Assembly: GCA_019459145.1 (NCBI GenBank)
Contig: JAIBEK010000038.1
Location: 1-64,000, forward strand
Source: Arenimonas sp.
GTDB taxonomy: Bacteria > Pseudomonadota > Alphaproteobacteria > Rhizobiales > Rhizobiaceae
Length of the DNA stretch: 64,000 bases
Reading direction: 5' to 3'
The notes beneath the pieces were generated by a model. The model ran no database searches. It was not told the DNA's origin and was given only the letters and a program-made list of their open reading frames with translations. Of the stretch, positions 1 through 64,000 are shown piece after piece. Made by a program: the position numbers and the translations under genes. Position 1 is the first letter of the stretch; every line of letters starts with the position of its first letter.

Positions 1-227
1 CCGTCGTCCAGGTCGGCATGGTCTGGCGCAAGGGCTCGAGCCTGCCGCAATCCGCCCGCGACTTCGTCGGGATTGCCGAGGCGCTGAGGAGCGGGCGGGG
101 ACGGTATTCCGGGATAAGCCCCTCATCCGCCTGCCGGCACCTTCTCCCCGTTCTGACGGGGAGAAGGGACAAGCGGCAACGCGCCGGCTGTCCCCTCTCT
201 TCGCCCGCGGGGAGAGGGTCAGGGTGA
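1..227 (+). CDS. C-terminal fragment of a probable LysR-family regulator, tail extended by a repeat
   Basis: The reading frame is open from the window edge (codons in phase with base 3) to a TGA at 225-227. The first visible residues, VVQVGMVWRKGSSLPQSARD, look like the last strand and helix of a LysR effector-binding domain, which often ends with a 'vWrkg..l...ar.f' pattern. After about residue 38 the protein changes abruptly to Pro/Arg/Ser-rich sequence encoded by the palindromic repeat that starts near 119. The natural stop therefore seems to have been lost or displaced by the repeat. The family assignment rests on about 35 residues and is tentative; the N-terminal helix-turn-helix lies outside the window. 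Confidence 0.5.
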   Translation, partial: VVQVGMVWRKGSSLPQSARDFVGIAEALRSGRGRYSGISPSSACRHLLPVLTGRRDKRQRAGCPLSSPAGRGSG

Positions 228-234
228 GGGGCAT
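119..234. repeat. RIME-like palindromic intergenic mosaic element
   Basis: A compound of GC-rich inverted repeats. CTTCTCCCC (141-149) pairs with GGGGAGAAG (158-166), and a second CCCTCTC/GAGAGGG hairpin lies at about 192-217. The outer ends are CCCTCATCC and GGGTGAGGGG. The same CTTCTCCCC-loop-GGGGAGAAG core recurs near 35.3 kb and in variant form near 7.4 and 33.6 kb. Such elements are widespread in rhizobial intergenic DNA. Here the element encodes the last residues of the preceding reading frame. Confidence 0.75.
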
Positions 235-385
235 CTGCTCGGGTTCTGGCGGCAAATTTCAGTCGCCAAAGCAACGACAGAACGCCCGGACAACTCATCC
301 CATAGGCACACGCCGCCCCCGAAACGGGGGATCTCATAGACCCCATCCACTTCCAACAACGATCCAGGAAAAAAGGGAGAGCGAG

Positions 386-610
386 ATGCTCGACATGAAG
401 CAGTGGTATCAGTCGAAGACGGTGTGGGGCGCGCTGATTGCCATGGCGGCGCCGCTTTTCAAGCATGTCGGTGTCGAAATGGGGCTTGCCGAACAGGCGA
501 ACCTCGCCGATGCTTTGGCGACAATCGCCGGGGCGCTGGGCGGAATGTTGGCGATCTACGGTCGCGTCCGGGCGAGCGGTCCGATCGATCTCGGCGGCCG
601 GCGCAATTGA
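386..610 (+). CDS. small holin-like membrane protein
   Basis: A 74-residue protein starting at an ATG preceded by an AAAAGGGAGAG ribosome-binding site. It has a short polar N-terminus (MLDMKQWYQSKTVWG) and two hydrophobic segments, about residues 13-30 and 44-60, the second ending in a LAIYGRVRA motif. This pattern (K-T-V-W-G-A followed by a hydrophobic hairpin and 'A-I-Y-G-R') is common in small proteins annotated as phage holins or conserved rhizobial membrane proteins. No endolysin or phage gene is adjacent, so a lysis role is not supported. It could be a domesticated holin or an unrelated small membrane protein. Confidence 0.6.
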   Translation: MLDMKQWYQSKTVWGALIAMAAPLFKHVGVEMGLAEQANLADALATIAGALGGMLAIYGRVRASGPIDLGGRRN

Positions 611-688
611 TCGGGCGCATTCATTTGCCATTCAGAAGGCATGCGATAGATAGAATGCAAGAGTAGACGTCGTGCGGAAGAAGAACCA

Positions 689-976
689 ATGGCATCCATC
701 ATGATCATCGCAGGCCTGGCGGTCGGACTGGCGGCTTCGCCCGTCGCAGAACGCGTGGGCACCGGTGCCGTGACAGCGCCGCTGGTGCTGGTGCAATCGT
801 CCGACGATAATGGCGGCGGGGTGGACTGCCGCAGCGCCGCCTATCGCGTGGTCGAAGAGGTCGGTGGGCAGTTGCTCTCGGTGCGCCAATCCGGCAATGA
901 ATGCGTCATCACGGTGCTCATTCCGGGCAGCGGGAACGAGCGCCCGCGCAAGGTCACCATGCGGGTTTCCAACTGA
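689..976 (+). CDS. feuN: small periplasmic protein, FeuN-like modulator of the adjacent two-component system
   Basis: A 95-residue exported protein. It has a short hydrophobic leader (MASIMIIAGLAVGLAASPVA) followed by a compact domain with two cysteines (VDCRSA and NECVI), perhaps disulfide-bonded. It lies directly upstream of and co-directional with a FeuP/FeuQ-type pair. In Sinorhizobium meliloti, FeuN is a small periplasmic protein encoded just upstream of feuP that restrains the kinase FeuQ. Position, size and export fit that role here. The symbol is inferred mainly from context; the sequence itself has no motif I can name with certainty. Confidence 0.6.
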   Translation: MASIMIIAGLAVGLAASPVAERVGTGAVTAPLVLVQSSDDNGGGVDCRSAAYRVVEEVGGQLLSVRQSGNECVITVLIPGSGNERPRKVTMRVSN

Positions 977-979
977 TCC

Positions 980-1002
980 ACGCCGCGGCCAGGCCGCGGC
1001 GT
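980..1002 (+). promoter_or_regulatory. perfect GC-rich palindrome between feuN and feuP
   Basis: ACGCCGCGGCC (980-990) and GGCCGCGGCGT (992-1002) are perfect reverse complements around one central base. The element starts 4 nt after the feuN stop and lies 26 nt before the feuP start. No T-run follows, so it is not a classical intrinsic terminator. It could be an attenuator or an mRNA stabiliser that sets the feuN:feuPQ expression ratio. Confidence 0.6.
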
Positions 1003-1028
1003 TCGAGCGAGAACAAGGGACGGGATCA

Positions 1029-1700
1029 ATGCGCATTCTGGTCGTCGAGGACGATGTCAACCTCAATCGGCAGCTCGTCGAAGCGCTGCAGGAAGCGGGT
1101 TATGTCGTCGACAAGGCCTTCGACGGCGAGGAGGGGCATTTTCTCGGCGAGACCGAGCCCTACGACGCCGTGATCCTCGATATCGGCCTGCCGGAACTGG
1201 ATGGCATCACTGTGCTGGAAAAATGGCGGGCCGCCGGTCGCGTCATGCCGGTGCTGCTGCTGACCGCCCGCGACCGCTGGAGCGACAAGGTCGCCGGCAT
1301 CGACGCCGGCGCCGACGATTATGTCGCCAAACCCTTCCATCTCGAGGAGGTGCTGGCCCGCATCCGCGCGCTGATCCGCCGCGCCGCCGGCCATGCCTCT
1401 TCCGAGATCACCTGCGGCCCGGTCCGGCTCGATACCAAGAGCTCCAAGGCGAGCGTCGACGGCAAGGCCTTGAAGCTCACCTCGCACGAATACCGGCTCC
1501 TGTCCTACCTCATGCATCACATGGGCGAGGTGGTGTCGCGCACCGAACTGGTCGAGCATCTCTACGACCAGGATTTCGACCGCGACTCCAACACGATCGA
1601 GGTCTTCGTCGGCCGGCTGCGCAAGAAGATCGGCATCGACATGATCGAGACCGTGCGCGGCCTCGGCTATCGTATCCAAGCCCCGCAAGAGGCGAAATGA
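1029..1700 (+). CDS. feuP: OmpR-type response regulator FeuP
   Basis: 223 residues with a receiver domain (about 1-115) and an OmpR/PhoB winged-helix effector domain (about 125-220). Visible receiver residues are the acidic pair in VVEDD (D8, D9), phospho-acceptor D51 in LDIGLPELDG, T79 and K101 in AKPF. The DNA-binding domain carries TSHEYRLLSYL and the recognition-wing segment TVRGLGYRI. The sequence closely resembles rhizobial FeuP, which with FeuQ activates export of periplasmic cyclic beta-glucans (ndvA) and other genes. The start at 1029 is chosen because it gives the canonical receiver N-terminus and follows AAGGGACGGG. Its stop overlaps the kinase start as ATGA. Confidence 0.85.
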   Translation: MRILVVEDDVNLNRQLVEALQEAGYVVDKAFDGEEGHFLGETEPYDAVILDIGLPELDGITVLEKWRAAGRVMPVLLLTARDRWSDKVAGIDAGADDYVAKPFHLEEVLARIRALIRRAAGHASSEITCGPVRLDTKSSKASVDGKALKLTSHEYRLLSYLMHHMGEVVSRTELVEHLYDQDFDRDSNTIEVFVGRLRKKIGIDMIETVRGLGYRIQAPQEAK

Positions 1701-3103
1701 TCCCCGTCTCCCGGTCGCTGACCGTCCGCGTGCTGTTGATGGCCACGCTGTGGTCGGCGGTCTCGCTGATCACCATCGCGCTGGTGATCTCGGCCTTCTA
1801 CCGGCAGGGCGTGGAGCGGGGTTTCAACAATCTCCTGCGCGCCCAGCTCTACAACGTCATCAACTCCGTCTCGATCGGCGACGGCGACAGCCTGTCGGGC
1901 AGTCCCGAACTCGGCGACCTGCGCTTTTCCCAGCCGGAGACCGGGTGGTACTGGCTGGTCGAACCGCTCGGCAATTTTTCCGCCGCGCCGCTTGCCTCGA
2001 CCTCGCTTGGCATGGCCGAGCTTGCGGTTCCGGGCCTCGAGCAGGTTCCCTTCGACGAGCATTACGAGCGCTTCTATCCGATGGTCGACGCGGCGGGGAA
2101 CAAGATCCTGGTGGCCGAGACCGAGGTGGTGCTCGACGGTGGAGACCGGGCGGCGCGCTTTCGCGTGTCGGGCAATGTCGATGTGGTCGAGGAGGAGATC
2201 GGCTTTTTCTCCACAAGGCTCTATGCCGGACTGGCCCTGTTCGGTTTCGGCGGCCTCGTGGTCAACGGTCTTGCCATCCTGATCGGGTTGAAGCCGCTGG
2301 ACCGGGCACGCCGGGCGCTGGAGAAGATCCGCGGCGGCGAGGCCGAGCGGATCGAGGGGGACTATCCCCGCGAGATCCAGCCGCTGGCCAACGAGATCAA
2401 CGCGCTGATCGAGAGCAATCGCCGCATCGTCGAGCGGGCCCGCATGCAGGTCGGCAATCTTGCCCATTCGCTGAAGACGCCGATCGCCGTGCTGCTCAAC
2501 GAGGCGCGCGGGCTCGACAAGGCGCAGGGCGAGGTGGTGCGCAGCCAGGCGGAAGCCATGCAGGCGCAGGTGGGCACCTATCTCAACCGCGCGCGCATTG
2601 CCGCCCAGCGTGATTCGGTGCTGGCGCGCTGCGAGGCGGAGCCGGTGCTGGAACGGCTGGTGCGGGTGATGCGGCGGCTCAATCCGCAGGTCGACTTCAG
2701 GCTCGATGTGGCCCCGGGGCTGGCCTTTGCCATGGAGCAGCAGGACGTCGAGGAAACCGTCGGCAATCTCCTGGAAAATGCCGCCCGCTTTGCCGGTTCG
2801 CGGGTTGCCCTGGTCGCCATGGCCGCGACCCACGAGCCGCAGACGGCGGGCGAGGGGGCGCGGCGCGGCTGGATCGAGGTGACCGTCGAGGACGACGGGC
2901 CGGGCCTGGCGCCGGACGAGATCGGCGAAGCGCTGAAGCGTGGCAAGCGGCTCGATGAGAGCAAGCCGGGCACCGGGCTCGGCCTGTCGATCGTCAAGGA
3001 GATTTCCAGCGAATATCAGGGGGCTTTCGGCCTTTCACGCGCCGCGATCGGCGGACTGAAGGCGACGCTGTTACTGCCGGCTGTGACGCGGGACACTGCA
3101 TGA
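1697..3103 (+). CDS. feuQ: sensor histidine kinase FeuQ
   Basis: 468 residues, translationally coupled to feuP through an ATGA overlap. A transmembrane helix at about 12-34 and another at about 176-198 enclose a periplasmic sensor region of about 140 residues, the likely contact site for the FeuN-like protein. A HAMP-like linker precedes the H-box, with phospho-accepting H257 in AHSLKTPIAV. The N-box is NLLENAARFA and the G-boxes are DDGPGL and GTGLGLSI. The HSLKTP H-box and overall layout match the FeuQ/PhoQ-like kinases of rhizobia. A run of minus-strand genes does not follow; the next gene is a co-directional lipoprotein after a 115 bp gap. Confidence 0.85.
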   Translation: MIPVSRSLTVRVLLMATLWSAVSLITIALVISAFYRQGVERGFNNLLRAQLYNVINSVSIGDGDSLSGSPELGDLRFSQPETGWYWLVEPLGNFSAAPLASTSLGMAELAVPGLEQVPFDEHYERFYPMVDAAGNKILVAETEVVLDGGDRAARFRVSGNVDVVEEEIGFFSTRLYAGLALFGFGGLVVNGLAILIGLKPLDRARRALEKIRGGEAERIEGDYPREIQPLANEINALIESNRRIVERARMQVGNLAHSLKTPIAVLLNEARGLDKAQGEVVRSQAEAMQAQVGTYLNRARIAAQRDSVLARCEAEPVLERLVRVMRRLNPQVDFRLDVAPGLAFAMEQQDVEETVGNLLENAARFAGSRVALVAMAATHEPQTAGEGARRGWIEVTVEDDGPGLAPDEIGEALKRGKRLDESKPGTGLGLSIVKEISSEYQGAFGLSRAAIGGLKATLLLPAVTRDTA

Positions 3104-3218
3104 TCAATTTTGTTGTGAAAAAACAAGGGCGGCCATAAAGATGCCATGGGTGTACCGCAGCACAACGAGGACAGGCGTGATGATCGATCGTTCCGAGGAT
3201 GGGACTGGGGCTGTTCTG

Positions 3219-3644
3219 ATGGGTGTTTCTCGCTTCAGGGGCGTGGCGGTGACGGCGCTGGCCGCATTGGCGCTTTCCGCCTGCACGACGGGTGGCGGAT
3301 CGAAGGGCGGGCTGTTGTCTTCCGACAAGAGCAATCCCTCGGCGCTCTATATTTCGGCGCTGCAGGGCGGCATCGTCTCGCGCGCCGGGGTGAAGCTGAG
3401 CGATAGCGAATTGCAGCGGGCGCTGGAGGCCGAGTACCGGGCGCTGGAGGCGGCACCGGGTTTCCAGCCGGTAGCCTGGGTCGGGCAGAGTGTCAGCGGC
3501 CAAGTGGTCGCGGCCGCACCCTATCAGGTCGGCCAGCAGAATTGCCGCCAGTATGTGCACAAGCTGAACGACAAGGGCAGGCAGATCGAGGCGCGCGGCG
3601 CGGCGTGCCGCAACCCCAACGGCACCTGGACACCCTTGACGTAA
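3219..3644 (+). CDS. small lipoprotein, RT0821/Lpp0805-type surface antigen domain
   Basis: A lipoprotein of about 141 residues. From the ATG at 3219 it has an ideal type II signal peptide (MGVSRFRGVAV...LALSAC) with lipidated Cys22. An alternative ATG at 3180 has a better ribosome-binding site (GAGGAC) but would lengthen the n-region by 13 residues. The mature part is a small domain rich in Gln/Gly with two further cysteines in QNCRQY and GAACRNPNGTW, resembling the C-terminal domain of rickettsial 17-kDa/RT0821-like outer membrane antigens. The gene lies between feuQ and the ccm operon. Its function is unknown; it is presumably anchored in the outer membrane. Confidence 0.7.
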   Translation: MGVSRFRGVAVTALAALALSACTTGGGSKGGLLSSDKSNPSALYISALQGGIVSRAGVKLSDSELQRALEAEYRALEAAPGFQPVAWVGQSVSGQVVAAAPYQVGQQNCRQYVHKLNDKGRQIEARGAACRNPNGTWTPLT

Positions 3645-3761
3645 GTCAAGGCCAGGCGGGATGCGCTCCCTTAACGATTGGCTTGCGGCCAAACGCCTCA
3701 ACTTTGCGTCATAGGTCGTTTGTTTGTAGCGTCGAGCCTCGGCTTGCAGTAATTGGGCATC

Positions 3762-4919
3762 ATGTTGTTCTGGATCGTATCTGCCTTGCTGACGGTGGCC
3801 GTGGCCGTCGCCCTCCTCTTTCCCCTTCTCAAGGGGGCCGCGCCCGCACCCATAGACGATGCCGGCGAAGCCGCCGTCTATCGCGACCAGTTGAAGGAAC
3901 TGGAGCGCGACAAGGCGCAAGGGCTGATCTCCGCCGAGGATGCGTCCTACGCCCGCGCCGAGATCGGCCGCCGGCTGCTGGCAGTTTCGGGAAAAGCCGA
4001 GATTCCCGGCGCGACCGGCAGGACGAACGGCCTGAACAGGCTGGCGCAGGCCTTTGTCATCCTCTGTCTTCCCGCGGTGGGGCTCGGGCTCTACCTCAAG
4101 ACCGGCAATCCCGACATGCCGGCAGCCCCGCTGGCGGCGCGGCTGGAGAATCCCGAAGGCAATATCGAACTGCTGGTCGCCAAGGTCGAGCGCCATCTGG
4201 CCGAAAACCCCAACGACGGCTCGGGCTGGGATGTGCTGGCACCGATCTATTTCAAGATGCAGCGCCTCGGCGACGCCGAACTGGCCTATCGCAACGCCAT
4301 TCGCCTGCGGGGCACGAGCCCGGCGCGGATGAACGGGATCGGCGAGGTGCTGGTCGCCGGCAATGACGGGATCGTCACCGACGACGCGCGCTCGGCCTTT
4401 GCCGAAGCGCTGAGGCTGGATCCGAGCGATCCGCGTGCGCAGTTCTACCTGGCGCTTGCACTCGAGCAGGCCGGAAAGAAGGCCGAGGCCTTGATCGCTT
4501 TCCAGGCGATCGCCAAGGCCTCGCCGGCCGATGCGCCCTGGCTGCCGCTGGTGCAGGAGCACATCACAAACAATGGCGGTACGCCGCTTGCCGGCTTGCC
4601 CGGGCAGGCCGCGCCCAAGGCGCCGGGGAGCCCGAGCGAAAGCGATGTCGAGGCCGCTGCCGGCATGTCGGAGGGCGACCGCAACGCGATGATCCGCGGC
4701 ATGGTCGAAAGCCTGGACGCCAAGCTCAAGGAAGACCCGAACAATTTCGAAGGCTGGATGCGCCTGGTTCGCTCCTATGCGATGCTGAGCGAGAAGGACA
4801 AGGCGCTCGCGGCCCTGAAGACCGCCCTTCAGGCCTTTCCGGCGGAGAAGGACGAAGGCAAGCAGTTGATCGCGATGGGCCGCGAACTCGGCCTGCCGGT
4901 TGAGGAGGCATTGAAATGA
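3762..4919 (+). CDS. ccmI: cytochrome c-type biogenesis protein CcmI (CycH)
   Basis: 385 residues, first gene of the coupled ccmIEFH operon. Two transmembrane helices (about 1-22 and 90-110) bracket a cytoplasmic loop containing the family-typical [18 protein letters not shown] coiled-coil stretch. The C-terminal half is periplasmic and composed of TPR-like helices (for example [20 protein letters not shown]). CcmI binds apocytochrome c and presents it to the CcmF/H haem lyase. I used the ATG at 3762, which gives [12 protein letters not shown]; a TTG at 3753 would add three residues. The stop overlaps the ccmE start (ATGA). Confidence 0.9.
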
Positions 4920-5365
4920 CCCGCAAGCAAAAAAGACTGGCCGTGATCACCGGCGGCATGAGCTTCATCATCGCCGCCGTGCTTCTGGTGATGTTCGCCT
5001 TCGGCCAGTCGGTCGCCTATTTCTACATGCCGGCCGATCTCGAGAAGACGGCGGTCGGGCCGGGCACGCGCATTCGCCTCGGCGGCCTTGTCGAGGAAGG
5101 TTCGGTGGTGCGCGGCGAGGGATCGACCGTCAAGTTCTCCGTCACCGACGGCACAGCGACGGTGCCCGTCACCTATGTCGGCCTTTTGCCCGACCTGTTC
5201 CGCGAGGGCCAGGGCGTGGTGACCGAGGGTAAGTTCGAGGCCGGCAGCACGGTGTTTTCCGCCGACAGCGTGCTGGCCAAGCATGACGAGAACTACATGC
5301 CGAAGGAAGTCGCCGACCGCCTCAAGGAAGACGGCGTCTGGCAGGAAGAGGAAAAGACCCAATGA
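4916..5365 (+). CDS. ccmE: periplasmic haem chaperone CcmE (CycJ)
   Basis: 149 residues with an N-terminal membrane anchor (about 8-30) and a periplasmic OB-fold beta-barrel. The flexible C-terminal segment contains KHDENYMP, in which H123 is the residue expected to bind haem covalently and Y127 completes the conserved HxxxY motif. CcmE takes haem from the CcmABCD release complex and delivers it to CcmF/H. It is coupled by 4-nt overlaps to ccmI upstream and ccmF downstream. ccmABCD are not in this window, as is usual for the split arrangement in rhizobia. Confidence 0.93.
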
Positions 5366-7353
5366 TCATCGAGCTTGGCCATTATGCCCTGGTGCTGGCA
5401 CTGGCCGCATCGATCATCGTCGCCATCCTGCCGGTAATCGGTGCCAAGCGCGGTGATCCGGCGCTGATGGCGGTCGCCGTGACCGGCACGGTGGCGCAGT
5501 TCCTGCTCGTCGCCTTTTCCTTCGCGGTGCTGACCTGGGCCTATGTGGTCTCCGACTTCTCGGTGCAGAACGTCTTCGAGAACTCCCATTCGATGAAGCC
5601 GATGATCTACAAGATCTCCGGCGTCTGGGGGAACCACGAAGGCTCGATGATGCTGTGGCTGCTGACGCTGGCGCTGTTTTCGGCGATGGTCGCCTTTTTC
5701 GGCGCCAACCTGCCGGATCGGCTGAAGGCCAATGTGCTGGCCGTGCAGGCGTGGATCGCGTCGGCCTTCCTGCTGTTCATTCTCCTGACCTCCAATCCGT
5801 TCAACCGCCTGTCGCCGATCCCGGCCGAGGGGCGCGACCTCAATCCGGTCCTGCAGGATGTCGGTCTGGCCATCCATCCGCCGCTGCTCTATCTTGGCTA
5901 TGTCGGCTTTTCGGTCTGCTTCTCCTTTGCCATCGCCGCCCTGATCGACGGACGCATCGACGCCGCCTGGGCCCGTTGGGTTCGCCCGTGGACGCTCGCC
6001 GCCTGGACCTTCCTGACCGCCGGCATCGCCATGGGCTCCTATTGGGCCTATTACGAGCTAGGCTGGGGCGGCTGGTGGTTCTGGGACCCGGTCGAAAACG
6101 CCTCCTTCATGCCCTGGCTCGCCGGCACGGCACTGCTGCATTCGGCGCTCGTGATGGAAAAGCGCGACGCCTTGAAGATCTGGACGGTGCTTCTGGCGAT
6201 CATGACCTTCTCGCTGTCGCTGCTCGGCACCTTCCTGGTGCGCTCGGGCGTCCTGACGTCGGTCCATGCCTTCGCCACCGATCCGAGCCGCGGCATCTTC
6301 ATCCTCGTCATCCTGACCCTGTTCATCGGCGGCGCCTTCGCGCTGTTCGCCTTCCGGGCGCCCCTGCTGAAAGCCGGCGGGATCTTCCACCCGATTTCCC
6401 GCGAGGGCGCGCTGGTCCTCAACAACCTGATCCTGACGGTATCGACGGCGACCGTGCTGATCGGCACGCTCTACCCGTTGGTGCTGGAGACGCTGACCGG
6501 CGAGAAGATTTCGGTCGGCGCGCCCTTCTTCAACCTCACTTTCGGCCTGCTGATGGCGCCGCTTCTCGTCGCCGTGCCGTTCGGTCCGATGCTCGCCTGG
6601 AAGCGCGGCGACCTCTACGCCGCCCTGCAGCGTCTCTATTTCGCCGCCGGGATCGCCTTCGTGCTCGCCGTCGTGCTCTACTATGTCGAAAACGGTGGTC
6701 CAGTGCTCGCCGTGTTCGGCCTCGCCGCCGGGTTCTTCCTGATGTTCGGCGCGCTGTCCGACCTCTGGTATCGCGCCGGTTTCCGCAAGGTTGCGACCGG
6801 GGTGGCGCTGCGGCGCCTCAACGGTCTGCCGCGCTCGGCGATCGGGTCGGCGCTTGCCCATTTCGGCCTCGGCGTGACCGTGCTCGGGATCGTCGCGGTG
6901 ACGACCTTCGAGACCGAGACCGTGGTCGAGATGAAGCCCGGCATGACGGCCGAGGCGGGCGGCTATAGCGTCACCTTCGACGGCATGAAATCGGCCACCG
7001 GTCCGAACTATACCGAGGATCGCGGCCACTTCACCCTTCGCGAGGCCGGTGTCGACCGCGGCGAAGTCTGGTCGGCGAAACGGCTGTATACCGCAAGACG
7101 CATGCCGACCACGGAAGCCGGCATCCGCACTTTCGGCGTCAGCCAGCTCTACGTCTCGCTCGGCGACATGATGGACAGCGGCGGCATCGTGGTGCGCATC
7201 TGGTGGAAGCCCTATATCCTGTGCATCTGGTACGGCGCACTGATCATGATGGCGGGCGGCTTCGTCTCGCTCTCCGACCGCAGATTGCGCGTCGGCGTGC
7301 CGAAGCGGCATGCCAAACAGCCGGTGCCGGCGGCGCTGGAGGCGGCGGAATGA
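5362..7353 (+). CDS. ccmF: haem lyase subunit CcmF (CycK)
   Basis: 663 residues, a polytopic membrane protein with about 14-15 hydrophobic segments. It carries the tryptophan-rich WWD signature [20 protein letters not shown] (about residues 231-250), which binds haem on the periplasmic face, and conserved His residues in IHPP and at GNHEGSM. CcmF with CcmH and CcmI ligates haem to the CXXCH motif of apocytochrome c. It starts at an ATGA overlap with ccmE and ends at an ATGA overlap with ccmH. Its length agrees with the family (about 650). Confidence 0.95.
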
Positions 7354-7955
7354 AGGCTGCTACTCCATCGAGGACAAACCCCTCCCCAACCCCTCCCCAC
7401 AAGGGGGAGGGGCTTTATCGTCCCAACGTGCTGTCGAGGTGGGCGCAAAGCCTTGCCTCGCGTTTTCTCCCCCCTTGTGGGGGAGATGGCCGGCAGGCCA
7501 GAGGGAGGTTTGGTTCATTCCTTCTGATTCTTCTCCTCCTCGCCCCCCTTCCGGCCTTTGCCGTCGATCCGAGCGAGCGGCTGGCCGATCCGAACCTGGA
7601 GCAGCGGGCGCGGGATCTCTCGGCCAATCTGCGCTGCATGGTCTGCCAGAACCAGTCGATCGACGATTCCAATGCCGACCTGGCGCGCGACCTGCGTCTT
7701 TTGGTGCGCGAGCGCATCGTTGCCGGCGACAGCGACGAGCAGGTGATCAGCTATGTCGTTTCGCGCTACGGGGAATTCGTGCTGCTGAACCCGCGGCTGT
7801 CGACGAAGACATTGATTCTGTGGGGCGCGCCGGCTTTCCTGCTGGTGGTCGGGCTGGGCATTGCCTTTGCCTATGCGCGCGGACGTAGCAGGGCGGAGCC
7901 GAAGCGGCTTTCGGACGAGGAAGAGGCACGGCTCGGCAAACTGCTCGACGAGTGA
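7350..7955 (+). CDS. ccmH: cytochrome c biogenesis thiol reductase CcmH (CycL) with a repeat-encoded N-terminal extension
   Basis: 201 residues from the coupled ATG at 7350; about 150 is usual for rhizobial CycL. The catalytic motif LRCMVCQNQ is intact (C96, C99) and a C-terminal transmembrane anchor follows. Residues of about 9-52 are encoded by a RIME-like palindromic repeat that stays in frame, so the normal hydrophobic signal ([15 protein letters not shown], about 57-71) is pushed roughly 45 residues inward. No ATG, GTG or TTG in this frame lies between the repeat and the signal, so translation must read through the repeat. CcmH reduces the apocytochrome CXXCH disulfide before haem ligation. 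Confidence 0.9.
7374..7511. repeat. RIME-like palindromic element inside the 5' end of ccmH
   Basis: Two GC-rich hairpins: CCCCTCCCC/GGGGAGGGG around 7391-7412 and TCTCCCCCCTTGTGGGGGAGA around 7465-7486. The ends AAACCCCTCCC and GGGAGGTTT form an outer inverted pair. It begins about 24 nt after the ccmH start codon and is read in frame for its full length. It belongs to the same class as the elements near 0.1, 33.6 and 35.3 kb. Confidence 0.8.
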
Positions 7956-8106
7956 GCGGGCCGCTGGTTTCGACGCCCCGAAAGATTACAAAGATTTCAT
8001 CTGCCGTACAGTTCGCCGTAAGGTGAGGCGCCCTATATCTACATCATCCACCGCTTCCCCCCGGTTTCCGGGGCTCCAGTCAGAAGAACAGATGAAGGTA
8101 GATTAC

Positions 8107-9663
8107 ATGTCCGCACCCAGTGCTCGCTCCAAGTTCAAGGCAATCCTGAAAAACTCGACCGCTGCGGGTCTGGCCGTCGCAATGCTGGCCGGCGCGCTTC
8201 CGGTTGCCGTGGCGCCCGCCTATGCCGAGGCCGTGAAGGTCGAGGCGGCCCAGGTGCCGAGCTTCGCCGACGTCGTCGAGGCCGTGTCTCCGGCCGTCGT
8301 GTCGGTCCGTGTCCAGTCCAATGTCGAACAGACCGCTGACAGCAGCAATTTCTCCTTCGGCTTCGGCGGCCGCGGTTTTGAAGACTTGCCCGACGATCAT
8401 CCGCTGAAGCGCTTCTTCAAGGAGTTCGGCGGCCCCGATGGCGAACAGTACGGCGAGCGCCGGCCTGACCGCATGCCGCATGGTGGCAAGGGCCGCCTGC
8501 GCCCGACCTCGCAGGGCTCCGGCTTCTTCATCTCCGAGGACGGCTATATCGTCACCAACAACCACGTCATCGATGACGGCGTCGCCTTCACCATCGTGAT
8601 GAACGACGGCAAGGAACTTGACGCCAAGCTGGTCGGCAAGGACAGCCGCACCGACCTGGCGCTGCTCAAGGTCGACAATCCCAAGCAGAAGTTCACCTAT
8701 GTGACCTTTGCCGAGGATGAGAACATGCGCGTCGGCGACTGGGTCGTGGCGGTCGGCAATCCGTTCGGCCTCGGCGGCACGGTGACGGCCGGCATCATTT
8801 CGGCCCGCGGCCGTGATATCGGCTCCGGCCCCTATGACGACTATATCCAGATCGACGCGGCGGTGAACCGCGGCAATTCCGGCGGTCCGGACTTCAACCT
8901 GGCCGGCGAAGTGGTCGGCATCAACACCGCGATCTTCTCGCCCTCGGGCGGCAATGTCGGCATCGCCTTTGCCATCCCCGCCTCGGTCGCCAAGGACGTG
9001 ATCGAAAAGCTCAAGGACGGCGGAACCGTCCAGCGCGGCTGGCTCGGCGTACAGATCCAGCCCGTGACCCAGGACATCGCCGACTCGCTTGGCCTGTCGG
9101 AGCCGAGTGGCGCCCTCGTGGTCGCGCCGCAGGCGGGTTCGCCCGGCGGCAAGGCCGGCATCAAGCAGGGGGACGTCATCACCGCCGTCAACGGCGAACC
9201 GGTCAAGGATCCGCGCGATCTGGCCAGGCGTATCGCCGCCTTCGATCCGGCCACCACGGTCGACGTGTCGATCTGGCGCGAAGGAAAGGCCTCGAGCCTC
9301 AAGGTCGAGTTGGGCGAACTGCCGAGCGAGCAGGCCCTGGCCGGCCCCGAAAGCCAGAATGGCGACGCGACACAGGCTCCGGCGACCGAACAGGCGCTGG
9401 CCGGCATGGGCCTCTCCGTTACTCCGGCCGAAGACGGCAAGGGCCTGACCATCGTCGACGTCGATCCGGACTCGGATGCCGCCGACAAGGGCATGAAGGC
9501 GGGCGAGAAGATCACCTCGGTCAACAACCAGTCGGTCGCCACTGCCGCTGACGTGCTGAAGGTGCTCGACCAGGCGAAGAAGGACGGCCGCACCAAGGCG
9601 CTGTTCCAGATCGAATCCGAGAACGGCAGCCGCTTCGTGGCCCTGCCGATCGAACAGGGCTGA
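8107..9663 (+). CDS. degP: periplasmic serine protease/chaperone DegP (HtrA family)
   Basis: 518 residues. Start at ATG 8107, chosen over ATG 8092 because GAAGGTAG lies at proper distance upstream and MSAPSARSKF begins a normal Sec signal peptide (cleavage near APAYA-EA, about residue 40). The trypsin-like domain has the full triad: H153 in NNHVI, D183 in RTDLAL and S258 in GNSGGP. Two PDZ domains follow (about 300-385 and 430-515). DegP degrades or refolds misfolded envelope proteins. A degP gene follows the ccm genes in other rhizobia too. The residue after GNSGGP is Asp (PDFN) where Thr or Leu is commoner, probably harmless. Confidence 0.94.
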   Translation: MSAPSARSKFKAILKNSTAAGLAVAMLAGALPVAVAPAYAEAVKVEAAQVPSFADVVEAVSPAVVSVRVQSNVEQTADSSNFSFGFGGRGFEDLPDDHPLKRFFKEFGGPDGEQYGERRPDRMPHGGKGRLRPTSQGSGFFISEDGYIVTNNHVIDDGVAFTIVMNDGKELDAKLVGKDSRTDLALLKVDNPKQKFTYVTFAEDENMRVGDWVVAVGNPFGLGGTVTAGIISARGRDIGSGPYDDYIQIDAAVNRGNSGGPDFNLAGEVVGINTAIFSPSGGNVGIAFAIPASVAKDVIEKLKDGGTVQRGWLGVQIQPVTQDIADSLGLSEPSGALVVAPQAGSPGGKAGIKQGDVITAVNGEPVKDPRDLARRIAAFDPATTVDVSIWREGKASSLKVELGELPSEQALAGPESQNGDATQAPATEQALAGMGLSVTPAEDGKGLTIVDVDPDSDAADKGMKAGEKITSVNNQSVATAADVLKVLDQAKKDGRTKALFQIESENGSRFVALPIEQG

Positions 9664-9687
9664 CGGCGTCAAAACGACCTGATACCG

Positions 9688-9724
9688 GGGCGCCGCAGTC
9701 TTGGCCGACGCGGCGCCCTTTTCT
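9688..9724 (+). terminator. intrinsic terminator after degP
   Basis: GGGCGCCGC (9688-9696) pairs perfectly with GCGGCGCCC (9710-9718) and is followed directly by TTTTCTT. It lies 25 nt after the degP stop and ends about 24 nt before the next gene's upstream start codon, so the following two-component pair should have its own promoter or depend on read-through. Confidence 0.85.
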
Positions 9725-9747
9725 TATTTCCGAGAAGGACATCCATC

Positions 9748-10506
9748 ATGAACACCGGGCAGAGCCAAGGGCCGCAGCCGGGCGATTCCGGTTGTGCCCA
9801 GACCACAGCAGGCGGTAATGTCGTGCGCATGAAAATACTTGTCATCGAAGACGATCTGGAAGCCGCCGCCTACATCACCAAGGCCTTTCGCGAGGCCGGC
9901 ATTGTCGCCGATCACGCCAGCGACGGCGAAAGCGGCCTCTTCATGGGCTCAGAGAACGGCTATGACGTGATGGTCGTCGACCGCATGCTGCCGCGTCGCG
10001 ACGGACTTTCCGTCATCAGCGAATTGAGGAAGCGCGGCGTCGATACGCCGGTGCTGATCCTGTCGGCACTCGGCCAGGTGGACGACCGGGTCACCGGTCT
10101 TCGCGCCGGCGGCGACGACTACCTGCCCAAGCCCTATGCCTTTTCCGAGCTTCTGGCGCGTGTCGAGGTGCTCGGCCGGCGCAAGGGCAAGCCCGAGCAG
10201 GACATGGTCTATCGCGTCGGCGACCTGGAACTCGACCGGCTATCGCACGAGGTGCGCCGCGCCGGCAGGGAAATTCCCTTGCAGCCGCGCGAATACCGGC
10301 TGCTCGAATATCTGATGAAGAATGCCGGTCAGGTGGTGACGCGCACCATGCTGCTCGAAAACGTCTGGGACTATCACTTCGACCCGCAGACCAACGTCAT
10401 CGACGTGCATGTGTCGCGGTTGCGCTCGAAGATCGAGAAGGATTTCGACAAGCCGCTTTTGAAGACGGTGCGGGGTGCGGGCTATATGATCAAGGACGAG
10501 GCCTGA
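9748..10506 (+). CDS. OmpR-family response regulator (degP-linked)
   Basis: 252 residues from the ATG at 9748, which has a strong ribosome-binding site (GAGAAGGA). An internal ATG at 9829 would give the compact 225-residue family form starting MKILVIEDD, so the first 27 polar residues may be non-conserved or not made. The receiver domain has the acidic pair in IEDD, phospho-acceptor D78 (D51 from the internal start) in VVDRMLP and K in PKPYAF. The effector is an OmpR-type winged helix ending TVRGAGYMI. It is followed 7 nt later by its kinase. In rhizobia this pair usually sits between degP and glnE; regulatory targets are not known to me. Confidence 0.88.
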   Translation: MNTGQSQGPQPGDSGCAQTTAGGNVVRMKILVIEDDLEAAAYITKAFREAGIVADHASDGESGLFMGSENGYDVMVVDRMLPRRDGLSVISELRKRGVDTPVLILSALGQVDDRVTGLRAGGDDYLPKPYAFSELLARVEVLGRRKGKPEQDMVYRVGDLELDRLSHEVRRAGREIPLQPREYRLLEYLMKNAGQVVTRTMLLENVWDYHFDPQTNVIDVHVSRLRSKIEKDFDKPLLKTVRGAGYMIKDEA

Positions 10507-10513
10507 GCCCGCC

Positions 10514-11926
10514 ATGAACGCCCGCTCCAAGCTCCTGTTCAAGTCGACCGCGGTTCGGCTGTCGGCACTCTATATCGCGCTGTTCGCGCTCTGCGCCGCG
10601 CTTCTGGTCATTTATGTGACGGCGATGTCGGAGCGCATCCTCTATGTCCAGACGCGCGAGACGCTGAATGAGGAGGTCAAGGAGATCGAGACCGCCTTCG
10701 AGCGCGGCGGGATCAACCGCCTGCTCGGGATGATGGAGCGCCGTGCCCGCCAGCCGGGTGCCAATCTATATGTCATCGCCGGCCCGAACGGGGAAATCCT
10801 CGCGGGCAACGTCGCCTCGGTCGAGCCCGGCCTGTTCGACCACGAGGGCTGGACCGACCATCCGTTCCGCTACGAGCGCTACAACGAGAGCGGCGACGTG
10901 CAGCGGCACGTGGCGGCGGGCCACGTCTTCTTCCTCGACAACAAGCTCAGGGTGCTGGTCGGCCGCGACCTCGGCGAGCCGAGCAAGCTGCGCCTGCTGG
11001 TGCGCCAGGCGCTGATGGTGGCGCTGGCCATCATGGGGCTGGGTGCCGTGATCATCTGGTTCGCCATCGGCCGCAATGCGCTGAAACGCATCGACCGGGT
11101 TTCGGCGGCAAGCCACAAGATCATGGCGGGCGACCTGTCGCAGCGTCTGCCTGTGTCGGGATCGGGCGACGAGTTCGACCGGCTGTCCTCCTCGCTCAAC
11201 GAAATGCTCGGGCGGATCGAGAAGCTCAACGAGGGCCTGCGCCAGGTCTCCGACAATATCGCCCATGACCTGAAGACGCCGCTGACGCGGCTGCGCAACA
11301 AGGCCTCCGACGCGCTGGCCGAGGACGACGAGACGGCGCGGCGTGCGGCACTTGAAGGCATCATCACCGAATCCGACCAGTTGATCCGCACCTTCAACGC
11401 GCTGTTGATGATTTCACGCGTCGAGGCCGGCTCGATCGCCGCCGAACTGTCCGACATCGACCTCTCGGCGATTGCCGCCGATAGCGCCGAACTGTACGAG
11501 CCCGTGGCCGAAGAGGCGGGGCTGGAACTTGTGACGAGTATCGCGCCCGGCCTGTCGGTCAGGGGCAACCGCGAACTGGTGGGCCAGGCGCTGTCCAACC
11601 TGATCGACAACGCCATCAAATACGGTGCGACAGCCGAAGGCGAAAGAAAGATCGTCGTGACAGTCGGCAAGGCGGGCGGTGCACTTCAACTATCTGTCGC
11701 CGACAACGGCCCAGGCATCGACGCGGACAAGCGCGAAGCGGTGGTGAAGCGTTTCGTCCGTCTCGATGCCAGCCGCAGCAAGCCCGGCACCGGGCTCGGC
11801 CTGTCGCTGGTCGAGGCGATCATGGCGCTGCATGGGGGGCGGCTGGAGCTTTCCGACACGAACCCGGAGGGTGGCGGCGCGCGCGGCCTGACCGCGAGCA
11901 TGGTCTTTCCGGGTCAGAAGGCCTGA
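10514..11926 (+). CDS. sensor histidine kinase, partner of the degP-linked regulator
   Basis: 470 residues. Two transmembrane helices (about 17-36 and 163-186) flank a periplasmic domain of about 125 residues. A HAMP domain follows (about 187-240), then the HisKA domain with H251 in NIAHDLKTPLTRL. The HATPase domain has N-box NLIDNAIKYG and G-boxes DNGPGI and GTGLGLSL. It lies 7 nt downstream of the response regulator, so the two are one transcription unit. The periplasmic location next to degP suggests, as inference only, an envelope-stress input. Confidence 0.88.
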   Translation: MNARSKLLFKSTAVRLSALYIALFALCAALLVIYVTAMSERILYVQTRETLNEEVKEIETAFERGGINRLLGMMERRARQPGANLYVIAGPNGEILAGNVASVEPGLFDHEGWTDHPFRYERYNESGDVQRHVAAGHVFFLDNKLRVLVGRDLGEPSKLRLLVRQALMVALAIMGLGAVIIWFAIGRNALKRIDRVSAASHKIMAGDLSQRLPVSGSGDEFDRLSSSLNEMLGRIEKLNEGLRQVSDNIAHDLKTPLTRLRNKASDALAEDDETARRAALEGIITESDQLIRTFNALLMISRVEAGSIAAELSDIDLSAIAADSAELYEPVAEEAGLELVTSIAPGLSVRGNRELVGQALSNLIDNAIKYGATAEGERKIVVTVGKAGGALQLSVADNGPGIDADKREAVVKRFVRLDASRSKPGTGLGLSLVEAIMALHGGRLELSDTNPEGGGARGLTASMVFPGQKA

Positions 11927-11967
11927 GCGCAGGGGCGATACCGCGTCGCGCCCTTGATCCGGCTCCC

Positions 11968-12204
11968 TCAATCGCCGAGCCATTCAAAGACGATCTGGCC
12001 GGGCGGACAGCCTTTCGTGCATCCGCCACAGCCGCCGCAGGCGTCTGCCGCCGGTGCTGAGCGCCGCACGCGGCCCTTCTGTTCCCAGACCCGCATCATC
12101 GCCTCGACGGCGCCGAGTTCGCTGTGGCTTTCAAGGGACAGGCCGAGCAGCGAGGCGCGTTGATGCCGGCGTAGGATATCGCGCAGTTCGATCAGGCTCG
12201 CCAT
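11968..12204 (-). CDS. feoC: FeoC-like protein with a cysteine cluster
   Basis: 78 residues, last gene of the feo cluster; its ATG overlaps the feoB stop by one base (TGATG). The N-terminal part (MASLIELRDILRRHQRASLLGLS...VEAMMRVWEQKGRVRR) is the small winged helix of FeoC. The C-terminal part carries ACGGCGGCTKGC followed by PPGQIVFEW; its four clustered cysteines suit a 4Fe-4S cluster. FeoC modulates FeoB stability or activity, and Cys-bearing FeoC proteins have been proposed to sense iron or oxygen. Confidence 0.85.
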   Translation of the reverse strand: MASLIELRDILRRHQRASLLGLSLESHSELGAVEAMMRVWEQKGRVRRSAPAADACGGCGGCTKGCPPGQIVFEWLGD

Positions 12205-14531
12205 CAGAGGCCTCCCGTCTTTGCCGGCGCGGCCGCGCCGTGGTGTCTCCCCGATTTGTGTCTCAAGGCTAGGACGGTCAGGGCGAAAGCGGCGAGCACC
12301 CCGGCGATCCAGCCGGCGGCATGGACCGGTTGCGCGGAGAAGGTGGCGATCTGGTAGGCCATGACCGAGACGCCATAGGCGATGCCGGTGGTCCAGACGA
12401 GAGCGGCGGTCATCCAGCGGGCACCGGCCTCACGGTAGATCGCCCCGGTCGCCGCCACGCAGGGCGTATAGAGGAGGATGAACAGCATATAGGCGAAGGC
12501 CCCGGCGCTGCCCGAGAAACGCGCCTGCATCTCGGCGAAGGTCGCCCGCTCGACAGCCTGCGCGGCGGCCGCCGCATCGGGCGAGGTGACGTCGCCGATG
12601 TCGAGGCCGAGCGGATCGGTGATCTTGCCGGCGAGGTCCGCAAGATTGGCGGGAACGGAGGCGACGGCGTCTCTCAGGCCGCTCTTCATGATCTCAAGCG
12701 TCGTCCGCGGCTCTTCCGGGGCTTCGCTCGCCGCATCCCTTGCCAGCGCGCCGTAGAGGGAATCGAGCGTGCCCACGACCGCCTCCTTGGCGAAGACGCC
12801 AGTGAAGATGCCGACGATCGCCGGCCAGTTGCGCTCGTCGAGACCCATCGGAGCAAAGACCGGGGCGGCGGCGCGGCTGGCGACGGCGAGGATCGATCCA
12901 TCGCTCTCGGCATGACCGAAATTGCCGCTCGTATCCATGGCATTGACGACGGAGAGGAAGGCGACCATCAGCACGATGACGCGCCCTGCGCGCAGCACGA
13001 AGCCCTTCAGCCGCTCCCAGGTGTGGAGCGCGACATTGCGCAGGGTCGGCATGTGATAGGGCGGCAGCTCCATCACCAGCGGCGAGGCATGACCCCGGGT
13101 GATCGTCATCTTCATGATGTAGCCGGTCATGATCGCCACCGCGATGCCGGTGAGATAGAGGCCGAAGACGAGGTTCTGGCCGTTGGTCGGGAAGAAGGCG
13201 GCGGCAAACAGCGCATAGACCGGCAGCCGGGCGCCGCAGGACATGAAGGGGGCCATCATGATCGCCGTCTTGCGGTCGCTGTCATTGTCGAGCGTGCGCG
13301 TGCCCATGATCGCCGGGACGTTGCAGCCGAAGCCGACGATCAGCGGCACGAAGGCCTTGCCCGGCAGACCGGCCATGCGCATGAAACGGTCCATGACGAA
13401 GGCGGCGCGGGCGAGATAGCCGCTGTCCTCGAGGATCGACAGGAAGATGTAGAGGAAGGCGATGATCGGAATGAAGGTGGCGACCGTCTGGATGCCGCCG
13501 CCGATGCCGTCGGCGACCAGCACCGCCAGCCATTCCGGCGAACCGGCCGAGCGCATGGCATGGCCGAGCCCGTCGACCAGGACGGCGCCGACGGCAAGAT
13601 CGAAGAAGTCGATGAAGGCGGAGCCGACATTGATGGTCCACATGAACATCAGATACATGACGGCGAGGAAGATCGGGATGCCGAGCACCCGGTGCAGCAC
13701 GATGCGGTCGATGCGATCGGTCAGCGACTGCGAGGCCTCGCGCGGGCGCTCGACGGAAGCGGCAACCGCCTTGCCGGCGAAGGCATAGCGGCGGTCGGCG
13801 ATCAGGATGTCGAGATCCTCGCCGCATTCATCCTCGAGTTCGACCATTGCAGCGGCAATGTCTGCGGCGAGGGCCGGGGGCAGGGCAGCAAGACGGCTGC
13901 GGTCACCGTCGAAGATCTGCATCAACTGCCAGCGCCGGTCGGCCACGGCTTCGGGCAGCAGCGGTGAAAAGCGCTCGACGGCTCTTTCGATCGGGGCATC
14001 GTAACGGCAGAAGCCCTGCGGCACCGCCTTCGCGGCGGCGACGTCGGCGATGGCGCGCTTCATGGCGTCAAGCCCGGTGCCCCTGGCGGCGATGACCGGC
14101 ACCACCGGGCAGCCGAGCTGTGCGGAGAGTGCATCCACGTCGATCTTGATGCCGTTCTGGTGGGCCACGTCCATCATGTTGAGAACGACCAGCATCGGCA
14201 CGCGCATTTCGAGAAGCTGGGTCGTCAGGTAGAGGTGACGCTCGAGATTGGAGGCGTCGACGATGTTGACCACAACCTCGGCCGCGCCGGAGACGGCATA
14301 GTCGAGGGCGATGCGCTCATCGAGCGAGGTTTCGAGCGAGCCGAGCGAATAGGTGCCGGGCAGGTCGACCAAGGTTGCCGGCACGCCATCGAGCAGCAGG
14401 GTGCCGGTCTTCTTCTCGACCGTGACCCCCGGCCAGTTGCCGACCTTCTGGCGCGAACCGGTGAGCGCATTGAAGAGGGTGGTCTTGCCGCAATTGGGAT
14501 TGCCGACGACGGCGACGGTGATCTGTTTCAT
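12204..14531 (-). CDS. feoB: ferrous iron transporter FeoB
   Basis: 775 residues. The N-terminal cytosolic G domain has G1 GNPNCGKTT (10-18), a G2 threonine in GNWPGVTVE, G3 DLPGTYSL and G4 NMMD. A helical GDI-like region and a polytopic membrane domain follow, with the Gate motifs characteristic of FeoB: GFGCNVPAIMGTRTL with its conserved Cys, and TPCVAATGAIYRE near the end. FeoB moves Fe2+ across the inner membrane using the G domain as regulator or motor. It is in an operon with two feoA genes upstream and feoC downstream. Confidence 0.96.
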   Translation of the reverse strand: MKQITVAVVGNPNCGKTTLFNALTGSRQKVGNWPGVTVEKKTGTLLLDGVPATLVDLPGTYSLGSLETSLDERIALDYAVSGAAEVVVNIVDASNLERHLYLTTQLLEMRVPMLVVLNMMDVAHQNGIKIDVDALSAQLGCPVVPVIAARGTGLDAMKRAIADVAAAKAVPQGFCRYDAPIERAVERFSPLLPEAVADRRWQLMQIFDGDRSRLAALPPALAADIAAAMVELEDECGEDLDILIADRRYAFAGKAVAASVERPREASQSLTDRIDRIVLHRVLGIPIFLAVMYLMFMWTINVGSAFIDFFDLAVGAVLVDGLGHAMRSAGSPEWLAVLVADGIGGGIQTVATFIPIIAFLYIFLSILEDSGYLARAAFVMDRFMRMAGLPGKAFVPLIVGFGCNVPAIMGTRTLDNDSDRKTAIMMAPFMSCGARLPVYALFAAAFFPTNGQNLVFGLYLTGIAVAIMTGYIMKMTITRGHASPLVMELPPYHMPTLRNVALHTWERLKGFVLRAGRVIVLMVAFLSVVNAMDTSGNFGHAESDGSILAVASRAAAPVFAPMGLDERNWPAIVGIFTGVFAKEAVVGTLDSLYGALARDAASEAPEEPRTTLEIMKSGLRDAVASVPANLADLAGKITDPLGLDIGDVTSPDAAAAAQAVERATFAEMQARFSGSAGAFAYMLFILLYTPCVAATGAIYREAGARWMTAALVWTTGIAYGVSVMAYQIATFSAQPVHAAGWIAGVLAAFALTVLALRHKSGRHHGAAAPAKTGGL

Positions 14532-14569
14532 CGATTGCTTCCGCGATGTTGGGGCGGCGCGCCCAGGGG

Positions 14570-14827
14570 CTAGGCGGGAAGGGTTTCAGTGAGCGGCTCG
14601 ACGGTGACGATCCGCGCCTCTTCGCGGCGCAGGCAAAGGGCCGTGCCGCGCAGCGTCAGTTCGACCGGATCGCCGAGAGGCGCCCGCCGCGTGACGGTGA
14701 CGACGGCGCCGGGCGTGAGGCCCATCGACAAAAGGCGACGCCGTGACGGGTCGTTGCGGTCGCTATAGCCGGTAACGCGGGCGGTCGCGCCGACCGCAAG
14801 TTCGTTGAGCAGGGACATGATCTTCAC
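14570..14827 (-). CDS. feoA: FeoA (SH3-like ferrous iron transport accessory protein), copy adjacent to feoB
   Basis: 85 residues from a GTG at 14827 that overlaps the upstream feoA stop (GTGA). An ATG three codons later (14818, MSLLNELAVG) is also possible. It has the FeoA core of a small SH3-like barrel: LLSMGLTPGAVVTVTRRAPLGDPV, then LRGTALCLRREEARIVTVEPL. FeoA binds FeoB and supports Fe2+ uptake. This is the second of two FeoA-type genes in the cluster. Confidence 0.88.
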   Translation of the reverse strand: MKIMSLLNELAVGATARVTGYSDRNDPSRRRLLSMGLTPGAVVTVTRRAPLGDPVELTLRGTALCLRREEARIVTVEPLTETLPA

Positions 14828-15072
14828 TCGTCCAGCGGTTCGACGGTCAGTTTCTGCGCCATGCCCATGCCAAGCCCGACCCGGCTCTCATGCACGGCGA
14901 CGATCATCGGCCCGGTCATCTGGTTCTGCACCACACGGATGGCGCTGCCGACGGCGAGGCCGAGGTCGGTGAGGCGGCGGTCGAGGTTTCGCCCGCCGCC
15001 AAGCCCGACGATCCTGACTTTTTCGCCGGGCCGGGCCATGGCCAGCGGGTAGGAAAGGGATGCTGCCGTCAT
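14824..15072 (-). CDS. feoA: second FeoA-family protein, first gene of the feo operon
   Basis: 82 residues from the ATG at 15072, preceded by GTCGGGAGAACACA, a good ribosome-binding site. A longer form to 15129 has no support. It carries the FeoA pattern (GEKVRIVGLGGGRNLDRRLTDLGL, then VHESRVGLGMGMAQKLTVEPL). It differs from the next FeoA in its glycine-rich GLGGGRNL turn. Tandem non-identical FeoA proteins are known in some alphaproteobacterial feo operons; a division of labour is not established. Confidence 0.85.
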   Translation of the reverse strand: MTAASLSYPLAMARPGEKVRIVGLGGGRNLDRRLTDLGLAVGSAIRVVQNQMTGPMIVAVHESRVGLGMGMAQKLTVEPLDE

Positions 15073-15186
15073 TGTGTTCTCCCGACATTCCTGGCAGCGC
15101 GAACGCGTTCCGGCCAGATGACAATGCAAATGCCTATCATTCCTAACAGCGCGCCGAATTTCGCTTTGATCGAAACAGACGCACCA

Positions 15187-15233
15187 TCTTTTCCTATAGA
15201 TCTATCGAAAGATGAGTTTGTTCTTCAACAAAC
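15187..15233. promoter_or_regulatory. dyad-symmetric elements in the feo/glnE divergent region
   Basis: The 245-bp divergent interval between the feo operon and glnE is AT-rich around 15187-15235. It holds ATAGATCTAT (15196-15205, a perfect palindrome), framed by ATCTTT and AAAGAT, and then GTTTGTT-CTTC-AACAAAC (15216-15233, 7-bp arms). Either may be a regulator-binding site for iron or oxygen control of feo, or for glnE. I could not match a known Irr, RirA, Fur or FNR consensus by eye. Confidence 0.45.
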
Positions 15234-15374
15234 AAATTGACGCAGGCTGGACGCAGGGCGGATCGGGCGTTGATCGCGAGCATGGCCTTTGCCGGGCATA
15301 AGGCCTAACTTCCCAACCGGCAGCGAGATTCGCTAAGAACGATCTCGCAAAGGGCGCGTGCGGGGAGGCTGGCG

Positions 15375-18332
15375 ATGAACGGGACGACGACGAAAAGGCT
15401 GGCCGAGGTCGCGGACGGGGTGATCCGCCCGCTCAACCAGACGGAACTGAAGTCGGTCGTCTCATTGCTCAAGGATGCCGCCAAGCAGCAGCCGGCGATC
15501 GCCGCGTTGCTGGCGCATGAAGGCCCGCTCAAGACCTTCGTGACCTCAGCGCTGTCTCTTTCTCCCTATCTGCGCGACATGGCCATGCTCGACCCGGCGA
15601 CGCTTTCGCTGGCGCTCGATGCACCGCTCGAACCGCTGCTGGAAGACTTGGTCGCCGATGCGCGCAATGCCTGGCGCGGCGAAGACGGTGGACCGCCCGC
15701 CACGGAAGCGCAGGTGATGACACGGCTGAGGGTGGCCAAGCGCAAGCTTTCTTTCATCACGGCGCTGGCCGATCTCGCCCGCATCTTCGACGCCCGCGAC
15801 ACGACGCGCTGGCTGTCGGCCATGGCCGACGCCTGCGTTGCCGCCGCGATCGACCACCTGCTGATCGTCGGTGAGGACACCGGCAAGCTGAAGCTCGCCG
15901 ACCGTCAAGCGCCCTCGCTCGGTAGCGGGCTGATCGTGCTCGGCATGGGCAAGCTCGGTGCCTGCGAGCTCAATTATTCCTCCGACATCGACCTCGTCGT
16001 CTTCTTCGAGACGGAAGCAGGCATTCTCGCCTCGCCCGAGGATGCGACCGAGACCTATGGCCGTATGATGCGCCGGCTGGTGCGCATCCTGCAGGATCGC
16101 ACCGGCGACGGTTATGTCTTCCGCACAGACCTGAGGCTGCGGCCCGATCCGGGCTCGACGCCGCTCGCCGTGCCGGTCGAGGCGGCGCTGCTCTACTACG
16201 AGGGCAGGGGGCAGAACTGGGAGCGCGCCGCCTATATCAAGGCGCGGCCGGTGGGCGGCGACCTCAAGGCCGGGCAGAACTTCCTGCGTGAATTGGTGCC
16301 CTTCGTCTTCCGCAAATATCTCGACTATGCAGCGATCGCCGACATTCATTCGATCAAGCGGCAGATCCATGTGCACAAGGGGCATGGCGCGATCGCGGTG
16401 AAGGGTCACAATGTCAAGCTCGGCCGCGGCGGCATTCGCGAGATCGAGTTCTTCGCCCAGACCCAGCAGTTGATCGCCGGCGGGCGGATGCCGGAACTGC
16501 GGCTGAGGCCGACCGAGGCGGCGCTGCATGCGCTGACCGCCGCCCGATGGATCGATGCGGCCACCCGCGACGAGTTGATCGAGGCCTACTGGTTCCTGCG
16601 CGATGTCGAGCACCGCATCCAGATGATGCATGACGAGCAGACCCATCTCCTCCCCGAAACCGAGACCGAGCTTCGCCGCATCGCCTATATGGCGGGCTTT
16701 GGCGACACGACGGGCTTTTCCACCCGGCTGGAAAGCGTGCTGAAGACCGTGGAGCGCCGCTATGCGCGATTGTTCGAGCAGGAGGAGGTCCTGTCTTCGG
16801 CGTCGGGCAATCTCGTCTTCACCGGCCAGAAGGACGACCCGGATACGCTGAAGACGTTGAAGGGGCTCGGCTTCGAGCGGCCGGAGGACATTTCCCGCGT
16901 CATCCGCACCTGGCACTATGGCCGCTACCGCGCCACGCAATCGGTCGAGGCGCGCGAGCGGCTGACGGAACTGACGCCGCAACTCCTGAAGACCTTCGGC
17001 GAGAGCCGGCGGGCCGACGAGGCACTGCTGCGCTTCGACAGCTTCATTTCCGGCCTGCCGGCCGGCATCCAGCTGTTTTCGCTGCTGACCAGCAATCCCG
17101 CCCTGCTCGACCTGATCGTCAACATCATGTCGTCCGCGCCGCGGCTGGCCGAGATCATCGCCCGGCGGCCGCATGTGTTCGACGGCATGCTCGATCCCGG
17201 CCTGATGGTCGAACTGCCGACGCGCGACTATCTGGCGAAGCGCCTCTCTTCCTTCTTGCAGGGTAGCCGCCATTACGAGGAAATCCTCGACCGGCTGCGC
17301 ATCTTCGCCGCCGAACAGCGCTTCCTGATCGGCATCCGACTGCTGACCGGCACGATCGGCGGCGCCCAGGCCGGCCATGCGTTTGCCGATTTGGCCGGGC
17401 TGGTCATCGAGGAGGCGCTGAAGGCGGTGGTGGCCGAGATGGAGGCCGCCCACGGACGGATCGCCGGCGGCAAGGTGGCGCTGGCCGGCATGGGCAAGCT
17501 CGGCTCCTTTGAGCTGACCGCCGGCTCCGATGTCGACCTGATCCTGCTCTATGAACACGACGACGAAGCGGGCGAATCGGACGGAGCAAAACCGCTCGAT
17601 CCGGTACGATACTATACGCGCCTCACCCAGCGGCTCATCGCGGCGCTCTCGGCGCCGACGGCGGAGGGCGTTCTCTACGAGGTCGACATGCGGCTTCGCC
17701 CTTCGGGCAACAAGGGGCCGGTGGCGACACGGCTCAGAGCCTTCGAGAAATACCAGTTCGAGGAGGCCTGGACCTGGGAGCACATGGCGCTCACCCGCGC
17801 CCGGCTGATCGCCGGCGACAGTGAGTTGATGGACGCGACGAGAGCGGTGATCTCCGCCGTGCTGGCCAAGCCGCGCGAAGAGGCCAGGACCGCCGCCGAC
17901 GTCGCCGAAATGCGGACGATGATCGACAAGGAGAAGCCGCCGAAGGACCTCTGGGACCTGAAGCTCATTCCCGGCGGGCTGATCGACATCGAATTCATCG
18001 CCCAGCACCTGGCACTGATCGCGCGCGGGCGGGGCGTGGCGGCCGAGGTTGACGGGCTTTCGACGGCCGAGGCGCTGAAGCGGCTCGGCGGCCAACTGAT
18101 GGACCCGAACGACCTCGAACTCTGCCTGGTGGCGTTGAAGCTCTATACCGAGCTGTCGCAGGTGATCCGCCTTTGCGTCGACGGCGGCTTCGACCCTGCG
18201 ACCGTCCCGGCCGGCCTCGTCGATCTCGTCTGCCGCGCCGGTGACAGCCCGGACCTGAAGACGCTCGAGGCGGAGATCAAGCGACTGTCGAAGGCGGTCA
18301 GGAAGGTGTTTCAGGGCGTGGTGAAGGGGTGA
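15375..18332 (+). CDS. glnE: bifunctional glutamine synthetase adenylyltransferase/deadenylase GlnE
   Basis: 985 residues, the full family length. Two nucleotidyltransferase domains are visible: the N-terminal one (deadenylylation) with GMGKLGACELNYSSDIDLVV near residue 195, and the C-terminal one (adenylylation) with GMGKLGSFELTAGSDVDLIL near 705. A helical central/PII-response region lies between them, containing the segment HIQ-like EHRIQMMHDEQTH. The start is supported by GGGGAGG just upstream. GlnE adds or removes AMP on glutamine synthetase in response to PII and glutamine, tuning nitrogen assimilation. It is monocistronic here and converges on the GGDEF-EAL gene. Confidence 0.95.
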   Translation: MNGTTTKRLAEVADGVIRPLNQTELKSVVSLLKDAAKQQPAIAALLAHEGPLKTFVTSALSLSPYLRDMAMLDPATLSLALDAPLEPLLEDLVADARNAWRGEDGGPPATEAQVMTRLRVAKRKLSFITALADLARIFDARDTTRWLSAMADACVAAAIDHLLIVGEDTGKLKLADRQAPSLGSGLIVLGMGKLGACELNYSSDIDLVVFFETEAGILASPEDATETYGRMMRRLVRILQDRTGDGYVFRTDLRLRPDPGSTPLAVPVEAALLYYEGRGQNWERAAYIKARPVGGDLKAGQNFLRELVPFVFRKYLDYAAIADIHSIKRQIHVHKGHGAIAVKGHNVKLGRGGIREIEFFAQTQQLIAGGRMPELRLRPTEAALHALTAARWIDAATRDELIEAYWFLRDVEHRIQMMHDEQTHLLPETETELRRIAYMAGFGDTTGFSTRLESVLKTVERRYARLFEQEEVLSSASGNLVFTGQKDDPDTLKTLKGLGFERPEDISRVIRTWHYGRYRATQSVEARERLTELTPQLLKTFGESRRADEALLRFDSFISGLPAGIQLFSLLTSNPALLDLIVNIMSSAPRLAEIIARRPHVFDGMLDPGLMVELPTRDYLAKRLSSFLQGSRHYEEILDRLRIFAAEQRFLIGIRLLTGTIGGAQAGHAFADLAGLVIEEALKAVVAEMEAAHGRIAGGKVALAGMGKLGSFELTAGSDVDLILLYEHDDEAGESDGAKPLDPVRYYTRLTQRLIAALSAPTAEGVLYEVDMRLRPSGNKGPVATRLRAFEKYQFEEAWTWEHMALTRARLIAGDSELMDATRAVISAVLAKPREEARTAADVAEMRTMIDKEKPPKDLWDLKLIPGGLIDIEFIAQHLALIARGRGVAAEVDGLSTAEALKRLGGQLMDPNDLELCLVALKLYTELSQVIRLCVDGGFDPATVPAGLVDLVCRAGDSPDLKTLEAEIKRLSKAVRKVFQGVVKG

Positions 18333-18515
18333 GGAGCGCAAACCGGCACCGCGGACGGCGGACAGGGACGGCGACGTCGCTCAACGGAGTGCTCCGCGAA
18401 CCTTGATGGGTGCGGCCATGGATACTGTCGATCCTCTCGCCGCCTTCCTGAACGGATGATGGAATGATCCGGAGGCGGGTCTCAACGCGATCCGGCAGAG
18501 CGGCTTCGCATCCGG

Positions 18516-20720
18516 TCACGCGATTTTGCGCTGTTCCTGCTCGCCCAGGGTGCGGGCGATATCGCCAGCCGTCTGGGGATGACTGAACAGGTAGCCCTGG
18601 AACTCGGTGCAGCCTTCCGACGTCACGCTTGAGAGTTGCTCATCCGTCTCGACACCCTCGGCGGTCGTAACGATCCCGAGGCTGCTGCTCAGACCCACGA
18701 CGGCGCGGACGATGGCTAGGCTTTCCTCCTTGTGCGGCAGATCCTGAATGAAGGACTGGTCGATCTTGATCTTGTCAAACGGGAAGCTGCGCAGATAGCC
18801 GAGCGAGGAATAGCCGGTGCCGAAATCGTCCATGGCTATCCTGATGCCGAGGTCGCGAAGCTGGTGGAGGATGGCAAAGGCGCTTTCATTGTCCTGGATG
18901 AGCACCAGTTCGGTGATCTCGAGTTCCAGCCGGCTGGCCGGGAGGCCGGAGGAGACCAGGGCCTGTGTGACGGCGGTTACGAGGTTCTTGCTCTTGAACT
19001 GGGCCGGCGAGAGGTTCACCGCGATGGTCACCTGGCTCGGCCAAGTGGCGGCCTCGGCGCAAGCCTGGCGCAGGACCCATTCTCCCAAGGGTACGATCAG
19101 GCCGGTCTCTTCCGCGATCGGGATGAACTCCATGGGCGAGATCATGCCGCGGGTTGGGTGATGCCAGCGCACAAGAGCCTCGCAGCCGGTGACCGTCCCT
19201 GTCTTCACGTCGATGATCGGCTGATAATAGACCTCGAACTCGTTGGTCACGATCGCCTTGCGAAGATCGAGTTCGAGGCCGCGCCGTTCCTGCATGCGCG
19301 CATCCATGTCGAGCTCGAAGAAGCGGTAGGTGCCACCGCCGTCAGCCTTGGCGCGGTAGAGTGCGAGATCCGCGTTTTTCATTAACACATCCGGCATGTT
19401 GCCGTCATTCGGCGCCATAGAGATGCCGATGCTCGCGGCCACGACCACCTGATGTCCGTCGAGGTCGAAGGGCGTGCCGAGCACTTCGACGAGACGGGAC
19501 GCGAGCGCCGTCACATCGGCGGGATGCTGGGACTCCAGCTGAAGGATGGCGAATTCGTCGCCTCCGAGACGCGCGATGACGTCCTCGCCGCGGGTGCAAC
19601 TGCGCATGCGATCGGCCGCCGCCTGCAAGAGAAGGTCGCCGACGGGATGGCCGAGCGTATCGTTGACGTTCTTGAAGCGGTCGAGGTCAAGGCTCAGGAC
19701 CGCCAGCGGCTTCGATCTCGGCAACCGTCCTACGATGCCGTCCAGACGCTCGTAAAAGGCCACGCGGTTGAGCAGGCCCGTCAGCGCATCATGGTGCGCC
19801 AGAAACTTGATCTTCTCTTCGGCCAGCAGTCTTTCGGTGATGTCTTCGAAGGTGGCGACGAAACCGCCGTTCGGTGCGGGCCGGTGGGTCATGGCGATGC
19901 TGCGTCCGTCGCCGGTCTGGTGGACGGCATAGCCATACGAGCGTTCGACAATGAAGCGTCGGGTCAGTTTCAGCGTATCCTGCAGGTCCACCTCTTTGCG
20001 CCCCGCCTTCCGGAACGCCAATTCCAGCAATTCCTGGATCGTTCGACCGGGCGTGACCAGTTCCAGGGGGACCCTGAAGATCTCGGCAAAACGCCCATTG
20101 GCGACGACGAGCCTCTCTTGCGCGTCGAACATGCACAAGCCCATCGACATGTTGGTCAGCGCCGTGTCCAGGCGTTCATTCTGGGTCGCCAGGTTCTGTT
20201 GGCTCTGCTGTAGCGCGCCCATCGTCCGGTCGAGCACCCGCAGAGGAAAGATCCGCAGCGCGAAATACATGCCGAAACCGAGAAGGGAACTGAGGAGCGC
20301 CACCAGCCCCGTTTCATAGATGTGTGAACGGAAGCTGGTCACCGCCTCCAGATAGCCGCGTGGCTGGCCGGAGACGAGAATTGGCAGGCGTCTGCTGATT
20401 GTCGGGCTCTCGGGCTGGGCTCCGATTTCCAAGACAAGCTGCCCATCTTCTGCATAGATCCGCTGCTGGAGCGCCTCGCCATCGGCATAGGGAAATTCGA
20501 TCAGTTCCTGCAGGCGTAGCTGCTGATACTGCCACAGGCTGTCATGCGCATAGATATATTGGGCGACCCGATTGCCGGAAAGCCCCGCCTTGAGGTCCAG
20601 CGTGCGGGTCGTGTCGGAATAGGCATCCCAAAGGAAGCTGACCGGGGCGGCCACCGCGGTGACCAGGGCCACGGCCAGTCCAATCGTGCTGACGAGGGTG
20701 CGCAGTCTTGTGGTCGCCAT
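18516..20720 (-). CDS. membrane PAS-GGDEF-EAL cyclic-di-GMP enzyme with periplasmic sensor segment
   Basis: 734 residues from the ATG at 20720. Transmembrane helices at about 8-30 and 137-158 enclose a periplasmic segment of about 105 residues. A PAS-like domain follows (about 185-298, ending FEDITERLLAEEK). The GGDEF domain has intact GGDEF (386-390) and the inhibitory I-site RGED (377-380). The EAL domain has E514-A-L, DDFGTGYSSLGYL, the KIKID lysine, AEGVE and FQGYLFS, so both cyclase and phosphodiesterase activities look possible. The gene lies 8 nt downstream of a periplasmic binding protein, its probable ligand-sensing partner. Confidence 0.93.
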   Translation of the reverse strand: MATTRLRTLVSTIGLAVALVTAVAAPVSFLWDAYSDTTRTLDLKAGLSGNRVAQYIYAHDSLWQYQQLRLQELIEFPYADGEALQQRIYAEDGQLVLEIGAQPESPTISRRLPILVSGQPRGYLEAVTSFRSHIYETGLVALLSSLLGFGMYFALRIFPLRVLDRTMGALQQSQQNLATQNERLDTALTNMSMGLCMFDAQERLVVANGRFAEIFRVPLELVTPGRTIQELLELAFRKAGRKEVDLQDTLKLTRRFIVERSYGYAVHQTGDGRSIAMTHRPAPNGGFVATFEDITERLLAEEKIKFLAHHDALTGLLNRVAFYERLDGIVGRLPRSKPLAVLSLDLDRFKNVNDTLGHPVGDLLLQAAADRMRSCTRGEDVIARLGGDEFAILQLESQHPADVTALASRLVEVLGTPFDLDGHQVVVAASIGISMAPNDGNMPDVLMKNADLALYRAKADGGGTYRFFELDMDARMQERRGLELDLRKAIVTNEFEVYYQPIIDVKTGTVTGCEALVRWHHPTRGMISPMEFIPIAEETGLIVPLGEWVLRQACAEAATWPSQVTIAVNLSPAQFKSKNLVTAVTQALVSSGLPASRLELEITELVLIQDNESAFAILHQLRDLGIRIAMDDFGTGYSSLGYLRSFPFDKIKIDQSFIQDLPHKEESLAIVRAVVGLSSSLGIVTTAEGVETDEQLSSVTSEGCTEFQGYLFSHPQTAGDIARTLGEQEQRKIA

Positions 20721-20728
20721 GCTGCTCG

Positions 20729-21547
20729 TTACTCCGCGACGGTCAGGCTTCCGGTCTCGCGCAACGACAACCGTCCTTGCTCCGACCGGAGAAAGGCGAG
20801 GAGACCTTGCGCGGCGGTTGCGGTCTTGTCCGCATAGACGAGATAGTAGCGCTTCTCGTAGGGGTAGACGCCCTTTTCGAGGTTCTCCAGGGTCGGCTCC
20901 ACCCCATCGATCGCGACAAGCCGCACATTGCGCTTCTCGGTGACGATCTGGCTGAGGCCGGACTGGACAAGGGAGCCGGGCAGATCTTCCGCCGCGCTGG
21001 CATTGTCCTGATCCGTCGCGGCGACGGGTATCTCGGGGCGCTGCCGCGCCGCATCGAGGGCCTCCGCCATGCCCGGGAACTGCGCGATGAAGATCGCCGT
21101 GTCGGTTTCCGACTTGGGCCGCAGGATGAGGCGCACAGGTGATCCGTCCGGCCATGTCGGGTTCTCCGACGCGAACAGTCCCGGCAGGTCGACGCTCTTG
21201 ATAGCGCCGGGCGAACGGTGGGACGTGATCAGGACCAGCGGGGTCCGCGCCAGCGGGGCGGACTTCAAGCCGCGCGCCAACTCCTCCGTCTTGAGTTCCC
21301 GCGAGGAAATTGCCAGATCGATCACGCCGTCGCCGGCTGCCCGGATGGCGCCCGAGCTGCCGAGGTCGGGCACGATCTCGAAGGTGGGGCCGCCTTGCGC
21401 GGCGTAGGCCTCGGCCAGGTGCTCCGCCATCGGCATCGCGCCGCCGGTGCCGCCCAGCCGCAGCGTTTGCGCTACCGCCGGCTCGCCGGTCAGCAGGCCT
21501 GCGAGGAGGAGGGGGATGAGGATCAGGTTCGGACGTGGTCGACGCAT
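20729..21547 (-). CDS. PstS-like periplasmic substrate-binding protein paired with a GGDEF-EAL protein
   Basis: 272 residues with a cleavable signal peptide (MRRPRPNLILIPLLLAGLL... to about AVA-QT, residue 27). The mature part has the PstS/PBP-like pattern: LRLGGTGG at the first strand, DLGSSGAIRAAGDGVIDLAI with ISSRELKTEE (the anion-binding GxSGG/SSR region of phosphate-binding proteins), and a C-terminal EKRYYLVYADK segment. The start follows GAGAAGGTG. No permease or ATPase gene is nearby, and the only co-transcribed gene encodes a membrane c-di-GMP enzyme. I infer a sensory rather than transport role. The ligand (phosphate, another oxyanion or something else) cannot be read from the sequence. 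Confidence 0.82.
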   Translation of the reverse strand: MRRPRPNLILIPLLLAGLLTGEPAVAQTLRLGGTGGAMPMAEHLAEAYAAQGGPTFEIVPDLGSSGAIRAAGDGVIDLAISSRELKTEELARGLKSAPLARTPLVLITSHRSPGAIKSVDLPGLFASENPTWPDGSPVRLILRPKSETDTAIFIAQFPGMAEALDAARQRPEIPVAATDQDNASAAEDLPGSLVQSGLSQIVTEKRNVRLVAIDGVEPTLENLEKGVYPYEKRYYLVYADKTATAAQGLLAFLRSEQGRLSLRETGSLTVAE

Positions 21548-21767
21548 TCTGCACCTTCTCGGATTGCGGTCGGCAATCGCGCAAAGAGGGAAACGGAAAT
21601 CGAACTCTCAATCCTTATGTGTATCAGCAATCATGAATGGATACACGCACGCGCGATGACCAAATGCCACTATGGTGAACTCTTGATTAGAAAACTCGTG
21701 GCTGGCGCGGGGTGGCGGGTTCTGACCGCCTTCACCCGCCCGTCGGGCGAAGGCCCCGGCCTGTCCG

Positions 21768-24110
21768 TCACGCCCGCTTGCGAACCGTCTCGATCACCAG
21801 GACGTCGGGGATGCGGACCGATACCACGGTTCCCTTGCCCTCGCAGGAGCGGATCCTGAGGCTGCCGCCGTGCAGGTTGACCAATGAGCGCGAGATGGCA
21901 AGGCCCAGCCCCGAGCCGCCATTGCTCTTGGCATACTGGCTCTGCACCTGCTCGAAGGGCTGGCCGATCTTGCCAAGCGCCGCCTTGGGAATGCCGATGC
22001 CGGTGTCGGCGATGGTGATCGCCAGCTGATCACCGATCTTGCGGGCGCGCACTTCGACCCGGCCGCCCGGTTCGGTGAACTTGACGGCATTCGACAGGAT
22101 GTTGAGCAGGATCTGTTTCATCGAGCGGCGGTCCGCGGTCATGGAAAGCCCGGAGGTGATGCGCTGTTCGATGCGGACATTCTTCTCCTCGGCGGGAATG
22201 GCGGTCAGGCGCAAGCTCTCCTCGATCAGCGCGTCGAGATCGATGTTCTCGCAGCGAAGCTTCATCTGCCCTGCCTCGATCTTCGACATGTCGAGGATGT
22301 CGTTGATGACATTGAGCAGGTGCTTGCCGCTCTCGTGGATGTCGCGGGCATACTCCGAATATTTCGGCGAGCCGATCGGCCCGAACATGCCGGCCAGCAG
22401 GATCTCGGAAAAGCCGAGAATGGCGTTGAGCGGGGTGCGAAGCTCGTGGCTCATATTGGCGAGGAATTCCGACTTCGCCTTGTTGGCAGCCTCGGCCCGC
22501 TCCTTCTCCGCCTGGTAGTTGGCATTGGCGACCGAAAGTGCTGCCTTCTGAAGCTCCAGTTTCCTCTGCGAGGAGGAGAGGTCGCCGATATTGGCCATCA
22601 GCCGGCGTTCCTGCTCGCGCAGGCGCTCCTGGTGGCGCTTCAACAGGGTGATGTCGGTGCCGACGGAGACGAGGCCGCCGTCGCGGGTGCGCCGCTCGTT
22701 GATCTGCAGCCAGCGCTCGTCGGCGAGTTGGACTTCCGTGGTGCGCGACGAGCCGCTCTGGTCGGGATCGGCGACGCGGCGCTGGATGATCGGCCGCTGG
22801 GCCGCGGCCTGAACCACGGCGCGCTCGGTACCGGGTACGAGGATGCTGTCCGGCAGGCCGTAGACGTGCTGGAAATGGCCGTTGCACATCACCAGGCGGT
22901 CGTTCTTGTCCCACAGCACGAAAGCTTCCGACGTGCATTCGATGGCGTCTGCAAGGCGCTGATCGGCCTCGGCATAGCGCTGGGCGAGGCGATGCTGCTC
23001 GGTGACGTCCATGGCGATGCCGATGACGTGCATGCAGCCGTTATGCGAGCAGATCACCTGGGCGCGGGCCCGCATCCAGACATAATGGCCCTGGGCATGG
23101 CGCATGCGGAAGATCTGGTCGATCTGCTTCGACTTGCCGCGGCCGACGGCGCGGGCGAGCGCGAAGAGGTTGCCGTCGTCCGGATGCATGAGACGCGCCG
23201 CATCGGCGAAGGCCATCACCTCGCTCGACGGGGGAAGCCCGAGCATTTCGTACATCGAACGCGACCAGAACAGCTTGCGGTTGGCGAGGTCGAAGTCCCA
23301 AAGCCCGCAACGGCCGCGCGACAGGGCCGCCTCGACCCGCATATTGCTTTCGAGGAAGATCTCGTCGGCATCGCGGGCGCGCTTCACCTGCTGGAAATAG
23401 GCGTAGAGAATGACGCTGAGGATCAGCGAAATACCGGCAAACAGCGTGACGTTGAGGGCGATCTCGCTGCGAAAGAAGGCCATGCCCGGCTGCAGCGAAT
23501 GGGCGGTGAGCAGCAGCGCGCCATCGGCGCCGACCGGGGTCAGCACGGCGAAATGGCGCTCGCCGCCAATATCGGTCTCGATGCCGCCGCCCTGGTCGGC
23601 GAAGCGCCGGATCGTGGCGACCTGCGGCAACAGGCTGGCGAGTGGCAGGCCGACATAGCCGGCACCGGCGGAAGACGAGGCGAAGATCCGGCCCGACGGC
23701 TCGACCATCAGCACGAAAGCCTGGCCGATGAGGCGTTCATCCGGCAGGAGGGCCAGCAGGGCGGCTTGCGCCGCCGCCCGGTCGGCGGTGACGAACAGCG
23801 CTTCCTGCCCGTGAAGGGCGGCGCCCGCGGTGGCGGCGACCAGCGCCGTGGTCTGGCGCACATTGTCCTCCAGCCGGCCGTGCTCGTTGATCATGCCGGC
23901 CAGCCGCGCCAGCGCCACGACGCAGAGGAAGGCCAGGATGAGTACCGGGATCGACCGGCGCAACACGGTCTCGATCCATCGGGACGGCCCCTTGTCGGAA
24001 TTGTTCATGCCCGCGATACGATCGCGCAGGCGGTTGAAGAATGCCACAATGACTGCAAAATTGACTCGCAACCGCTCATCGGCTGCGGTTGCCCGCCGCA
24101 CGTTCGACAT
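21768..24110 (-). CDS. pleC: PAS-containing sensor histidine kinase, PleC-like
   Basis: 780 residues (an alternative start at 24008 removes 34). Two transmembrane helices (about 53-75 and 217-240) bound a periplasmic sensor region. Two PAS/PAC domains follow (about 255-372 and 385-490), then a coiled-coil and a HisKA domain with H555 in NMSHELRTPLNAILGFSE. The HATPase domain has N-box NILSNAVKFT and G-boxes ADTGIGI and GGSGLGLAI. The HisKA/DHp sequence is of the PleC/DivJ/PdhS group that acts on the cell-cycle regulator DivK. The position between glnE and pepN is, as I recall, that of pleC in Sinorhizobium meliloti. The symbol is from similarity and synteny, not proof. Confidence 0.75.
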   Translation of the reverse strand: MSNVRRATAADERLRVNFAVIVAFFNRLRDRIAGMNNSDKGPSRWIETVLRRSIPVLILAFLCVVALARLAGMINEHGRLEDNVRQTTALVAATAGAALHGQEALFVTADRAAAQAALLALLPDERLIGQAFVLMVEPSGRIFASSSAGAGYVGLPLASLLPQVATIRRFADQGGGIETDIGGERHFAVLTPVGADGALLLTAHSLQPGMAFFRSEIALNVTLFAGISLILSVILYAYFQQVKRARDADEIFLESNMRVEAALSRGRCGLWDFDLANRKLFWSRSMYEMLGLPPSSEVMAFADAARLMHPDDGNLFALARAVGRGKSKQIDQIFRMRHAQGHYVWMRARAQVICSHNGCMHVIGIAMDVTEQHRLAQRYAEADQRLADAIECTSEAFVLWDKNDRLVMCNGHFQHVYGLPDSILVPGTERAVVQAAAQRPIIQRRVADPDQSGSSRTTEVQLADERWLQINERRTRDGGLVSVGTDITLLKRHQERLREQERRLMANIGDLSSSQRKLELQKAALSVANANYQAEKERAEAANKAKSEFLANMSHELRTPLNAILGFSEILLAGMFGPIGSPKYSEYARDIHESGKHLLNVINDILDMSKIEAGQMKLRCENIDLDALIEESLRLTAIPAEEKNVRIEQRITSGLSMTADRRSMKQILLNILSNAVKFTEPGGRVEVRARKIGDQLAITIADTGIGIPKAALGKIGQPFEQVQSQYAKSNGGSGLGLAISRSLVNLHGGSLRIRSCEGKGTVVSVRIPDVLVIETVRKRA

Positions 24111-24353
24111 TGTCCCTGCCTCGATCCCTCGCGTGATCCGAAGCGCCGCTCGCCCGAATCTGACTCAATGAATCATCGGTGATTCGCCTTGTCCAGACGG
24201 GCTTGGTGAACAAAATCTTAAGCCCTTAATCCGAATCGGCTTTTTTTGTGCAGTTCGTGCCAAACGCTTGAATCTGATTGAAAACATCCACCTCCGTCGC
24301 CTATCGATAAGGCCGCCGATCAATGCGGGCAGGGCCCGAAGGGAGTTTCCGAC

Positions 24354-25331
24354 ATGGGTTCGATGCCGTCTCGCCGTTCACCGATGCGGACAGTGGCGGC
24401 GCTTGCCGTCGCGACATCGTTGCTGGGTGGCCAGCCCGCCCGGGCCGTGGAGGCGAAACCGCCGGAACTCTATGGCGAGATCACCGCCGAGCAGGCGGCG
24501 GAAGCCGACCAGTTCGCCCTCAACAATGCCATCGCCACCGTCTTTCACGAGGCGGGCCACATGCTCATTTCGGAATTCTCGCTTCCCGTGCTGGGCAAGG
24601 AGGAGGACGCGGTCGACGCTCTGGCGGTCCTGCTCTTGCTCGAAGCGGAAGACGAGGACTTCAACAGCGTGGTCGAGGATTGGGCCAATGTCTGGTTCCT
24701 GACGGCCAGCGCCAAGGAGGACGAGGAGGATGTCGCGTTCTGGGACAGCCATGGTCTCGACGAGCAACGTGCCTATTCGACCGTGTGCCTGATGGTCGGC
24801 AAGGACAAGAAGCGTTTCCACGACTTCGCCCAATCCATCGAATATCCCGAATACCGCGCCGAGGAATGCCTGGTCGAATACCAGAGCCTGCTGCGAAGCT
24901 GGGAAAAGGTGCTGGGACCGCACGAGGCGGCCAAGGGCGACAAGACAGCCTTCAAGATCACCTATGCACCGACCAAGGACCCGCGGCTCGCCCATTTCCG
25001 CGATTTGATCAAGGCGGCGGGGGTCATGGAAATGGTCGCGGCGGCCTTTTCCGGCAGCTACAAGCTCAAGGATGGGATCAAGCTGACGGCCGCCGAATGC
25101 GGGGAGGCCAACGCCTTCTGGAGCGCCGACGATCGCGAAATGACGCTGTGCTACGAGGATCTGCTCAACAGCGCCGAGCTCGATGCGCAGTGGTATATCG
25201 ACAATCCGGACGGTGAAGAAGATTCGGCCGAAGACGAGGAAGCGGTCGAGGACCGGGACGCCGGACAGCCCAGCCCGCCGCGCGTGCGCGATGCCGGATC
25301 GCCGCGGGCCGGGGGATCCCGTTCCGGTTGA
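24354..25331 (+). CDS. exported DUF4344 putative zinc metallopeptidase
   Basis: 325 residues with a signal peptide (about residues 1-31, ending GGQPARA-VE). The mature domain begins with the zincin motif HEAGH (H65, E66, H69), and a downstream acidic WANVWF region may provide further ligands. Several cysteines (CLMVG, EECLVEY, ECGEAN, LCYED) suggest disulfides. The last 50 residues are a low-complexity acidic then Pro/Arg-rich tail. DUF4344 proteins are predicted periplasmic metallopeptidases of unknown substrate. The start is preceded by GAAGGGAG. It is divergent from the PleC-like kinase and convergent with pepN. Confidence 0.83.
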   Translation: MGSMPSRRSPMRTVAALAVATSLLGGQPARAVEAKPPELYGEITAEQAAEADQFALNNAIATVFHEAGHMLISEFSLPVLGKEEDAVDALAVLLLLEAEDEDFNSVVEDWANVWFLTASAKEDEEDVAFWDSHGLDEQRAYSTVCLMVGKDKKRFHDFAQSIEYPEYRAEECLVEYQSLLRSWEKVLGPHEAAKGDKTAFKITYAPTKDPRLAHFRDLIKAAGVMEMVAAAFSGSYKLKDGIKLTAAECGEANAFWSADDREMTLCYEDLLNSAELDAQWYIDNPDGEEDSAEDEEAVEDRDAGQPSPPRVRDAGSPRAGGSRSG

Positions 25332-25436
25332 CCCTTATTCGGCAGGGATTGTTTATCGACGCACCGGCGAGCCAGGGATGGAATGGCGCATCCGGAACGG
25401 GTGACCACCCGCTTCCGGACGCCGTTTACGCAAGGG

Positions 25437-28085
25437 TCAGCCCTTCAGAATCCGTTCGACGATGTCGGCGACGTCGGACGACAGCGATGGTGCCCGTTCG
25501 ATGGTCATCAGCGCCTCGCGGGCCTGGTCGGCGCGGACCGGCTCGAGCAGGCGCCACGAGCGCAGCGCGGTGAGCAGGCGCGCGGCGAGCTGCGGATTGC
25601 GCTTGTCGATCGATAGGATTTCTTCGGCGAAGAAGTGATAGGCCTTGCCGTCCGGCCGGTTGAAGCCGGTCGGGTTGGCAAAGGCGAAGGTGCCGATCAG
25701 CGCGCGCACCCGGTTGGGGTTCGACGCGGCGAAATGCGGGTTCTGCATCAGGCGCATGACGCGCTCCAGCGCGCCTTCGCCCGGAATGGTCGCCTGGATG
25801 GCGAACCACTTGTCGAGCACCAGCGCATTGGCGGCGAAACGGCTTTCGAAGGACGAAAGCGCCGCATGAGTCTCGGTCGCATCCGGGAAGCGGTGCGTCA
25901 GCACGGTCAGGGCCTGCGACAGGTCCGTCATGTTGTCGGCCTTGGCATAGGCCTCTGCCGCGCCGGCCGGGCTGTTGTCGCTGAGCGTCAGGAAGCCGAG
26001 GGCGGCATTGCGCAGCGCGCGACGACCGGCCCCGGCGGCATCGGGGCTGAACGGGGTCGATGCGGCAAGCCCGTCATAGAGGCTGCGGAAGGTGGCAGCG
26101 CCCGCCGCAGCGATGGCGGACAGGATGGCCTGGCGCCCCTGGTGGATGGCGTCCGGATCGTTGTTGGCGCCGAGTTCGCGGGCGACGTCGGATTCGCTCG
26201 GCAGGGCCAGCGCCTGGGCGCGGAAGGCAGGCTCGAGGCTGTCGTCGGCGGCAATCGCCAGCAACGCGTCGCAGAGCGAGGCGTCGCACTCGACCGGCTT
26301 GCCGGCCGCGGCGGCCTTGGCAGCAGCGGTGAGGTTGGGAAGGGCCAGATCGGTGATCGCCTGCCAGCGGGCGAATAGGTCGCTGTCGTGGCGGGCGATA
26401 TGGGCGAGGTCGTCCGTGGTCTGGGCGAAGTGCAGGGCGACCGGGGCGGAGAAGCCGCGATTGAGCGAGACGACCGGACGGGCGCCGATGCCGGCAAAGA
26501 CGAAGGTCTGGCTGCGCTCGGTGAGGTGGAGGACGTCGCCGGCAACCTCGCCGCCGCTGACAGCACTCGGCAGGACTTCCGCGCCATTCTCGCCGATCAG
26601 CGAAAATTTCAGCGGAATGTGCATGGGCTCCTTGGCCGTCTGGCCGGGGGTCGCCGGAACCATCTGCTCGAGCGAAAGCGAGAAGGTCTTGGCACTGGCG
26701 TCATAGGACGAGGAAACGGTGATCTGCGGCGTGCCGGCCTGGTGGTACCAGAGCGAGAACTGCGCAAGGTCGCGGCCGCTCGAATCGGCGAAACACTTGA
26801 CGAAGTCCTCGACGGTGGCGGCGTCGCCGTCATGGCGTTCGAAATAGAGATCCATGCCCTTCTTGAAGCCGTCGCGGCCGAGAATGGTCGCGATCATGCG
26901 GGTGACTTCCGAGCCTTTCTCGTAGACGGTCGTGGTATAGAAGTTGTTGATTTCGCGATACTTGGTCGGCCGCACCGGATGGGCGAGCGGACCTTGATCC
27001 TCGGGGAACTGCTCCGAACGCAAATGGCGGACCTCGGCGATGCGCTTGACGGCGCGCGAGCGCTGGTCGGCGGAGAACTCGTGGTCGCGGTAGACGGTCA
27101 GGCCTTCCTTCAGGCACAGCTGGAACCAGTCGCGGCAGGTGATGCGGTTGCCGGTCCAGTTGTGAAAATATTCGTGGGCGATGATCGCCTCGATATTGGC
27201 ATAGTCCTGGTCGGTGGCCGTTTCCGGGTCGGCCAGCACATACTTGTCGTTGAAGATGTTGAGACCCTTGTTCTCCATCGCCCCCATGTTGAAATCGGAG
27301 ACGGCGACGATCATGAAGATGTCGAGATCGTATTCGCGGCCGAACACCTCCTCGTCCCATTTCATCGAACGCTTCAGCGCGTCCATGGCATAGGCCGCGC
27401 GGGCCTCCTTGCCATGCTCGACATAGATCTTCAGCGCGACTTCACGTTCGGACATGGTGACGAAGGTGTCCTCGACAACGCCGAGGTCGCCGGCGACGAG
27501 AGCGAAGAGGTAGGACGGCTTGGGATGCGGATCGAACCAGGCGGCGAAATGCTTGCCTTCGCCATAGCCGGCGCCGCCGAGGAAGTTGCCGTTCGACAGC
27601 AGCAGCGGATTGGCGGCCTTGTCGGCGATGATGTTGACCGTATAGACGGCGAGCACGTCCGGGCGGTCGGGGAAGAAGGTGATGCGGCGGAAACCTTCCG
27701 CCTCGCACTGGGTGCAGTAGATGCCGTTGGAGCGGTAGAGGCCCATCAACTGGGTGTTGGCCTCCGGATTGATCAGCGTCGTGACGGTGATCTCGAAGGG
27801 GACGCTTGCCGGCAAATCGCGGATCGTCAGGCTGTCGGGCGTCTCGGTATAGCGCTCGGGCGACAGCTCGATCTGGTCGAACAGCAGGCCGGTCATCTTC
27901 AACTCGTCGCCATCGAGCACCAGCGGGGCATTGGGGTCGGCGCCTTCACGGCGGTGGAAGATCAGGCGCGCCTCGACCTTGGTCTCGGTCGGATCGAGTT
28001 CGAAGGTGAGATCCACGCGTTCCAGGACGAAGTCGGTGGGGCGGTAGTCTGCCAGATTGATGATCCGGCCGGTGTCTGTTCGCAT
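25437..28085 (-). CDS. pepN: aminopeptidase N (M1 family)
   Basis: 882 residues, the normal length for the PepN class. The exopeptidase motif GAMEN is at 268-272. The zinc site is HEYFHNW (H304, E305, H308), with E327 in LKEGLT as third ligand. It has the alanyl aminopeptidase layout: N-terminal beta domain, catalytic thermolysin-like domain, beta-sandwich and C-terminal helical domain. It removes N-terminal residues from cytosolic peptides. It is monocistronic with a convergent upstream metallopeptidase gene. Confidence 0.95.
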   Translation of the reverse strand: MRTDTGRIINLADYRPTDFVLERVDLTFELDPTETKVEARLIFHRREGADPNAPLVLDGDELKMTGLLFDQIELSPERYTETPDSLTIRDLPASVPFEITVTTLINPEANTQLMGLYRSNGIYCTQCEAEGFRRITFFPDRPDVLAVYTVNIIADKAANPLLLSNGNFLGGAGYGEGKHFAAWFDPHPKPSYLFALVAGDLGVVEDTFVTMSEREVALKIYVEHGKEARAAYAMDALKRSMKWDEEVFGREYDLDIFMIVAVSDFNMGAMENKGLNIFNDKYVLADPETATDQDYANIEAIIAHEYFHNWTGNRITCRDWFQLCLKEGLTVYRDHEFSADQRSRAVKRIAEVRHLRSEQFPEDQGPLAHPVRPTKYREINNFYTTTVYEKGSEVTRMIATILGRDGFKKGMDLYFERHDGDAATVEDFVKCFADSSGRDLAQFSLWYHQAGTPQITVSSSYDASAKTFSLSLEQMVPATPGQTAKEPMHIPLKFSLIGENGAEVLPSAVSGGEVAGDVLHLTERSQTFVFAGIGARPVVSLNRGFSAPVALHFAQTTDDLAHIARHDSDLFARWQAITDLALPNLTAAAKAAAAGKPVECDASLCDALLAIAADDSLEPAFRAQALALPSESDVARELGANNDPDAIHQGRQAILSAIAAAGAATFRSLYDGLAASTPFSPDAAGAGRRALRNAALGFLTLSDNSPAGAAEAYAKADNMTDLSQALTVLTHRFPDATETHAALSSFESRFAANALVLDKWFAIQATIPGEGALERVMRLMQNPHFAASNPNRVRALIGTFAFANPTGFNRPDGKAYHFFAEEILSIDKRNPQLAARLLTALRSWRLLEPVRADQAREALMTIERAPSLSSDVADIVERILKG

Positions 28086-28344
28086 TGTCTATCCTGATCT
28101 CGTCCGTGAGCCGCCTTGCGTAATCATGATAACCGAACATGCGCCTGCAAGGATTGTGATTTCACCGGAGAGACTGGCACATATTTCTGAACGATTGTTA
28201 AAAAGCCGCGAAATAAACGGTCCTTGCCGATCACGCGAAGTTGCGCAATTCTATTCTCATTGCTTGAACTGTGTTGGCGCTCGATCGAAATAGCCAAGAA
28301 AAGCTGCCGCGACCTCGCCCCCGTTATGGCCTTGTTCGAGGGGG

Positions 28345-29453
28345 CTAGCGGATTCCGAGCCTGGCGCGGATGGCATCTTCGTTCTCGGTCTGTTGGATGA
28401 TGACGCCGTACCAGCCGAGGCCGTCATAATCCTCGTAGCCGAGTGTCCTGGCAAAGGCGACGATCGAGCCGGAATGGTCGTAATAGCTGCCGCGCATGGC
28501 CTGATCCGGGTTGCTGAGCGCGAAATGGGTATAGCGCCGCGCCGGGTTGCTCGACGCGATCACCCGCAATGCGCCGTCGAGCAGCAGGACCTCGGTCTTT
28601 TCCCCCACCTGCGGCGGCAAATTGGCTTCCTTCTCGACGATTGCCTGGCCTTGCGCCTGCCAGTCGAAATAGACGCCGAGCGTTCCCACCAGCCGGCGTC
28701 GCTCTGGCCGCCCTCGCGGATGCCGGTGGCATAGACCAGCACGTCGCGATTGTCATGCAGCGGGCTGGGCTTGACCTCGTCGACGACATAGTCGTCACCG
28801 CTCGCGCAATTGCGCGCCGCGGCGAACCACGGGTCGCCGGCGAGACTGCGGTCCTTCAGGCCGCGCTGGAAGCGCGGATTGGCGGAGGCTAGGACGCGGC
28901 CGCTCGCATCGGTCATGACCAGGTCGAGATAGACGGTATAGAAGCGGTTGATCACGCCGAGCCGCTCGGCGGCATAGGCGAAGCGCTCGGGGGTCGGATC
29001 GCCAAGCGCCTGCCACAGTGCCGGATCGGTCGCCCACCAACGCACGTCGGCGGTGCGCTCGAACAGGTTGCGGACGATGAACTGCACCAGCGTCTGGGCA
29101 AGGTCGGTCAGCCGCACGCCTTCCATCTCGCCCACCAGCGCATCGGCCATCTCCCGGCCCAGCCCGATGCGGCCAAGTACGTTTTCCTGGAAACGGGCGG
29201 CGATCTCTGCGGCACCCTGGGCCAGGCGCTGCACCTCGTGGGCGACCACCGCGAAGCCCTTGCCGGTCTCGCCCGCGCGCGCCGCCTCGATCAGAGCGTT
29301 GATGGCCAAGAGCCGGATCTGCCGGACGATATGGGTATTGTCGGAACTGAACCGCTCGAGATCGACCCCGATCCCCTCGGTGACGACGCGCATGGAGCGC
29401 GGCGTTGCTGCATCGACGATCGGGGATTTCTGTTTCGGCGCAAGATCGGACAT
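28345..29453 (-). pseudogene. chemoreceptor-like protein with Cache sensor, split by a -1 frameshift
   Basis: The N-terminal part contains half of a methyl-accepting signalling hairpin ([20 protein letters not shown], then [11 protein letters not shown]). It is followed by a Cache/PDC-like sensor domain ([20 protein letters not shown] through [13 protein letters not shown]). The frame breaks near 28692: the first frame runs into unrelated Arg/Ser-rich sequence, while the adjacent frame resumes exactly where the Cache domain should continue ([15 protein letters not shown]...) and runs to 28345. Restoring one base near 28692-28694 gives one continuous protein of about 370 residues. No transmembrane helix is visible, so this would be a soluble receptor-like protein. 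It may be a real pseudogene or a sequencing error. The start at 29453 is chosen for its compact N-terminus. Confidence 0.8.
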
Positions 29454-29811
29454 CGGAAATTCACCGCGGGCAAGTTGATCGCGCGTCCGGAGGTCGAGGG
29501 ACGTCCGGGTGGGCGGGGCAATACACAGAATGTTCTTTGAGGCATAATCCATGACATTGGTTAATCATGGATAAATTCAAAAGTATAGAAATGCAGGTTG
29601 CTTTGTCTTGCGTATGACTTTGTTTGTGCAATTGCCTATATTGCAGGCAACGGCTGATCGGCTGCCCGGCGAACTTGGCCTTGTCCGTGCGCATCGGAAG
29701 TGCCACTCTGGTGAAACAGGATTCTGTCAAGCGCGCGAGCGATGGCGTGCTCCTTCCTCCACCCCCGTCTTTGCTCCCCAGGCACCGAGAGCCAGATACC
29801 GAGACCTGCCG

Positions 29812-30750
29812 ATGGCCGTTGCCGCTACCAATCCGCTTCGCGGCATCGTGATGAAAATCGCCTCCGTTACCGTCTTCGTCGGCATGCAGTCCTGCATCAA
29901 GCTGGCGGGGTCCGGCATGCCGTCCGGACAGATCACCTTCTACCGGTCCGCCTTCGCCATCGTGCCGATCCTCGTCTATCTGGCAGTTCGCGGCGAATTG
30001 CGCTCCGCTTTCCAGACATCCAATCCGTTCGGCCATCTCAAGCGGGGGCTGATCGGCGTCGCCGCCATGGGCGTCGGCTTCTACGGCCTGGTGCTTCTGC
30101 CGCTGCCGGATGCGATCGCCATCGGCTATGCCATGCCGCTGCTGGCCGTCGTCTTCGCCGCGCTCTTCCTCGGCGAGACGGTCAGGGCCTATCGGTGGAC
30201 TGCGGTCTTCATCGGGCTGGTCGGGGTGTTGATCATCTCCTGGCCGAAGCTGACCCTGTTCAGCCAGCAGGGTTTCGGCTCGACCGCCGCCACCGGGGCG
30301 CTGGCGGTGCTGATCTCGGCGGGACTGGGTGCTGCCGCCATGCTGCAGGTGCGCCAACTGGTGCAGGAGGAGAAGACCGCGACCATCGTCCTGTTCTTCT
30401 CGCTCACCGCCTCGTTGCTCTCGGCCGTCACCTGGTTCTTCGGTTGGCAGGTGCTGAGCTGGGAGGCGCTCGGGCTGATGGCGCTGGCCGGTTTCTTCGG
30501 CGGGCTGGGGCAGATCCTGCTGACCGAGAGCTACCGCCATGCCGATGTCTCGACCGTGGCGCCGTTCGAATACACCTCGATCATCCTTGGCTCGGTCATC
30601 GCCTATCTGTTGTTCGACGAGGTGCCGACGCTGACCACGCTGGTCGGCGCGGCGATCGTCGTCGGGGCCGGGATCTTCATCATCTACCGCGAGCACCGGC
30701 TCGGGCTGGAGCGCCGCGCCGCGCGCAAGGCGGCGACCCCGCAGGGCTGA
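29812..30750 (+). CDS. EamA/DMT-family transporter (RhaT/YdcZ-like exporter)
   Basis: 312 residues from the ATG at 29812. About ten hydrophobic helices form two EamA repeats (about 12-145 and 160-290). Typical DMT features are visible: GIVMKIASVTVFVGMQSCIK at the start, a conserved Glu in FLGETV at the end of the first repeat, and FEYTSIILGSVIAYLLFDEV in the second. It is likely a metabolite or drug efflux protein of the inner membrane; the substrate is unknown. In-frame upstream ATGs exist back to 29608 but lack coding character. Confidence 0.85.
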   Translation: MAVAATNPLRGIVMKIASVTVFVGMQSCIKLAGSGMPSGQITFYRSAFAIVPILVYLAVRGELRSAFQTSNPFGHLKRGLIGVAAMGVGFYGLVLLPLPDAIAIGYAMPLLAVVFAALFLGETVRAYRWTAVFIGLVGVLIISWPKLTLFSQQGFGSTAATGALAVLISAGLGAAAMLQVRQLVQEEKTATIVLFFSLTASLLSAVTWFFGWQVLSWEALGLMALAGFFGGLGQILLTESYRHADVSTVAPFEYTSIILGSVIAYLLFDEVPTLTTLVGAAIVVGAGIFIIYREHRLGLERRAARKAATPQG

Positions 30751-31007
30751 CTGCGGCGACAAGATCGATCCTGTTGCGCCGTTCCGGCTTTTCTTTTCTT
30801 GCGTCAGGTCGATAAAGATTGAAACAGGGGGAAGGTTGTGGCTAGTCTAGCGTGCTCCGCCGAGACCAAACTGAACCCGATCACCGTAGATTTTCATGAG
30901 CATGGACAGCGAAATGCCCCATCCGGACCGCACAGCGCGGCCCGGCGCCGACAGCCCGCCACGATCAATGTCCGACCGATGCGTCAAGGCGAAGGGGAGG
31001 GTGCGCC

Positions 31008-31916
31008 TTGGCCCTTTCCATTGACCAACTCCGCTCCAGCCCGGCCTTTTGCGAAGCGCTGCGCGTCTATGCGCGCGAGTTGCAGGGCGAGTATGACGGC
31101 AATCCGCGCCTGGCGCGGCTGCTCTCCTCGCACCAGCGCTGGCTGCTCAGCCAGTGCGCCTTCGCGCTGCATATCGAGCATGATCCGGACGTGCCCGGAT
31201 CGGGGCTCACGGCGTCGCGGCTGCGTGACATGATTACCGCCTCCAATGCCGCGAGCCGCAATACGGTCCTCAACTTCCTCGATCAGCTTCACTCCTATCG
31301 CTTCATCCGCCTTGCCGGCGAAGCGGCGCGACGGCCGCGCCGCTACGAGGCGACGGAGGTCACCCATCTCGCGATGATGCGCTGGACGCTGGCCAATCTG
31401 GCGACGCTCGATCGGGTCGACGGCGGCGTGCGGGCGCAGACGCTGGCGGCGCGCCCGGAACTGTTCAAGCTGATTCAGCCGCATGCGGCTCGGCGCTCGT
31501 TCCAGCACGATGGCTGGCGCGAACCGCCGCCGCGCGTGGCGATGTTCCTGTGGACGGAGGCTGGCGGCCTGGTGATGGACGAACTGGTGCGGCGCATCGA
31601 GGCCGCCGGTCCCGCGGCCGAGCGCTACGACATCGGCCGGGTCGATGCCCGCGCCATGGCCGAGCATTTCATGATGTCGCGCACCCACCTGCAACGGCTG
31701 CTGCGCCGTGCCATCGAGGCAGGCGGACTGCAATGGCAGGACGAGGGCAAGAAGACCCATCTATGGTTCATGGCCGACCTGCTGAACGAATATTGCGGCT
31801 GGCAGGCGATCAAGTTCTCGATCATCGACGAGGCCTTCGACCATGCCCTGAGGCTGGCGCCACCCGCAGCAAGGCGCGACGCCCCGGTTCAACTGCTGGC
31901 GAAGGTGGACGGCTGA
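31008..31916 (+). CDS. unnamed protein with two winged-helix-like segments
   Basis: 302 residues from a TTG at 31008, chosen because GAAGGGGAGGG lies just upstream and no ATG fits. I do not recognise the family. Residues of about 65-115 look like a MarR-type winged helix (TASRLRDMITASNAASRNTV for the helix-turn-helix, then a basic wing EAARRPRRYEAT). A second HTH-like segment lies near 210-245 (ARAMAEHFMMSRTHLQRLLR). The middle is helical, and there are no membrane or enzyme motifs. It stands alone behind the EamA gene with a 257-bp gap. A transcription regulator is the simplest reading. Confidence 0.65.
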   Translation: MALSIDQLRSSPAFCEALRVYARELQGEYDGNPRLARLLSSHQRWLLSQCAFALHIEHDPDVPGSGLTASRLRDMITASNAASRNTVLNFLDQLHSYRFIRLAGEAARRPRRYEATEVTHLAMMRWTLANLATLDRVDGGVRAQTLAARPELFKLIQPHAARRSFQHDGWREPPPRVAMFLWTEAGGLVMDELVRRIEAAGPAAERYDIGRVDARAMAEHFMMSRTHLQRLLRRAIEAGGLQWQDEGKKTHLWFMADLLNEYCGWQAIKFSIIDEAFDHALRLAPPAARRDAPVQLLAKVDG

Positions 31917-31947
31917 AGCCGTTCCGCCGCTTGCGCGGGTTAAACCG

Positions 31948-32106
31948 TTACAGCGGGATGTGGCGGACCAAGGCGTTTTCGCCGCGCGCCGTGCGCCTGG
32001 AGCGACCCGAAGCGGCCTTGCTGTAAGCTTCCGAGGCATCGATGGCGCTGCCGATCTGGCTGACGGCGGCCTTGAGGCTGCGGAGCGGATGGAACATCGT
32101 GGTCAT
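31948..32106 (-). CDS. very small basic hypothetical protein
   Basis: 52 residues starting at ATG 32106, preceded by AAAGGATAACCACC, a strong ribosome-binding site. The sequence (MTTMFHPLRSLKAAVSQIGS...SGRSRRTARGENALVRHIPL) has a short amphipathic helix and a basic C-terminus, with no signal or enzyme motif. Support is the ribosome-binding site and start. The function is unknown. Confidence 0.5.
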   Translation of the reverse strand: MTTMFHPLRSLKAAVSQIGSAIDASEAYSKAASGRSRRTARGENALVRHIPL

Positions 32107-32238
32107 GGTGGTTATCCTTTGCATTTTCGACATGCCGGTAGACGGCGAAAAAGGGAACGCGTGAAGCGGCGTCACGGACTGTGCGGCGGCTTTCCTTGTG
32201 CGATGCACAAAGCCTTGCCGGCATTCGCCGAGCCGGCG

Positions 32239-32430
32239 TCACGCCTCGCGGAAGTCGGTAAAAACCGTCGCCGGTCGCGTGATCGTGCCGCGGCGGGCAA
32301 AGACCCGTGCGGTCAACTGTTCGCAGGTGGCGGAACCGAAGCGGTGATAGGGCTGGCCGCTGCGCAGCGGCTCTGCGGCAAGGCGGAGCGTCTCGAACTT
32401 GCAGTGCATGGGGCGGGCACGAACGGTCAT
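32239..32430 (-). CDS. small basic hypothetical protein
   Basis: 63 residues from ATG 32430, behind CAAGGATCAAAGGTC. The sequence begins MTVRARPMHCKFETLRLAAE, is basic, and has two Cys (HCKFET, TCEQLT) in otherwise beta-like sequence. The same type of AAGGAT leader precedes the small gene at 31948-32106, and both lie on the minus strand, so they could be co-regulated. The family is not recognised. Confidence 0.45.
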   Translation of the reverse strand: MTVRARPMHCKFETLRLAAEPLRSGQPYHRFGSATCEQLTARVFARRGTITRPATVFTDFREA

Positions 32431-32603
32431 GACCTTTGATCCTTGTCTTCCGACTCCCCCCATGAGCGACTCAATATATCGCAGTGCAGCATAAAGGATT
32501 CAAGCGCGCGCGGACGCGATGCAGCCATGCGAAATACGCATGGTTCGGTCGCACGAATGTCACAAATGCCAAATTTTTGGACGATCCCGGTGTCGTGGAG
32601 AGA

Positions 32604-33476
32604 TCAGGCCGGGGCGAGCCGGCGGGCGAAGACCTGCATGTCGCGCCAGGCCAGCGCCTTGCTGGCGGGCGCGGTCAAAAGTTCCTGCGGATGCAGCGTG
32701 GCGATCGCGGGGACCGCATGTCCGCCGCAGGCGATGTCGCGCCAATGGCCGCGCAGCGCGTGAATCGTGCCGGTCTCGTTGAAGAAGAAGCGGGCTGTCA
32801 GGTTGCCGAACAAAAGCACGGCCTTCGGCTCGGCCAGTTCGACCTGTCGCTCGATGAACGGCCGGCAGATGGCCACCTCCGGCACGGACGGGGCACGGTC
32901 GCCGGGCGGACGCCAGGGGATCGCCGTGGTGATCAGCACCGCCTCGCGCGAAAGGCCGATTGCGCCCAGCATGCGGTCGAGCAACTGGCCGGCCCGGCCG
33001 GAAAAGGCCACGCCCTCGCGGTCGTCGTCGGCGCTCGGCATCGGCCCGATCACCATGATGCGGCTTGACGGATCGCCGGCGGCAAAAATGGTCGAGCGGG
33101 CGCTGGTCTTCAGGTTGCAGCCGGCGAAGGCCTCGAGCGCGGTCTTCAGCTCGGCCAGCGAACGGGCGCTTTCGGCGGCAAAGCGCGCCTCGGTAATGGT
33201 GTGCTCGTCGGGGATGGCGGGCAAGGCGGAAGCCGCAGGCGCGCGCGCCGGCGGCGGCGTGTCGGGCCGGGTGCGGCCCGGCGTCGTCTGCACGGTCCGC
33301 GCTTGCGCCATGGCCACGGCCGCCGGCGCCCGGACCTGGCGCGCCGCGCGCTCGGCGGCAAATTCCGCGACCCGGTCGACCGGCTCGTCCTCCACCAGCC
33401 ATTCGACGCCGGCATCCGCATGGAAATGCAGAAGGGCGGCCAGTTCGGCGGGCGTCATGTCGCGGGCAAGCATCAT
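32604..33476 (-). CDS. uracil-DNA glycosylase superfamily (family 4-like) protein with altered motif 1
   Basis: 290 residues. An N-terminal linker of about 90 residues rich in Ala/Pro/Arg precedes a UDG fold. The fold shows GCNLKTSARSTIFAAGDPSS, then VIGPMPSADDDREGVAFSGR, GRAGQLLDRML, IPWRPPGDR, VLLFGNLTARFF and ATLHPQELL. In family 4 enzymes motif 1 is normally GE(A/P)PG; here it reads GPMPS, so the catalytic Glu position is changed. Motif 3 keeps the HP. Cysteines in GCNLK and AICRPF could still serve an Fe-S cluster. It may have altered specificity or low activity. It stands alone with repeats upstream. Confidence 0.82.
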   Translation of the reverse strand: MMLARDMTPAELAALLHFHADAGVEWLVEDEPVDRVAEFAAERAARQVRAPAAVAMAQARTVQTTPGRTRPDTPPPARAPAASALPAIPDEHTITEARFAAESARSLAELKTALEAFAGCNLKTSARSTIFAAGDPSSRIMVIGPMPSADDDREGVAFSGRAGQLLDRMLGAIGLSREAVLITTAIPWRPPGDRAPSVPEVAICRPFIERQVELAEPKAVLLFGNLTARFFFNETGTIHALRGHWRDIACGGHAVPAIATLHPQELLTAPASKALAWRDMQVFARRLAPA

Positions 33477-33547
33477 GTCCCCGTTCTAGTGCAGGGATCG
33501 GCGGAAGGAAACCGGATTCCTGCGGGGTGGAGGGAAACGTCGCGGCG

Positions 33548-33868
33548 CGCTCCTGTCTTCTCCCCAGCGGGAAGAAGGAGGCGCGGAGCGCCGGATGAGA
33601 GGGGCGAAGCCAGATTGGGAGCATGCGCACGTGGAGAGTAGGGCTCCTCTCCCTTGGTGGGAGAGGAAGCGATTTCGGCATCTTAGGCCGAAGGCGTAAG
33701 TGCCAGAAATCGCAGGTGAGGGGGATGAGACGCCCGACCCCCTCACTTGGAATTTCTAACACTTGGCTTTCAGCCAAGATGTTGAAACTCCATTCTCCCC
33801 CACCACGGGGCAGAGGACTCGCGGCTGGCGTTCCACCTGCCCCACAAGGGGGAGAACGGGCCTCAATC
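33548..33868. repeat. cluster of palindromic mosaic repeats downstream of the Hsp70-like gene
   Basis: This covers nearly all of the 394 bp between two minus-strand genes. Visible units are CTTCTCCCCAGCGGGAAGAAG (33558-33578), CTCTCCC-TTGG-TGGGAGAG (33646-33664), a long hairpin GCGATTTC/GAAATCGC (33670-33712), CTTGGCT-TTC-AGCCAAG near 33762, and TGCCCCACAAGGGGGAG near 33837. It ends 3 bp before the hsp70-like stop codon. No coding potential of its own is evident. The units could serve as mRNA 3' stabilisers or transcription terminators. Confidence 0.75.
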
Positions 33869-33870
33869 CC

Positions 33871-35178
33871 TTACGCCACCCATTGGGCGATGTCGTCGCG
33901 TTCGCCGATCAGGGCCAGGCCGTGGGCGATGGAGACGAGTTCGCCGCCGGTCTCGATGCGGCTTGCGTCGAAGCGGTCGGTGAAGATGCGGCGCACGGCC
34001 GGCACGAAGGATGTGCCGCCGGTGAGGAAGACCTTGTCGATCTCGCCGGGCGCCGTGTCGGTCGTGGTCAAGACCTCGTCGAGCGCGCCTTCGATGCGCG
34101 CCAGATCCTCGGCGATCCAGCCCTCGAACTCGGTGCGCTTCACCGATTTTTCCCCGGCCCGGCCGAGCGGCGAGAAGCGGAATTCGGCTTCCTCGGTCGA
34201 TGACAGCGCCATCTTGGTGGCCGAGACCGCCTGGTAGAGCGGATAGCCCTCGTCATGTTCGACAAGATCGATGAACAGTTCGAGCTTGTCCGGCTCGAGG
34301 CTCTGGCGCACCAGCGATTTCAAATCGGCATATTCGCGCGAGCTCTTGAACACCGAGAGCTGGTTCCAGCGCGAGAACGAGGTGTAGTAATTGCTCGGCA
34401 CGTCGAGCACCTTGTCGAAACTCTTGAACTGGCTGCCCTTGCCGATTTCCGGTGCGACCAGATGCTCGATGATGCGCGCATCGAACTGGTCACCGGCAAT
34501 GCCGACGCCGGAATGGCCGACCGGGACTGCGCAGAGCTTGCCGCCGCGGGTCTCGAAGCGGATCAGCGAATAGTCGGTGGTGCCGCCGCCGAAATCGGCG
34601 ACCAGCACGGTAGCATCCTGCTTCAGATGCTGGGCGAAATAGAAGGCCGCCGCCACCGGCTCGTAGACATAGTGGATCTCGGGAAAGCCGAAACGCGACA
34701 GGGCCTCGTTGTAGCGGCTCATCGCCAGCTGCGGATCGGGGCTCGCGCCGGCAAAATGCACCGGGCGCCCAGCGACGATGCGTTTCGCCCCCGACGGCCA
34801 GCCGTCGCCGGCATAGACTTCCAGCCGGCGCAGGAAAACCTCCATCAGGTCCTCGAACTGGAAGCGCCGGGCATGGATCAGCGTGCCCTGGAACAGCGCC
34901 GAGGCGGCAAAGGTCTTGATCGACTGGAGAAAGCGGCAGTCGCCCGGATTGTCGATGAAGGCGCGGATCGCCGCCTGTCCGGCTTCGACCTTCAGCGCGC
35001 CGGCACCGAGCTGGCGGTCCTTGATGAAGGACAGCGCCGTGCGCATGCTGTCACTCGTCCCCGCCGACGAGGAAAAGCGGACCGAATGGGTGGCCCCCGG
35101 ACGGCCGGCACCTTCGCTGTCCGCAAGCGCCATCACCGTGTTCGTCGTGCCGAAATCAAGCCCCAGCGCCTCGGCCAT
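33871..35178 (-). CDS. Hsp70-like actin-fold ATPase (YegD-type)
   Basis: 435 residues from ATG 35178 (GAAGGAG upstream). It has the Hsp70/actin ATPase signatures GLDFGTTNTVMAL (phosphate 1), VLVADFGGGTTDYSLI (phosphate 2), and VFLTGGTSFVPAVRRIF (adenosine). The YVYEPVAAAFYFA connect motif is also present. At 435 residues it lacks the DnaK substrate-binding and lid domains (DnaK is about 640), as in E. coli YegD. It is probably a chaperone-like ATPase of unknown client. The gene is isolated between two blocks of palindromic repeats. Confidence 0.85.
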   Translation of the reverse strand: MAEALGLDFGTTNTVMALADSEGAGRPGATHSVRFSSSAGTSDSMRTALSFIKDRQLGAGALKVEAGQAAIRAFIDNPGDCRFLQSIKTFAASALFQGTLIHARRFQFEDLMEVFLRRLEVYAGDGWPSGAKRIVAGRPVHFAGASPDPQLAMSRYNEALSRFGFPEIHYVYEPVAAAFYFAQHLKQDATVLVADFGGGTTDYSLIRFETRGGKLCAVPVGHSGVGIAGDQFDARIIEHLVAPEIGKGSQFKSFDKVLDVPSNYYTSFSRWNQLSVFKSSREYADLKSLVRQSLEPDKLELFIDLVEHDEGYPLYQAVSATKMALSSTEEAEFRFSPLGRAGEKSVKRTEFEGWIAEDLARIEGALDEVLTTTDTAPGEIDKVFLTGGTSFVPAVRRIFTDRFDASRIETGGELVSIAHGLALIGERDDIAQWVA

Positions 35179-35317
35179 CGCCGCCGCTCCTTCATGGTGT
35201 GTCGGTTGTTGAAGCCGGGCAGCGCCCGAAGATGAACAGGGCGCCAGGCGCCCGCAGTGAAGAGGGCGCGTATTGCCACGAAGGGGAGGGGTAAGGCAAG
35301 GGGTGGGGGGGGTCCGT

Positions 35318-35460
35318 TCCTCTTCTCCCCGGCGGGGAGAAGGTGGCGCGTAGCGCCGGATGAGGGGGAGCATCGGATAGGAGCGAAATGGCTTCGCCCC
35401 CCCCCCCTCATCGCCTCGCCTGCGCTCGGCACTTCTCCCCGCTGGGGAGAAGAGGCCATT
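35318..35460. repeat. RIME-like palindromic element with an 11-C run
   Basis: Two near-identical hairpins, CTTCTCCCCGGCGGGGAGAAG (35322-35342) and CTTCTCCCCGCTGGGGAGAAG (35432-35452), lie in inverted mosaic context (GCGCCGGATGAGGGGG and CCCCCTCATCGCC). A run of eleven C residues at 35397-35407 and a G-rich stretch at 35301-35312 lie inside and beside it. This element fills most of the 371-bp gap upstream of the Hsp70-like gene; the rest of the gap (35179-35317, 35461-35549) shows nothing I can identify. Confidence 0.75.
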
Positions 35461-35549
35461 CCAAGACCGGCGCCGCAAGCTTCAACAATTGCATTGTGAA
35501 GGTAAGCTGGTCGGGGTTTGCCACCCTGTCAGAGCCGGTATGTGCCGGC

Positions 35550-35750
35550 CTATCGCACCGTGCGCCGCGCGATGGCGATCATCACCAAGCCGACAACGGC
35601 GAGGCCGGCGCCATAGGCGATCCACGGGCTCTGGTCGATCATGAAACTGGAGGCGGGATAGGGAAAATATCCGCTGCCCTGGCCCATCCAGACGAAGCCC
35701 ATGAGCACGGCAAGCGCGCCGAGCAGGGTGAGTATGCGTTGCATCGACAT
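35550..35750 (-). CDS. mini membrane protein, paralogue of the next upstream gene
   Basis: 66 residues with two predicted transmembrane helices (about 5-25 and 42-62) joined by a short loop GQGSGYFPYPASSFMIDQSP. It aligns throughout with the 74-residue protein encoded just upstream (shared GAL..L.GF/IAW...G.G.F..P...FM...S.W). Both have the two-helix hairpin and a basic C-terminus (RRTVR). The two genes are a tandem duplication. The function is unknown; similar small proteins are annotated only as hypothetical membrane proteins. Confidence 0.7.
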   Translation of the reverse strand: MSMQRILTLLGALAVLMGFVWMGQGSGYFPYPASSFMIDQSPWIAYGAGLAVVGLVMIAIARRTVR

Positions 35751-35832
35751 GGCAGGTGATCCCGGTCAAAAGGCATCCGACGCACCGGAAGCGCGGCCGT
35801 GACAACATGTGCGATCGTGTCGGTGAGCGCCG

Positions 35833-36057
35833 TCAGTTTGCCGTATGATGCTCTCGGCGCAGGAACCAGCGGGCGCCGACGAAGACCACCAGGCCGAAGG
35901 CCGCGACGAGCAAGCCGTTGATCGTCCACACACTTTCGTTCGGCATGAAGTCAGTGCCGGGCAGGCGGAACAGGCCGGTGCCATGGGCCACCCAGGCTAT
36001 TCCGACAATCAGCGTCAGGGCCCCGACGACGGTGAATAACTGGCGAATCTGCCCCAA
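35833..36057 (-). CDS. mini membrane protein with a TTG start
   Basis: 74 residues beginning MGQIRQLFTVVGALTLIVGI. The TTG at 36057 is preferred over an ATG at 36090 because GGGAGGAGAG sits 8 nt upstream of the TTG and because the resulting N-terminus aligns with the neighbouring paralogue (MSMQRILTLLGALAVLMGF). Two transmembrane helices flank the loop HGTGLFRLPGTDFMPNESVW. It ends in a basic tail (RRE). It probably forms an operon with its paralogue. Confidence 0.7.
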   Translation of the reverse strand: MGQIRQLFTVVGALTLIVGIAWVAHGTGLFRLPGTDFMPNESVWTINGLLVAAFGLVVFVGARWFLRREHHTAN

Positions 36058-36219
36058 TAGTCTCTCCTCCCATGGAACAATTTGTCGCACCCACTATAGT
36101 CGAGTCCGCGTCGGACGCCAGCAAAATCCCTCCGCTCATTCTTGGGGGGCTAATGAAGCGGAAACCCCGCGAACACTGGGTGTCGCGGGGCTTCATCGGC
36201 CTGGTCTGCTGTCGGCCGA

Positions 36220-37008
36220 TCAGATCGACTTTGCCGCTCCGCCATCGACGCGCATCATCGTGCCCGTCACATATGAGGCAGGCACCGAGCACAGGAAAGC
36301 GGCGGCTGCGGCAAATTCCTCGACCTTGCCGAGCCGGCCGGCCGGGATCGACCGGATCGAGGCGGCGCGCACCTCGTCCACCGACTTGCCGGCCTTGGTC
36401 GCATTGGCGGCGTCGAGTTCGTCGATCCGGTCGGTGTGGATGCGGCCGGGCAGCAGCATGTTGGCGGTGACGCCGTAGGAGGCGACCTCGGTCGCAAGCG
36501 TCTTGTTCCAGCCGACCAGCGCCGAGCGCAGCGTGTTGGACAAGGCCAGATTGGGGATCGGCTCGAAGACGCCGGACGAGGCGACGGTGAGGATGCGGCC
36601 AAACCCTTGCGTCTGCATCAGCGGCAGCAGCGCATTGGTGAGCGTGATGACACGCACCACCATGGACTGGAAGAAATTGTAGAGCTTTTCCGCCGTCATC
36701 TCCTCCGCCGTGCCCGGCGTCGGGCCGCCGGTATTGTTGACCAGAATGTCGATGCCGCCGAGCTTGTGGTGGACGGCGGCGAGCATGGTATCGACGAAGC
36801 CGGCATCGGACAGATCGGCCTCGACCCAGTCGGCCTTGCCGCGACCGGCGGCATTGATGGCCTCGGCATTGGCCTTCAGCTTGTCGGCGCTGCGGCCGCA
36901 GAGCAGCACATGCGCGCCCTCATCGGCCAGCGCCCGGGCGATGCCGAGGCCAAGCCCGCGTGACGAGGCGAGCACAAGCGCCCGCTTGCCCGAAATTCCG
37001 AGATCCAT
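36220..37008 (-). CDS. SDR-family oxidoreductase lacking the canonical Tyr-x-x-x-Lys
   Basis: 262 residues from ATG 37008 behind GGGAAGGAAACAAAC. The Rossmann fold is clear: SSRGLGLGIARALADEGAHV (TGxxxGxG-like, with SS replacing TG), a cofactor-binding CGR after beta 2, and LVNNTGG (NNAG-like). The catalytic Ser is in VASSGVF, but the region where YxxxK belongs reads ALSNTLRSALVGW. So the catalytic Tyr and Lys appear replaced by Asn and a nearby Arg or Ser. The C-terminus has VTGTMMRVDGG as in FabG-like SDRs. It may be an SDR with an alternative mechanism, or catalytically weak. The substrate is unknown. Confidence 0.83.
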   Translation of the reverse strand: MDLGISGKRALVLASSRGLGLGIARALADEGAHVLLCGRSADKLKANAEAINAAGRGKADWVEADLSDAGFVDTMLAAVHHKLGGIDILVNNTGGPTPGTAEEMTAEKLYNFFQSMVVRVITLTNALLPLMQTQGFGRILTVASSGVFEPIPNLALSNTLRSALVGWNKTLATEVASYGVTANMLLPGRIHTDRIDELDAANATKAGKSVDEVRAASIRSIPAGRLGKVEEFAAAAAFLCSVPASYVTGTMMRVDGGAAKSI

Positions 37009-37193
37009 GTTTGTTTCCTTCCCTGGTTCCTGTGTCCGCCGCAAGCGGTGTCGGGAAAGGTTATAAGGTGGCCGGCGGGTTTGGGAAGGGAAAAGCGCGA
37101 GGGCGTGGCCCGGTTCCGGCGCCATGGGACGCCATCGCCTGTGCCTGCGCCGCGCGGTGGGTAGGCGACATCGATGGCGCCGGGCGAGCCTGC

Positions 37194-37946
37194 TTAATCC
37201 CGAAAAGTGGCGCGGTACTCGCGCGGGCTCTTGCCCATCAGGTCACGGAAGGCGGCATTGAAGGCCGACAGCGAATTGTAGCCGACGGCGAACGCGATCT
37301 CGGTGACCGGCGCGTCGCCGCCTGCCAGTGCCTCGACGGCGCGGATCAGGCGGATGCGCCGAAGCGTCTCCCGCCAGGTCATCCCCATTTCCGTTGAGAA
37401 ACGCCGGGCCAGCGCGCGTGGCGACTGGCCGGTGGCCTTGGCGATTGCGGCGAAAGCGGGCGCACCTTCGGCCTGTTCTTCCGTCAGTTCCAGTGCCCGG
37501 GCAAGGGCGGGGCTTGTCGGCGTTGGCAGCACGCAAGGGCTCGGCGTTTCCGCAAGCTTCAGGATGACGGTCACAAGCGTTTCGAGAATCCTCTGCGCAT
37601 AGGACGAAAGCGGGCCGCCTTCGGCACCCCATTCGCGACACTCGGCGATCAGCTCGCGGGCCAGCGGCGAGACATCGAACACTGACAGAACCTGCTGTGG
37701 AGAGGGCGCGAAACTGGGCGCGTAGAGAACCGATGCGGAGGTCAGCCGCGACAGGATCGAAATCGTGACCGGATGGCCGGCAGCGATCAGTGCCGCGCGG
37801 GCCGGCGGCAGCGTCCAGCGCCGGCCATCCGCTTCCAGCCGGATCGTGCCTTCCATTGCATAGAGCAGATAGTGCCGGTCCATCCGGAATTCGGTGGGGC
37901 CGGCGGGCTCGAAACTCTGGTGAAAACAATAGGCGCCCGGTGTCAT
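37194..37946 (-). CDS. AraC-family transcriptional regulator
   Basis: 250 residues. An N-terminal cupin-like sensor domain (about 1-140, with HYLLYAMEGTIRLEADGRRW) is joined to a C-terminal double helix-turn-helix (about 150-250: FAAIAKATGQSPRALARRFS and VTEIAFAVGYNSLSAFNAAF, ending SPREYRATF). It starts 4 nt after the stop of a small monooxygenase gene, so the two are one unit. It probably senses a small ligand and controls its own operon or a neighbour; nothing in the sequence names the ligand. Confidence 0.88.
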   Translation of the reverse strand: MTPGAYCFHQSFEPAGPTEFRMDRHYLLYAMEGTIRLEADGRRWTLPPARAALIAAGHPVTISILSRLTSASVLYAPSFAPSPQQVLSVFDVSPLARELIAECREWGAEGGPLSSYAQRILETLVTVILKLAETPSPCVLPTPTSPALARALELTEEQAEGAPAFAAIAKATGQSPRALARRFSTEMGMTWRETLRRIRLIRAVEALAGGDAPVTEIAFAVGYNSLSAFNAAFRDLMGKSPREYRATFRD

Positions 37947-37950
37947 TTTT

Positions 37951-38253
37951 TCAGTTTAACGTCTCGATCAGTCTCGCGTCAAAGCGACGGCTGATCGGCG
38001 CCGCCGCCATCAGGGGACGCAGTATCGAAGCGGTTTCGACAAATGCCGCCGAGGCGGCATAGGCCGCAAAATCCTCACCGCTTTGCCATTCGTGCAGCAC
38101 CCCCAGGCCCTGCCGGTCGGTCGGGTCAAGGAATGGAACAAAGGCCAGGCAACCCTTCATGGCGCGGATGACGGGAGCTTTCGCCATCAGGGCGTCGAGC
38201 GCCTTCTGGCGATCCTCTTCGATGGCGCGGAAGCGAACATGGGCGATCAGCAT
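37951..38253 (-). CDS. antibiotic-biosynthesis-monooxygenase (ABM) domain protein
   Basis: 100 residues from ATG 38253 (AGGACTGCCC upstream). A dimeric alpha-beta barrel ABM domain is evident: MLIAHVRFRAIEEDRQKALD, KGCLAFVPFLDPTD, then VLHEWQSGEDFAAYAASAAF. Such proteins are cofactor-free monooxygenases for quinols or are involved in redox stress. It is the first gene of a two-gene unit with the AraC regulator. The substrate is unknown. Confidence 0.85.
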   Translation of the reverse strand: MLIAHVRFRAIEEDRQKALDALMAKAPVIRAMKGCLAFVPFLDPTDRQGLGVLHEWQSGEDFAAYAASAAFVETASILRPLMAAAPISRRFDARLIETLN

Positions 38254-38395
38254 GGGCAGTCCTATCTGTCTGGCGTCAATGGGGGAGGTGTCGGAGAGAT
38301 CCCGTCCCATGACCGATGATTGCCAGAGGTTGGCTTGGCGCGCCAACGCGCAAAGGACAGTTATTTGCCTGCAACGGCCAGTTCAGCAGGCGAAC

Positions 38396-39796
38396 TCAAA
38401 ACGGCACTTTCCCCGGATTGAAGATCCCCTTCGGGTCCACCGCCTGCTTGATCGTTCGCGCCAGCGCCTGCTTTTGCGGCGAGGCGAAGGTCTCGTAGGC
38501 GTGGCGCTTTTCGGTTCCGACGCCGTGTTCGGCGGAAAAGGAGCCGCCGGCTTCGCCGATGCCGACATAGATGGCGTTTTCCACGGCCAGTAGCTCGTCC
38601 GCAGGCAAGGGGCCTGGCTTGATCAGGGTGAGATGCAGGTTGCCGTCGGCGACATGGCCGTAGACATAGGCCTCGTAACCCGGATCGATCGCCTTCAGCC
38701 GGGCGTCGAGGCCGGAAACATAGGCGTCGAGACGGGTCGGCGGCACGGAGATGTCGAAGGACGGGGCGTGCGGGATCGCCGGGTAGTAGAAGCCGGAATC
38801 CTCGCGGATGTCCCAGAACTTCTTCGCATGGTCGAGCGACTGGGCAATCACGCCGCCCTTGAGGGCTGCCGGCTCCCAGAGCGTTTCCAGTCCCTCTTCC
38901 AGCGCGACGGTGGCTCTCTCGACGGTTTCCGCCGAGACCTCGATCAGCAGGGCCGCGGCGTCCTCGTCCAGCCAGGAGAGGTCGAAGCCCTTGAGTGCCG
39001 AACAATCGCGGATATAGCGCGGCCACATCATCTCTGCGCCCTCGAGCGTCACCGAGGGCAGGCTACGGAAATGGCGGATGACGGACAACGCCGAGGCGGC
39101 ATCGCTAACGCCGAGGAAGGCGGTGGCGCGGGCGGGTCGCTGCAGCTCCAGTTTCAGCACCACCCGGGTGACGAAGCCGAAGGCGCCTTCGCCGCCGATG
39201 AATACCTGTTTGAGGTCCGGGCCGGCCGAGACTTTGACCACGCGCGTCATGTCGGAAAAGACGGCGCCCGACGGCAGAACGGCCTCGAGGCCGAGCACCT
39301 GGTGGCGCATCACGCCGTTGCGAAAGGCGAGAATGCCGCCGGCATTGGTCGAGACCATGCCGCCGATCGTGGCTGAGCCGCGCGAGCCGAGGTCGATGCC
39401 GGTCGTGAGGCCGTGGGCCGCAACCGCCTGCTGTAGGGTCTCGAGCTGCACGCCGGCCTCCACCTCCACCGTCATTTCGTCCGGATGAACGGCGAGGATG
39501 CGGTTGAGGCGCGCCGACGACAGGATCACCTCGCCGGCATGGCTGACATTGCCGCCGACGAGGCCGGTCAAGCCTCCCTGCGGCACGAGCGCGACGTCAT
39601 GCGCGGCACACCAGGCAACCAGTGCGGCGGCGGCTTGCGTCGAGGCGGGTTGCGCCATCACGCCGCCGGCGAAATTGTCGGGATGCTCGCCGGGATGCCG
39701 GCCGGCGAGGTCTGAAGGCCCTAGAAGGAACAGGTCGGGGTGAAGGCCCGACAGCAATTGCGTCAACTGTTCCGGGGTAAAGGTCTGGCGTGGCAT
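38396..39796 (-). CDS. FAD-linked oxidase, GlcD/D-2-hydroxyglutarate dehydrogenase-like
   Basis: 466 residues. The N-terminal PCMH-type FAD-binding domain contains VPQGGLTGLVGGNVS (about 72-86) and TGIDLGSRGSATIGGM. The C-terminal FAD-oxidase domain contains YVYGHVADGNLHLTL (metal and substrate His) and SAEHGVGTEK near residue 425. These are the signatures of the family that oxidises D-lactate, glycolate or D-2-hydroxyglutarate. The lack of GlcE/GlcF partners nearby favours a stand-alone D-2-hydroxyacid dehydrogenase. The precise substrate is not determined. Confidence 0.9.
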   Translation of the reverse strand: MPRQTFTPEQLTQLLSGLHPDLFLLGPSDLAGRHPGEHPDNFAGGVMAQPASTQAAAALVAWCAAHDVALVPQGGLTGLVGGNVSHAGEVILSSARLNRILAVHPDEMTVEVEAGVQLETLQQAVAAHGLTTGIDLGSRGSATIGGMVSTNAGGILAFRNGVMRHQVLGLEAVLPSGAVFSDMTRVVKVSAGPDLKQVFIGGEGAFGFVTRVVLKLELQRPARATAFLGVSDAASALSVIRHFRSLPSVTLEGAEMMWPRYIRDCSALKGFDLSWLDEDAAALLIEVSAETVERATVALEEGLETLWEPAALKGGVIAQSLDHAKKFWDIREDSGFYYPAIPHAPSFDISVPPTRLDAYVSGLDARLKAIDPGYEAYVYGHVADGNLHLTLIKPGPLPADELLAVENAIYVGIGEAGGSFSAEHGVGTEKRHAYETFASPQKQALARTIKQAVDPKGIFNPGKVPF

Positions 39797-40019
39797 GGAT
39801 CACTCGTCTTTCTTGCTCTCGCCGGTTTCTAGAGCATTTCTGCCGAGAATGCGTAGCGGTTTTGCAGGCCGACAGGCGAGAAAACAGCACTCTCGCCTGA
39901 GCCTCGGACATGTTTCTCGCCGGATGCGCTCTGGCGACGGCCGAGCCGCGACACGAACGCCCTTGCAAGTCATCAGGTTGTATGACAACTGCGACTTCAA
40001 GCGGTGCTGGACAGAATAA

Positions 40020-40048
40020 TTGACGTTAACGTAAGCGTCAGATATTCT
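40020..40048 (+). promoter_or_regulatory. sigma70-type promoter with a LiuR-like (MerR) operator in its spacer, upstream of ETF-QO
   Basis: TTGACG (40020-40025) and TATTCT (40043-40048) are separated by 17 bp, a near-consensus promoter. The dyad TGACG-N10-CGTCA (40021-40040), with a GTTAACGTAAG core, lies across the -35 and spacer and resembles the TTGACGT/ACGTAAA boxes described for LiuR, the MerR-family regulator of branched-chain amino acid catabolism. It is 123 bp upstream of the ETF-QO start, and ETF-QO genes are known members of LiuR-type regulons. The rest of the 374-bp gap (39797-40170) holds no gene that I can see. Confidence 0.65.
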
Positions 40049-40170
40049 GTTCGGGAATGTCGCCAAGCCTCTATTTCGAGCCACGGCATGTCGCATCGCG
40101 GCTCGACAAGGCGCTTGTGTTTTGACAAGGAAGAGGCCGAAGACTGGGATCGGCCGAGCGGAGAGAGACG

Positions 40171-41835
40171 ATGAGCGAGCAACACGAACTGCCCGAACGC
40201 GAGAGCATGGAATTCGACGTGGTGATCGTAGGCGCCGGCCCTGCCGGTCTGTCGGCGGCGATCCGCCTGAAACAGGTCAATCCCGAGATCACGGTCGTGG
40301 TGCTGGAGAAGGGCTCGGAAGTCGGCGCCCACATCCTGTCCGGCGCGGTGGTCGACCCCATCGGCATCGACAAGCTGCTGCCCGACTGGCGCGACGAGAC
40401 CGATCATCCGTTCAAGACCAGGGTGACGGACGACCAGTTCCTGTTCCTCGGACCGGCCGGCTCGATCCGCCTGCCGAACATGTTCATGCCGCCGCTGATG
40501 AACAATCACGGCAATTACATCGTCTCGCTCGGCAATGTCTGTCGCTGGCTCGCCACCCATGCCGAGGCGCTGGGTGTCGAGATCTATCCGGGCTTTGCCG
40601 CGACCGAACTGCTCTATAGCGCCGAGGGCGCGGTGATCGGCGTCGCCACCGGCGACATGGGCATCGAGAAGAACGGCGAGCCCGGCCCGGCCTATACCCG
40701 CGGCATGGAACTGCTCGGCAAATATGTGCTGATCGGCGAAGGCGTGCGCGGCTCGCTCGCCAAGCAACTGATCGCCAAATTTGATCTCCAGAAGGATCGC
40801 GAACCGCAGAAATTCGGCATCGGTCTCAAGGAACTCTGGCAGGTCAAGCCCGAGCATCATAAGCCGGGCCTCGTGCAGCACTCCTTCGGCTGGCCGCTCG
40901 ACATGAAGACCGGCGGCGGTTCGTTCCTCTACCATCTTGAAGACAACATGGTGGCGGTCGGCTTCGTCGTCCACCTGAACTACAAGAACCCCTATCTCTA
41001 CCCGTTCGAGGAGTTCCAGCGCTTCAAGACCCATCCGGCGATCGCCCCGACGTTCGAAGGGGGCAAGCGCCTGTCCTACGGCGCCCGGGCCATCACCGAG
41101 GGCGGCTACCAGTCGGTGCCGAAGCTCTCCTTCCCGGGCGGCGCGCTGATCGGCTGTTCCGCCGGTCTCGTCAACGTGCCGCGCATCAAGGGCAGCCACA
41201 ATGCCGTGATGTCGGGCATGCTGGCGGCCGACAAGATCGCCGAAGCGATCGCTGCCGGCCGCGCCAATGACGAGCCGGTCGAGATCGAGAACGAGTGGCG
41301 CTCGACAGACATCGGCACGGACCTGAGGCGCGTGCGCAACGTCAAGCCGCTGTGGTCGAAGCTCGGCACCGCGCTCGGCGTCGGTTTGGGCGGCCTCGAC
41401 ATGTGGACCAACACGCTGTTCGGCTTCTCCTTCTTCGGCACGCTGAAGCACGGCAAGACCGATGCCGCTTCGCTCGAACCGGCGGCCAAGCACAAGCCGA
41501 TCGCCTATCCCAAGCCCGATGGCGTGCTCACCTTCGACCGCCTGTCGTCGGTCTTCCTGTCCAACACCAATCATGAGGAGGACCAGCCGGTTCACCTCCA
41601 GGTCAAGGACATGGACCTGCAGAAGCGCTCGGAACTCGGCGTCTATGCCGGTCCCTCGACCCGCTATTGCCCGGCCGGCGTCTATGAATGGGTGGAGAAG
41701 GATGGCGAGCAGGTCTACGTGATCAACGCGCAGAACTGCGTCCACTGCAAGACCTGCGACATCAAGGACCCGAACCAGAACATCAACTGGGTCCCGCCGC
41801 AGGGTGCCGAGGGGCCGGTCTATCCGAATATGTGA
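40171..41835 (+). CDS. electron transfer flavoprotein-ubiquinone oxidoreductase
   Basis: 554 residues, the full length of bacterial ETF-QO. The N-terminal FAD-binding motif is VVIVGAGPAGLSAA (about 17-30). The C-terminal ferredoxin-like 4Fe-4S site has YCPAGVYEW and NCVHCKTCDI, giving four cysteines. A membrane-association region lies between. The enzyme passes electrons from ETF, reduced by acyl-CoA and other dehydrogenases, to ubiquinone in the inner membrane. It starts after GAGAGAGACG. The upstream LiuR-like box fits a role in branched-chain amino acid or fatty acid oxidation. The gene name varies (etfQO/etfD), so none is assigned. Confidence 0.94.
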   Translation: MSEQHELPERESMEFDVVIVGAGPAGLSAAIRLKQVNPEITVVVLEKGSEVGAHILSGAVVDPIGIDKLLPDWRDETDHPFKTRVTDDQFLFLGPAGSIRLPNMFMPPLMNNHGNYIVSLGNVCRWLATHAEALGVEIYPGFAATELLYSAEGAVIGVATGDMGIEKNGEPGPAYTRGMELLGKYVLIGEGVRGSLAKQLIAKFDLQKDREPQKFGIGLKELWQVKPEHHKPGLVQHSFGWPLDMKTGGGSFLYHLEDNMVAVGFVVHLNYKNPYLYPFEEFQRFKTHPAIAPTFEGGKRLSYGARAITEGGYQSVPKLSFPGGALIGCSAGLVNVPRIKGSHNAVMSGMLAADKIAEAIAAGRANDEPVEIENEWRSTDIGTDLRRVRNVKPLWSKLGTALGVGLGGLDMWTNTLFGFSFFGTLKHGKTDAASLEPAAKHKPIAYPKPDGVLTFDRLSSVFLSNTNHEEDQPVHLQVKDMDLQKRSELGVYAGPSTRYCPAGVYEWVEKDGEQVYVINAQNCVHCKTCDIKDPNQNINWVPPQGAEGPVYPNM

Positions 41836-42069
41836 TGTTGAGGGTACGGAGGGCGTTACGCCTCACTGAACCGAAGCAGGCATTGGCCCTGTCCACGCTG
41901 ACGCGGACGGGGCTATTTCCTTGCCTCTCTTCCGAATTGCTTCCGAAGGATACGGGCTTGCCGTGGCGCCATGCTCGGGCGTACCGATCCTTGGTCGTTC
42001 CGACTTGAAAAATGCCGTGCAAAGGGGCAGTTTGCGCCCATGTTCAGGATCAGTTGAAAGCTTCCCTTC

Positions 42070-43176
42070 ATGCCATCGAATTCCGCGCCGCTTTCCTTCG
42101 ACATTAAGCCCAGTGCCAACCCGATGCCCGAGGCCGACCGCCTCGCTGCCTTCGACAATCTCGGGTTCGGCACGCTGTTTACCGATCATATGGCTGTCAT
42201 CCGCTGGAGCGAGGGCAAGGGCTGGCATGCGGCGGAAGTCACCGCGCGTGCGCCGTTCCCGATCGATCCGGCCGCAAGCGTGCTGCACTATGCGCAGGAG
42301 ATTTTCGAGGGCATGAAGGCCTATCGCACCGCCGATGGTCGCGCCGTGCTGTTTCGCCCGGAGGAAAACGCCCGCCGCTTCAACGAATCGGCCCGCCGCA
42401 TGGCTATGCCGGAACTGCCGGAGGCGGATTTCCTCGCGTCCGTCGAGAATCTGGTGAAACTCGACGCCCGGTGGATCCCCGCGGGCGAGGGCAGCAGCCT
42501 CTATCTGCGTCCCTTCATGTTCGCCAGCGAGACCTTCCTCGGCGTCAGGCCGTCGAAGGAGTACATCTTCTGCGTCATCGCATCGCCGGTCGGCCCCTAT
42601 TTCAAGGGTGGCGCCAAGCCGGTCAGCATCTGGGTGTCGCAGGACTATACCCGCGCCGCCCCCGGCGGGACCGGTGCCGCCAAGTGCGGCGGCAATTATG
42701 CGGCAAGCCTCGTCGCCCAGGCCGAAGCCTATGCCAAGGGCTGTGACCAGGTCGTCTTCCTCGATGCCGCCGAACACAAATGGGTCGAGGAACTCGGCGG
42801 CATGAACGTGTTCTTCGTCATGGACGACGGATCGATCGTCACCCCACCGCTCGGGGGCACCATCCTGCCCGGCATTACCCGCAAGTCGCTGATCGCGCTC
42901 GCCCGTGAAGAGGGCGTGACCGTCAACGAGAAGCCCTATTCCTTCGACGAGTGGAAGGCGGACGCGGCCAGCGGCAGGCTGAAGGAGGCCTTTGCCTGCG
43001 GCACCGCCGCCGTTGTCGCCGCGATCGGCACGGTCAGGTTCCCGCAAGGCGAATTCCAGATCGGCGGCGGCGAGACCGGTCCGCTGACGGCCCGGCTGCG
43101 CGACGCGCTGGTCGGCATCCAGCGCGGCCAGAGCAATGACCGCCACGGCTGGATCCACGTCATCGAAGGCGTCTGA
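42070..43176 (+). CDS. ilvE: branched-chain amino acid aminotransferase
   Basis: 368 residues, class IV PLP-dependent fold, of the longer eukaryote-like BCAT type. Visible features are the PLP lysine in AAKCGGNYAAS (about residue 203), EELGGMNVFFV with the cofactor-proximal Glu, TILPGITRKSL for the phosphate-binding loop, and FACGTAAVV. It interconverts leucine, isoleucine and valine with their 2-oxo acids, the last step of synthesis or first of degradation. It lies just downstream of ETF-QO (gap 234 bp), consistent with a branched-chain amino acid theme, and ends at a strong terminator. Confidence 0.93.
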   Translation: MPSNSAPLSFDIKPSANPMPEADRLAAFDNLGFGTLFTDHMAVIRWSEGKGWHAAEVTARAPFPIDPAASVLHYAQEIFEGMKAYRTADGRAVLFRPEENARRFNESARRMAMPELPEADFLASVENLVKLDARWIPAGEGSSLYLRPFMFASETFLGVRPSKEYIFCVIASPVGPYFKGGAKPVSIWVSQDYTRAAPGGTGAAKCGGNYAASLVAQAEAYAKGCDQVVFLDAAEHKWVEELGGMNVFFVMDDGSIVTPPLGGTILPGITRKSLIALAREEGVTVNEKPYSFDEWKADAASGRLKEAFACGTAAVVAAIGTVRFPQGEFQIGGGETGPLTARLRDALVGIQRGQSNDRHGWIHVIEGV

Positions 43177-43201
43177 TTAAGCGTCGGTCTGTTCGTTTGA
43201 C

Positions 43202-43244
43202 CCATGAGGCCCGTTCCCAGCGCGAACGGGCCTCATGGCGTTTT
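43202..43244 (+). terminator. intrinsic terminator after ilvE
   Basis: CCATGAGGCCCGTTC (43202-43216) pairs perfectly over 15 bp with GAACGGGCCTCATGG (43224-43238), followed by CGTTTT. It lies 25 nt after the ilvE stop and also faces the end of the convergent DoxX gene. Confidence 0.9.
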
Positions 43245-43270
43245 CGGCCGCCGGCCTGGCCGTTCCGGCG

Positions 43271-43666
43271 CTATCGCTCCGCCTTCCAGGCGACCACCAT
43301 CAATGCGCCGACGATCGAGATGTGCTCCATCACCACATAGAATTCGATGGTTTTGAAGGGTTCTTCCATCGTCCAGAAATTATGCGCGATCGGGATGGTG
43401 AGAAGGGTGAAGACGCCGAGCATGCCGGCGCCGAGCCAGGTCCAGCGGTTGAGGATGATCAGCGCCGAGCCGACGATCTGGACGATGATCGTGGCCACCG
43501 CGAAGACGGCGGGCGGGTTGAGGCCGAAATGCGCCATCTCGCCGACGGCGCCGGGGAAATCGAGCAGCTTGGCGATGCCGCTCGCCCAGAACATGAAGGT
43601 GAGCGTGATCCGGGCGAGATAGCCGAACCAGCTGGTTGTGGTCAAAGAAGTAATGAAATCGGTCAT
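43271..43666 (-). CDS. DoxX-family membrane protein
   Basis: 131 residues from ATG 43666 (TTGGGGGATACTTG upstream). Four transmembrane helices are predicted, with the DoxX pattern ARITLTFMFWASGIAKLLDFPG (first 20 residues of the helix and loop: helix 1 and the 'SG..K..D' turn) and a C-terminal VMEHISIVGALMVVAW. DoxX/YphA-like proteins are inner-membrane proteins linked to thiol-redox stress. The substrate is unknown and the gene stands alone. Confidence 0.85.
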   Translation of the reverse strand: MTDFITSLTTTSWFGYLARITLTFMFWASGIAKLLDFPGAVGEMAHFGLNPPAVFAVATIIVQIVGSALIILNRWTWLGAGMLGVFTLLTIPIAHNFWTMEEPFKTIEFYVVMEHISIVGALMVVAWKAER

Positions 43667-43913
43667 CAAGTATCCCCCAAGTTTAAACATGCGCAGTCTG
43701 GCCATTTTGTGCGCCTTGGCAATGGTCAAATCCTGCCATGACGGGAAGACGCGCTTCGCGCGCGTTAATCCGTCTCTTTGCCCTATCCGACCGGGGCTCC
43801 GCTTTTTGACCGATGCCGCTCAGCCCTTAATGATCCTGCGCCTGTCTTAACCCGGCATTAACCATAAAATTCTTAAGTTTGGACCCATGTGAAGACTCAC
43901 TGGGGGCCTTGAG

Positions 43914-44528
43914 ATGACGATTTCCCGCCGCAGCCTGTTGATCGGCCTGCCGCTGCTGCTGGCCGGTTGCCAGACCGGACCGAGCCAGCAATCCATGTAT
44001 GATGCGCGTCCGAACGAGCCGCATCCGATGAAGAGGGTGCCGATCGACAAGATCAAGCCGGAATTGCGCCGCCAGGAGGTCGCCTACGAGACGAGCCAGC
44101 CGGCCGGCACGATCGTCGTCGACACACCGGCCCGCCGGCTCTATTACGTTCTCGGCAATGGCCGCGCCATCCGCTACGGGGTGGGCGTCGGCCGCAATGG
44201 CTATGCGCTGGCCGGGGTGGCCTCCATCGGCCGAAAGGCGGAATGGCCGAGCTGGACGCCGTCGCCCAACATGTTGCGCACCAATCCGGAAAGAAACATG
44301 AGATATGCCGGCGGCGTTCCGGGCGGTATCAACAATCCGCTCGGCGCCCGCGCCCTCTATCTTTATCGCGGCGGCAACGACACCATGTTCCGCATCCACG
44401 GCACCAATCAGCCTCAGTCGATCGGCCAGGCCATGTCGTCCGGCTGCATCCGCATGATGAACCACGACGTGATCGACCTCTATGAGCGCGCCAAGGTCGG
44501 CGGCCGGGTCGTGGTCTTGCAGGCCTGA
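43914..44528 (+). CDS. lipoprotein L,D-transpeptidase (YkuD domain)
   Basis: 204 residues. The signal MTISRRSLLIGLPLLLAGC gives a lipidated Cys19 and begins with a Tat-like SRRSLL. The YkuD domain (about 65-204) has the active-site pattern HGTN (H162) and SSGCIRM with catalytic C178. Such enzymes form 3-3 crosslinks in peptidoglycan or attach lipoproteins to it; a large set of LDTs is normal in polar-growing rhizobia. It is preceded by a 250-bp spacer and converges on an EamA gene. Confidence 0.9.
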   Translation: MTISRRSLLIGLPLLLAGCQTGPSQQSMYDARPNEPHPMKRVPIDKIKPELRRQEVAYETSQPAGTIVVDTPARRLYYVLGNGRAIRYGVGVGRNGYALAGVASIGRKAEWPSWTPSPNMLRTNPERNMRYAGGVPGGINNPLGARALYLYRGGNDTMFRIHGTNQPQSIGQAMSSGCIRMMNHDVIDLYERAKVGGRVVVLQA

Positions 44529-44553
44529 GGACTGGCTGCGGTTCAGGCCGATA

Positions 44554-45465
44554 TCAGCGTCCGGCGCGGCCCGAGAGCAGTCCGGTCGACAAGAGCACGC
44601 CGGCGCCGGTGACCAGCGTCGCCAGGATTGTCACCATGCCGAGCGGCTCGCCGAGCAGCATTGTGCCGCCGATCGCTGCCGCAACCGGCGTGACGGCGGT
44701 ATAGGCGGCAGCTTGCGTCCCGCCGAGGCTGCGTACCGCCGTACCATAGAGCACGGTGGCCAGCAGGCCGGACAGTAGCCCCTGCGTCACGAATTGCAGG
44801 CCGGTTTCCGCAATCGGTGCGGTCATGAGATGGGTACCGAGGACGGGGATGAGCGCGAGGTTGATGATCGTCGACCAGATGCAGATCAGCGCGCCGCCCT
44901 CGAAGGCCGAAAGTCCCGACTTGCGGAAGGCATGGGTGTAGATCGCCCACAGTGTCGCCCCGGCCGGCAGCACCGTATAGCTGACCCAGGACAGGCGACC
45001 GGACGACAGATTGTCCACCAGCAGCAGGATGCCGCCGGCAAGAATGGCCAGCATGCCGAGCTTGCGCATGCGATCGGGTCGTTCGCCGAGAAGTAGGATG
45101 CCGATCAGCGCGGCGGCCAGCGGCATGACGCCGGGCAGAAGCACGCCGGCGGCGGAGGCAGGCGTCGCCTTCATGCCGAAGCCGACCAGTTGGAAGAACG
45201 GCGCGCCGGAGCCCAGCACCATCAGCACCAGCGTCCATTTCGGCGTGCCCCTGGGCCAGAGCCCGGTACGCAGCCAGAAGGGAGAGAGCAGGAGGGCGGG
45301 CACGCCATAGCGCAGCAGGCTGAGGTCGAGCGCCGACAGCGAGGTGCCGACGCTGTGTCGCGTCGAGATCAGCCAGGCCGCCCAGATCAGCACGACCGAC
45401 AGGGCAGAGGCGGCGCCGAGGCCGGCGGATAGCGGAGGTCGGGTGGCGGGGCTGGCGGCGGTCAT
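44554..45465 (-). CDS. EamA/DMT-family transporter
   Basis: 303 residues from ATG 45465 with a perfect AAGGAG upstream. It has about ten transmembrane helices in two EamA repeats (SVVLIWAAWLISTRHSVGTS at the start, ILLLGERP ending repeat one, and GGTMLLGEPLGMVTILATLV in repeat two). It is probably an exporter of amino acids or other small metabolites. It is transcribed divergently from an Lrp/AsnC regulator, which fits a regulated amino acid exporter. Confidence 0.85.
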   Translation of the reverse strand: MTAASPATRPPLSAGLGAASALSVVLIWAAWLISTRHSVGTSLSALDLSLLRYGVPALLLSPFWLRTGLWPRGTPKWTLVLMVLGSGAPFFQLVGFGMKATPASAAGVLLPGVMPLAAALIGILLLGERPDRMRKLGMLAILAGGILLLVDNLSSGRLSWVSYTVLPAGATLWAIYTHAFRKSGLSAFEGGALICIWSTIINLALIPVLGTHLMTAPIAETGLQFVTQGLLSGLLATVLYGTAVRSLGGTQAAAYTAVTPVAAAIGGTMLLGEPLGMVTILATLVTGAGVLLSTGLLSGRAGR

Positions 45466-45590
45466 GGAATGCTCCTTGAATGAAGGCGCCAGTTTAGCCC
45501 CGGCGCTCGTGGTGTGTCCTTGCCATTTGTACTTGCCTGACCGCGTCGATTGGCACAAAATTGCGCAGACCTGGAGAATGGTTCGGAAGA

Positions 45591-46067
45591 ATGCCAAAAC
45601 TCGACAAATTCGATCTAGCGATCCTCGCCGCGCTGCAAGACGATGCGCGGGCGACCAATGTCGAGATCGCCGAGCGGGTGAACCTCTCTCCGTCACCCTG
45701 CCTGAGGCGCATCCGGATGTTGGAGGAGGCAGGAATCATCCGTGGCTACCGCGCCGACCTCGACCGGCGGGCGCTGGGTCTGGAACTGACGGTCTTCGTC
45801 GCCTTCAAGGTGGCCCATCACACCCGCGAACATGCCCAGGCCTTCCAGCAGGCGCTGCAGGATCTGCCGGAAGTGGTCGGCTGCTACATGATTTCCGGCC
45901 ATTCTGATTTCATGGCCGAAGTGGTGGTCGAGAACCTTGGCGCCTATGAGGCGCTTCTGACCGACAAACTGCTGGTCCTGCCGCATGTCACCGACATCCA
46001 GTCAAACTTCGCCATCCGCAGCGTCAAGACCGGCGGCCCGCTGAAGCTGCCGGCGGTCAAGGGGTAG
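45591..46067 (+). CDS. Lrp/AsnC-family transcriptional regulator
   Basis: 158 residues. An N-terminal helix-turn-helix (LDKFDLAILAALQDDARATN, then VEIAERVNLSPSPCLRRIRM) is joined to a RAM/ACT-like effector domain (VVGCYMISGHSDFMAEVVVE). ATG 45591 gives the usual MPKLDKFD start; a TTG at 45561 would add ten residues. It is divergent from the EamA transporter and probably controls it in response to an amino acid. Confidence 0.88.
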   Translation: MPKLDKFDLAILAALQDDARATNVEIAERVNLSPSPCLRRIRMLEEAGIIRGYRADLDRRALGLELTVFVAFKVAHHTREHAQAFQQALQDLPEVVGCYMISGHSDFMAEVVVENLGAYEALLTDKLLVLPHVTDIQSNFAIRSVKTGGPLKLPAVKG

Positions 46068-46094
46068 GGATATTCGGTCCGCGCCGAAGGAACA

Positions 46095-46120
46095 CGAGGC
46101 GGGGGCGGACCCCCGCCTCG
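46095..46120. terminator. GC-rich hairpin between convergent genes
   Basis: CGAGGCGGGGG (46095-46105) pairs with CCCCCGCCTCG (46110-46120) around a four-base loop. It lies between the ends of the Lrp gene and the quinone reductase gene. There is no T-run on either side, so it may act as a weak or Rho-assisted bidirectional terminator. Confidence 0.6.
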
Positions 46121-46129
46121 ACGTCGTGG

Positions 46130-47146
46130 TCAGAAGCCCTCGAGCACGATCTTGCCCTTTGTCCGGCCGGACTCGATCAGTCCGTGCGCCTTCTTCAGAT
46201 TGGCGGCGTTGATGGTGCCGAGCGTTTCGGTCAGCGTCGTGCGGATCTGGCCGCTGTCCACCAGTTCGGCGACGTGGGTGAGCAGCTTGTGTTGCTCGAT
46301 CATGTCGGCGGTCTGGAACACGGCGCGGGTGAACATCGATTCCCAGTGGATCGACACCGCCTTGCCCTTGAACGGCATGACGTCGAAGCCGCCCTTGATT
46401 TCGTCGATGATGCCGAACCGCCCCTGCGGTGCGATGATCGCCAGGAGATCGGCTGCATGCAGATCGCTGCGGGTGACCGAGAAGATGAAGGCCGGCGCGC
46501 CGATGTCGAGCTCCGCGTATTGTGGCGCCAGCGCCTGGCTGTGGTCGAGAACGTGATGGGCGCCCAGATCCTTGACCCACTCGCTGGTTTCCGGCCGGGA
46601 CGTGGTGGTGATGATGGTAAGGCTCGTCAGGGCGCGAGCGAGTTGGATCGCCATCGAACCGACGCCGCCTGCGCCGCCGGTGACGAGCAGGGCGTTGTTG
46701 GCTCCGGCGATCTTGTCGTGCACCTTCAGCCTGTGGAACAGCATTTCATAGGCGGTAATCGCGGTCAGCGGGATCGCCGCCGCTTCGGCGAAGCTCAGGC
46801 TTTTCGGCTTCAATCCGACGATGCGCTCGTCCACGAGATGGAATTCGGCGTTGGTGCCCGGACGGTTGATGACGCCGGCATAGAAAACCTCGTCGCCGGG
46901 TTTGAACAGGGTGACGTTCTCGCCGACCGCCTTGACCACGCCCGAGGCGTCGTAACCGAGAATGCGGTGCTGTCCGGGTTCCGGCTGGGCGGCGGATCGG
47001 ACCTTGGTGTCGACCGGGTTCACCGAGACGGCCTTCACCTCGACCAGCAGGTCATGTCCCCGGGCTTCCGGAACGGGGAGGTCGATGTCGACCAGCGAAG
47101 TCTCTGCGGTGATGGGTTGGGGCGTCTGGTAGCCGACTGCACGCAT
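46130..47146 (-). CDS. zinc-type alcohol dehydrogenase-like NADPH:quinone reductase (MDR superfamily)
   Basis: 338 residues. The N-terminal GroES-like domain has VSVNPVDTKVR and LGYDASGVVKAVGENV, and the Rossmann domain has LLVTGGAGGVGSMAIQLARA (nucleotide-binding AxxGGVG). There are no zinc-ligand cysteines, so it is of the zinc-independent quinone reductase type despite its common name. It is divergent from an HxlR regulator across a 123-bp region with strong dyads, a frequent arrangement in electrophile/quinone stress loci. Its physiological substrate is unknown. Confidence 0.88.
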   Translation of the reverse strand: MRAVGYQTPQPITAETSLVDIDLPVPEARGHDLLVEVKAVSVNPVDTKVRSAAQPEPGQHRILGYDASGVVKAVGENVTLFKPGDEVFYAGVINRPGTNAEFHLVDERIVGLKPKSLSFAEAAAIPLTAITAYEMLFHRLKVHDKIAGANNALLVTGGAGGVGSMAIQLARALTSLTIITTTSRPETSEWVKDLGAHHVLDHSQALAPQYAELDIGAPAFIFSVTRSDLHAADLLAIIAPQGRFGIIDEIKGGFDVMPFKGKAVSIHWESMFTRAVFQTADMIEQHKLLTHVAELVDSGQIRTTLTETLGTINAANLKKAHGLIESGRTKGKIVLEGF

Positions 47147-47213
47147 GGACGGTCTCCTTCAGGGGTTTGCACGTTCTTCAATTGCTACGTATATTCCCAG
47201 GATGCAAGAATGC

Positions 47214-47265
47214 ACATTTTATGTCTATAGGGGCATAAAATGTATGTAGTATCAAAAAGGATACT
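47214..47265. promoter_or_regulatory. two inverted repeats in the hxlR/quinone reductase divergent promoter
   Basis: ACATTTTATG (47214-47223) and CATAAAATGT (47234-47243) form a perfect 10-bp inverted repeat with a 10-bp spacer. A second dyad AGTATC-N6-GATACT follows at 47248-47265, just 5 bp before the hxlR start. These are likely binding sites of the HxlR protein, controlling both itself and the reductase. Confidence 0.7.
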
Positions 47266-47269
47266 GTAA

Positions 47270-47683
47270 ATGTCCCGACCGCGCGCCAAACTGACGAACA
47301 ATTTCCCCGGCTGTCCGGTCGAGTCGACCCTGAGCCTGCTCGACGGCAAGTGGAAGGGCGTGATCCTCTTCCATCTGCTGAACGACGGGACGCTGCGCTT
47401 CAATGAATTGCGGCGCAGGCTTTCGGCGGTGACGCAGCGCATGCTGACCAAGCAGCTGCGCGAGCTGGAGGAAGCCGGCATCGTCGCGCGCAAGGTCTTT
47501 GCCGTGGTGCCGCCGCGGGTCGATTATTCGCTCACCCCGCTCGGCCTGAGCCTCGAGCCGGTGATCCTGGCGCTCGACACCTGGGGCAAGAGCCATGTGG
47601 TCTGCAAGAACGGGGTGAAGACCGTGTCCCTGCCCGAGGAACAGGCGGCAGCAATCGACGCGGATGCCCGCTCAGCGGCCTGA
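47270..47683 (+). CDS. HxlR-family winged-helix regulator
   Basis: 137 residues with the HxlR signature: CPVESTLSLLDGKWKGVILF with the single N-terminal Cys (C15) typical of redox- or aldehyde-sensing members, RFNELRRRLSAVTQRMLTKQ as recognition region, and VDYSLTPLGLSLEP in the wing. The likely targets are the divergent quinone reductase and itself. Its end overlaps the end of the convergent MFS gene by 12 bp. Confidence 0.9.
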   Translation: MSRPRAKLTNNFPGCPVESTLSLLDGKWKGVILFHLLNDGTLRFNELRRRLSAVTQRMLTKQLRELEEAGIVARKVFAVVPPRVDYSLTPLGLSLEPVILALDTWGKSHVVCKNGVKTVSLPEEQAAAIDADARSAA

Positions 47684-48907
47684 GCCGCGCTTCTCGATCA
47701 GGACGGAGAGCAGGAAGATCACAAGGCCGAGAGCTGACAGGGCGGCGCCGACGAAACCGGTCGCGCCATAGCCAAATCCCCAGGTGATCACCAGACCACC
47801 GAGCCAGGCGCCGAGCGCATTGGCGATGTTGAAGGCGGAATGGTTGGAGGCCGCCGCCAGCGTCTGGGCATCGGCCGCGACATCCATCAGCCGGGTCTGC
47901 ACGGCCGGGCAGGCGGCAAAGCCGCAACCGGTGAGGAACACGCAGATGCACAGCATGACGGGATCATGCGCGGTCAGGGAAAAGATGCTCATCAGCACGA
48001 CATTGAAGGCGAGCATGCCGCCGATCGTGCCCTTCAGCGAATAGTCGGCCATGCGCGAGCCGAGGACATTGCCGACATTCATGCCGATACCGAACAGCGC
48101 CAGAACGATTGCCACCATGCTGGCCGGAAGGCCGGCGGTGTCGGTGGTGGTCTTGGCGATATAGCTGAAGATCGAGAACATGCCGCCAAAGCCGACGGCG
48201 GCGACGGCGAGCGTCAGCCAGACCTGCAGCCGGCCGAACGCGCCGAGTTCGCGGCGGATGCTGGCGCCGTCCGCCACCTTGTCCTTCGGCAGGTAGAGCG
48301 CAATCAACACGACGGTCACAACGGCGATGGCGCCGACCATCAGGAACGCCGCCCGCCAGCTCATCATCTGGCCGAGCAAGGTGGCGATCGGCGTGCCGAT
48401 CAGGGTGGCGATGGTCAGCCCGAGCATGACCCGCCCGACGGCGCGGGCGCGCCGATGCGGCGGCACCATGGAGGCGGCGACCAGGGCGGCCACGCCGAAA
48501 TAGGCGCCGTGCGGCAGGCCGGTGATAAAACGCAGCGCGGTAAAGGAGAGAAAGTCGGGGGCGAGCGCGCTCATGACATTGCCGATGGCGAAGACGCCCA
48601 TCAGAGCCAGAAGCAGGGTGCGGCGCGACAGTTTTGCCGCGAGCACGGCGATGATCGGCGCGCCGATCACCACGCCCAGCGCATAGGCGCTGATGACCTG
48701 GCCGGCCTCCGGCACGCTGACACCGTAAGCCGTGGCCACCTCCGGCAGCAGCCCCATGATGACGAACTCCCCGGTGCCGATGCCGAAACCGCCCGCGGCA
48801 AGCGCGATCTCGATCAAGATCATCATTAGCGGCGTCAGCGTCTGGGCGGGGGCGGTCGTTTCCGTACCGGTTCCAAGATCGGGGCGAAGGGCGCTACAGT
48901 CGGTCAT
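47672..48907 (-). CDS. MFS transporter, DHA1 group (AraJ/NepI-like)
   Basis: 411 residues from ATG 48907 (CCAAGGTGATTGC upstream). Twelve hydrophobic helices are evident. FGIGTGEFVIMGLLPEVATA in helix 1 is typical of the sugar-efflux/AraJ-like DHA1 group, and motif A-like residues occur as AAKLSRRTLLL after helix 2. It is probably a proton-driven exporter of drugs, purine nucleosides or sugars. Upstream in-frame sequence to 49252 lacks coding character. Convergent with hxlR. Confidence 0.88.
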   Translation of the reverse strand: MTDCSALRPDLGTGTETTAPAQTLTPLMMILIEIALAAGGFGIGTGEFVIMGLLPEVATAYGVSVPEAGQVISAYALGVVIGAPIIAVLAAKLSRRTLLLALMGVFAIGNVMSALAPDFLSFTALRFITGLPHGAYFGVAALVAASMVPPHRRARAVGRVMLGLTIATLIGTPIATLLGQMMSWRAAFLMVGAIAVVTVVLIALYLPKDKVADGASIRRELGAFGRLQVWLTLAVAAVGFGGMFSIFSYIAKTTTDTAGLPASMVAIVLALFGIGMNVGNVLGSRMADYSLKGTIGGMLAFNVVLMSIFSLTAHDPVMLCICVFLTGCGFAACPAVQTRLMDVAADAQTLAAASNHSAFNIANALGAWLGGLVITWGFGYGATGFVGAALSALGLVIFLLSVLIEKRGSGR

Positions 48908-49196
48908 GCAATCACCTTGGGTCGGCCGCTTCGTTGCGGTCGAGAAAGGACGGGGAGGAACGGTCTGGCGTGGGGGCATCCGGGCGTGCCCGGTTGCGTA
49001 GATCTTTGCGGAAGGTGATTTGACGGTTATCATGTTCTTGTGCGCTGCCGCAAAGCCTGTGTGTGCTGCCGCTTGATTTTTGTCCGGCCGATCCCGACTT
49101 CCAGGGGAGAGACGAAACCATTCCCGGTGTGCCGCGTTGATCGACGCTGCCCGCAGCTGCGAAAATCCTGCCGGATGGCGGAGCGGAAAAGGATCC

Positions 49197-50117
49197 ATGA
49201 AACTCACAGCGGTATTCAATCGGGACGGCGGTACGTTCAAGACCACCGACATGGACGCCTATTGCGCCCGCGCGGACGAGATCTTCCGTGCCGCCGGCCA
49301 TGACATATCCTTCAGCGTGGTGGAAGGGCGCGACGTGGTGGAGCGGCTGGAGGCGGCGGCGTGTGAGGAAGGCATCGATGCGCTGATCGCCGGGGGTGGC
49401 GACGGCACGATCTCGGCCGCCGCCGGCATCGCCTGGAAGGCGGGGATACCGCTCGGCGTCGTGCCGGCGGGAACGATGAACCTGTTTGCCCGCTCGCTGA
49501 AACTGCCGCTCGATATTCACGCCGTTCTGGAAACGCTGGCCCAGGGCCGGGTTCAGGCCGTCGATATCGCAACGGTCAACGACCGCCCCTTCGTCCATCA
49601 GTTTTCCGCCGGTCTGCATGCTCGCATGGTGCGCATGCGCAATGCCATGGATTTCGCCTCGCGACTCGGCAAGATGCGGGCGAGCACGCGCGCGGCGCTC
49701 GGCGTCATGCTGCGCCCGTCGCGCTTCGAGGTGATCTTCGACATCGACCATGACGGGCGAAACGAGCATCGTGTTGTCTCGGCGATTTCGGTATCTAACA
49801 ATCCGTTCGGCGAAAACCCGCTGTTCTTCGCCGACGACCTGACCACCGGCAAGCTCGGCGTCTATCTGGCCGATCCGTTGAAGCCGGTCGGCGTGGCCAA
49901 ACTGGCGCTCGACATTGTTCGCGGCCGGCTGAAGGACAATGAGGCGGTCAACGCCACCACCGCCGAACGCGTGAGGCTGCATTTCCCCAAGCGCCGTCAC
50001 GGGGCGCTCTGCGTCGTCGACGGTGAATTGTTGCGGATGCCGCGCGACGTGGACATTCGGGTGCATGCCGGAGAATTGAAGGTTCTGGTGCCTGCTGCCG
50101 ATCCGTCTTCGGCCTGA
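49197..50117 (+). CDS. diacylglycerol kinase-family lipid kinase
   Basis: 306 residues from ATG 49197 behind GGAAAAGGATCC. The DAGK catalytic domain is clear: GGGDGTISAAA (ATP-binding, about residues 65-75) and LGVVPAGTMNLFARSL. The C-terminal domain shows VVDGELLRMPRD with the conserved DGE. Bacterial members phosphorylate diacylglycerol, sphingosine-like or other lipids. No neighbouring lipid gene narrows the substrate. Confidence 0.88.
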   Translation: MKLTAVFNRDGGTFKTTDMDAYCARADEIFRAAGHDISFSVVEGRDVVERLEAAACEEGIDALIAGGGDGTISAAAGIAWKAGIPLGVVPAGTMNLFARSLKLPLDIHAVLETLAQGRVQAVDIATVNDRPFVHQFSAGLHARMVRMRNAMDFASRLGKMRASTRAALGVMLRPSRFEVIFDIDHDGRNEHRVVSAISVSNNPFGENPLFFADDLTTGKLGVYLADPLKPVGVAKLALDIVRGRLKDNEAVNATTAERVRLHFPKRRHGALCVVDGELLRMPRDVDIRVHAGELKVLVPAADPSSA

Positions 50118-50137
50118 CTGCAAGCGGTCGTTTCCGC

Positions 50138-50572
50138 TCAGTTCTGCGGGTAGATCACACCCTTACGCAGGATCAGGTTGGCGTAGAGCGCCGGCTCGCC
50201 GGTCTGCACCACCGTATGGGCCGCCTTCACCCTTTTGTAGAAATCCTGGCCGACCAGTGGCACGACCCGGCGTACGGGTTCATGCCGGGCGCAGCAGGCG
50301 ATCATCTGCTGGTGGATCGGGTCGAGCCGCTCGGCGTCGCTTCCGACCGTGGAGCGGAAGATCGCCTCGGGCACGAAATCGTCGATCGGCATAAGGCTGA
50401 GAATGGCGTTGACCACGGCGACGATGCCGTGGCCGTCAAGGCGAACCAGGCGCCTCGCATGCTCGAGGGCGGGATAATTGCCGTCGACGACGGCGATTTC
50501 GTCGCCATGGCCCATGGCGCGCAGCGTCGCCAGCAGATCGGGGCTCAATAGCGGGTCAATTCCCTTCAGCAT
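50138..50572 (-). CDS. fucU: RbsD/FucU-family sugar mutarotase
   Basis: 144 residues from ATG 50572, preceded by CAAGGAAATCGATC. MLKGIDPLLSPDLLATLRAM then GHGDEIAVVDGNYPA is the FucU hallmark, with the catalytic His in GHGD; the C-terminal YANLILRKGV is also typical. FucU interconverts alpha and beta anomers of L-fucose or related sugars. It overlaps the end of the ROK regulator gene by 17 bp, so they are co-transcribed and linked to the fructose (frc) transport locus. The actual sugar here could be fructose, fucose, ribose or another. Confidence 0.88.
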   Translation of the reverse strand: MLKGIDPLLSPDLLATLRAMGHGDEIAVVDGNYPALEHARRLVRLDGHGIVAVVNAILSLMPIDDFVPEAIFRSTVGSDAERLDPIHQQMIACCARHEPVRRVVPLVGQDFYKRVKAAHTVVQTGEPALYANLILRKGVIYPQN

Positions 50573-51800
50573 GATCGATTTCCTTGAACAAGACGGTCTG
50601 GTCGATGAGGTAACGGGCGAAGATCGGCAGGCTGGCGCCGCCGATGGCGCGCGCCTGGGCGCCGACCGCGCCCTCGATGATGTCGGGGAAGACGATGCCC
50701 TGGAGATCGAGCTTGCCGATCTCCTCGATCGTCGCCTTGACCAGCCGGGCGCGCACCCAGTCCGGGAAGCCGCCGTCGATGATGGCGGCGGAAAAGTCGA
50801 TGATCGACGAGGCCGCGACGATGGCCTGGGCCAGCGCCGCCGCGCAGTCGCGGATCCAGATTTCCAGCGGCTCGCCGAAATCGATCCATTGATCGGCGGC
50901 ATACCAAAGCGGCTGCGGATCGATGCCGCGCTCGCGCAGCAGTTTTTCGAGCACGAAGATCGAGGCGATCTCCAGCAATTGCCGGGTTTCGCCGTGCTTG
51001 TTGCGCACCGGCAGCGGGCCGATCGCGCCGGCGGTCCCGGTGCGGCCGACGAAGACCGAGGAATTGAGCACGATGCCGCCGCCGATGAAGGAGCCTATGT
51101 AGAAATAGACGAAGTCCGGATAGCGGGGTCCGACGCCGAACACCAGTTCGGCCCCGCAGGCGCTGGTGGCATCGTTCTGCAGGTAGACCGGATAGGGCAG
51201 GCGGCTTGCCACCTCGGCCTGGAGATCGAAGCCGCGCCAGGCCTCCATCGCGCCTTCCGGTGCGCCGACCTCGCGCGCCCAGTTCCACAACTCAAAGGGT
51301 GCGGCAATGCCGACGCCGGCGATGGCATTGCGCTGCGAGGCTGAAAGCTCCTGCTGCAGTTCGCCGATCCCCGTGACGACGAAATCGAGGATTTCGGCCG
51401 GATTGGGATAAGGATAGGTGAGGTGTCGATTGAGGCGGATCGTGCCGACGAAATCCATCAGCACGAGATCGGCGCTGCGGCGGCCGATCTTCACGCCGAA
51501 CGACAGCACGGCATCCGGATTGAGGTGCATCGGCACCGAGGGTTGGCCGACCCGGCCGCGCACCGGCTTGCCGCGCATCAACAGGCCGTCCTTTTCCAGC
51601 GCCCGCATGATGACCGACACGGTTTGGGCCGAAAGCCCGGTCAATCTGGCGATCTCGGCCTTCGACACGCCGCTGTTGCGGCGGACATGCGACAGCACCA
51701 GGCGTTCATTGTAGGCGCGCACGCGCACCTGGTTTGCGCCGCCGGCAGTGGTCGACGGCGATTGCTCGCTTGCCCCGCCCGGGCCTTCCGACACTGCCAT
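50556..51800 (-). CDS. frcR: ROK-family transcriptional regulator, FrcR-like
   Basis: 414 residues. An N-terminal MarR-like helix-turn-helix (VSKAEIARLTGLSAQTVSVI, about 38-57) is followed by a ROK sugar-kinase-like domain (GVKIGRRSADLVLMDFVGTI; GVGIAAPFELW; YIGSFIGGGIVLN). The usual ROK zinc motif CxCGxxGC is not visible; the region reads RNKHGETRQLLEIAS. It is divergent from frcB, matching the position of frcR in S. meliloti, and is presumed to repress frcBCAK in the absence of fructose. Confidence 0.85.
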   Translation of the reverse strand: MAVSEGPGGASEQSPSTTAGGANQVRVRAYNERLVLSHVRRNSGVSKAEIARLTGLSAQTVSVIMRALEKDGLLMRGKPVRGRVGQPSVPMHLNPDAVLSFGVKIGRRSADLVLMDFVGTIRLNRHLTYPYPNPAEILDFVVTGIGELQQELSASQRNAIAGVGIAAPFELWNWAREVGAPEGAMEAWRGFDLQAEVASRLPYPVYLQNDATSACGAELVFGVGPRYPDFVYFYIGSFIGGGIVLNSSVFVGRTGTAGAIGPLPVRNKHGETRQLLEIASIFVLEKLLRERGIDPQPLWYAADQWIDFGEPLEIWIRDCAAALAQAIVAASSIIDFSAAIIDGGFPDWVRARLVKATIEEIGKLDLQGIVFPDIIEGAVGAQARAIGGASLPIFARYLIDQTVLFKEIDHAEGN

Positions 51801-51863
51801 GGCCGCTCCTCCTTCGGTCGCTCCCGGCTGTCTTATAGATCGTGGCTGTCAGCATGTCACAGC

Positions 51864-51922
51864 GAATTAATAATTCAACTGGATTTATTTATTGACAATA
51901 AGGAAACCCTGATGTTCTTAAT
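51864..51922 (+). promoter_or_regulatory. possible frcB promoter and operator dyad
   Basis: GAATT-AAT-AATTC (51864-51876) is an AT-rich dyad, and TTGACA (51892-51897) is a perfect -35 hexamer. The best -10-like match is CTTAAT (51917-51922) at 19 bp, longer than ideal. The AT-rich patch contrasts with the flanking DNA and lies between the divergent frcR and frcB, so it is the natural place for FrcR control. The exact elements are uncertain. Confidence 0.45.
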
Positions 51923-52036
51923 GGGGCGTGGAGGAACGGCGGACTCGAAGAGGATCGCCCACCCGGCGTGGGAGCGCATCGGGTCCACGTTCACGGTCCG
52001 GAGGGTCCGGATCTGTCGTTTTTCGGGAGGAATCAC

Positions 52037-53062
52037 ATGAAGAAGTCTCTTTTCGCCGCCTCGCTTGCCGCTCTTGCCCTCGGCACCGTTTTCGCGGCTC
52101 CGGCGAGCGCCGCCGACGTTTCGGCCTGCCTGATCACCAAGACCGATACCAATCCCTTCTTCGTCAAGATGAAGGAAGGCGCGACCGCCAAGGCCGCCGA
52201 GCTCGGCGTGACGCTGAAATCCTATGCCGGCAAGATCGACGGCGATTCGGAAAGCCAGGTCGCCGCGATTGAAACCTGCATCGCCGACGGCGCCAAGGGT
52301 ATCCTTTTGACCGCATCCGACACCAAGGGCATCGTCCCGGCCGTTCAGAAGGCCCGCGACGCCGGCCTGCTGGTCATCGCCCTCGACACCCCGCTCGAGC
52401 CGATCGACGCCGCCGACCAGACCTTCGCCACCGACAACCTGCTGGCCGGCGAACTGATCGGCAAATGGGCAGCCGCCACGCTTGGTGACGCCGCCAAGGA
52501 CGCCAAGATCGCCTTCCTCAACCTGACCCCGTCGCAGCCGTCCGTCGACGTCTTGCGCAACCAGGGCTTCATGAAGGGTTTTGGCATCGACGTGAAGGAC
52601 ATCAACAAGATCGGCGACGAGGACGATGCGCGCATCGTCGGCCATGACGTCACCAACGGCAACGAGGAAGGCGGCCGCACCGCCATGGAAAACCTCCTGC
52701 AGAAGGACCCGACGATCAATGTCGTCCACACCATCAACGAACCGGCTGCCGCCGGCGCCTATGAAGCGCTGAAGGCCGTCGGTCGCGAGAAGGACGTGCT
52801 GATCGTCTCGGTCGACGGCGGTTGCCCGGGCGTGCAGAATGTTGCCGAAGGCGTGATCGGCGCGACCTCGCAGCAGTATCCGCTGCTGATGGCCTCCATG
52901 GGCATCGAGGCGATCAAGAAGTTCGCCGACACCGGCGAGAAGCCGGCCGCCACCGAAGGCAAGAACTTCTTCGACACCGGCGTGGCGCTGGTCACCGACA
53001 AGCCGGCCGCCGGCGTCGAGTCGATCGACACCAAGGCCGGCAAGGACAAGTGCTGGGGCTAA
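52037..53062 (+). CDS. frcB: fructose ABC transporter substrate-binding protein FrcB
   Basis: 341 residues from ATG 52037 with GGGAGG upstream. The Sec signal peptide ends at about APASA-AD (residue 25). It is a periplasmic sugar-binding protein of the RbsB-like family, with [20 protein letters not shown] at the first strand, [18 protein letters not shown] and [19 protein letters not shown]. The sequence closely resembles FrcB of Sinorhizobium meliloti, the high-affinity fructose (and ribose/mannose) binding protein. It heads the frcBCAK operon. Confidence 0.92.
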
Positions 53063-53143
53063 GCCCTGACTTGATCGTGATCGTGTCGGCAAAGCGGCGC
53101 GGGGGAACGTCAGGTCCCCCCGTAACGCGCGATCATGGTTCAT

Positions 53144-53176
53144 GCGACCGGCCCACCGGGGTGGAGGGCCGGTCGC
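53144..53176 (+). promoter_or_regulatory. stable hairpin in the frcB-frcC intergenic region
   Basis: GCGACCGGCCC (53144-53154) and GGGCCGGTCGC (53166-53176) pair perfectly around an 11-nt loop, with no T-run. Just upstream (about 53097-53126) a second, imperfect GCGCGGGGGA/TCCCCC...GCGC hairpin is visible. Structures in this position commonly protect the upstream binding-protein mRNA and lower expression of the membrane and ATPase genes. Confidence 0.65.
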
Positions 53177-53223
53177 GCAAATCCAGCAGAAACACGCGCG
53201 GGACAGCCAGGGAGGACGAAGCG

Positions 53224-54306
53224 ATGCAGTCTGCAGATCCGGTTTCGCAGCCGAGCCAGGAATTCGAGAAGGTATTGGCCGACAGTTCGACCCAGGTCGC
53301 CTCCTTCGATACGCATGACAAGACACCCTTGCAGAAGTTCCAGCACTTCCTGCATTCGAGCCCGGCGGCCGTGCCGCTGATCGTGCTCGTCTTGTCGCTT
53401 GTCATTTTCGGCGTGGTGCTCCAGGGGAAATTCTTCTCCGCCTTCACGCTCACCCTCATTCTGCAGCAGGTGGCGATCGTCGGCATTGTCGGCGCCGCCC
53501 AGACACTGGTGATCCTGACCGCCGGCATCGACCTCTCGGTCGGCGCCATCATGGTCCTGTCGTCGGTGGTGATGGGCCAGTTCACCTTCCGCTACGGGCT
53601 GCCGCCGACCCTTGCCGTTGTCTGCGGCCTGGCCGTCGGTGCTTTCTGTGGCTGGATCAACGGCCAACTGGTCGCCCGGATGAAGCTGCCGCCGTTCATC
53701 GTCACGCTCGGCATGTGGCAGATCGTGCTGGCCTCAAACTTCCTCTATTCCGCCAACGAGACGATCCGCAGCCAGGACATCGCCGCCAATGCGCCGATCC
53801 TGCAATTCTTCGGCCAGAGCCTTCGCGTCGGCAGCGCCGTCTTCACCTATGGCGTCATCTTCATGGTGCTGCTCGTCGCGCTGCTCTGGTACGTGCTCAA
53901 CCGCACCGCCTGGGGCCGCCACGTCTATGCGGTCGGCGACGATCCGGATGCGGCGGAGCTGGCCGGCGTCAACGTCAAGCGCATGCTGGTCTCGGTCTAC
54001 ACGCTGTCGGGGCTGATCTGCGCGCTCGCCGGATGGGCCCTCATCGGCCGCATCGGCTCGGTCTCCCCGACCGCCGGCCAGTTCGCCAATATCGAAAGCA
54101 TCACGGCCGTGGTGATCGGCGGCATCTCGCTCTTCGGCGGCCGCGGCTCTATTCTTGGCATGCTGTTCGGCGCCTTGATCGTCGGTGTCTTCTCGCTCGG
54201 CCTTCGCCTCATAGGCACCGATCCGCAGTGGACCTATCTCTTGATCGGCGTCCTCATCATCACGGCCGTTGCAATCGACCAGTGGATCAGAAAGGTAGCA
54301 GGCTGA
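53224..54306 (+). CDS. frcC: fructose ABC transporter permease FrcC
   Basis: 360 residues from ATG 53224 (AGGGAGGACGAAGCG upstream). A cytoplasmic N-terminus of about 45 residues precedes 8-10 transmembrane helices of the RbsC/BPD_transp_2 type: LVILTAGIDLSVGAIMVLSS (the family 'GGIDLSVG' element) and NVKRMLVSVYTLSGLICALA (coupling helix region), then GGISLFGGRGSILG. It forms the fructose channel with FrcB and FrcA. Its stop overlaps the frcA start (TGATG). Confidence 0.93.
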   Translation: MQSADPVSQPSQEFEKVLADSSTQVASFDTHDKTPLQKFQHFLHSSPAAVPLIVLVLSLVIFGVVLQGKFFSAFTLTLILQQVAIVGIVGAAQTLVILTAGIDLSVGAIMVLSSVVMGQFTFRYGLPPTLAVVCGLAVGAFCGWINGQLVARMKLPPFIVTLGMWQIVLASNFLYSANETIRSQDIAANAPILQFFGQSLRVGSAVFTYGVIFMVLLVALLWYVLNRTAWGRHVYAVGDDPDAAELAGVNVKRMLVSVYTLSGLICALAGWALIGRIGSVSPTAGQFANIESITAVVIGGISLFGGRGSILGMLFGALIVGVFSLGLRLIGTDPQWTYLLIGVLIITAVAIDQWIRKVAG

Positions 54307-55088
54307 TGGCTCAGGAACCCATTCTCACCGCGCGCGGCCTCGTCAAGCGTTATGGTCGCGTCACTGCCCTCGACAATGCCGACTTCGACCTCTACCCGGG
54401 CGAGATCCTCGCCGTCATCGGCGACAACGGTGCCGGAAAGTCCTCGATGATCAAGGCGATCTCCGGCGCGATTACGCCGGACGAGGGCGAGATCCGGCTG
54501 GAAGGCCAGACCGTGCAGTTTCGCTCGCCGATCGAGGCGCGCAAGGCCGGCATCGAAACGGTTTACCAGAACCTCGCGCTGTCGCCGGCGCTGTCGATCG
54601 CCGACAACATGTTCCTTGGCCGCGAGATCCGCAAGCCGGGCATCATGGGCAGCGTCTTCCGCTCGCTCGACCGGCCGGCGATGGAAAAGTTCTCGCGCGA
54701 CAAGCTCTCCGAACTCGGCCTGATGACCATCCAGAACATCAACCAGGCGGTGGAGACCCTGTCCGGCGGCCAGCGCCAGGGCGTGGCCGTGGCCCGCGCC
54801 GCAGCCTTCGGCTCGAAGGTCATCATCCTCGACGAGCCGACGGCGGCGCTCGGCGTCAAGGAAAGCCGCCGCGTGCTGGAACTCATCCAAGACGTGCGCT
54901 CGCGCGGCATTCCGATCGTGCTGATCAGCCACAACATGCCGCATGTCTTCGAAGTCGCCGACCGCATCCACATCCACAGGCTCGGCCGACGTCTTTGCGT
55001 CGTCAACCCGAAGGACTATACCATGTCGGACGCCGTGGCCTTCATGACCGGTGCCAAGGAAGCCCCAAGCGAGGCGCTGGCCGCATGA
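54306..55088 (+). CDS. frcA: fructose ABC transporter ATP-binding protein FrcA
   Basis: 260 residues with a single nucleotide-binding domain: Walker A GDNGAGKSS (about 38-46), Q-loop VYQNLAL, signature LSGGQRQGVAVARA, Walker B VIILDEPTAALG and switch His in LISHN. Most RbsA-type sugar ATPases have two fused domains; a single-domain FrcA that dimerises is the known arrangement in rhizobial frc. It overlaps frcC by one base and frcK by four (ATGA). Confidence 0.93.
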   Translation: MAQEPILTARGLVKRYGRVTALDNADFDLYPGEILAVIGDNGAGKSSMIKAISGAITPDEGEIRLEGQTVQFRSPIEARKAGIETVYQNLALSPALSIADNMFLGREIRKPGIMGSVFRSLDRPAMEKFSRDKLSELGLMTIQNINQAVETLSGGQRQGVAVARAAAFGSKVIILDEPTAALGVKESRRVLELIQDVRSRGIPIVLISHNMPHVFEVADRIHIHRLGRRLCVVNPKDYTMSDAVAFMTGAKEAPSEALAA

Positions 55089-55711
55089 GCCTTAAGGCCG
55101 AAGACATTGCCGCAACCATCATACGGCGCGCCGAAGGGGCGCGCCGTTTCCTCGTGGCAATCGCCGGTCCGCCGGGGGCCGGCAAGTCGACGCTCGCCGA
55201 ACGTCTTGCCGAGATACTCAATGCGCGCGGAGAGCGCGCGGTCGTCCTGCCGATGGACGGCTTTCACATGGACAACGGCATCCTCGAGCAACGCGGCCTC
55301 CTGCCGCGCAAGGGCGCACCGGAAACCTTCGACGTGCGCGGCTTTGCCGATATCGTGCGTGCCGTTAGGGCAGGGGAGGAGGAGGTGCTGGTGCCGGTGT
55401 TCGACCGCGATCGCGAGCTCGCCATCGCGGCGGCCCGCAGCATCGCGCCCAAGGATCGCATCGTGCTGGTCGAGGGCAATTACCTGCTGCTGGACCGGGC
55501 GCCGTGGTCCGATCTTGCGCCGCTTTTCGACTTTTCGATCTTCGTCTCCCCGTCGATGGAGGAACTGGAGCAGCGGCTCACCGCCCGCTGGCAGGGCTAC
55601 AAACTCGACGCCGCCGGCATCGACTGGAAGCTCAACGGCAACGACCTGCCCAATGCACGGCTGGTCGTTGAGAACAGCCGACCGGCCGACTTGAGCATCG
55701 ACAGATTCTGA
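55085..55711 (+). CDS. frcK: FrcK, P-loop kinase of the uridine kinase/PanK type
   Basis: 208 residues, coupled to frcA by an ATGA overlap. Walker A is AGPPGAGKST (about 28-37), followed by LPMDGFHMDN (substrate Asp/His region of the uridine kinase-like family), VPVFDRDREL, LVEGNYLLL (Walker B-like) and WKLNGND near the end. In S. meliloti frcK is part of the frc operon, but its phosphate acceptor is not firmly established. A sugar or nucleoside kinase role is plausible. Confidence 0.88.
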   Translation: MSLKAEDIAATIIRRAEGARRFLVAIAGPPGAGKSTLAERLAEILNARGERAVVLPMDGFHMDNGILEQRGLLPRKGAPETFDVRGFADIVRAVRAGEEEVLVPVFDRDRELAIAAARSIAPKDRIVLVEGNYLLLDRAPWSDLAPLFDFSIFVSPSMEELEQRLTARWQGYKLDAAGIDWKLNGNDLPNARLVVENSRPADLSIDRF

Positions 55712-55729
55712 ACCGGCCCGCGAAAACAG

Positions 55730-55757
55730 AAAGGGCCGCCCCGCGGGCAGCCCTTTT
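55730..55757 (+). terminator. terminator of the frcBCAK operon
   Basis: AAAGGGC (55730-55736) pairs with GCCCTTT (55750-55756), with inner CCCGCGGG strengthening the stem, and ends in TTTT. It lies 18 nt after the frcK stop, facing the convergent outer-membrane protein gene. Confidence 0.8.
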
Positions 55758-55782
55758 GAATGTCCGTTCGTACGGTGATCGA

Positions 55783-56448
55783 TCAGAAGCGGAAGTTTAC
55801 GCCGATCTTGCCGGTATGGAACCGCTGATCGATGTCGGCATCCTGGCCAGGATAGACTTCATAGCTGGAACTGCCGAAGTCGTAATACATGTATTCCGCC
55901 TTGACCGACCAGCGTGGCGAAAACGCATATTCGACACCCGCGCCGGCAACCCAACCGGTATCGGTCTTGCTGTCGCTGCCGTCGTCGCCCGCCCCGTCGT
56001 CGGTGCGCATCTCGAAGCGGCCAATGCCGAGACCGCCGGTGCCGTAGACCAGCAGATTGTCGAAGCTGTAGCCGATGCGACCGCGAACAGTCGAAAGCCA
56101 TTGCGCTTCGCTGGAGCAGGTGTAGACCGGGTTGGGGCAGTCGGTGTCGCCCTCGATGCCGGAAGCGGAAATGTCGGCTTCCGCACCGAACACCCAGGCG
56201 CCGGACTGGAAGTTATAGCCGACCTGCGCGCCGCCGAAAATGCCGTCGCCCTCATGATCGGCCGTGGTTCCAATGGGGTCGAACGTCCAGTCGACGATCG
56301 ACCGCCCGCCGCCCAAGTGGCCACCGAGATAGAACCCGGTCCAGTCGCTGACGACAGGTGTTTCCAGAGGTGTCGACATATCCGCCGCGGCGACCGGGGT
56401 CACCATGGCTGCGAACACGGCTGCGCTGATGAAATGCTTGACCATCAC
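55783..56448 (-). CDS. outer membrane beta-barrel protein, Omp25/31-like
   Basis: 221 residues with a signal peptide (about 1-21, VTPVAA-AD). The mature protein is an eight-strand porin-like barrel: TGFYLGGHLGGG at the start, GGAQVGYNFQSGAWVFGAEA, RGRIGYSFDNLLVYGTGGLG, WSVKAEYMYYDF, and terminal phenylalanine (GKIGVNFRF) as the BAM recognition signal. This resembles the Omp25/Omp31 (RopB-like) family of Rhizobiales. A single pair of cysteines (DTDCPNPVYTC) may form a loop disulfide. It is probably a structural or adhesive outer-membrane protein. Confidence 0.9.
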   Translation of the reverse strand: MMVKHFISAAVFAAMVTPVAAADMSTPLETPVVSDWTGFYLGGHLGGGRSIVDWTFDPIGTTADHEGDGIFGGAQVGYNFQSGAWVFGAEADISASGIEGDTDCPNPVYTCSSEAQWLSTVRGRIGYSFDNLLVYGTGGLGIGRFEMRTDDGAGDDGSDSKTDTGWVAGAGVEYAFSPRWSVKAEYMYYDFGSSSYEVYPGQDADIDQRFHTGKIGVNFRF

Positions 56449-56611
56449 TCGAATCCCCTCGTTGAATGATGACGTATTTGTATATCACGATGAGTGGAAA
56501 CACAATTCGGCGGAACGTAATTGGCGAGGGAGTAGCCAAAAAGTAACACCTGCGCGTGTGGACTTGACCGGCGTCAAGTCGGGTGTGTCCGAGGGCTGGC
56601 GCCTTCGCGGT

Positions 56612-57970
56612 TCAGATGCGTGGCAGATAGGTCTGGTAGTCGAAGCTCGATACGGTGCGCAGATATGCAATCGCTTCCTTGCGCTTGGTATCGCCGTAGA
56701 TCCGCTGGTACTCCGCGCCGAAGATGTCGGCGATGAAGGGCGACTTGCGGAAGCGGTCGACGGCGGTGAGGAAGTCGTGGGTCAGCATGGCCGGGTTTTC
56801 CGGCGCGCTGTCGGGTGTTGTCACCGGACCCGGATCGAGGTCCGCGTCGAGGCCGAGCAGGATGCCGCCGAGGATGGCGGCAAGCAGGAGATGCGGATGG
56901 GCGTCGGCCCCGGCGACGCGGTGTTCGACGCGGGCGGCAGGACCCTCGCTGTCCGGAATACGGATCGCCGTGCCGCGATTGCCAAAGCCCCAGTCGACTC
57001 TGTCGGGGGCGAACGAGCCGGGCTGGAAACGGCGATAGGAATTGGCGAAGGGCGCAAAGATCAACTGGGCGTCCTGCATGGTCTTCAGCATGCCGGCGGT
57101 GATCGACTTAAGCCTGACCGGATCGCCGCCCTGGGCATCAAGGATATTGTGTCCGTCGCGGTCGATGATGGAGGCATGGACGTGCAGGCCGGAGCCGGCA
57201 TGGTCGCCGTAGGGCTTGGCCATGCAGGTGGCCTTCAGGCCATGGCGCCGGGCGGCGAAATCGACGACCCGCTTCAGATAGATGCAGTCGTCGGCCGCCG
57301 CCATGGCGTCCGGCTTGTGCAGCAGGTTGACCTCGAACTGGCCGGGGCCGAATTCGGCGGTGGTGGCGTCGGCCGGCAGGCCCATCTCGTCGCAGTAGCG
57401 GCGCACGGTGCCGAGGAAATCCTCCATCGCCGCCGTGGCCCGCATGTCGTAGAGCTGGAAGCCCTCGACCTCGCCGTCCATCACCAGCGCCTTCGGGGGC
57501 ATCGGCTTGCCGGTGTCTCGGAAATCCGGCTCGACGACGTAGAATTCGAGTTCGGTGGCGACGACGGGGGTGAGCCCGCGCGCCTCGAAACGCTTCATTA
57601 CATTGGCGAGAATGGCACGCGGACAGACGAAATGCGGTTCGCCGGAAAGCGTGTGCATGGTGGCCAGAACCTGCTTGGAGCCGGCCGGTCCCCAGGGCAG
57701 CGTGGTCAGCGAGTTGCGGTCGGCGACGCAGATGCCGTCCGGGTCGCCGAGCGTCAGCGAGATCTTCGTGATGTCGTCATTGTCGTCGCCCCAGATGTCG
57801 AGCGACTGGGTGGAGGCGGGCAGCCGCACCGTGTTCTTCCACACCTTGTCCTCGGCCTTGATCGGGATCATCTTGCCGCGCAGGTCGCCGTTCATGCCGA
57901 CGAGCAGGACTTCGATGCGCGCGGAGGGATCGGCTGCGAGGGGTTCGGCGGCCTTGAGTGCATTCGTCAT
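56612..57970 (-). CDS. puuA: glutamine synthetase-family gamma-glutamylpolyamine synthetase (PuuA-like)
   Basis: 452 residues from ATG 57970; upstream in-frame ATG at 58042 adds a non-conserved stretch. The GS fold shows VATELEFYVVEP, AEFGPGQFEVNLLHKPD (metal-binding Glu), GLHVHASI and RVEHRVAGADAHPHLL. These match the GS-like enzymes that ligate glutamate to putrescine or other polyamines rather than to ammonia. It is divergent from a SpuC-like aminotransferase, which supports polyamine catabolism. The exact amine is unknown. True glutamine synthetase lacks this neighbourhood. Confidence 0.87.
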   Translation of the reverse strand: MTNALKAAEPLAADPSARIEVLLVGMNGDLRGKMIPIKAEDKVWKNTVRLPASTQSLDIWGDDNDDITKISLTLGDPDGICVADRNSLTTLPWGPAGSKQVLATMHTLSGEPHFVCPRAILANVMKRFEARGLTPVVATELEFYVVEPDFRDTGKPMPPKALVMDGEVEGFQLYDMRATAAMEDFLGTVRRYCDEMGLPADATTAEFGPGQFEVNLLHKPDAMAAADDCIYLKRVVDFAARRHGLKATCMAKPYGDHAGSGLHVHASIIDRDGHNILDAQGGDPVRLKSITAGMLKTMQDAQLIFAPFANSYRRFQPGSFAPDRVDWGFGNRGTAIRIPDSEGPAARVEHRVAGADAHPHLLLAAILGGILLGLDADLDPGPVTTPDSAPENPAMLTHDFLTAVDRFRKSPFIADIFGAEYQRIYGDTKRKEAIAYLRTVSSFDYQTYLPRI

Positions 57971-58183
57971 GAAAAGGGCTCTCGCTGTATGGCTGAAAGG
58001 CGGTCTGGTGGCGGTAAAGCGGCTTTTCGCCGCCCTTGCCAAACGCTTTTTGGAAGGTCATGTTCGTAGCCGATAAACTTCCGCCTTTCAATCAGGCAAG
58101 GAAAAGCAGGATGTCTCGGACCGGCCTTGAGCCGCCGGTGCGCGCCCGTCCTTGCGATTGCACCTTGCGCAAGGATTTTTGCC

Positions 58184-59554
58184 ATGACGAAGACCGCCGT
58201 TGCCCCTTCCAATCTCGGTGCCATTGACGCTGCCCATCATCTGCATCCCTTCTCGGATATGAGGAAGCTCAACGAGGCCGGCACCAAGATCATCAACCGG
58301 GCCGACGGCGTGCATATCTGGGATTCCAACGGCAAGCAGTATCTCGACGCCTTCGCCGGCCTGTGGTGCGTCAATGTCGGCTACGGCCGCCAGTCGATCG
58401 CCGATGCGGCCTACGCGCAGATGCAGGAACTGCCCTATTACAACACCTTCTTCGGCACGACGACGCCCCCGGCCACCCTGCTCGCCCAGAAGATCGCCGG
58501 CCATACGCGCGGCAAGCTCAATCATGTCTTTTTCACCAATTCCGGTTCGGAAGCCTCCGATACCTGGTTCCGCATGGCGCGGGTCTATTGGAAGGCGCTC
58601 GGCCACGAGACCAAGACCCAGGTGATCGCCCGCAAGAACGCCTATCACGGCTCGACGGTCGCCGGCGCCTCGCTCGGCGGCATGAAATGGATGCACGAAC
58701 AGGGCAACCTGCCGATCGCGGGCATCCACCATATCAACCAGCCCTACTGGTACGGCGAGGGCGGCGATCTATCGGCGGAAGAGTTCGGCCTGAAAGTGGC
58801 GCAGGAACTGGAGGACAAGATCCTCGAGCTCGGCGAGGAGAATGTCGCCGCCTTTGTTGCCGAGCCTATCCAGGGCGCCGGCGGCGTCATCGTTCCGCCG
58901 TCGACATACTGGCCGGAAATCAAGCGCATCGCCGCCAAGTACAAGATCCTGCTGGTCGCCGACGAGGTGATCTGCGGTTTCGGCCGTCTCGGCACCTGGT
59001 TCGGCCATCAGTATTACGACTTCGAGCCGGACCTGGCACCGATCGCCAAGGGCCTGTCCTCCGGCTATCTGCCGATCGGCGGCGTGCTGGTCTCCGAGCG
59101 GGTGGCGAAGGTGATGATCGAGGAACTCGGCGATTTCTACCACGGCTACACCTATTCCGGTCATCCGGTGGCGGCTGCCGCAGCCATCGAGAATTTGCGG
59201 ATCATCGAGGAGGAAGGGCTGGTCGAGCGGGTGCGCGACGACATCGGGCCTTATCTTGCCGGTGCGCTCGCCTCGCTTGCCGATCATGACCTGGTCGGCG
59301 AAGCCGTCAGTGTCGGCCTGATGGGTGCGGTCCAGATCGCCGCCGACAAGGCGACCCGCCGCCGCTTCTCCAAGCCCGACGAGGTCGGCACGCTGGTGCG
59401 CAACCAGTGCGTCGACAATGGCGTTATTCTCCGCGCCACCGGCGACCGCATGCTGTTCTCGCCGCCGCTGATCATCGCGCGTTCCGAGGTCGACCAGGCG
59501 GTCGATACCTTGCGCAAGGGCCTCGACTGGCTGAAGGACAATCACAAGGAATAG
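58184..59554 (+). CDS. spuC: class III aminotransferase, SpuC-like (putrescine-pyruvate type)
   Basis: 456 residues from ATG 58184 (AAGGATTTTTGCC upstream). It has the class III pyridoxal phosphate fold: FTNSGSEASDTWFRMAR (PLP phosphate loop), VADEVICGFGRLG (Asp that binds the pyridine), and LAPIAKGLSSGYLPIGGVLV with the PLP-forming lysine. Similarity is to omega-amino acid:pyruvate and putrescine:pyruvate transaminases. It is divergent from the PuuA-like gene across 213 bp, so the pair is likely co-regulated for polyamine breakdown. The symbol is assigned by family and context. Confidence 0.85.
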   Translation: MTKTAVAPSNLGAIDAAHHLHPFSDMRKLNEAGTKIINRADGVHIWDSNGKQYLDAFAGLWCVNVGYGRQSIADAAYAQMQELPYYNTFFGTTTPPATLLAQKIAGHTRGKLNHVFFTNSGSEASDTWFRMARVYWKALGHETKTQVIARKNAYHGSTVAGASLGGMKWMHEQGNLPIAGIHHINQPYWYGEGGDLSAEEFGLKVAQELEDKILELGEENVAAFVAEPIQGAGGVIVPPSTYWPEIKRIAAKYKILLVADEVICGFGRLGTWFGHQYYDFEPDLAPIAKGLSSGYLPIGGVLVSERVAKVMIEELGDFYHGYTYSGHPVAAAAAIENLRIIEEEGLVERVRDDIGPYLAGALASLADHDLVGEAVSVGLMGAVQIAADKATRRRFSKPDEVGTLVRNQCVDNGVILRATGDRMLFSPPLIIARSEVDQAVDTLRKGLDWLKDNHKE

Positions 59555-59795
59555 GGGAAGGCAGGGCGCAGGCGCGCGACCTCCCAAAAGAGCTTTTTTG
59601 GCTGCCGCTCTCCATGCGCGTGCTGGTTCCTTCGCATTAACGAAACATTCTCCTGTCTTGCAAACTCAACTGCAGCCAATGCGGGTTATCTTGCATTGGT
59701 AAGTATCGGGTTGGGTCCATGCGAAGCGTCAGAAGCGGGTCTGCTGGAACGTGCTTTTCGCAGGAAGAGCAAGCCATTCGTTCGCGGGGGATTTG

Positions 59796-60395
59796 ATGGT
59801 CTACTTCTTGAGCCACAAGAATGAGGAAACCTATAGCTACGGCATGAAGGCGTTGGATGGGGACATCGACAAGATCCAGCCGATAGACTTGTCGCGGGAC
59901 GAAGGTGCTCGTATCACGCAGAGCTACGCCTATAGGGGGCGTGCCTTCGAGGCAGACCATATGCCGACGTGCATCGAGCTTGAGGGACCCAAGCGAAAGA
60001 TTACCGACATTTACAGTGGTTTCGGCTTGTTCGTGGACGAAAAATTCAAGGCGGCCGTCGAGAGGCTGGAACCGGGTATCCATCAGTTCTTCCCGGTAGA
60101 GTTCGTCTGGAAGGATGGGAGCCATGCCGCTCACCGCTTCTGGTTTGTTCCTTGCAACAGGCTTGACACCGTTGACCGCCAGAAGACGACATTCGAGTTC
60201 AGGAATCTCTGGCATCTCAAGGGTGACAAGACGAAACACCTGGTTTTCAGCCGGGCCCAGATCGGCGATCATCATGTCTGGATCGACAAGTTCATCGCGG
60301 CGCCGACGCCAGCCATAAGCGAGACGCTGAAAGCTAAGCTGGATGCGGCCGGAGTGACCGGTGCGCATTACCAGCATTTTCCAGAGGCCGACTGA
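59796..60395 (+). CDS. orphan Imm11-family (DUF1629) immunity-like protein
   Basis: 199 residues from ATG 59796, behind GCGGGGGATTTG; an in-frame upstream ATG at 59751 is less likely. The sequence (MVYFLSHKNEETYSYGMKAL; ADHMPTCIELEGPKRKITDI; VWIDKFIAAPTPAISETLKA) fits the Imm11/DUF1629 family, which in polymorphic toxin loci neutralises a partner toxin. No toxin, Rhs or VgrG gene is adjacent, and the base composition is visibly less GC-rich than in its neighbours. It may be an acquired orphan immunity gene. The family assignment is by pattern and would need a profile search. Confidence 0.65.
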   Translation: MVYFLSHKNEETYSYGMKALDGDIDKIQPIDLSRDEGARITQSYAYRGRAFEADHMPTCIELEGPKRKITDIYSGFGLFVDEKFKAAVERLEPGIHQFFPVEFVWKDGSHAAHRFWFVPCNRLDTVDRQKTTFEFRNLWHLKGDKTKHLVFSRAQIGDHHVWIDKFIAAPTPAISETLKAKLDAAGVTGAHYQHFPEAD

Positions 60396-60497
60396 TCACC
60401 TATCGCCCTTGATGAAAGTCGCTTGCGGGGGAATGGATAGGCGGGCCGGAGCCGAGGATCGCGCTCTCCCCTTATCCGGTTGGGCCGAAGGTTCCTG

Positions 60498-60785
60498 CTA
60501 CGCGCCCTGCCAGTCGAACGGCAGCGGTGCCTCGCGGAAGGCGAAGCGGTCGAGATGGCTCGACATTACGCCCTTCATCCGCTCCAGCACCTCGTCCGAA
60601 GCGGCCTCGACTTCCACCGTCAGCGCCTCGTCGTCCGCACTCATGGTGGCGACCGCCTCGGAGAAGCGGACGATGCCGCTTCTTTCTCCCAGTTCGACGT
60701 CGAGCTTGTGGCTCCAGTGCTTGCACAGCTGCTGCAGGTATTTCCAGCCGCTTTCTGTCGCCACCAACGCGATCGCCTTGGCCAT
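60498..60785 (-). CDS. DUF2218 domain protein
   Basis: 95 residues. The DUF2218 pattern is seen in HWSHKLDVELGERSGIVRFS, then EAASDEVLERMKGVMSSHLD, and LDRFAFREAPLPFDW at the end. The domain often occurs fused to, or next to, siderophore-interacting (SIP) ferric reductases. It starts 2 nt after the padR stop and so is in the same operon, pointing to metal or iron homeostasis. The biochemical role is unknown. Confidence 0.85.
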   Translation of the reverse strand: MAKAIALVATESGWKYLQQLCKHWSHKLDVELGERSGIVRFSEAVATMSADDEALTVEVEAASDEVLERMKGVMSSHLDRFAFREAPLPFDWQGA

Positions 60786-60787
60786 GG

Positions 60788-61360
60788 TCAGAGCCTCTCG
60801 ATCTTGCCGGCCGCCTCATCGATCAGGCGGGCCACTTCGAGCTGGACTTCGCGGGTGACGCTCTCCTGCGACAGGCGGTCCTGGAGGGCGGCCTTCAGGT
60901 TCTGCATGGCGCGGCGGACCGGTGCGGCATCCGTGCGTGCGCTGAGCTTGGCAAGGGCTGCCAGCCGCTCCATGGCGGTTGCGACCTCGTCGGCCCGCTC
61001 GGCAAGATGCGCGTGGCCGGCCTCGGTGATGCCGAGCAGCTTGCGCGGACCTTCGCTCGCGACTTCCTCGGCTAGGCCCATGTCGAGCAATAGCGTCATG
61101 GTCGGATAGACGACGCCCGGACTCGGGGCGTAGGCGCCGCCGGTGCGATTTTCGATCTCACGGATCAGGTCATAGCCGTGGCGCGGCTGTTCCTCGATCA
61201 GCTTGAGCAGGACCAGCCGCAGCTCGCCGCTGTCGAACATCCGGCGCCGTTCGCCGCCGCGCCCCCGGCCGCCCTCGGGACGTCCGCCGGGAAAGCCGTG
61301 CCGCATGGCATGGCGGTCGGCGTGGTCGTGATTGTGGTGGCCGAAATGAAAGTGTCTCAT
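60788..61360 (-). CDS. PadR-family regulator with His-rich N-terminus (YqjI/NfeR-like)
   Basis: 190 residues. The first 40 are a metal-binding-type His/Gly/Arg-rich extension (MRHFHFGHHNHDHADRHAM, eight histidines in about 20). The PadR winged helix follows (LRLVLLKLIEEQPRHGYDLI; YAPSPGVVYPTMTLL), then a C-terminal dimerisation helix. E. coli YqjI/NfeR, which has a His-rich N-terminus, is a nickel-responsive repressor of a ferric reductase; the layout here with a DUF2218 partner is similar. A strong inverted repeat lies in the promoter. Confidence 0.88.
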   Translation of the reverse strand: MRHFHFGHHNHDHADRHAMRHGFPGGRPEGGRGRGGERRRMFDSGELRLVLLKLIEEQPRHGYDLIREIENRTGGAYAPSPGVVYPTMTLLLDMGLAEEVASEGPRKLLGITEAGHAHLAERADEVATAMERLAALAKLSARTDAAPVRRAMQNLKAALQDRLSQESVTREVQLEVARLIDEAAGKIERL

Positions 61361-61397
61361 GGTGTGACTTCCTTGTGGATAGGTTTGAACTGCATCT

Positions 61398-61420
61398 AAG
61401 ATATATCGTAAAAATATCTT
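61398..61420. promoter_or_regulatory. candidate operator of the PadR-type regulator
   Basis: AAGATAT (61398-61404) and ATATCTT (61414-61420) are perfect inverted arms with a 9-bp spacer, framed by TGCA on both sides. It lies 38 bp upstream of the padR start in an otherwise GC-rich context. PadR proteins typically bind AT-rich inverted repeats of this kind near their own promoters. Confidence 0.68.
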
Positions 61421-61543
61421 TGCAAGGGCCGCGTGGATATTTTTTCAGCGCTTCACGAATTGGAAAGACCGCCCGGCCTTGGATGGCACAGGCGTGCGCC
61501 GTAACCTTGCGCCGCGCAATCAGGCAGGGGAGGAGAGTGCGGC

Positions 61544-62017
61544 ATGTCCGGCAAGCAACACGAATACAGCGTCACCGTCACCTGGACCGGAAATCGCGGC
61601 ACCGGCACGTCCGGCTACCGCGACTACAGCCGCGACCACATCATCTCGGGGAACGGCAAGCACGACATTTTCGGCTCGTCCGACCCCGCCTTCCGCGGCG
61701 ATGCTGAGCGATGGAATCCTGAGGATCTGCTGGTCGGCGCGATCTCGGCCTGTCACAAGCTCTGGTACCTGCATTTCTGCGCGGTCTCGGGCGTCGTCGT
61801 CACGGAATACGAGGATCATGCCGAGGGAACGATGGTGATGGACGAGGAGGGCAGCGGCCGCTTCACCGACGTCGTGCTGAAGCCGCGCGTGACGATCACC
61901 GAAAAGAGCGATCCGGCAGTCGCGGAGGAATTGCACGGCGACGCGCATGAAAAATGCTTCATCGCCAATTCTGTCAATTTCCCGGTGCGCTGTCAGCCGG
62001 TGATCATCAAGGATTGA
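61544..62017 (+). CDS. OsmC-family peroxide-reducing protein
   Basis: 157 residues. The OsmC/Ohr fold shows WTGNRGTGTSGYRDYSRDH at the N-terminus, NPEDLLVGAISACHKLWYLH with the first catalytic Cys (near residue 70), and AHEKCFIANSVNFPV with the second Cys (near 145). The two-cysteine OsmC-like proteins reduce organic hydroperoxides. It is divergent from the PadR regulator with 183 bp between them, so the dyad at 61398 may affect it as well. Confidence 0.88.
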   Translation: MSGKQHEYSVTVTWTGNRGTGTSGYRDYSRDHIISGNGKHDIFGSSDPAFRGDAERWNPEDLLVGAISACHKLWYLHFCAVSGVVVTEYEDHAEGTMVMDEEGSGRFTDVVLKPRVTITEKSDPAVAEELHGDAHEKCFIANSVNFPVRCQPVIIKD

Positions 62018-62033
62018 AAGAGCCAGGGGCCCT

Positions 62034-63530
62034 TCACTTCGCCTGCGGATAGAGGAAGGCGTAGGCGAAGTGGTAGAGGTCGCCCTCGCGCCCGAAGATG
62101 TAGGGCAGGGCGATCGTCTTCGCTTCGCCGATTTCCGGCTTGCCGTGCGCGGCAACCCACCGGGCGAGGTCTTCCGGCAGCGGCATGGTCTCGCGGCCGC
62201 GATTGCGCCAGACCACCAGCAGCGGATGCGTGGCGTCGAAGGCGTATGGCGTCTCGAAGGCCTCATAGCCGGGAATGGTCACTGGGATCTCCGGCGCGTT
62301 GAGGCGGATATTGCCGGCCAGTTGCTGGTCGTCGGCGAGGATCAACGATGGCCGGTTGGCGTCGGAGGCGAGAATTTGCTCGACGGCCATCGCATAGGGC
62401 ACATTGATCTTCTCATATTTGCCGAGTTGCCCATGCAGCGGGATGCGGACGAAGAGGACGAGTGGGATCAGCACCATCAGCCCGAACCCGATCGGCAGGA
62501 AACGCGGCAGATGGCGTTCCGAGGCAAGGCCGGCAGCCTCGATCTTCAGGCAGAGATAGAGTGGCAGGACAAGGTAGATCGGCGTCAGCCAGCGGTCCTT
62601 GATATTGCTGGCGCCGAACAGCACCACGACGACCAGCGCCACGGCCGAGATCAGCATGATCCGGCCGATCAGCCGGCTCCACGGGCTGGACGCTTTCCAG
62701 GCCCGCGCCATGTCGCGGCCGAAGACGATGGCGAACAGCACAAGGGTGAGGGCGGCAAAGCCGGCGAAGGCCAGAGCCAGCGATGTGAGGCCTGTCAGGA
62801 TCTGCGACAGCCGGCTCGTGCTATCCTCGGCGGTCAGCTTGCCGATGGTGCGCCCCGTCGCGGCATCGAGATGGTCGATGAACCATAGCCCGTGTGGCAG
62901 GACCACAATCAGCGCGATGGCGGCGGTCAAGAGAATGCGCCAGTCGAACAGCCGGCGGCGGAAGTCCGGCTCGGCGAGCATGGCCAGAAGCGCGGCGGCC
63001 GGCAGGAGAACGAAATTGTATTTCGCAATCATGCCGAGGCCGATGGCAAGGCCGGTCAGTGCATAGGTAAACAGGCTCGGCGCGAGGATCGCCTTCACCA
63101 GCGCAAAAAGGAACAGGCACGAGGTGAAGATCACCGCGACCGTATGGGTCAGGTCGCGCTGCGCCTCGAAGCTGACTTGCGGCATGGTGAGGAGGCCGAG
63201 CGTGGCGATGATCGCCAGTTCGCGCGAGCGCAGGACCATGAAGGCGGTCAGCCCGAAGAACAGATAGGAGAGAAAGAGGACGAGGTTCTTCAGCACCGAC
63301 AGCGAGGCAAGCGTCGGCCCGAGCACCTGTTCGGCCCCGTATTGCAGCCAGTTGTAGAAGGGCGGCTGGCTGTCATAGCCGACGGCCAGCCATTGCGCGA
63401 GAAACAGCTGCTGGCCTTCGTCGAGCTCAAGCGAATGCGGCAGCGAGAGGCGGACGATCACATTGGCGATGAAATAGGCGCCGAGCAGCGCGAAGACCAG
63501 ATACGGCCTTTCCCGAAGCGCGGCGACCAT
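62034..63530 (-). CDS. ArnT/PMT-like membrane glycosyltransferase
   Basis: 498 residues. Many transmembrane helices are predicted, with the GT39/GT83-type first loop motif LPHSLELDEGQQLFLAQW (acidic DE pair). The C-terminal part is soluble and periplasmic (about 370-498). It probably uses an undecaprenyl-linked sugar donor to modify lipid A or another envelope glycan. It is 1 nt from the upstream GT2 gene, giving an ArnC/ArnT-like pair. Confidence 0.85.
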   Translation of the reverse strand: MVAALRERPYLVFALLGAYFIANVIVRLSLPHSLELDEGQQLFLAQWLAVGYDSQPPFYNWLQYGAEQVLGPTLASLSVLKNLVLFLSYLFFGLTAFMVLRSRELAIIATLGLLTMPQVSFEAQRDLTHTVAVIFTSCLFLFALVKAILAPSLFTYALTGLAIGLGMIAKYNFVLLPAAALLAMLAEPDFRRRLFDWRILLTAAIALIVVLPHGLWFIDHLDAATGRTIGKLTAEDSTSRLSQILTGLTSLALAFAGFAALTLVLFAIVFGRDMARAWKASSPWSRLIGRIMLISAVALVVVVLFGASNIKDRWLTPIYLVLPLYLCLKIEAAGLASERHLPRFLPIGFGLMVLIPLVLFVRIPLHGQLGKYEKINVPYAMAVEQILASDANRPSLILADDQQLAGNIRLNAPEIPVTIPGYEAFETPYAFDATHPLLVVWRNRGRETMPLPEDLARWVAAHGKPEIGEAKTIALPYIFGREGDLYHFAYAFLYPQAK

Positions 63531-63531
63531 G

Positions 63532-64000
63532 TCAGGCGTCCTTCTGGTAGGTCTTCCGGACGATGTAATTCTTCGTCGTGTCGTCGGAGCGCGCCAGCAT
63601 TTCGGCCAGGATGCCGGTGGTGATCATCTGGATCGAGGTGAGGAACAGCATAACGCCGACGAGCAGCAGCGGCCGCGTCCCGATGTCTTCGCCGAGAGCG
63701 AACTTCACCCAGGCGAGATAGAGCAGGATGAACGAGCTGATCGCGCCGATCAGAAGGCCGATCGTGCCGAAGAAATGCCCCGGACGCTGCTTGAAGCGCA
63801 TGAAGAACAGCACCGACAGCAGATCGAGGAAAACACGGATGGTGCGGGAAATGCCGTACTTGGATTCGCCGAACTGGCGGGCGTGGTGGGTGACCACGAC
63901 CTCGCCGATGCGCGAACTCGGCACCACCGAGGCGACCCAGGCGGGAATGAAGCGGTGCATGCCGCCCAGGATGCGGACCTGCCGAATGACCGACGAACGG
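63532..64000 (-). CDS. ArnC/DPMS-like GT2 glycosyltransferase, C-terminal part
   Basis: The frame is open to the window edge, so the N-terminal GT2 catalytic domain lies outside. The visible part starts with a GGMHRFIPAWVASV segment, the conserved 'hRfiPa' motif of polyprenyl-phosphate sugar transferases, then FGESKYGISRTIRVFLDL and two C-terminal transmembrane helices with a basic tail. It probably transfers a sugar to undecaprenyl phosphate for the adjacent ArnT-like enzyme. The stop is 1 nt before the ArnT-like start. Confidence 0.85.
   Translation of the reverse strand, partial: RSSVIRQVRILGGMHRFIPAWVASVVPSSRIGEVVVTHHARQFGESKYGISRTIRVFLDLLSVLFFMRFKQRPGHFFGTIGLLIGAISSFILLYLAWVKFALGEDIGTRPLLLVGVMLFLTSIQMITTGILAEMLARSDDTTKNYIVRKTYQKDA

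Follow-up and report, generated by a model that had tools for sequence, protein, structure and literature searches.

The locus described here lies on the minus strand of a stretch of DNA of 64 kb (referred to as the window, at its full length) and comprises two genes. The first gene (20729..21547) encodes a PstS-like periplasmic binding protein of 272 amino acids (the binder), and the second gene (18516..20720) encodes a two-helix membrane protein of 734 amino acids with PAS, GGDEF, and EAL domains (the enzyme). The preliminary description of this DNA had placed the binder gene 8 nt upstream of the enzyme gene, and this gap between binder stop and enzyme start was confirmed (20721..20728, minus strand). 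Among 13 relatives, 11 offer an enzyme start which would overlap the binder stop by 4 nt. The short gap and these overlapping starts argue for a single predicted transcript covering both genes.

The binder was characterized from its open reading frame by Pfam, structure modeling, Foldseek, and phylogeny. It matched the Pfam families PBP_like_2 (5.8e-19), SBP_bac_11 (8.2e-7), and LysR_substrate (0.0058). Its N-terminus, read by eye, resembles a Sec signal peptide ending in AVA/QT, and no lipobox cysteine was seen there. The earlier assignment as a PstS/PBP-like protein with a signal peptide was thus borne out by reading frame, family match, and N-terminus. In Foldseek, the top PDB matches of the structure model (mean pLDDT 90.8) were two phosphate-binding proteins, 4gd5 (with phosphate bound) and 4q8r, and family profile and fold both agree with membership in PBP_like_2 and the PstS fold. 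Against the curated PstS subfamily TIGR02136, the binder reached 42.3 bits at a cut-off of 206.6 and falls outside it. No match to SBP_bac_8 or another PotD-type family was obtained in Pfam (E 0.1). Also, no PhnD-type Pfam match (E 0.1) and no AioX chain among the 25 PDB matches (E up to 1) were found, both referring to database matches and not to direct alignment.

The enzyme starts with a sensor head (residues 1-180; 20181..20720, minus strand) consisting of TM1, a compact Cache-like ectodomain with the tryptophan W63, and TM2. In the structure model, the ectodomain spans approximately residues 31-136 between two helices which read as membrane-spanning. This mini-Cache head resembles ectodomains that respond to a partner protein (WalK and its partner YycH, model 9a5d), and matched no Pfam family above its cut-off over the first 180 residues. 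On the cytoplasmic side, also on the minus strand, a PAS_7 domain (residues 188-302; 19815..20159; Pfam 1.2e-24), a GGDEF domain with an I-site at R377 (residues 308-462; 19335..19799; Pfam 7.8e-45), and an EAL domain (residues 485-715; 18576..19268; Pfam 2e-77) follow. A motif check found the I-site R377xxD, GGDEF, E514AL, NLSP, EITE, DDFG, KIKID, AEGVE, and QGY intact. These Pfam domains and motifs agree with the domain order and the intact GGDEF, I-site, and EAL described before; at the sequence level, the residues expected of a bifunctional GGDEF-EAL protein (GGDEF, I-site, EAL catalytic residues) are all present, and the enzyme likely both makes and breaks c-di-GMP. Among 109 proteins bearing the head (own protein included), GGDEF is kept in 107, the I-site in 104, and EAL in 105. 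LapD, whose Legionella orthologue is CdgS9 (4u64), works inside-out as a receptor whose domains are inactive; its GGDEF and EAL domains are degenerate, whereas both motifs are intact in the enzyme, which therefore is not of the LapD type.

For the analysis of gene pairing in other genomes, the head alone (N-terminal 180 residues) was used as query, so that the search contained no binder information. Thresholds were E 1e-4 for the head searches in the order and class samples, 1e-6 for the head search in the phylum sample, and 1e-15 for a binder search in the order sample. Scoring was limited to the best 6-8 candidates of each genome, and presence counts are therefore lower bounds. Genes within about 1.5 kb on either side were regarded as adjacent. 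In the order, the head was found in at least 17 of 397 genomes, in the class in at least 20 of 385, and in the phylum in at least 21 of 398, each count containing the own genome. With the own genome and the twice-seen genome G545 set aside, at least 54 other head loci were counted; the repeat loci L001, L004, L034, L035, and L054 had already been counted.

Adjacency of the two genes in relatives had been set beforehand as one test of the proposed pair, and a PstS-like gene indeed adjoins the head in 44 of these 54 loci (order 14/16, class 12/19, phylum 18/19). The proportion was 44/49 at head scores of at least 60 bits, and 42/52 without the two loci used in building the head profile, namely L037 (identical to L005) and L096 (scores equal to those of L015). 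Three of the 44 paired binders have incomplete frames (L105 at a contig end, L109 in two frames, L126 with a short open frame), and in L043 the pair is arranged head to head. In the ten loci with no binder within about 1.5 kb on each side, five heads are weak with at most 40 bits (L111-L114 of the class below 26 bits; L133 of the phylum at 40 bits), while the stronger ones (61-104 bits) belong to two GGDEF-EAL proteins (L049, L051) and three kinases (L107, L108, L110). The converse binder search in the same 397 genomes of the order gave at least 15 proteins scoring above 213 bits (own included), all 15 beside a head; among the matches listed, the next score was 103 bits. Since genomes contain 2 to 5 PBP_like_2 matches (11 genomes tested) in an assumed number of about 4500 genes, chance alone would be expected to produce well below one adjacent pair. 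The association of the two genes is real and specific, and it is widespread across Pseudomonadota.

A search of GTDB contigs with the binder profile yielded 26 loci: eight with GGDEF-EAL proteins, four with head-bearing kinases, four with dCache-like kinases, two with pst-like operons (assigned by eye), one at a contig edge, and seven partial matches which were left out of the analysis. In all eight GGDEF-EAL loci (L007-L014), the same head with a GGDEF-EAL output comes after the binder, and in L015-L018 a head with a histidine kinase does. The heads of L017 and L018 are very diverged and were missed by tblastn; the former was recognized by eye and the latter placed by position, and both were part of the profile which then scored them.

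The output behind the head differs between taxa. In the order (Hyphomicrobiales), paired heads are connected to GGDEF-EAL in 11/14 and to kinases in 3/14 cases, and the two unpaired heads (L049, L051) also carry GGDEF-EAL. In the class, 11 of 12 paired heads belong to kinases, the remaining one (L102) having no output recognized within its flank of about 1.5 kb. All 18 paired heads of the phylum sample belong to kinases, and the weak unpaired head L133 showed a GGDEF match. The kinase label changes five times on the binder tree and four times on the head tree, of which only two and one changes, respectively, are forced by strongly supported branches. Pairwise distances of binders and heads are correlated (r = 0.86, 26 pairs; none of 5000 permutations as high), with a contribution of shared species history. 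W63 is kept in 57/57 paired rows, which include the own locus (L035) as well as L015 and L096, probably one locus counted twice; both rows without it among 63 (L111-L114 left out) are unpaired. As four of six aligned unpaired heads keep this tryptophan, it may also serve the fold of the head itself. Binder and Cache-like ectodomain together are a cassette with exchangeable output. The coupling to c-di-GMP that had been proposed would apply to the pairs with a GGDEF-EAL partner, but the cassette is not confined to it, the same binder and ectodomain also occurring with histidine kinases in many relatives.

Periplasmic binding proteins are described as stimulating kinases, chemoreceptors, and c-di-GMP enzymes (PMC9602780). 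The system NspS-MbaA, described for Vibrio cholerae and also for Sinorhizobium meliloti (PMC9993111), shares with the locus a soluble periplasmic binder gene overlapping or adjoining a gene for a GGDEF-EAL protein with two transmembrane helices, unrelated flanking genes, and occurrence in rhizobia. However, NspS is a polyamine binder of the PotD type, while the binder of the window belongs to PBP_like_2 (PstS) and is not PotD-type at E 0.1, and the partners given in the cited account are GGDEF-EAL proteins only, whereas the head type found here also occurs with histidine kinases (PMC9993111). The proposed analogy to NspS-MbaA on a phosphate-type binding fold is supported by the conserved adjacency, with a binder from another family. 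The arsenic systems with AioX, ArxX, and ArrX (XSR) likewise use an oxyanion-type periplasmic binder for sensing, encoded together with a membrane sensor kinase; in contrast, AioX is PhnD-like with Tyr, Ser, His, Cys, and Asp in its pocket, whereas the binder is PstS-like and partnered with a c-di-GMP enzyme (PMC5908839). In CdgH (PBPb) and RmcA (SBP_bac_3), a sensor of the PBP fold also governs a c-di-GMP enzyme, but is built into the enzyme instead of being a separate PstS-type protein (PMC5431781, PMC8846402).

The arrangement at the locus, a separate binder gene conserved beside a transmembrane c-di-GMP enzyme, is that expected of a c-di-GMP enzyme triggered by a periplasmic binding protein. 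We consider it probable that binder and enzyme act as one receptor in which the ligand-loaded or the empty binder steers c-di-GMP. A small ligand is the predicted target of the secreted PstS-like protein. In its loaded (or its empty) state, the binder would then dock near the membrane-distal loop carrying W63, as placed in a model of the head on its own as a monomer, and docking would shift TM2. Movement of TM2, passed on via the PAS linker, could bias GGDEF against EAL, so that c-di-GMP would be made or broken.

The predicted pocket was compared between 26 paired binders and 13 pstCAB-associated PstS proteins. Loop 1 reads G-[TS]-G in paired binders vs. S-[ST]-[ST] in 10/13 transport PstS, and the anion loop S-G-T-R of PstS is replaced by loops like S-[DE]-[ST]-D-T, so that the G-T of the transport anion loop is missing in the binder. 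Position 149 is Asp in 24/26 paired binders vs. Thr in 13/13 transport PstS. Arginine is present at position 83 in 25/26 vs. 10/13 and at position 143 in 26/26 vs. 5/13, and D179, mostly within D-Q-[DE]-N, in 26/26 vs. 5/13. An oxyanion or another ligand had been suggested before; since loops around the PstS pocket have changed, a phosphate-type oxyanion is not the necessary choice. In E. coli PstS, the acceptor of the phosphate proton is D56, an Asp in the opposite lobe. This acid may have moved to D149 in the binder, which would fit a protonated oxyanion; alternatively, the binder may take something else. As the least certain part of the reading, the ligand would be a small anion. Perhaps it is a phosphorus oxyanion in protonated form, which R83 and R143 would hold while D149 serves as acceptor, and not phosphate bound as in transport PstS.

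The changed phosphate-site loops 1 and 3 would also fit a binder that is a partner of the enzyme without binding any small ligand, i.e., a structural co-receptor or envelope-state sensor, as YfiR is for YfiN, and the similarity of the mini-Cache head to partner-responsive ectodomains points in the same direction. However, R83, R143, D149, and D179 are kept at the aligned pocket positions even in very diverged members, and their conservation suggests a ligand. Such a ligand-free co-receptor therefore seems unlikely to us, although of the alternatives to a ligand-controlled receptor it retains the most weight.

Less probable still is that the binder is an orphan transport protein for phosphate scavenging which feeds the PstCAB transporter of the genome, while the neighboring GGDEF-EAL protein acts alone. 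The binder shares fold and family with the PstS of PstSCAB, and orphan binding proteins beside unlinked sensors exist: in the cited account, no contact of AgtS or AruS with the neighboring binding proteins was found, so that adjacent genes for binding protein and kinase are not always linked (PMC11113362). In PstSCAB, however, pstC and pstA are encoded alongside pstS, whereas neither lies near the binder. Queries for PstC, PstA, and PstB were taken from the operons of L020 and L029 and named by eye. With these queries, PstC and PstA were not found by tblastn (1e-5) in the window or in the flanks of L007-L019, which include all 12 flanks L007-L018 of head-paired binders. The preliminary description had noted the lack of any permease or ATPase gene; this holds for PstC and PstA, but one PstB-like ATPase is located in the window 33 kb from the pair (54321-55040), and PstB-like ATPases also occur elsewhere in the stretches of L011, L013, and L015.

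The own genome contains one other PBP_like_2 gene, at C35, beside PstC-, PstA-, and PstB-like genes, so a separate PstS is already at hand for the PstCAB-like genes, and service of the binder to a distant ABC transporter, named earlier as a condition against the receptor, has become less likely. In addition, near relatives of the binder adjoin the same sensor head, and Asp at position 149 sets the paired binders apart from the Thr of all pstCAB-associated PstS. In a tree of 55 proteins (midpoint root; L014 with its binder frame broken in two was left out of the trees), 25 of 26 paired binders are separated from pstCAB-associated PstS by a branch with support 91/94; one very long-branched row lies on the same side, and the diverged L018 binder falls outside.

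The chromosomal site was compared by searching 40 genomes and reading 30 glnE loci. In the own genome and in G020, the cassette is flanked by glnE on one side and a gene for a PAS-histidine kinase on the other. This kinase gene directly follows glnE with no insert in 8/30 glnE loci of the genus, and the congeners G033 and G021 have a different GGDEF-EAL gene at this site. Of 60 genomes sampled first, four had a binder relative (E 1e-10, own included), among them only 1/35 congeners; its presence in the genus is patchy, and the binder is therefore dispensable. Patchiness and the variable glnE-kinase junction would agree with genes that co-travel only as a mobile pair with no functional link, but the order of binder and then sensor persists from class to class despite the changing output domain, and even the head-to-head L043 keeps the pair, making this reading highly improbable.

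Beyond the receptor at this locus, we are inclined, with less confidence, to a broader reading: a portable two-protein head, in which a PstS-fold binder with rewired anion pocket joins a mini-Cache membrane domain tipped by Trp, would be an undescribed bacterial input module. Evolution would have switched this module several times between histidine kinases and a dual c-di-GMP enzyme, so that in Hyphomicrobiales a stimulus for a kinase would become a decision on c-di-GMP, and the module would be part of a wider sensory PstS branch that left phosphate transport. Among literature titles and abstracts, no description of the binder-head cassette was found. New are the binder family and the ectodomain lacking a Pfam family in a known signaling mode, with an unusually clear exchange of output. 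For most c-di-GMP enzymes, no ligand is known. The separate binder is small and soluble and as such the easiest part of a receptor to purify and screen, so that one c-di-GMP input becomes directly testable. Because the same head also occurs with kinases, one ligand from one organism would suggest both kinds of input in many others. The natural chimeras of one head with two outputs also provide material for studying how a contact at the ectodomain is transmitted across the membrane. Of the 27 Pfam families in the PBP clan, the cited survey names only SBP_bac_3 as studied in c-di-GMP networks as of 2022 (PMC8846402).

Recruitment of PstS-like proteins for sensing seems to extend beyond the head-paired binders. 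In the order sample, at least 12 second-tier binders scored 70 to 103 bits. Neighbors were scanned for nine of these 12 (L072, L075, and L077 left out), and all nine have a HAMP domain preceded by an N-terminal region of some 320-390 residues. Kinases with dCache-like ectodomains follow more distant binders in L019, L021, L022, and L031 (Contendobacter, Desulfovibrio, Chloroflexi), that of L021 being below the Pfam cut-off. It is these HAMP neighbors and dCache-like kinases that suggest the wider sensory use.

In its own genome and in one congeneric genome (G020), the cassette formed by the PstS-like binder gene and the PAS-GGDEF-EAL gene is flanked by glnE on one side and a PAS-histidine kinase gene on the other. 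In two further genomes a different GGDEF-EAL gene was found in this slot, and it was empty in eight of the 30 glnE loci read in the genus. The slot (positions 18332-21768 in the window; L164 and L166 among the other loci) may therefore be a place where c-di-GMP genes are exchanged. In the window, the kinase gene encodes a PAS-PAS histidine kinase (21768-24110); like the pair it is on the minus strand, and it lies 220 nt upstream of the binder gene. Its closest NCBIfam likeness is DivJ, with 235 bits falling far short of the cut-off of 1000.

In the phylum sample, 11 of the 19 new loci came from the single family f240 (within L117-L131), and in all 11 the binder was paired, with kinases as outputs. 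The same arrangement is present in a named relative, Accumulibacter (L017). Accumulibacter is known for polyphosphate storage, which may hint at the ligand.

PstS-like genes also adjoin other sensors. A second branch of PstS-like binders in the order sample (12 loci, L069-L080) was accompanied by another type of membrane sensor, in which a HAMP domain follows a large N-terminal part (9/9 scanned neighbours), and probably represents another undescribed binder-sensor pair. Histidine kinases with dCache-like ectodomains are encoded immediately 3′ of PstS-like genes in Contendobacter, Desulfovibrio and Chloroflexi (L019, L021, L022, L031). At one locus (L107), a kinase carries the head, i.e. the Cache-like ectodomain with its two flanking transmembrane helices, and no PstS-like gene was found within roughly 1.5 kb on either side; by eye, the product of the divergent neighbouring gene has the look of a substrate-binding protein fold (dihydroxyphthalate decarboxylase/NMT1-like).
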